Of a DNA stretch of 22,500 nt, positions 1 to 22,500 are shown in pieces. The notes below the pieces were generated by a model. It was not told the origin of the DNA, did no database searches, and was given only the letters and a program-made list of their open reading frames with translations. A program made the translations under genes and the position numbers. This stretch comes from Chromera velia (lineage: Eukaryota; Sar; Chromeraceae), in assembly GCA_018398765.1 (NCBI GenBank), contig JAHBMJ010000126.1, positions 12,689 to 35,188 on the forward strand, given 5' to 3'. The first letter of the stretch is position 1. Each line of letters opens with the position of its first letter.

Positions 1-124
1 CCCTCCCCCATTTTGACGAAGACCAGTTCCTCACTTGCTCGTCTCGTATCTGCCTCCCCCGCGGCCTGCAAAAACACGTGCGCACACTTCACGGCTCGAA
101 CGCTCTCCCCCCCATGTTGTTTGA

Positions 125-490
125 ATGACGCATTTCCCTAGTTCTTTCGTCACGCATGTATGTGCCTTGATGGACGAAAACAATCACCTGCCTCCGTCCC
201 GGCCGAAAACAGAGCAGTGCCCCAACGACTGGGCCGAGATACAGCATGCAACCTTCTTCGCCTTCCCCACCCCAGTCCATCAGATCGATTCCTTCTGGCA
301 GCACTCCTTCAAAAGACAGGAGACACCCTTCGAAACGGATGAACGGATCCATGAAGCCTTTGGCCACACTGCCTCCTCCCTTAGACACCATTATATGCAC
401 CCAACGGACCATCAGATAACCAACGAAAAACGAGGCCGACCGCATCTAGCGTTCGCTCTCAAGAAGGTTGAGCGCAACTGGCTTGAGATA
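125..490 (+). CDS. MPP10: MPP10 putative first coding exon
   Basis: The frame opens at ATG 125 (a second in-frame ATG lies at 170) and runs 122 codons to a good donor, GTAAGG at 491, ending in phase 0. Exon 2 starts in phase 0 after TTGCAG, so the join is in frame. The peptide is His- and Pro-rich and I cannot align it to the usual MPP10 N-terminus, so this could be a lineage-specific extension. Alternatively, the true first exon may be shorter or lie elsewhere. A 118-codon open frame on the opposite strand (89-445) is probably its shadow. Confidence 0.45.
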
Positions 491-991
491 GTAAGGCGGC
501 CATGCAGTGTGTATGCCTCGTGTGCCTCCTCCGCATGTGCTCACACGCTCTCCAGCTAGCTTCTCCTTTTGCCTTTCCATCTCATTCTTCCTTTAAATTT
601 TCAACTCATCCATCCCCCTAAGTTGCAGGTCTCGAAGGAGCCTGAGCTTCTGCTGTCGGAAACCTCCGCCGCAAAGATCGGGGAAGAGGCGCTCTCCTTT
701 GCGAAAAATGTTTTTGACATCGGTCAGTCAGGAACCAAACGCTCTCCTTTGCGAAAAATGTTTTTGACATCGGTCAGTCAGGAACCAAACGAAAAGAAGG
801 GAAGAAAAGACATCCGCAAAGGGAAAAAAAGAGAAACAGCCGCTTAGAAAAGGAACAGTGGCCGGGAGTCAGATCAGGCAGCGACAGACAGACAGACAGA
901 CAGACACACACACACACACACACAGACAGACACACACACACACACACACACACAAACAGATAGACAGGCAGACAGATAGACAGGCAGACAA

Positions 992-1023
<32 letters not shown>

Positions 1024-4000
1024 ACGGACAGAGACGCCTTCCTTCTCCGCTCACCTCCTCATCGACCCATCTTGCAAGGGGAATCAAGTGCATCTGCTTT
1101 CTTTCGTTGATCTCCCCGCTCCAGTCTGCGTCCGGCGGGGAGCTCGGGAAGGAGACTGATCTGCATGTCTTCACGCACTACTCGGCTTCATGCGTCCTCT
1201 CTTTCACTTTCCTTTTTCTGCTCTCTTTTGTGCTCCCTGTACCGGTGCAGCTACGTCTGTGTCCGATCATCTGGACGGATTTGGAGACGAAGATGGTCTG
1301 GGTGAAACTAGGGCTACTCTCTGTGTGGGGGAGGACTTCGACATGGAGCAGATCTGGGCGCAGATAGAAGAACATGTCAGTGATACTGTCTGTCAGGTTA
1401 AAGGCAAACGGGGCACAAAGAACGCAGGAGAAGCTCTTGAAGAATAGAGTAACATGCACTCAACACATTGAAGCAGTCTCAACTCCGACAGGGGAGTCCA
1501 TGCGTGCGCCAGAAGAACGGGTCACTGCAAAGTCTTCTGTCCGCATGATGGTAGAACGAAGTCGGTGAGGCTCAACTGCAGCGTGACTATATTGAGACCA
1601 TGACATCTGCAGGACATGTTATGATGTTGGGCTTTCTTCGGAAGAGAACTGCAGGACTGTTTTGGTTTGCGTGACCGGAATCTTCGTTGAACAGTGAGGG
1701 GAGTTTGCCAATGTTTTCTGGCATTTTCGCTTTCCGCATCGTAGCGTTGTCAATTTGACTGGAGACAGGAGTCCTCGAGATACTTTTTGGAGAAAAAATC
1801 CCAATGCTGTTCGACATATTGTACTGAGCGTTTTGTCGTCTGACCCTGTGCTTAGTTTTAAATCGTTATCACAATTGAACATTCCTGTCCCGTGTATTCA
1901 TGCAGGAAGAGTCCTTTGGCCCCAAGTTGAAGAGAGAGGTGTTGGGAGTCATTAGAAGGGACGAGAAGGGAGATCTTGAGAAGGAGTTCTTGGATGAGGA
2001 CGAAGAAGACGAAGAAGAGGAACAGGTTGGGCAGTGAAGGGGAGAGGGGGGAGAGGCAAAACGTTTTCTTTTTACTTTCAGGGGTCGTTTGATCGGACGT
2101 TCTTTCGCTTGCTCATTTCTTTTTGTCTTCGTCGGCTCACCATCACGTTCGTTGTTCTGCTCGTAGCGCTTCCGCAGAGATGGGAGGGGACGAGGAGACT
2201 TCGTTCTTCTTTCTGTGCAAGGAGACAGAAGCATCTCCGCCCTGGCTGCACCTTCCCTTCCTCTGTCTGCGTGCAGAATGACGAAGATGAAGAGGAGGAA
2301 GAGGGCGAAGAGGAAGACGAAGAGTCCGATGAAGACGAAGAGGAGGAAGAGGACGAGGAGGAATTGGAGAACGGAGGAAAGAAGGGGGCAAAGATGGCAA
2401 ACGGGAAACCGAAGAGAAAATCAGTAGTGGACGATGAATTCTTCAGCCTCGAGGAAGTCGGTCTGTGTGTGTGAGAGAGAGAGAGACAGGGAGAGGGAGG
2501 AAGCGAGAAAGCGAATACGGACGACTTCTCTCATGTGAGAGCGTGAGATGATGGGCACAACTTCTTCTTGGTAGTGACGGAGCTGGAAGGAAATCAGCTT
2601 GAAAGAGTCTCACCCTTAGTTTCTACGAAGCACTCACCCCTTCTTCCTTCCTCACTGCTTCCTAAAAACACCGGCCGGCAGTTGAAGCTAGAAAGTGCGG
2701 CTCTGCATGAGTGGGGACCACAAAAGAAGCCTCTTGGGTTTCTTTCGCATGGGTGCATTCTTCCCCTCCCTCTCCAGCACAGTCTGTCTCCCCTCACCTT
2801 TCTGTGTTCTCGTTTACTCCACGTACTTTTGCTTTGCTTTTTTGTTGCCTGCCGGCATGTGGGTGGGTTCTCTCTCGTTCTTCTGTTTTGAATTGGATGG
2901 ACGCATGCATGCAGATGGAAGAATTCGCTCAAGAGGGAGAGGACGTTGAGGAGAGAGCGAGGCGGAGGGAGGAAGACGAGGACGAGGACGAGGATGAAGA
3001 GGACGAAGACGGAGATGAGCTCGACGACGAGGCCAGAGCCCTCTTGTATGGGATGGAGGACGGAGGGGTAGAGAAGGAAAAAGGAAAGCAGAAAGTCAAA
3101 TACAGCGAGCTGTGGGGGGGCAAGGGCGACTCCTCAGGGACCTCAAAGGACAAGGGGGACAAAAAGAAGAGAGGGGAAGAGGACTCAGAAGAGGACGAAG
3201 GTGGGTGAGGTGAACTTCATTCCTAGCGCTCCCGCCCCCCCCCCAAAAAAGAACTTCATTCCTAGATTGGCAAACGAACGTCATATCAGAGAAGAGAAGG
3301 GGAATGGGTGGCAGAAGACGACGACCATGACCAGTCGTGTGTCTGAAATGACTGTCTGTCTGTCTGCTTGCCTCTCTAATTCTTTGTTTTTTCTATTTCT
3401 GCTTTCATACAGAGCTTGTTGGTGATATTACTGATTTCTTTTTTCTGCCTGTCCGTTTATTTGTGCGTACAGGTTGTCTGTTTCTCATTCCGTGTGTTTC
3501 ATGCTCTGAAGTTTTTTCTCTCTGCCGCACCTTCATGCTTCCACTCACTCCTTTCGTTGACGGCCTGCCGTATTTCTTCTATTTCTCTGGTGGACTTCCC
3601 ACTCGATCTCATGGAGACCTCCAGAGACTGTTGTTGAATCCTGCGACGTGCAGATGAAGAAGAAGATGAAGAGGAAGAGGGAGAGGGAGAAGAGCTGGAT
3701 GCAGAGGAAAGAGAACTAGAGAGACAACTTCAGGAGATGCAAAAGAAACTCAACGAGGAAGAAGAAGGAGATGAGGAGGATGAAGAAGATCAAGACGGGG
3801 ACGAGGAAATGGGAGTGGAAGACGAGGAAGAGGAAGAAGAAGAAAGTGAAGAGGAGGAGAAGGGAAAGGGACAAAAAGCCAAGAAGAAGGTTGACGGAGA
3901 GACAGGAGGCACATCATCCGAAGGAACAAGGTGGGCGGGTGAACAAGCATCGCGGGGGATTTGCATCAACAATTCGCGGACTCCTGCGCTTGCTCTCTCG

Positions 4001-4343
4001 CCTCCGTCTCTCCCTCTCCCTCTCCCTCTCTCTCTCCCTCTCCTTCTCTGTCTCTCAGTGGGGGGGGGGGGCTGTGTCGGTGCATACGTGTGTGAGTTTC
4101 TGGAGGTTCCATTTGCCGGTGTTGATTTGAGTCTTCTTTTTGCCCGGTCTGTCTTACTGACGTGCTAAGAGCATGTGTCTATTTTCTTTGCTTCTCTCCT
4201 CGTCCCCTCTTGCAGTCTGGCGGCACTGGACGCGAAGGAGAGGCAACTACACGACATGATCGGTCGGTTGGTTGGTTGGTTGGTCTGAACGAACAGACAC
4301 ACCTGCATATCTTTGTGTGTGTGTGTGTGTGTGTGTGTGTTTG

Positions 4344-4407
<64 letters not shown>

Positions 4408-6832
4408 GTCCTACATACGTGCTGGTTTGGTAAGTAGCAATGGATGGCAACAGATGTCATACAAGAGTACACAGGCCTGCCTCGTACAGTCTCGAGACAC
4501 CACAAATCTACGAGCACTGTGCTCAAGTCCATGTATGCATATGGTTGCATTCCAATCCGCTCACTGCCTGCCTGCCTGCCTGCCTGCAGAGGCGATGGAG
4601 TCTGAGCTCTTGGCAGACAAGCACTGGACCATGGGAGGAGAGGCCGGGGCCCGCGAGCGTCCGTTGAATTCTTTATTGGAGACGCACGTCGACCTGCCGA
4701 GGTTTGTTCGGCGCGCAGAGGAACAGACTCTCGAGGGGGTGGAGGGATTGGGAGAGGAGGAAGAGGGGGGAAAGGAGGGAGGGGGGGGAGCTCCTGAGTC
4801 GAAGGTTTCGGAGATGATAGAGAAGATCCTCAGGCAACGAATAAAAGACTTGAACTTTGATGACGTTGTTAGAAAGGCCGGGGTGCGGCCTGCGGAGAGG
4901 ACAGGAGAAGAGGACGACGGAGCCGAAATTTTGGATTTCCAAAAAAGCAGAGTGGGTCAGCCGGAGGTTTCAAGTGGGCAAATGGGTGGGTGGAGTCTCT
5001 TTTTACGTCCTGAGGGTTGGTATTCGTCTTTCTTTATGTACATAACCTCTTTTTGTTTTGTTGCGCCGGAAGTCCAAAAGGACATGCGCCTGCTGTCAAT
5101 GTTTATTTCCGGAATTACAAAGGAAAATGTGGAAAAGAGGGAGCCTGGGGCATCAGGATGAAGAACAAGTGACATCCCGTCGTTTTTTTTTAAGATGTGC
5201 ACGACCTTCAGCTGAGGAGCCAGCGTGTCTTCTCTCTCTGCCTTTTCCCTTGCGCAAGAGAGAAAGAAAGTCTTTTTTGTGTGTCCTGCCTCCTTTTTTG
5301 TGTGTCCTGCCCCCTTTTCTGCGTACAGGTGGGGCTTGCGGACGTCTACGCAGCGGAATTCGAGAAGGAGATCCTGGGGCAGGCGGCTGCCTCTGGTCAG
5401 GCAGAGACCCCCGAGATGAAGGCCAAGAGGGAGACCGTCAAGCTGTTTGCCAAAGTGATGCACAGACTGGACGCCCTCAGTGCCGCATCCCAATTGGCCA
5501 AACTTCCAAAAGAGGGGGCAAGGGCAAGGGACGTCGCGGCAATTCGGGTCGAGGAGGCGATGTGGGTCTGGAGAGAGAGAGAGTAGTTGCGTGAAGAGTT
5601 TCTTAGTTGTCTCTTTCGGAGAGATTCCTTCAAATGACTTGGAGGTTCAGTGAGACTATGTTTGTGAATGGAATGATTTGCACTGCATTCAGTGCGTAGG
5701 CAAAATTTCAGGGTGGAGAAGGAACATTTAGTCGCGCGTTGGCACGACAATTAATGCTCCCTTATTTTGTTTGGACTTGCGAGTCTTCTCTTCAAAGTTT
5801 GTTTGGCATCCATTTAGTTGCACCGTCTCCCTGCGTGTCCTCCTTCCTTTCTTGTCTGTGCTCCCTTTGCTCTCGTTAGTACGTTCACTTATTCATTGCC
5901 TCCCTCAACCTGTTCTGCCTGTTTGTTTACCTTCTTTTGTGTGCAGCCCGGTGACGATGTCGATGGGGCAACAACAGGCTCCAGAGGAATTCATGGCACC
6001 TGATGCTCTCAAGGTCGGTCTGTCTTTTTATCTATCTGACTTTCCATCTGCTTGCCTGCCTGCCTCCTTGATCGATTTGTGTGGAGGATTCTTTTCTGGG
6101 GGGTGGCCGGCTTGCTTCCTTCAATCAAGCCTGGGAGAGAGGGAAGAGAGAAAGTCAGAGAGAAGGCTTCTCGGGTCGGTGGGCTCGGAGCGTGCTGCCT
6201 CTCTTCTTTGTTCAGCGCGTCTGCCTCTTTGTGGCGTGCCCAAAATGCTCCACTGTGGTCATTTTGGTATCTGCTCCTATGCGTTTTACTCCTATTGCTG
6301 CACCCACTCCCCCTTTAGCCCAGCCCATCTTCTGCCTCTCTTTTTGCTTGTCTCTTCTGTCTGCAGAAACCACACGAGATGAGTCAGGAGGAGAGGCAGG
6401 CGCTGAGGAGGGCAAAGAAGGAACGGAGGAAGGCGAGACTTCGGACTCAATTGGTGAGCTGAAGGAAGGATAACCTCTTTTTCCTTTCTTTGTTTCTTTG
6501 TTTCGTTCTTTCCGTCTCTCGGTGAATCTTTGCGCAATTGCGAGTAAGGCTTGATAATACCAAGCAACCACGAATTTTTTTGGGCCTGCCAGACTCGTTC
6601 TTTTGCACAAATCGCACATGCATGATCGACTCAATGATATCCTCTGCATGCATGTGTGCCTCCCTGCAGGAATCGGGGAGTATGAGCTTGAAGGGGGCCG
6701 CGGAGAGGGCGGAGAAACTGCAGACGAAGAACAAGTGGGTTGCATGCCTTTTTGATGGCCAAAAACGATTTCACGCATGTATGCGTGGGGAATTCCTGCA
6801 TCCCTCTTTTGCTTCCTCTTCCTCCCCTCCCG

Positions 6833-6869
<37 letters not shown>

Positions 6870-6928
6870 CTCGTGTGTGTGTTCTCGTGTGTGTATTCTC
6901 GTGTGTGTGTTCTCGTGTGTGTGTTCTC

Positions 6929-6960
<32 letters not shown>

Positions 6961-8286
6961 GGGTGTGGGTGTGTTGGTGTGCGGTTGTGCAGGTGTGTGT
7001 GTGAGAGAGAGAGAGAAAGAGAGAGGCAGAGGATGAGCAGGCAGGGGAAATAGATAGACGAGGAGAAAAAAAACGCATCCCTTTGTCTTCCGGTACTCCT
7101 CTGCTTTGTCAGGGTGCAACTCTGCGGTGTCACACGCAACAGGTCTTCATTTGGATCTCCTTCACATGACTTCACTTCTTTCCGTCTCTCCTTGCCTGTC
7201 CACATCATTTGGATCTCCTTCACATGACTTCACTTAATTCTTTCCGTCTCTCCTTGCCTGCCTGCCAATGGATTGGATTGATGGATGCAGAGCCGCTCGA
7301 GAGGACCGGGAGGCCATCAAGGAATCGGGACAGACGGCGGCTCAGAAGAAGAAGGAAGCCTTCAAACTGCAGGTCAGTCTGCGTCTGCATGTATCGATTT
7401 GAGGGTGGGGTTCGGATGGAAATCAGGCAGGGCGTTACACATGCCTGGAATGAGCGGAGCACGGTTTGTAAGCTGCTCAGAAGAAGGCAGAGGATTGTCG
7501 GCCGCAGGCTGGCAGGTGAGACTACGAATGGGGTCATCATTTGCTGTATGTCTCTGTTTCTTTATTTCTCTCTAGAGGTGTTTCATTGGTCTGTCTGGAC
7601 GGGATCCTCTTTCTGACTCGCCCTGACAATCAAACAAAGCCCAACACAGCACCGTCATTACGTTTACCCCGTTCTTCCCTTCCTCTCTTCGTACCGAGGG
7701 TGTGTGGAGGGATTCATTGCTCTGTATGGATGCTTGCATTCTGTGTGTGAATGAGACAGTGGTGTCCGCCTTCTCTTTTTACCAATTTGTATTTGAGCCT
7801 TCGTCTAGCTGTTCCCACTTTTCTATTCTTGACTGATCCGACAGTACAGAATATGCTGGAAGGCAATCTGCTTCTACGATCAGTGACTGCATCCGTGCGC
7901 CCACCAATCAGGTAGTGACGCCACTGACGGCAGCAGAACACAAGACCCAATGCTTCCCTCTCCCCTGGGCTGTAATTCCTTTCGGTCTAGACAGATAGCG
8001 GCATGGCTGCATGCGTGAACGAAGAGGCATGTGACACAGAGGCAACAACTTGTTGCCACAAAGATGTGAGCCCTCTTTTCAATCAATGCATGATTGAGCA
8101 TTGATGGCAGCATGCATGAAACATGGATGAATGCAGAGGAAGGTGACAGGCAATCAGCTCCTGGCTGAAGCCTCCAGGCGGTCCAACGAGGACGCACAAC
8201 GACAGCAAGAGAGGAAACGGAGAGGGGGGGCGCCTGACAGAGCTGCGGCCGCTGCGTCAACCTCGAGGGGAAAAAAGCGAAAGTGA
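125..8286 (+). CDS. MPP10: MPP10, U3 snoRNP / SSU processome protein (15 exons)
   Basis: MPP10 works in the nucleolus with Imp3 and Imp4 in the U3-containing SSU processome, which processes pre-rRNA to 18S rRNA. Exons: 125-490, 629-722, 1251-1396, 1906-2025, 2277-2456, 2915-3200, 3654-3930, 4216-4262, 4590-4951, 5329-5561, 5947-6013, 6367-6453, 6670-6734, 7291-7372, 8137-8286. All introns are GT-AG, phases agree at every junction, and the total is 2562 nt (853 residues; human about 680). Family landmarks in order: PELLLSETSAAK-like N-terminal segment (exon 2), FDMEQIW (1337-1357), acidic tracts (exons 4-7), VVDDEFFSLEE (2424-2456), KYSELW (exon 6), LNSLLE (4664-4681), RQRIKDLNFDDVVRK (4832-4876), LADVYAAEF (5335-5361), and a basic C-terminus ending KKRK. 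The start in exon 1 is the least certain part. Exon 4 to 15 order and spacing match MPP10 closely. Assignment rests on recalled family motifs, not a search. Confidence 0.9.
629..722 (+). CDS. MPP10: MPP10 exon 2
   Basis: Phase 0 in, phase 1 out. It encodes the PELLLSETSAAK...FAKNVFDI segment, which resembles the conserved N-terminal MPP10 segment upstream of the FD-EQIW motif. The acceptor is TTGCAG. The donor GTCAGT at 723 lies inside an exact 50-bp tandem duplication (691-790), which repeats the last 32 exon bases and the donor. Only the first donor keeps the frame with exon 3. Confidence 0.8.
691..790 (+). repeat. exact 50-bp tandem duplication across a 5' splice site
   Basis: Bases 691-740 and 741-790 are identical over all 50 positions. 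The unit contains the 3' end of MPP10 exon 2 and its donor GTCAGT, so a second identical donor sits at 773. Confidence 0.97.
883..1032. repeat. (GACA)n / (CA)n compound microsatellite
   Basis: MPP10 intron 2 contains alternating blocks of GACA and CA units with GATA variants. Confidence 0.95.
1251..1396 (+). CDS. MPP10: MPP10 exon 3 (FD-EQIW motif)
   Basis: Phase 1 in, phase 0 out. It carries the conserved FDMEQIW segment at 1337-1357. The donor CAG|GTTAAA at 1397 is preferred over GTGATA at 1380, because only 1396 leaves a complete codon that joins exon 4 at 1906 in frame. Confidence 0.85.
1906..2025 (+). CDS. MPP10: MPP10 exon 4
   Basis: Forty codons, phase 0 on both sides, between ATGCAG and GTTGGG. 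It encodes EESFGPKLKREV followed by a Glu/Asp-rich tail that starts the acidic central region typical of MPP10. Confidence 0.85.
2277..2456 (+). CDS. MPP10: MPP10 exon 5 (acidic tract, VVDDEFF motif)
   Basis: Sixty codons, phase 0 on both sides. An acidic run of about 35 residues is followed by a basic patch and VVDDEFFSLEE, the family's DD-FF-L-EM segment. That motif continues directly into MEEF at the start of exon 6, which fixes the donor as GTCGGT at 2457 rather than GTCTGT at 2461. Confidence 0.9.
2915..3200 (+). CDS. MPP10: MPP10 exon 6
   Basis: Phase 0 in, phase 1 out. It begins MEEFAQEGED, continuing the exon 5 motif, then passes through an Asp/Glu run to KYSELW, equivalent to the MPP10 KY-(D/E)-(F/L)-(F/W) segment. 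It ends in another acidic stretch. The donor is GTGGGT at 3201; the nearby GTGAGG at 3205 would break the frame. Confidence 0.88.
3654..4262 (+). CDS. MPP10: MPP10 exons 7 and 8
   Basis: Exon 7 (3654-3930) is phase 1 in, phase 2 out. Exon 8 (4216-4262) is phase 2 in, phase 1 out. Exon 7 is an acidic, probably coiled-coil segment around ERQLQEMQKKLNEEEE. Exon 8 is only 47 nt and encodes LAALDAKERQLHDMI, equivalent to the stretch before the LNSLLE block in other MPP10 proteins. The exon 8 donor GTCGGT at 4263 runs straight into a (GGTT)n tract. Confidence 0.8.
3995..4070. repeat. (CTCCCT)n tract followed by a G run
   Basis: Pyrimidine-only low-complexity DNA in MPP10 intron 7 is followed by a run of about 11 G. 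Many short ORFs over it are artefacts. Confidence 0.9.
4262..4405. repeat. (GGTT)n at a donor site and a (GT)n microsatellite
   Basis: GGTT repeats start inside the exon 8 donor (4263-4284). A (GT)n tract with a few interruptions follows at 4314-4405. Confidence 0.95.
4564..4589 (+). repeat. (CCTG)n ending in the exon 9 acceptor
   Basis: Tandem CCTG units run directly into TGCAG, the acceptor of MPP10 exon 9. Confidence 0.9.
4590..4951 (+). CDS. MPP10: MPP10 exon 9 (core conserved domain)
   Basis: Phase 1 in, phase 0 out. This is the most diagnostic exon. LNSLLE at 4664-4681 is followed by RQRIKDLNFDDVVRK at 4832-4876, the signature block of the MPP10 family. A Glu/Gly-rich insert separates the two. 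The acceptor TGCAG is the end of a (CCTG)n tract. The donor is AGA|GTGGGT at 4952. Confidence 0.93.
5271..5316 (+). repeat. 21-bp tandem duplication in MPP10 intron 9
   Basis: CTTTTTTGTGTGTCCTGCC occurs twice, about 21 bp apart, just before the exon 10 acceptor. It lengthens the polypyrimidine tract. Confidence 0.85.
5329..5561 (+). CDS. MPP10: MPP10 exon 10
   Basis: Phase 0 in, phase 2 out. It encodes LADVYAAEFEKE and, further on, HRLDALSA, matching the L-A-(E/D)-(I/V)-Y and K-LDALS segments of MPP10. The acceptor is GTACAG, the only one of this gene's 14 that is not TGCAG. The donor is GTGGGT at 5562. Confidence 0.9.
5947..6453 (+). CDS. MPP10: MPP10 exons 11 and 12
   Basis: Exon 11 (5947-6013, phase 2 in, 0 out) encodes PVTMSMGQQQ and PEEFMAPDALK. 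Exon 12 (6367-6453, phase 0 on both sides) encodes MSQEERQALRRAKKERRKAR. These correspond to the 'LAPEE' block and the following highly basic, probably helical region of MPP10, which is rich in K, R and E. Confidence 0.88.
6670..7372 (+). CDS. MPP10: MPP10 exons 13 and 14
   Basis: Exon 13 (6670-6734, phase 0 in, 2 out) and exon 14 (7291-7372, phase 2 in, 0 out) continue the basic C-terminal region. Exon 13 has SMSLKGAAERAEKLQTKN; exon 14 has AAREDREAIKESGQTAAQKK. The 556-bp intron between them holds a (GT)n tract, a 14-bp minisatellite and a tandem duplication. Confidence 0.82.
6834..7004. repeat. (GT)n microsatellite with 14-bp TTCTCGTGTGTGTG minisatellite
   Basis: In MPP10 intron 13 a (GT)n run is followed by five near-identical 14-bp units (about 6866-6935) and then G-rich GT variants. 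Confidence 0.93.
7148..7260 (+). repeat. tandem duplication of about 51 bp
   Basis: A segment starting CATTTGGATCTCCTTCACAT at 7148 repeats at 7206. The second copy has a 4-base insertion (AATT). It lies in MPP10 intron 13, shortly before the exon 14 acceptor. Confidence 0.9.
8137..8286 (+). CDS. MPP10: MPP10 terminal exon
   Basis: Phase 0 in after ATGCAG, ending in TGA at 8284-8286. It encodes TGNQLLAEASRRSNEDAQ and a Lys/Arg-rich tail ending KKRK, a plausible nuclear/nucleolar targeting segment. The 764-bp intron before it has no other exon I can support. Confidence 0.82.
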   Translation, partial: RKVTGNQLLAEASRRSNEDAQRQQERKRRGGAPDRAAAAASTSRGKKRK

Positions 8287-8337
8287 CTGCCCAGCCGTCG
8301 AGCATCTCTAGGACCCTGCAGGCACACACTCAATACA

Positions 8338-8343
8338 AATAAA
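8338..8343 (+). promoter_or_regulatory. possible MPP10 poly(A) signal
   Basis: AATAAA lies 52 bases after the MPP10 stop codon, at the point where the sequence turns AT-rich. Whether this lineage uses AATAAA is not shown by the sequence. Confidence 0.35.
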
Positions 8344-10130
8344 TTCAAAATGTGAAGCAACTGTGGCCGAGGTCACACCGATTTCACGATGACTTCACGC
8401 AAATTCGTATTGTGATTTTAACACTGATTTATAAGATGTATAAGCATAGCTAACTTGAGTTCCTAACTCTTTATATATCGCAAGAATTTCACCGAGAAAT
8501 GCGCGTCTCAAAGTTATAAAATTTAGTGAAATCTAAACAAGTAGATTCTGCGGTAAATTCCACTAAATATGTGACTAAAACTAGGACTAAAATCCTTAAT
8601 TAAAACTCCACGGGCAACTAGACGGGCAAATTCTTATATATCATGCCCACTAGTATGCCTCATGGTTGGCCAGAGCCTACTAGTATAAGTGGTGGCTCAC
8701 CGGCCTTAACCGCCTCAATTCAATTCAATTCAATATTTCATTGTACAATATTCTGTAGACCATTGTACAATACGTGAGTCTGAGGTAATAAGTCTAGCCT
8801 GCTCTTGTGAGAGATTGGAGAGATAGGATAGGATAGGATAGGATAGGATTAATGTCTGGAGGATTAGCCTCCTCATCACTGAGATAACTCAATAATAATT
8901 ATTGAAATAAGGCCATTATTTAAATAATAGCAATAATAATTATCCTAAACCGATAATGAGCCATAATAATTATGCAAAACCCTCAACTTTACCATAAAAT
9001 TTTATTAGATTTATCGCGTGTTTTTAGGTAAAAAACGAATTAAAATTCTTAAAATAATGTGCTTTAAAACTTTGATTAAGCCCACTAAGGCTTGTGAAAC
9101 GTATTTTTGTTCATGATCAAAATAATTATTATTTTTTAAATAGTGGTTATAAAAAAATAATTATTAGGAAAATTTGGTTTGAGTTATCCTACTGATGCTG
9201 CCCCAATGCCGAGCGCTCGACGTGCGGCGTCCAAGAAAAGCGCATACACGCGTCGGACCTTCCTGGCCGGATCAGGAACAACGAATGGATACACAACCAT
9301 TCAGATAGAAAAATCAAAATTCAAAAAGATGAGACCACCTCAGGGGTTAAATTTTGGAGCAGATCTCCCTTTTTATATGGGTCTTAGGGAAGGCGTCCAA
9401 ATTGCACTTCAAAAGCTTCCAAAATTTCGTTTTTCAAGATATATGTACGTTTTTTAGTCTGGTATATATAAACAATGTCATGTATATTAAATTTTATTAC
9501 CTTAAGGTAGACGGCACTGGCGGCACACAGCTAGAGGGCCTTTATCATTGTGGCAACGCCATAGAGGGCGCTAGCCGAATATGTACACCCCAGAGTGGAG
9601 ACCAGTACCCTGGCTAGCATTAAAGTTTTAGTTTGGCAGTTATGTCTAAAATCTCATCTCAGGTCTTCTATCCCTATGGATGGCTATATCTCATGTGAAT
9701 GTAGTCACTGACAGCTTCATCCTTGCCTGATGAGAGGATTGAAGGAGAATAGCTAGATTGACAGACTCATATGACCGAGATCTATAGACCTTCTGTATAA
9801 GACTAGACGGCCTCCTCCTAGGCAGTAGTCTTTACAGATCATGGAAACAGAGCTGGTTCAATAGATCCAGGAAATAGCAGTCGTCCCTTCAAAGTTGCTC
9901 GCCGTCTCTTCTCTAAGAACTGTTACACACGTAGGGTCTTTACACGCATTTGCTATGCAGCAGGTCCCCTCATTCTCTTAGGGTTTGAGTTGATACACTG
10001 ACGCGCTTTTCTTGCAGAACTCCGAAAATTTTCTTTTTTGTCCAAACATCTCTTTTGGAGTTCATAAGTACGGTCACAGTGAGATTTTCCTTCGTTTGTT
10101 TGCCCGTTTTTTTTCTTAGACTGCTTTGGG
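8344..10130. other. AT-rich gene-poor region
   Basis: No gene can be supported. The stretch is visibly lower in GC than the flanking genes. It contains (CAATT)n at 8716-8735, two copies of ATTGTACAATA (8740 and 8762), (GGATA)n at 8820-8850, a small GGAGG/CCTCC hairpin at 8858-8872, and several AATAATAATTAT-like palindromic words between 8890 and 9170. One open frame of 92 codons (9179-9457, no ATG at its start) begins in a short GC-rich patch (9190-9300). I do not recognise its product and do not call it a gene. Confidence 0.6.
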
Positions 10131-11511
10131 ATGGCCGCCTTGTCCGGTGACGTCACCGCCGAGGTGATCAAACTTCGAGACGTTTGTTCTACTGCCCTTT
10201 TGACGACACGGGCTGTGCAGATGCACGAAGATCAATTTGTAGATATGGTGACCACTGCGCTGTTGTTTCTTTCTTCTCTTTTGGGGACCCGCCTTATCTC
10301 CCCAAGTATACCTCCATCGAGTGCCCTAGGTCGACGCAGAACCCCGCGTGGGACTTAAGGTTTACAAGGGCGTAAATCAAAGAAAGCGCAGAAATTCTGA
10401 AGCAGCCACCAACATACAGAGGCTTCGGAACCAACCGCACCATAAAGAGTGGAGCAGCAGATCCCCTTCTAAAGAAGAAATCCGTCTCTTGGCCTCCCGA
10501 AGAGAAATTGCAAACCGTTTTTTCTTTTGAAGTCGCAGAACACCTGATGACTTCGTCTTCATATTTTTATCCATTTCTACACCGACGAAGAAAGCATGAC
10601 CAAGGAAGCTTTACCTCAGTTTTTTCCCTCTCATCTCTCGATGAGCAGCCTCCCGAGCCATACATTTCTAATTCCATTGACGAGGTCTGTCCTTAAGCGA
10701 TAGGGCGTACTACCAGTATAAGCGCTGAGGATCGGTCCTCTTATTTTCTTGCCCATCCTTGCCCTTCTGTTTCCCCCACTCAGTCTGCATAGTTATCCAC
10801 ACTCATGCCAGCGCCCCACAGCTGTCTCTAACACAGTGTAAATCTTCCAACCTTTCTTTCGAATGAGAAAGTTCTTTCAATGACAGAGCACACCGACTGT
10901 GCGAGCGCTAAGGAGACCGTCTCTGAGTATTTTGATGCAGGTGCTAGCGCGAGTTGTTCTCGTCATACCTGCATAGAACCTCTTCGTTCGGATCCCGTCT
11001 CCAATCATTATGCTGCTATGGAAGACCGGCCTTAAAGTTTCAGTCATGAGGGTGTCGCTCCCTCTTTTGACGAATGTGTTCCCTGCGCTAGCCCTGAAGA
11101 GGGGGACGCCCCCTTCAAGGCAACAAACTTAAACAAGTCATCTTTTTACGTCTCTTTGTCAAAGAAGAATCACATTAAAGCACAGAAAAAGGTAGCTCGC
11201 AAGGCAGTACGCAAAACGATGCAGGCCAAAACAGCCAGAGAAGCAGACTCTCTTCCTAAGCCTATGTTATTATCGTTTCTCCCTTCTCTCCGAGATGAAG
11301 AGCCTCCAGCTTAGTGTCACCTGTGTTGCCGCTACGACGGCAGACGAGTCCATCTAGAAAAGTGGTCGCAAAAAGATTTGTTGGGCGCCATCACCGGGAC
11401 CGGTGGATTTGGCAGTGTTGCAGGGGGGGGTGTTCGGAGCCTGAGAAGGCAACTCTTTGCCCAGATTGCCGTCGTTTGGGCTGTCAGGGGGGGTGTTCAA
11501 GGTACTCCTAA
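10131..11511 (+). pseudogene. decayed coding remnant, family unrecognised
   Basis: Protein-like open segments follow one another in changing frames. One starts at ATG 10131 (MAALSGDVTAEVIKLRDV) just after a pyrimidine tract ending TTAG. Others are basic (KEWSSRSPSKEEIRLLAS at 10348-10530) and Ser/Pro/acidic (10508-10696). A long frame at 10832-11314 is interrupted by a single TAA at 11033-11035, and its second half is Lys-rich (HIKAQKKVARKAVRKTMQAK). A Cys-rich segment follows at about 11400-11511. The pattern suggests a degenerate gene, perhaps a retroelement gag-like ORF, but no family motif is clear and no LTR pair was found. It could also be several exons of an unknown gene. Confidence 0.35.
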
Positions 11512-12479
11512 ATTTTGATGATGTAGAGACGTATGCATCAATCCACCGCATACAATAGTCGGCTCGTATTCAACCAATACAAAGGATCCGGCTAGGACAA
11601 ACATTTACCATACATCATCATCCATGCATACACCAGATTTAGCTGGGGCATGAATCTAGTTTATGCATACGCCATGCGGAAGTGTTATATATGACTCATC
11701 ATATATCTAACTTGGTGTACTGTACGTAAAAAGATATACTCAAAAAAATTTTGGAAGTCAAATACTTTAATGCATCCCCCCTCAGACAGACGGTTAATTA
11801 TCAAAGTCGACGTTTTTTAAAACTTGGGTTAAGACTGCAGTCTGAACACGGAGCTTAGGCTGCAGACGGGACTCTGTGATATACTGAAAGATCCGCTCAA
11901 CCTGGAAGAGAAAGGGAAGGAAAAAGGCTAAAGTCAATAATAGTTGGAACTTGGCGAGCCCACAACCACCATTCAGTACGTAATGGCATTCACTGACGTA
12001 CGCTAGCTAGGGCTAACATTAGGGTCTACACGCAGTTTAAGATGCCTGCGGTGTGAGGACAACGTTCTAGCAGCGTACTAAGAAAAAGCTCTTCTAGGTC
12101 CACCGTGGCATCAACTACAAAGCCGCCGTCTAGTGCACCTAGCAGGCTTGATGAACTCTCAATATAATTCGGGTGCTAGTAGCTACAAATCGGATAAGGT
12201 AGAAAGGAACAACTAGCCTGCTGGTGGGGCTAGTGGTGGGGCAGTGTTGGCCTAAGAAGTCGGCAATAAGTACCCGGACTGGCGGGGAAAAGATTCGTCG
12301 ATTATTTAGTGAACTCATACCTTATTATTATACCTGTGAGGCTAGACTTCGCCCACAATAAATCAAAAGCCGAGACACAATTTGAATCATACGCAAAACT
12401 GATACCGCGGCTGCGCGGAACATTTCGACACATGACAGTCTCGTTCAACGTTCGTCATCCCCCAAGCTCGGTCAAACAG
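11512..12479. other. intergenic, no gene seen
   Basis: Nothing coding can be supported. The region is the downstream side of both convergent genes and contains frequent CTAG and CATCATCAT-like words but no clear repeat structure. Confidence 0.5.
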
Positions 12480-14188
12480 TCAACTAGACAGATGAAACCA
12501 GTTGAATGGGGCAGCTGATGCCAAACTGTGTCCGAGCAGGTCGGCAATTTGGTCTTCCGGTGGCACGATCCATGTGTCATGCTGCGTCTGGTTTTTCTGC
12601 TTTCCTCGAAGCCACACTCCATGGTGGACTTCCATGGGAAAGCTCTTAAGGGGAGGATTCTCGCCACCTTCCTTGCACTGGTAGCCCCAGGTCTCAATGT
12701 TCTTGAGACCGGGTGTGCAAGCGCAGACAAACAGGTCGTACTTCGCAAATCTGGCACTCACAGGGAGCACCAGAAATCCGATTCGCCCGTTTAATGTGCT
12801 CAAACCCTTCTCTAGCCGCCTCCTCATCGCCGCCTTCAGTTCCTCTGCACTGAACGCTTCACCATGCAGACGGATCACACCACCGAAGCTCTCCAGATCA
12901 CCAGGAGCCAGGCTCTTGATGTCAGGGCATGGCTGCAGGCGTTCCCATTCCACTCCGACGGAAAGGCCCAGGAGTCGGAGCCCCAGTGCCACAGCAACCA
13001 CAGCCTCCCAGGCCTTTCCATCGCCCTCGTCCACAGACCTCAAGCGGTCCAAGGTCAGTGCCAGGGCATGCACATCATCGCCATTCACCCTCGCCCCCTC
13101 GCACTGCTTGAGCATCTCTGAAAGGAATACCGGCGCAATGGAAAGCTTGTCGTTATGGTCGAGGTCAAAAAATTTCCACCAACCCATCAGCAAACCATCC
13201 GTGGGTCGGGTCCCCTCCAAGGTGACTTTGATGAGCTGCTCAAGCCAGGTTCTCCAGCCGGCAGGGTCCTTTGGTACCCCTTCTGCGTTTCTCACAAATC
13301 TTACAGGTTCCGTCTGCTCTCGAAGGCTGGAGACAAGGAGACCCGGTGAACGTCCGAAGTACGCTGCTTCCCCGCGCGCCGTCACCCCTAAGTGCTTTGC
13401 ATCTTCCCATTCAGTGACCTTCAGGAGCGGCAGTTGCTGAAGGCACACGAGACGTTCAGAATTTGAGAGGGGGAACTTTTGCTCGAGCTGGCTCAGGGCA
13501 GTGGGGGTTTCGAAGGTATGCGAGCTGAAGCCAAACAGCCGTCCTGCTGGTTTCATGAATTCGTCCTTCAGAAATCCGTATAGGTCACCCACCTGCGCGC
13601 GGTATTGGACTTCGGGCACCCTCTTCTCCAGCATGTTGGCGAGGCCTAAGAGGGCGTTCAGCTCATCAACAAGCAGGACGCAGTCCTTGCCCGATAGATG
13701 ATCTTGAATGAGCTTTCTCGAAACAGTGTGCTGCGAGCGCCAGGCGGCGAAGTTTTGGGCGACCTTTCTCTGTGCCGGAAGCAATGCCCACGCAACACGA
13801 ATCAACAGGCAGTCCAGGAGCGACACCTGACTGTGGAGGAGCACATCTTCCTCTTCAGCCATCGAAAGGTCGGTGTGATCCTTTCCGTTGAATGAGACAA
13901 ATATAGTGTTCCCCAACATGATGGCCAGCTCTTTCAGTGCCCGGGTCTTCCCACCTCGACTGAAACGCACAACTGCAAGAGGCTGCACCATTCCGTCCCT
14001 GTCATCGCACCTCTCTTTCTGCCTCCTGATCACCAAAGACGTCTGCTCTATCCAGTCTCTTGGAAGAAATTCGCATCTGTCAATATCGGCCAGAAGCGGC
14101 TTGATCTCCTTGTCATCGATGGGCAGTAATGCGTCACTGCTGAGAGCCGATAGCGCTGATCTTCGCCGTTTTCTGTCCTGTCCGTCGT
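12480..14188 (-). CDS. Crinkler/RHS-type P-loop NTPase + PD-(D/E)xK-like nuclease (terminal exon)
   Basis: A continuous frame of 569 codons plus stop (TGA 12480-12482). Numbering from the in-frame ATG at 14204, a Walker A-like loop SRGGKTRAL lies at residues 82-90 (about 13935-13967); the first glycine of the usual GxxxxGKT is Arg80. A Walker B strand ending in DE (CVLLVDELNAL) lies at 175-185. A C-terminal nuclease-like core follows: WE at 399-400, YD at 489-490 and QCK at 509-511. This NTPase + restriction-endonuclease-fold layout is that of CRN effectors and trypanosomatid RHS proteins, thought to derive from mobile-element proteins. The ATG at 14204 is probably not the start: TGCAG at 14193-14189 is an acceptor that joins exon 16 in phase 1. 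Role in this organism is unknown; a nuclear DNA-acting or element-derived protein is inference. No secretion signal is visible here. Confidence 0.75.
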
Positions 14189-17100
14189 CTGCACAACAAT
14201 ACATACAGAAGAATGAAATGGAACGTCACGTCCTGAGACAAAGTCATATGCAGCAATGCAGCAGCATCCAACACTCAAAAGCTCGAGACCCCTCCCGCCT
14301 GACTTCACGTGCCGGCAGCATGCACGGTGGTTCCGCGGCCATCCATAATGCAGCGACACGCACAGCATGTACGCACGCGCACTTCAATCTGGAGACATCG
14401 AATGCAGCCAGCCAGACCACATTCAATCTGGAGACACCAAACGTATGCTGGGGAAATTTTCGTTCCGGCAAAGAAGAAAAGGGGAAGGCCCGCAGACACC
14501 CTCACGGCACGTCAGTTTACAGCATGCTGGAGAAATTTTCGTTCGGCCCGCTCCCGTCTAGCTGACTTCCGCGACCATCCCTGATGCACCGGCCCCGGAC
14601 TCGCACGCGTACTTCAATCTAGCAGAGCTGGACACGTCGAATCGACCAGGCACACGCACGCACGCACGCACGCATACGGGAAGCGCAGCCACAGAGGTAG
14701 CTGACGGGCACGCACGCACGCGGGAAAAAGTCGATCTAAAGAGATTGCTGGAGAAAAATTCGGGGAGAAGGTGACGGCCGCCAAGCACAGCGCTCAATAG
14801 AAGGCAGATGGATCGTTGATCACTCACCAGCTTCTGAGTCATCAAACTGCTTCCTGAGATTCAGTCTCTTCTCAAGACTCAACTTGTTGAACTCCTCTTC
14901 TGAGCCGCCGCTTTCAATCAGCCATTGTCGGAAACCTTCATAGAGGTTCTTCCAAGGACTGGCAGAAGTGTTCCCGTGGTACGCATGAGCGAGCCGGTTC
15001 TTCGTCTTGTTCGACAGCGCCCACTCTGCACCACACAGACAGCCAGCATCTACAGAATTCATAGAGAGGATGGGCGACACAACTGGTGGGGAGAAGAACG
15101 AGCGGCAGAGAGCAGACACATAACCTCGACGGCATGAAAATTGCCTGGGAGAATGGCAAGCGAGGAATCGACGGGACCGCGGACTCAAATTGACTTGCAC
15201 CTGACGTCTCGAGGACTGCTGACTGCACCTCCCCAAAACCGACCTGCAGCAACGTCGGTGTCCGCTCCCCCGTGGCGCGGCTCCTCAAACGGCTCGCCTC
15301 CTCGCACAACGTCGCGGAACTGCTGCACAGAAGAGAAAGAAGCACAGTGTGCAACGCGACAGCGTACGACCTAGCGAACACAAGGGATAGAGGCAGCCGA
15401 CTCACCGTGTTCTGGAGCTTCGACGCCCGATTCGCGTCACAGCCATCACGCCCACCCCGAAGCTGCTCAAGACCTGCAAGCAGGAAAGGAAAGGAAAAAC
15501 GAGGGAGAAACGGAATGCAGTCAAACAGCAACAGAGAGTCCCGAGCCGGACGTAATGGGCGTGCGGACCGCGTACGCGGAAGATGCAAAAGACACCCGCT
15601 GACCAACGTACCCCGGGGAGGCCTTGCAGTCTCAACTCCTCTCCGCCCCCCACCCGCACCCCCGAACAGCCCTCGGCCGGGACCGCCACCTCCAGGACGG
15701 CCATGAGGCCCCGCTCCCCTGGGGTTCCTGACAACTGCAGGAAAAAAGGGCGGAATCGAACTCATGCATGAACACGGAGACAGCCAGAAAGAACGCAACC
15801 GGACCGAGAGGGGCGGGGCGAAAACGAGCAGACACCTGGAGAGGGGGAAAAGGGAAGAAGAGCAAGACCCAACTAGGGGTCCCAATACGAGAGACCTGTG
15901 CGATTGGAAGCCGAAGAACCCTGTTGTACTCTCTTTCGTTTTGCATCGCGGGTGTACTTTACGTCATTTCTCGCGCGTTTGTTCGGCCAGACTGAAGAAA
16001 GCAAACTGAAGGAGGGAAACAAATCTGCCGACGTACTGTCGTCGTGTTGGAGGGGAACCCACACCCTCACGCGCTCCTTGGACTCCGACTGTCCTCCCCG
16101 CAGGTGCACCAAGCCGCCTGAAAGACGCAGAAAACACAAGAATCCTTGCGAGCTTCGATTCCTCGTAGGAGAAAGACAAACCGAGAAAAGCGGAACGACA
16201 TTCCAGACAGACATTCCTGCATCGACTGCATGGCTGTAGCAAGAACAAGCGGTCATGCGGCAAAACGCGAAGACAGACCTCTCAAGTTCCCGTCGTCAGC
16301 TCCCGCTTTGCCCTGGATCTTCGAACCTGCAAAGAGAAGAGATAGAAGGAGACTTCGTGCACGGCTCGACGCTAGATGCGCCCGGATGTTGGAGACTGCC
16401 TCGAAGTCTCTCCCGTCTACACAAAGGCGTGTACAGCACCACAATTACTGTCCCTCGGTTCTGACTGCAGCCCACGCGACATTCCTAAGCCGGCAGTGCA
16501 CCGCAGAAGGACCGACCTACCTGTGCAAACACCGCCTCGCTGGGAGGCTGAGTCCTCCCCGTTCCCGTGGAGCGGTGTCGCCTCCCAAGTGCTCCGACGG
16601 CCCATTCTGGCCCCTGCAGAGACAGCGCTCTATCGAAAGACCGTGAGGGCGTTGCGGTACTCTACTGCTCTCGTGCAGCAGTGACGGGAAACGAATAAAA
16701 AGGAAAGGCAGACAAGAATGGGCGACAAGAAGCTGAAGAGCCTTGCCGTTCTCTACTGCTTCTGCACTTCTCGTGCCCACAAAACGAAGAAGGACCGCAG
16801 CGAAAAAAGGGAAAGACTCGCTGCTGACCTTCACATCCCGAATCCAGTCCCCGATCCCTCAGAGACCCCAGATCCCCGACCAAACCTGCAGTAAAGCCAG
16901 GCATATATGAAAAATTAGGGCCCCTTTCGTTTGTCCGGTCCAAAGCTAAAGAACCGTGCTGTACTCTGCAATTCTTTCGTTCGCGTGCCCGTGTACAGAA
17001 AGAATGCGAAGACGGACCTGCCAACGTGCCCTCCTTGCGTCGGAGAAAGACTGGGGAGCAACGGGCCTCCATGACGTCGCACTCCCGCCCCCCAGTGGCC

Positions 17101-20100
17101 GATTTCTGCCCGTCACCTGTCGGAGCAGCGCTGCCTGCAAGAAAGAAAGCGAGCTGTCCGATTGAAATCCGGAAGCACCGAGAAACGGAAAGTCACGCAG
17201 TCTTGGACGTTCCGAGCAGACGTTAAAGAACCTTGCCCTACTCTATGTGCGCACGTCTTCGGCTGTAATGAGCACATGAACAGAAAGACAGACCTGTCGA
17301 AGCACCGCTTTGATGTCCCGTTTTGCCCAGCCCCTCCCGCCAGGCTGCAGGCACAGTGTCACACGAGCACGCAGAGGGTCCCACAGCAGGAAGCAACAGT
17401 GCTGCATGCGAAAAGAAAGAGACGACCGAATAGACCGAAGGCTTTGCACCCACGATCACAAATCGTTGCAGCACCGTCGTTCGTGACCCACAACTGCTGA
17501 ACCTCACAGTAATGCATGCATACAAACGGAACGAGACTGTCACTGGCCATGGCCTTCGCTGCAGAAAACTTCCCCGACCAAGTCTGTAGAACCGGGAACA
17601 GACCTGTTGAAGTTGCGTCGACGTCCGCTCCCGCTCTACACCCCGCTCTGACTCTATACGCCGCTCGTGCTCTACACCCCGCTCCGACTCTACACTCCGC
17701 TCTTGCTCTACACCCCGCGCCCGCTCTACACCCCGCTCGTGCTCTACCCCCTCCGGCTCTACACTCTGCTGCAGCTCTACACACCCCTTCCGCTTTGCTC
17801 CCTGCCATCGAGACCCTCGCCCCTGAACACAGAGACGGCAAGTCTTGCGTATGGAGTATTAATTGATCAGCGGACCAAGGGAGATGAGAGAAAATCACGC
17901 AGATTGAAAGAACACGCAAGACGCGCCCAATCCGGACGAAGGGAATGATCGAGGCGGAACCGGGCGAAAGAAAACGGGGATCGACGTGAACTATTGAATC
18001 AGAAAACTGGCGAGCGAAAGAAGAAAAGGAAGCACCAGAAAGACTTGATGAACTGCATGGCTCGAGAGACCCACCTTCGGGGCTCGCGTAGACGTTCAAA
18101 AAGGCGTCAGAAGGGGACTGAGCCTGCAGGCAGTGTACGGGAGTGGGAGAAGATACAAAAACGGAGAATGACAAAGGCCAGGGGTTCCAACACGCAACGG
18201 AAAAAATAAACAGCAAACCCACCTCTTGTGTGAAAAGGTTAGTGTAGATGTCGTCCTTGCGCATGGTGCTCGGTCGCGCAAAGACCTCTTCCAGATGCAA
18301 AGAGCCTGTGGGAAGGGCAAGTGCAGAAACATACAAAAACAGCGTGGGAAGGCGACAACGTCAGTGGGGGCAGAAGGAAAGGGACGGGCAGCAGAAAGAA
18401 AAAATGGATAGAATCCAATGACTTGAGAGAGAAGAGCGCCTGAACCTACAGAAAGCGACAGAAGAGAGAGACATGAGCAGAGGAAAGCGGCAGCACTACC
18501 GACGCCGAGACCGTGCAGATACAGGGGCACGATCACGATAAAGAGGCTGAACAGATAGGCAAAGGGTGACACCTCCGACCGCGGGTGACAGTTTTCCACC
18601 AAAGAAAAACCGGAAAAAGAAACCGGACGCTGCAGTCTGCTGACCTTCACATCCCGAGTCCCTCGTAGTTCCCAGGTCCCCGATGCGACCTGCAGGAAAG
18701 CCAGACAGTGAACGAACAGGCTCTCTTCGGGCCCCTTTCGTGTGTCCGAGTCAACCAATCAATTAAGAAGGCAGGCAGACAATCAACCAATCAATTGAGA
18801 AGGCAGGGCAGGCGATCAAACAATCAATTGAGAAGGCAGGCAGGCGATCAACCGATCAATTAAGAAGGCAGGCAGGCGATCAACCAATCAATTGAGAAGG
18901 CAGGGCAGGCGATCAACCAATCAATTGAGAAGGCAGGGCAGGCGATCAACCAATCAATTGAGAAGGCAGGCAGGCGATCAACCAATCAATTGAGAAGGCA
19001 GGCAGGCGATCAACCAGTCAAGACAAGTGGCCACAACTCAGCACACAACGAAACAAAAAGTCGCAAAGACAAAAGAAAAGAAGACAAAAAAGTCCACTCA
19101 GGACCGAAACGAAGGAAAGAAAACATGCACGACAAAACAAAAAAACACACAAAAAAAGCGCCAAACAAGTAGACCCGCTCTGAGTCCTCCAGGAGGTAAC
19201 CAAACCCCCGTGCCCCCGACCAGTTACAAACACAAACCTCTTGACCCTCCCTCATCAACCTTCCCTTCCCTTTTCGTCATTCCATCGCCCATGCCTCAAT
19301 CCCACATTTGCACAACAGCCGGACTCACTCGCACACCCATGCACTCTGAACGTCGTCCCACACATACAGAAAAAGAATTCTGTATGAAAATAACTTCACT
19401 CACTCACTCACCCCAACATCCAGACGTATGCGGCACCATCCCCCCGTCCGTCGAGACTCTGTGCCAGAACGCCAACGGACTCGTGGTCCTCTGCGGTCGT
19501 CTGCATGGCATCATCATCCCCGTCCCAGTCCTCCCCCCCTGCCCCTGTTGCTGAGAGGAACTCAGAGAGGTCCCCACTCCCTCCACTGTCCGCACACCTA
19601 CACCCCCGTCACTCAGCACACCCTCCGACTCCGCTCTCTGCAAAGTGATACCCTCCGTCTGCTTCTTCTGTTGCTGCACAGGTGCATGCTGATGCGTGGG
19701 CGTGAGAGTACCCTCTGCACTCTGCTGCTGTTGTTTTCTGAGATGGTGCATCAAAGTGGCGAGACCCGAAGAAGAACCTGATGCCTCAAAGTCGGTAGCC
19801 GCTGTCACTGAGGCTGCACGCGCGACCTGCAGGGGAGGAGGAATCTCCCCGGCCCCTCCTCCTGCAGCAGGGGCAGGAGGGGGCGCCCCCTCTCTGGCCG
19901 GATTCTTCAGGGGTGGCACGTCGACTCTGCTTGTTGCGGTTGCCGCCAGGGGTGATCCCCCTCCGTTTCCTGACAAGGGTGACATGGCCTCTCTCTCTCT
20001 GTCTCTTTGCCCCCCGTGGGAGAGGGCGTCTCTGTTGACGAGAGACGCCCAGCGGTCTGCTGCACTCATGCCCTCAATCGGGGTCACGGGGGGTGAGAGA

Positions 20101-21099
20101 CGGGTGGGCTGGCTCTCGGCCTCGTCGGCAGCCTGCAGAGACACGAACCCTACGCGATGGGCACTCAAAAGCTCGACGACCCTCCCCGACAGGAAACAGT
20201 ACTGATGCCCTGAGGAGGAGAAGACAACATATGCCATCGCCTTCTTCGAATTGGCCTTCGAATCCTGCCCTGATGCTGCAGCTGCACCGGTTGCCGACCG
20301 CACAAGCGGTCCCCTGATGACGTCACTCCGTCTGATCCCGTCAACCCTCGGCCAGTTGAGCCGTCTCGGGTCTGTGTACTTGGTCTCTGTGGCGGCGCGT
20401 CTGCTCTCCACCACGAACTGCTGCAGACACGCGTGGAGCCTCCCAGACGAGGGCTGCAGGTTGGCCACTTCCAGAGTCTGGAGAGCCTCGGTGGGCATCT
20501 CGTAGCAGATGAACGCAGGGAAACGGGTGGGAAGGGCGGCTGCCTTCGCGACTGTGTAGGTGAGGGAGTCGAACAGATAAGTGCCGGGGCCGAAATCCTG
20601 ACGCTGTCGGGACCCGTCCGGGAGTGGAGGCCAGGGAAGGGGGTCGAGGGGGATGCCGTAGATGGCGTAGTGTTCCGCTTTGGCTTGATCTGCAGGCAGG
20701 CAGGCAGGCAGGCAGGCAAGAACAGAGAACAGGTACTACAGAGTAAGGAATAAAGAGAGAAGGAAGAAGTCGGGCGTGTGGACTGTCTGCACGGACTGAA
20801 TACCTGTTTGGCTTTGTTCTACCCGAGCGGGAAAGAGGATAGACGGCATGCAGATGCGAATGAAGTGGGGGAGCGGAAGATGCGTCAGCAAGGGCTGGCT
20901 CCATCCGTCCGCAAGGGAAGATCGATCCATCCGTCCCTCCCGTGGGGATCGCAACGCAACGCACCCGTGGGGAGCATCCTTCTTGGGACCCATGGTATGT
21001 CACCTGCAGTAGGGAATCGGGAAACGGCAAGGGGAATGTTGTCGGAGTGACAACGGGAGACTCCCTCAGTGACGGCGCAAGTGAAAAGTAGAGTCTCAC
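12480..21099 (-). CDS. 17-exon gene: low-complexity modular N-terminus + CRN-type NTPase-nuclease
   Basis: Proposed exons in transcript order: 21099-20823, 20689-19412, 18689-18645, 18305-18223, 18123-18075, 17768-17604, 17344-17294, 17134-17018, 16885-16829, 16613-16521, 16326-16279, 15991-15896, 15734-15612, 15473-15406, 15243-15201, 15025-14828, 14188-12480. All introns are GT-AG, 14 of 16 acceptors are TGCAG, phases agree throughout, and the total is 4500 nt (1499 residues). Fourteen introns are phase 1. The C-terminal third is a Crinkler/RHS-type ATPase-nuclease. The rest has no domain I recognise and is rich in Gly, Arg, Ser, Ala and Gln. The exon chain was built by me from splice sites and phase, so individual small exons may be wrong. 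The locus may be two genes: without splicing, exon 2 ends at a stop (19404-19406), giving 520 residues. ATG 21099 is in frame with exon 1, but upstream exons cannot be excluded. Confidence 0.45.
14189..14827. repeat. intron 16 with imperfect direct repeats
   Basis: Two imperfect copies of about 225 bp (from about 14296 and about 14557) share CTGACTTC, CATCC-TGATGCA-like and ACTTCAATCT words. A GCTGGGGAAATTTTCGTTC-like word occurs at 14449, 14525 and, diverged, at 14744. ACGC repeats lie at 14650-14675. Confidence 0.6.
14828..15025 (-). CDS. exon 16 of the NTPase-nuclease gene
   Basis: Phase 1 on both sides, between TGCAG and GTGAGT. It encodes a globular-looking, probably helical segment (HAYHGNTSASPWKNLYEGF, then SLEKRLNLRKQFDDSEA). 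This merges smoothly with DDGQDRKRRR at the start of the terminal exon. Of the upstream exons this is the best supported. Confidence 0.7.
15201..15243 (-). CDS. exon 15 (43-nt mini-exon)
   Basis: Phase 0 in, phase 1 out, between CTGCAG and GTGCAA. It encodes VGFGEVQSAVLETS and joins exon 16 as ...LETS-EWALSNK. Confidence 0.5.
15406..15473 (-). CDS. exon 14
   Basis: Phase 1 in, phase 0 out, between TTGCAG and GTGAGT. It encodes LEQLRGGRDGCDANRASK and a few further residues. The in-phase neighbours on both sides fix the frame. Confidence 0.5.
15612..15734 (-). CDS. exon 13, Gly/Arg-rich (RGG-like)
   Basis: Phase 1 on both sides, between CTGCAG and GTACGT. In this frame the peptide is Gly/Arg/Pro-rich (RPGGGGPGRGLFGGAGGGRR), resembling RGG-box nucleic-acid-binding linkers. 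A second frame is also open across this exon, so the reading frame rests on phase with its neighbours. Confidence 0.5.
15896..15991 (-). CDS. exon 12, basic segment
   Basis: Phase 1 on both sides. The acceptor is CTTCAG and the donor GTCTCT. It encodes a Lys/Arg-rich segment (RDAKRKRVQQGSSASNRT) that could be a nuclear-localisation stretch. The acceptor is one of two in this gene that are not TGCAG, so the 5' boundary is uncertain. Confidence 0.4.
16279..16326 (-). CDS. exon 11, symmetric mini-exon
   Basis: 48 nt, phase 1-1, TTTGCAG to GTCTGT. Only this frame is open (SKIQGKAGADDGNLR). It is similar in size, splice sites and G-K-(A/T)-G spacing to exon 7, suggesting duplication. Confidence 0.5.
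16521..16613 (-). CDS. exon 10, symmetric exon
   Basis: 93 nt, phase 1-1, CTGCAG to GTAGGT. The open frame contains MGRRSTWEATPLHGNGEDS. No family recognised. Confidence 0.5.
16829..16885 (-). CDS. exon 9, symmetric mini-exon, copy of exon 3
   Basis: 57 nt, phase 1-1, CTGCAG to GTCAGC. It encodes LVGDLGSLRDRGLDSGCE. Its sequence and flanks match exon 3 at 18645-18689, including the GGGCCCCTTTCGT stretch on the + strand beyond the acceptor. Confidence 0.55.
17018..17134 (-). CDS. exon 8, symmetric exon
   Basis: 117 nt, phase 1-1, TTGCAG to GTCCGT, open for 38 codons (for example SATGGRECDVMEARCS). No domain recognised. Confidence 0.5.
17294..17344 (-). CDS. exon 7, symmetric mini-exon
   Basis: 51 nt, phase 1-1, CTGCAG to GTCTGT. 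It encodes WREGLGKTGHQSGAST, resembling exon 11. Confidence 0.5.
17604..17768 (-). CDS. exon 6, minisatellite-encoded hexapeptide repeat
   Basis: 165 nt, phase 1-1, CTGCAG to GTCTGT. Most of the exon is an 18-bp tandem repeat read as C/Y-R-A/V-x-A-x hexapeptides (for example CRAGAG, CRARAE, CRVGAG). Since 18 is a multiple of 3, changes in copy number keep the frame. An alternative 5' boundary further upstream is possible, since the frame stays open through repeat-like sequence to about 17810. Confidence 0.5.
17621..17790. repeat. 18-bp minisatellite (coding)
   Basis: About nine units of the type GCTCTACACCCCGCTCNN on the + strand, some shortened. They overlap exon 6 of the minus-strand gene. 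Confidence 0.92.
18075..18305 (-). CDS. exons 4 and 5
   Basis: Exon 4 (18305-18223, phase 1 in, 0 out, CACAG to GTGGGT) encodes LEEVFARPSTMRKDDIYTNL and a few more residues. Exon 5 (18123-18075, phase 0 in, 1 out, TGCAG to GTGGGT) encodes AQSPSDAFLNVYASPE. In exon 5 the phase-1 frame has a stop, so phase 0 is required, which is exactly what exon 4 supplies. Both read like real protein but match no family I know. Confidence 0.55.
18645..18689 (-). CDS. exon 3, symmetric mini-exon, copy of exon 9
   Basis: 45 nt, phase 1-1, CTGCAG to GTCAGC. It encodes RIGDLGTTRDSGCE, a shorter version of exon 9 with the same ending and matching flanks. Confidence 0.5.
18755..19020. repeat. 32-33-bp tandem repeat, about 8 copies
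   Basis: Units of CCAATCAATTGAGAAGGCAG followed by GCAGGCGATCAA, with 1-base length variants and a few substitutions, in intron 2 of the minus-strand gene. The array is followed by A-rich DNA to about 19170. Confidence 0.96.
19412..20689 (-). CDS. exon 2, large low-complexity exon
   Basis: 1278 nt, phase 1-1, between a TGCAG at the end of a (TGCC)n tract and the donor GTGAGT at 19411. The first half looks globular (FGPGTYLFDSLTYTVAK, RFPAFICYEMPTEALQ, DPRRLNWPRVDGIRRSDVI, AMAYVVFSSSGHQYCFLSG). The second half is Ser/Pro/Gly/Gln-rich and probably disordered. No family recognised. If the donor is not used, translation stops two codons later at 19404-19406. Confidence 0.65.
20690..20720. repeat. 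(GGCA)n at the exon 2 acceptor
   Basis: On the minus strand this is (TGCC)n running directly into TGCAG, the same arrangement as at MPP10 exon 9. Confidence 0.92.
20823..21099 (-). CDS. exon 1 (putative start)
   Basis: ATG at 21099 opens a frame that continues to donor GTAGAA at 20822 and ends in phase 1, matching exon 2. A TGCAG at 21008-21004 followed by GTGACATACC could instead be an acceptor for this exon, with the start further upstream. A second ATG at 20993 is in another frame and would not match exon 2. Confidence 0.4.
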
Positions 21100-21504
21100 C
21101 TCTCTCGTGATTCCTCCAGTGGAATCCTATGGGCCCTCCCGTGCCGATCCTCTAGCCTGTCTAGAGGTCTCCTCAAACTGCTGTACTCCTAAATTCCTGG
21201 CCCTCTCCTACTAGAGGACCTCAGCGAATACGTTGACTGAACGTACTCGTCTAGACCGATACAGATGGACGGAAATAAATATCTGATCAGTCTATTCACC
21301 AGACAGAAAGTCTATGAACCCCCACAGTCCACAGAAAGCGCCTGCTGGTGGCCTCGTGCAATACTCAGAGCACATAGAGAACTACAGAGACACATAGGGC
21401 ACAGCACAGATCCTACACATGAAGCTCTGTCAATCCCTAGGTCAAGTCTCTTACTCAGACAGACGGAAACTTGAACGGCCGTGCACGTCTGTCTGCCCGT
21501 CTGA

Positions 21505-21560
21505 AATTAATTCGACCGGAATTAATTCTGTTGCCTCCGATGGCATAACCGCACCATCGG
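21505..21560. repeat. two small perfect palindromes
   Basis: AATTAATTC / GAATTAATT with a 5-base centre (21505-21527), and CCGATGG / CCATCGG with a 10-base loop (21537-21560). Confidence 0.85.
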
Positions 21561-21629
21561 TCTAAAATAAATCCAATATGAAGGCCCGGAGCACACACCT
21601 ACACGGTGAGTGCCTTGGATGTTTTTCTC

Positions 21630-21820
21630 ACGCCAAAGTGCATGCAGGCCATGGCCCGGAAAGCGAAGCTGAGAGGGCACTTAACAAAAAATACACCCCC
21701 CAGACCAGACAGGAAGATCTGACGCACGCCAAGCTCGGCCCCGGAAAGACAATTCAGCTGAGGAGGCACTTTCCAAATTTAAAGCAGGGGCAACAAAAAT
21801 AAATTTCGCTTTCCGGGCCA
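21630..21820. repeat. imperfect tandem duplication with 16-bp perfect inverted repeat
   Basis: CACGCCAA...GGCCCCGGAAAG...GAGG/AGGGCACTT appears at about 21630 and about 21726, some 95 bp apart. TGGCCCGGAAAGCGAA (21652-21667) has its exact reverse complement at 21805-21820. This could be a MITE-like element or remnant. Confidence 0.75.
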
Positions 21821-22239
21821 TTCGCACGGAGTGCATCAGATACCATGGAACTCACAACATGCACACCTCTGTCACAAGCGCCCCGCCATGTACCCCGTGT
21901 GGACGGGCCACCGCGTGCATGCGTCGCTCTTTTCTCTGGCTCGGGGCGAAGAGACGAATGGAAAAGCCGGGACCGAAATTCACCCTCCGCGAATCTGACC
22001 AGGAAGGGGACCATCATTTACTTTCACAAAAGACACATTCATCATCTCTCTATAGTTATCTCTTTATGTAGATTTTATAAAACACAATGGGCCAGTGATA
22101 CTATTTGGCCGTAGTATTGGCATATGGGCATTGTAATGGTGGTTTATCAAACTGGTTTGCTCCGTTTTCCGGCCTTTACATCCAGTCGCATCCACATACG
22201 TCTTGATAACTTAAAGCTTTTTTGGAAACCTTCGATGGA

Positions 22240-22376
22240 TCAGATAAAATTGTAATGCTTCTTGATGGGTTTCTTGACGTCCCACACACACGAAATACCA
22301 TCCGGGAATGTCGCCAGAGTGCCGGGCTTGAGAATCACCTTCTCCCCTGTGGAGTCCATGGTCACGTCAACCTCCC
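22240..22376 (-). CDS. cupin_3 (DUF861) domain protein, last exon (partial gene)
   Basis: The exon starts in phase 1 after GATCAG and ends in TGA at 22240-22242. The 44 residues have the second half of a small cupin barrel in order: GEVDVT, then LKPGTLATFPDG, then CVWDVKKPIKKHY near the end. This is the G-E-V...PGD...FP-G...W-V-(R/K)-P-(V/I)-(R/K)-K-Y pattern of the cupin_3 family, which includes ureidoglycine aminohydrolase-like and EutQ-like proteins. The usual PGD reads PGT here. Metal ligands would lie in the missing upstream exons, so activity cannot be judged. Confidence 0.75.
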
Positions 22377-22404
22377 CTGATCAAGGAAGTACGTTCGAAT
22401 GCAT

Positions 22405-22452
22405 ATAAATAAATGAATGAATGAATGAATCAATAAACGAATGAATGAATGC
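22405..22452. repeat. (AATG)n microsatellite
   Basis: AATG/AATA tetranucleotide units lie in the intron upstream of the cupin exon. Confidence 0.9.
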
Positions 22453-22500
22453 AATCTCAAGGAATTAGAAGAATCGAATTCGAAGACCGTCCCAAATTCA

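Follow-up and report, generated by a model that had tools for sequence, protein, structure and literature searches.

CR proteins, known from oomycetes, fungi and other organisms, join a constant header, at a junction, to diverse C-termini, among which the NTPase + REase and REase + kinase kinds are both called prevalent; headers of other types are also mentioned (PMC5289972). Arrays of short symmetric exons are in print elsewhere: those of brown algal LRR-ROCO genes are shuffled among paralogs, which has been proposed to diversify candidate immune receptors (PMC11378527), and the LRR genes of Tetrahymena carry tandem 90-bp exons that are extremely biased towards a single phase and have been proposed to arise by clonal expansion and ectopic recombination (PMC6564038). 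Here we describe a 22,500-nt stretch of the Chromera velia genome (the window; contig JAHBMJ010000126.1, C126 in our locus labels, where other loci are C146, C1379, C2301, C2768, C3491, C3600, L009 and so on) that shares features with both. As in CR proteins, a constant header precedes C-termini that are swapped at a fixed junction; as in the LRR arrays, short exons mostly of one phase stand in tandem and their content differs among paralogs.

Set against the available portions of these reports, the family differs in several respects: firstly, compared with CR proteins, its header is a short, mostly symmetric exon array, its junction is the motif of exon M, and its host is photosynthetic; secondly, LRR-ROCO exons are 72 bp long, in phase 2 and each an LRR, whereas the exons here are heterogeneous, low-complexity and mostly in phase 1, and precede a putative NTPase-nuclease exon; thirdly, the Tetrahymena exons are uniform LRR exons in phase 2, in genes of which some also carry further domains, a kinase among them, with no Crinkler named in the portion available, whereas this family is of CR type. 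No uniform LRR-unit exons were found in the array, where lengths range from 45 to 219 nt and no LRR pattern was seen by eye in the translations. The Crinkler header (ubiquitin-like with LXLFLAK; Pfam PF20147) has no match in this genome, in a search in which no control genome matched either. The host genome holds 58 matches to PF00504 (light-harvesting), one of which was compared with the PDB and matched LHCI and FCP chains. Neither psbA nor psbD gave a match; alveolins gave 11, in a family that also matches in a Caulobacter control. The first-pass annotation had known of no described case of this architecture; since symmetric exon arrays are published for LRR genes, the architecture as such is not unprecedented (PMC11378527, PMC6564038; available portions). 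We found no published example, in the open-licence PMC literature, of a shuffled mini-exon array before a Crinkler-type nuclease. We would class the locus as belonging to a CR-type family of C. velia that has an exon-shuffled header, the kinds being known separately and the combination apparently new.

Thirteen short exons with AG/GT borders lie on the minus strand between 18689 and 15244 (Table 1), and the frame stays open from them through exons M and N. From A1 to N, 12 of the 14 introns are in phase 1 and two (A2/A3 and D2/D3) in phase 0, a regularity that is partly chosen, as the array exons were picked by eye in the window; GTNNGY fits all 14 donors from A1 through M. The first-pass annotation had counted at least thirteen exons of 43–198 nt, mostly 1-1, and 14 phase-1 introns out of 16: the thirteen exons and their minus-strand frame stand, the lengths found here are 45–219 nt, and the higher intron count needs two unsupported 5' exons. 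Exon A1 is related to B3 inside the window (69%). A frame for exon T that follows its GVERER repeats was set aside, since the fused T-B3 exon is open in phase 1 in all seven copies listed. The window has no Rfam match at gathering scores.

Table 1. Features of the window (positions in the window; counts refer to copies at other loci).
Feature	Position	Strand	Description
Exon A1	18645..18689	-	45 nt, phase 1-1; sites and length kept in 2/2 copies found
Exon A2	18223..18305	-	83 nt, phase 1-0; sites and length mod 3 kept in 2/2 copies
Exon A3	18075..18123	-	49 nt, phase 0-1; sites, length and frame kept in 3/3 copies
Exon T	17604..17822	-	219 nt, phase 1-1; built of 18-nt repeats
Exon B1	17294..17344	-	51 nt, phase 1-1; acceptor 3/3, donor 2/3, length mod 3 2/3
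Exon B2	17018..17134	-	117 nt, phase 1-1; sites and length mod 3 kept 3/3
Exon B3	16829..16885	-	57 nt, phase 1-1; length mod 3 kept 1/13, because most copies have B3 fused to T
Exon C1	16521..16613	-	93 nt, phase 1-1; acceptor 16/16, donor 15/16, length mod 3 16/16, open 13/16 (one further copy, whose border could not be placed, dropped)
Exon C2	16279..16326	-	48 nt, phase 1-1; acceptor 18/18, donor 16/18, length mod 3 17/18, open 17/18
Exon C3	16037..16117	-	81 nt, phase 1-1; acceptor 25/26, length mod 3 26/26, donor 17/26, 8/9 donor misses being second copies C3' (two further copies, whose border could not be placed, dropped)
Exon D1	15612..15734	-	123 nt, phase 1-1; acceptor 26/26, donor 25/26, length mod 3 25/26, open 20/26
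Exon D2	15406..15473	-	68 nt, phase 1-0; acceptor, donor, length mod 3 and open frame all 19/19
Exon D3	15244..15322	-	79 nt, phase 0-1; acceptor 16/19, donor 18/19, length mod 3 15/19, open 18/19
Near-identity with C146 lost	15174..15299	.	23% differences here; runs from near the 3' border of D3 into the intron before M
Exon M	14828..15025	-	198 nt, phase 1-1; constant motif EWALSNKTKNRLAHAYHGN, then copy-specific stretch
Exon N	12480..14188	-	CR-type P-loop NTPase and C-terminal REase-like part (putative); motifs GGKTR, LLVDELN, YFGRSPGL, DGKAWE, WGYQCK
Large open frame H	19404..20735	-	weak DUF3990 match; probably a separate gene
Multicopy repeat fragment	20955..21400	-	carries ATG at 20991

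The array, introns included, belongs to a multicopy family with at least 101 matches, two of them on the window's own contig, a lower bound obtained with 40 of 88 candidates scored. The exon content of 19 further array loci varies: a second C3 and/or D1 is present in 11, T and B3 are merged into one exon in 12, L009, L010 and L026 have a second D2-D3, and L022 jumps from B1 to D2, D3 and M. Splice sites are mostly retained among paralogs. Comparing exon copy number between paralogous loci, as the first-pass annotation had suggested, thus revealed duplication, absence and fusion. Its proposal that the locus could diversify the N-terminal part of a Crinkler-type protein is partly supported: symmetric exon content differs among loci ahead of CR-type NTPase-nuclease motifs. 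The array is not specific to one protein, as different C-terminal enzyme types follow it at the loci read. The locus might also diversify by alternative splicing of its symmetric exons, which could be skipped in frame, as in brown algal ROCO genes, whose shuffled LRR exons are reported to be alternatively spliced (PMC11378527); the variation observed here is, however, between loci, and we regard such splicing as rather improbable.

The symmetry of the exons was compared with chance by searching for chains of exons that are symmetric and open and have strong splice sites. The longest phase 1 chain comprised 9 exons, as compared to 2.58 ± 1.37 (maximum 7) in 200 dinucleotide shuffles, although the donor pattern used was derived from the same exons and favours the real sequence. 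In the same search the phase 0 chain was also 9, and the result therefore supports symmetry, not phase. An antisense gene in the array region was set aside because the plus strand yields chains of at most 2. Openness in paralogs does not set the phase for C1, C3 and D1, whose chosen frames are open in 13/16, 23/26 and 20/26 copies and another frame in 15/16, 25/26 and 19/26, respectively; for C2 it does (17/18 for the chosen frame and 1/18 for each of the others), and for A3 and B3 openness sets the phase within the window. Otherwise the phase is fixed by M and N.

Length differences from the window, measured in copies more than 75% identical to it, were multiples of three in 36 of 38 cases for exons C1, C2, C3, D1 and D2, and in 19 of 56 for introns C1-C2, C2-C3, C3-D1 and D2-D3; the figures for every exon and every intron measured were 38/53 and 21/59. 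Because paralogs are not independent, these counts overstate the number of events. B3 accounts for 10 of the 15 exon misses, since the aligner split fused T-B3 exons where they contain an AG; when taken as one unit, the fused exon has a length divisible by three in 6 of the 7 copies readable by pattern, of 12 fused. Divergence is nearly equal in array exons and introns (0.107 vs 0.112, exons being lower in 63 of 105 pairs) and pooled dN/dS is 0.66, which together indicate weak substitution-level constraint on the array; pN/pS is 0.68 in the chosen frame vs 0.83 and 0.88 in two wrong frames, and dN/dS exceeds 1 for exons C1 and A1. A dispersed repeat descended from an old gene fragment, retaining exon-like relics while the real gene starts at or near M or N, would fit the equal conservation of introns and the dN/dS value, as it would the stops present in several array copies, the multicopy repeat just upstream of H and the seven contigs on which D-bearing array matches occur with no M match. 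We consider such a repeat unlikely in view of the multiples of three in five exons as compared to four introns, the borders kept in most copies, and the adjacency of array and M in many loci.

That adjacency is seen from exon M as well. M has 41 matches in the genome, itself included, and 23 of them (22/40 minus the window's own) have a D2/D3-bearing match at most 2.5 kb upstream on the same strand; by tblastn, D2- or D3-like exons were found upstream of 10 of 11 fetched M loci, several of which overlap the 23. The start of M, EWALSNKTKNRLAHAY-GN, is constant, and translations of the fetched copies differ past the motif. Of the 40 non-self matches, 39 end at query positions 86–100 of 110, about the end of the motif, in a query that extended only 10–24 bases past that point; the other ends inside the motif. 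We read the copy-specific part as possibly coiled-coil-like, CxxC ribbon-like, SAM-like or of other kinds.

The motifs of exon N are ones that we take to denote a P-loop NTPase and an REase; three family members share LLVDELN, GRSPGL, DGKAWE and WGYQCK without change, and dN/dS is 0.30 vs the C1379 copy. Neither Pfam nor a sequence comparison with the PDB gave a match to exon N, and no relative of it was found in viral contigs or genome contigs by alignment and a few short patterns, with which distant relatives may be missed. Of the six loci read downstream, five (the window and four of five further) carry C-termini that, by motifs only, would be of the two CR kinds: NTPase-REase at C126 and C1379 (64%) and, more distantly, at C3491 (27.5%), and REase-kinase-like at C146 and C3600. 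Kinase motifs were read by eye in L046 and L048, where the Pfam Pkinase matches (E 0.12 and 0.00033) were both under the cut-off and comparison with the PDB gave 0.00079 for one sequence and no match for the other. At C2301 no CR C-terminus was recognised in the 5.4 kb behind M, and at the other fetched M loci, save those named, tblastn with exon N as the sole query found nothing within ~1.5 kb downstream.

Array and C-terminus of the same pair of loci have diverged to different degrees. Between the window and C1379, array introns differ by 0.109 and pS is 0.127 in array exons and 0.489 in exon N; an alignable piece of the M-N intron differs by only 5–13%, and divergence therefore does not rise evenly. 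C146 is a near-identical array twin of the window, yet has another C-terminus: differences amount to 1–5% from 20112 to ~15300 and then to 23–26%, with no match past 14971. The loss of identity starts at the 3' border of D3, not clearly inside the intron, and C2301 loses its near-identity with the window over the same stretch.

The first-pass annotation had carried the gene upstream to 21099. If one gene spanned 21099 to 12480 and H supplied its N-terminal domain, this would explain why H lies upstream of the array in both the window and the C146 duplicate and why a GTGAGT donor of the right phase stands at the end of H. The window and C146 are, however, one duplicated segment, the H of the C146 copy has a 7-base deletion, and the proposed ATG exon is part of a multicopy repeat. 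Moreover, a further H copy, at C2768, has an identical SGCWGE-stop; the 700 bases read downstream of it are simple repeat, and 1.3 kb there has no match to the array up to window position 17500. At L022, A1–A3 are present, but nothing in the 1.4 kb upstream of them matches the final 300 bases of H. These comparisons do not support the extension: we judge the single long gene very improbable, and H is probably a gene apart from the array.

The modules, their locus-to-locus content and the unequal divergence of array and C-terminus are seen in the sequence. As a whole we lean, somewhat beyond even chances, towards a multicopy CR-type gene family of an alga with a shuffled mini-exon header, an M junction and a swapped C-terminus. 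The 5' part would encode a low-complexity header divided among roughly a dozen short exons, most of them phase 1-1, followed by exon M, with its constant start and copy-specific rest, and by a C-terminus of the NTPase-REase or REase-kinase kind. We infer that modules are gained as duplicates, lost and brought into new pairings through ectopic recombination or gene conversion whose ends fall in or near introns, and that the reading frame would survive these changes because the exons are symmetric. The product may be an intracellular nuclease that serves in conflict, whether against viruses, selfish DNA or other cells; its partners or triggers would perhaps be set by the header and the M domain. 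Only tentatively would we go as far as a three-tier combinatorial CR-type nuclease system of a unicellular alga (shuffled mini-exon header, swapped post-motif domain and swapped enzymatic C-terminus) that recombines in or near introns as an intracellular defence repertoire and adds exon skipping.

If transcripts confirm the gene structure, the family would join single-phase exon arrays shuffled among paralogs with the Crinkler layout of a header plus swapped enzymes. How CR headers and C-termini recombine could then be tested in a phototroph that has many little-diverged copies, and the family would point to CR proteins having a role beyond pathogens.

Thirteen predicted short minus-strand exons (the array, A1 to D3) lead into a junction exon, M, and an exon, N, resembling an NTPase with a restriction-endonuclease-like (REase) domain. 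The fourteen introns from A1 to N are phase 1 in twelve cases and phase 0 in two (A2/A3 and D2/D3), and every one of the 14 splice donors, A1 through M, reads GTNNGY; this regularity is partly a product of choice, since exons were picked by eye on borders and frame, as in the first-pass annotation, which had proposed a phase-1 mini-exon array at 15201–18689 feeding a CRN-type NTPase-nuclease gene. When symmetric open exons (40–240 nt, pyrimidine-rich acceptor, GTNNGY donor) were linked into chains without overlap, phase 1 gave a chain of nine in 18760–15200, against 2.58 ± 1.37 (maximum 7) in 200 dinucleotide shuffles, a test biased toward the real sequence because the donor pattern was derived from these very exons; on the opposite strand of the array region chains reached at most two. 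As the phase 0 chain also numbered nine and the phase 2 chain five, the test supports exon symmetry, not phase. A1 and B3 are related to each other.

Exons of the window, placed by eye on borders and frame, with conservation in paralogous copies (copies with placeable borders; one C1 and two C3 copies dropped)
Exon	Position	Strand	Acceptor conserved	Donor conserved	Model frame open	Alternative frame open
A1	18689-18645	minus				
A2	18305-18223	minus				
A3	18123-18075	minus				
T	17822-17604	minus				
B1	17344-17294	minus				
B2	17134-17018	minus				
B3	16885-16829	minus				
C1	16613-16521	minus	16/16	15/16	13/16	15/16
C2	16326-16279	minus	18/18	16/18	17/18	
C3	16117-16037	minus	25/26	17/26	23/26	25/26
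D1	15734-15612	minus	26/26	25/26	20/26	19/26
D2	15473-15406	minus	19/19	19/19	19/19	16/19
D3	15322-15244	minus	16/19	18/19	18/19	
M	15025-14828	minus				
N	14188-12480	minus				

The large open frame H (19404–20735), 5' of the array, had initially been taken as part of this gene. H gives a weak near-full-length DUF3990 match (E 1.1e-4, short of the cut-off), and a relative on contig C2768 (80%) ends in the same stop; behind it the first 700 bases are simple repeat, and no array match (up to window 17500) occurs within 1.3 kb. H is probably a gene separate from the array gene. Further upstream, 21000–20955 (ATG at 20991) recurs in at least 36 other places at 89–98%, and in the two copies read (L054, L055) the match spans 21400–20955 at 86–89% and leads into a frame starting MGPKKDAPHG, which we read as putatively gag-like. 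Window 20955–21400 is a fragment of a multicopy element, and it is its last 46 bases that the 36 places match. A1 is the first exon placed and need not be the true first exon of the array gene. A 32-bp tandem repeat (8.4 copies, 18751–19021) lies between H and the array and is present in the C146 duplicate too. Elsewhere in the window, several acidic (Glu/Asp-rich) plus-strand frames over tandem repeats (2289–3862) are possibly part of another spliced gene, and GC is 0.38 in 8251–9750, versus 0.51 and 0.48 on its two sides.

Searching the 177.8-Mb assembly (4040 contigs) gave at least 101 array matches, of which two fall on C126, the contig that contains the window (a lower bound, 40 of 88 candidates being scored). 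Light-harvesting proteins have 58 matches in the genome and alveolins 11, although alveolins match in one bacterial control as well; a photosynthetic alveolate is thus the likely source, by our inference Chromera velia. Besides the window we read 20 loci, omitting L020 (the same place as L006); L002 holds exon N alone, leaving 19 array-bearing loci. Eight of the nine C3 donor misses are second copies (C3'). Because the alternative frame is often open too, openness alone settles phase for C2 only among C1–D3. In copies >75% identical to the window, length differences are divisible by three in 36/38 cases for exons C1, C2, C3, D1 and D2 (38/53 over every exon) and in 19/56 for introns C1–C2, C2–C3, C3–D1 and D2–D3 (21/59 over every intron measured), although shared ancestry makes these and the border counts non-independent events. 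Ten exon misses are B3, in copies with B3 fused to T; measured whole, the fused exon has a length divisible by three in 6 of the 7 pattern-readable copies among 12.

Mean divergence is 0.107 in exons versus 0.112 in introns (15 copies), exons being lower in 63 of 105 pairs. For C1, C2, C3, D1 and D2 pooled dN/dS is 0.66 and pN/pS 0.68, versus 0.83 and 0.88 in two wrong frames; by exon, pN/pS is lowest in A3 (0.30, 3 copies) and C3 (0.41, 19 copies) and highest in C1 (1.47, 17 copies) and A1 (1.39, 3 copies). Given these ratios and the length changes, indels that would break the array frame appear to be selected against, but constraint on the encoded amino acids is weak. Exon N is under better constraint (dN/dS 0.30 against the C1379 copy, 0.49 against the C3113 copy); disorder-promoting residue kinds make up 64% of the array versus 50% of N.

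Exon content varies by locus. The window carries A1 A2 A3 T B1 B2 B3 C1 C2 C3 D1 D2 D3 M N; L009 (C146) has its array plus a second D2–D3, as has L010 (C2301) from T onward, and L006 (C1379) has C1 C2 C3 D1 D2 D3 M N. At L022 (C3518) B1 is followed directly by D2 D3 M, the missing block running from the B1–B2 intron to the D1–D2 intron (17152 to 15487), and a B2-like exon lies upstream of A1. A second C3 and/or D1 occurs in 11 of the 19 array loci (L014 to L019, L021, L023 to L026). In some loci (L011–L018, L021, L024) another short unit resembling an exon (SEWKQ...ELKEREGQ) occurs upstream of T, once to three times, in the first 1.1 kb in gene orientation; the array family therefore extends beyond the exons present in the window.

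Searching with the start of M gave 41 matches, spread over 35 contigs and counting the window's own. Of the 40 non-self matches, 39 end at query 86–100 of 110, near the end of a motif translated as (A)EWALSNKTKNRLAHAY(N/H/Y)GN with small changes among copies; one (C51) ends inside it. As the query extended just 10–24 bases past the match ends, it is chiefly the translations that show similarity to be lost: in them, copies carry dissimilar stretches after the motif. To our eye these may be coiled-coil-like, CxxC ribbons, SAM-like and others; four searched against Pfam gave nothing above cut-off. A D2/D3-bearing array match lies ≤2.5 kb upstream in 23 of the 41 (window's own counted), and seven contigs have D-bearing array matches without an M match. 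By tblastn, D2- or D3-like exons lie upstream in 10 of 11 fetched M loci (exception L040), several overlapping the 23.

Downstream of M we read six loci (C126, C1379, C3491, C146, C3600, C2301). A predicted NTPase-REase C-terminus lies at C126 and C1379 (64% between the two), and a distant one at C3491 (27.5%, E 5e-32). C146 and C3600 would instead carry, on our reading, a REase-like plus a kinase-like stretch; kinase matches are weak (Pfam 0.00033 and 0.12; PDB 0.00079 for C3600, none for C146). Behind the C3600 copy stands a long frame of tandem CEHGRxRYxCKECGG-type repeats (L048:3546–5099). At C2301 no Crinkler-type C-terminus was recognised across 5.4 kb behind M, and tblastn with exon N found nothing within ~1.5 kb downstream in the other fetched M loci. 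C3113 has an N copy at 95.5%, the contig stopping just short of M.

Divergence is mosaic. Against C1379 the window differs by 7–12% in the array, 18–24% in D2–M, 5–13% in an alignable piece of the M–N intron and 17–35% in N. Against C146 it differs by 1–5% from 20112 to ~15300; near the 3' border of D3 this close identity breaks down (23% different in 15299–15174), a second D2–D3–M alignment is 26% different, and no match extends past 14971, where C146 bears another C-terminus. Within the same locus pairs, array and C-terminus thus have separate histories, which recombination or gene conversion would fit.

A review (PMC5289972) describes Crinklers as an invariant header joined at a junction motif to varied C-termini, more than a quarter of them NTPase plus REase and about a sixth REase plus kinase. 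The known header (Pfam profile) has no match in this genome, control genomes being equally silent. Brown algal ROCO genes (PMC11378527) and Tetrahymena LRR genes (PMC6564038) have arrays of uniform exons in phase 2, ascribed to shuffling, whereas the window family is mostly phase 1. Among titles and abstracts returned by searches of the open-licence literature, none gave an example of a shuffled exon array combined with a Crinkler layout. By its predicted C-terminal motifs and swap layout, in which it is like the Crinklers, the window family would sit with them; it works like both Crinklers and shuffled exon arrays.
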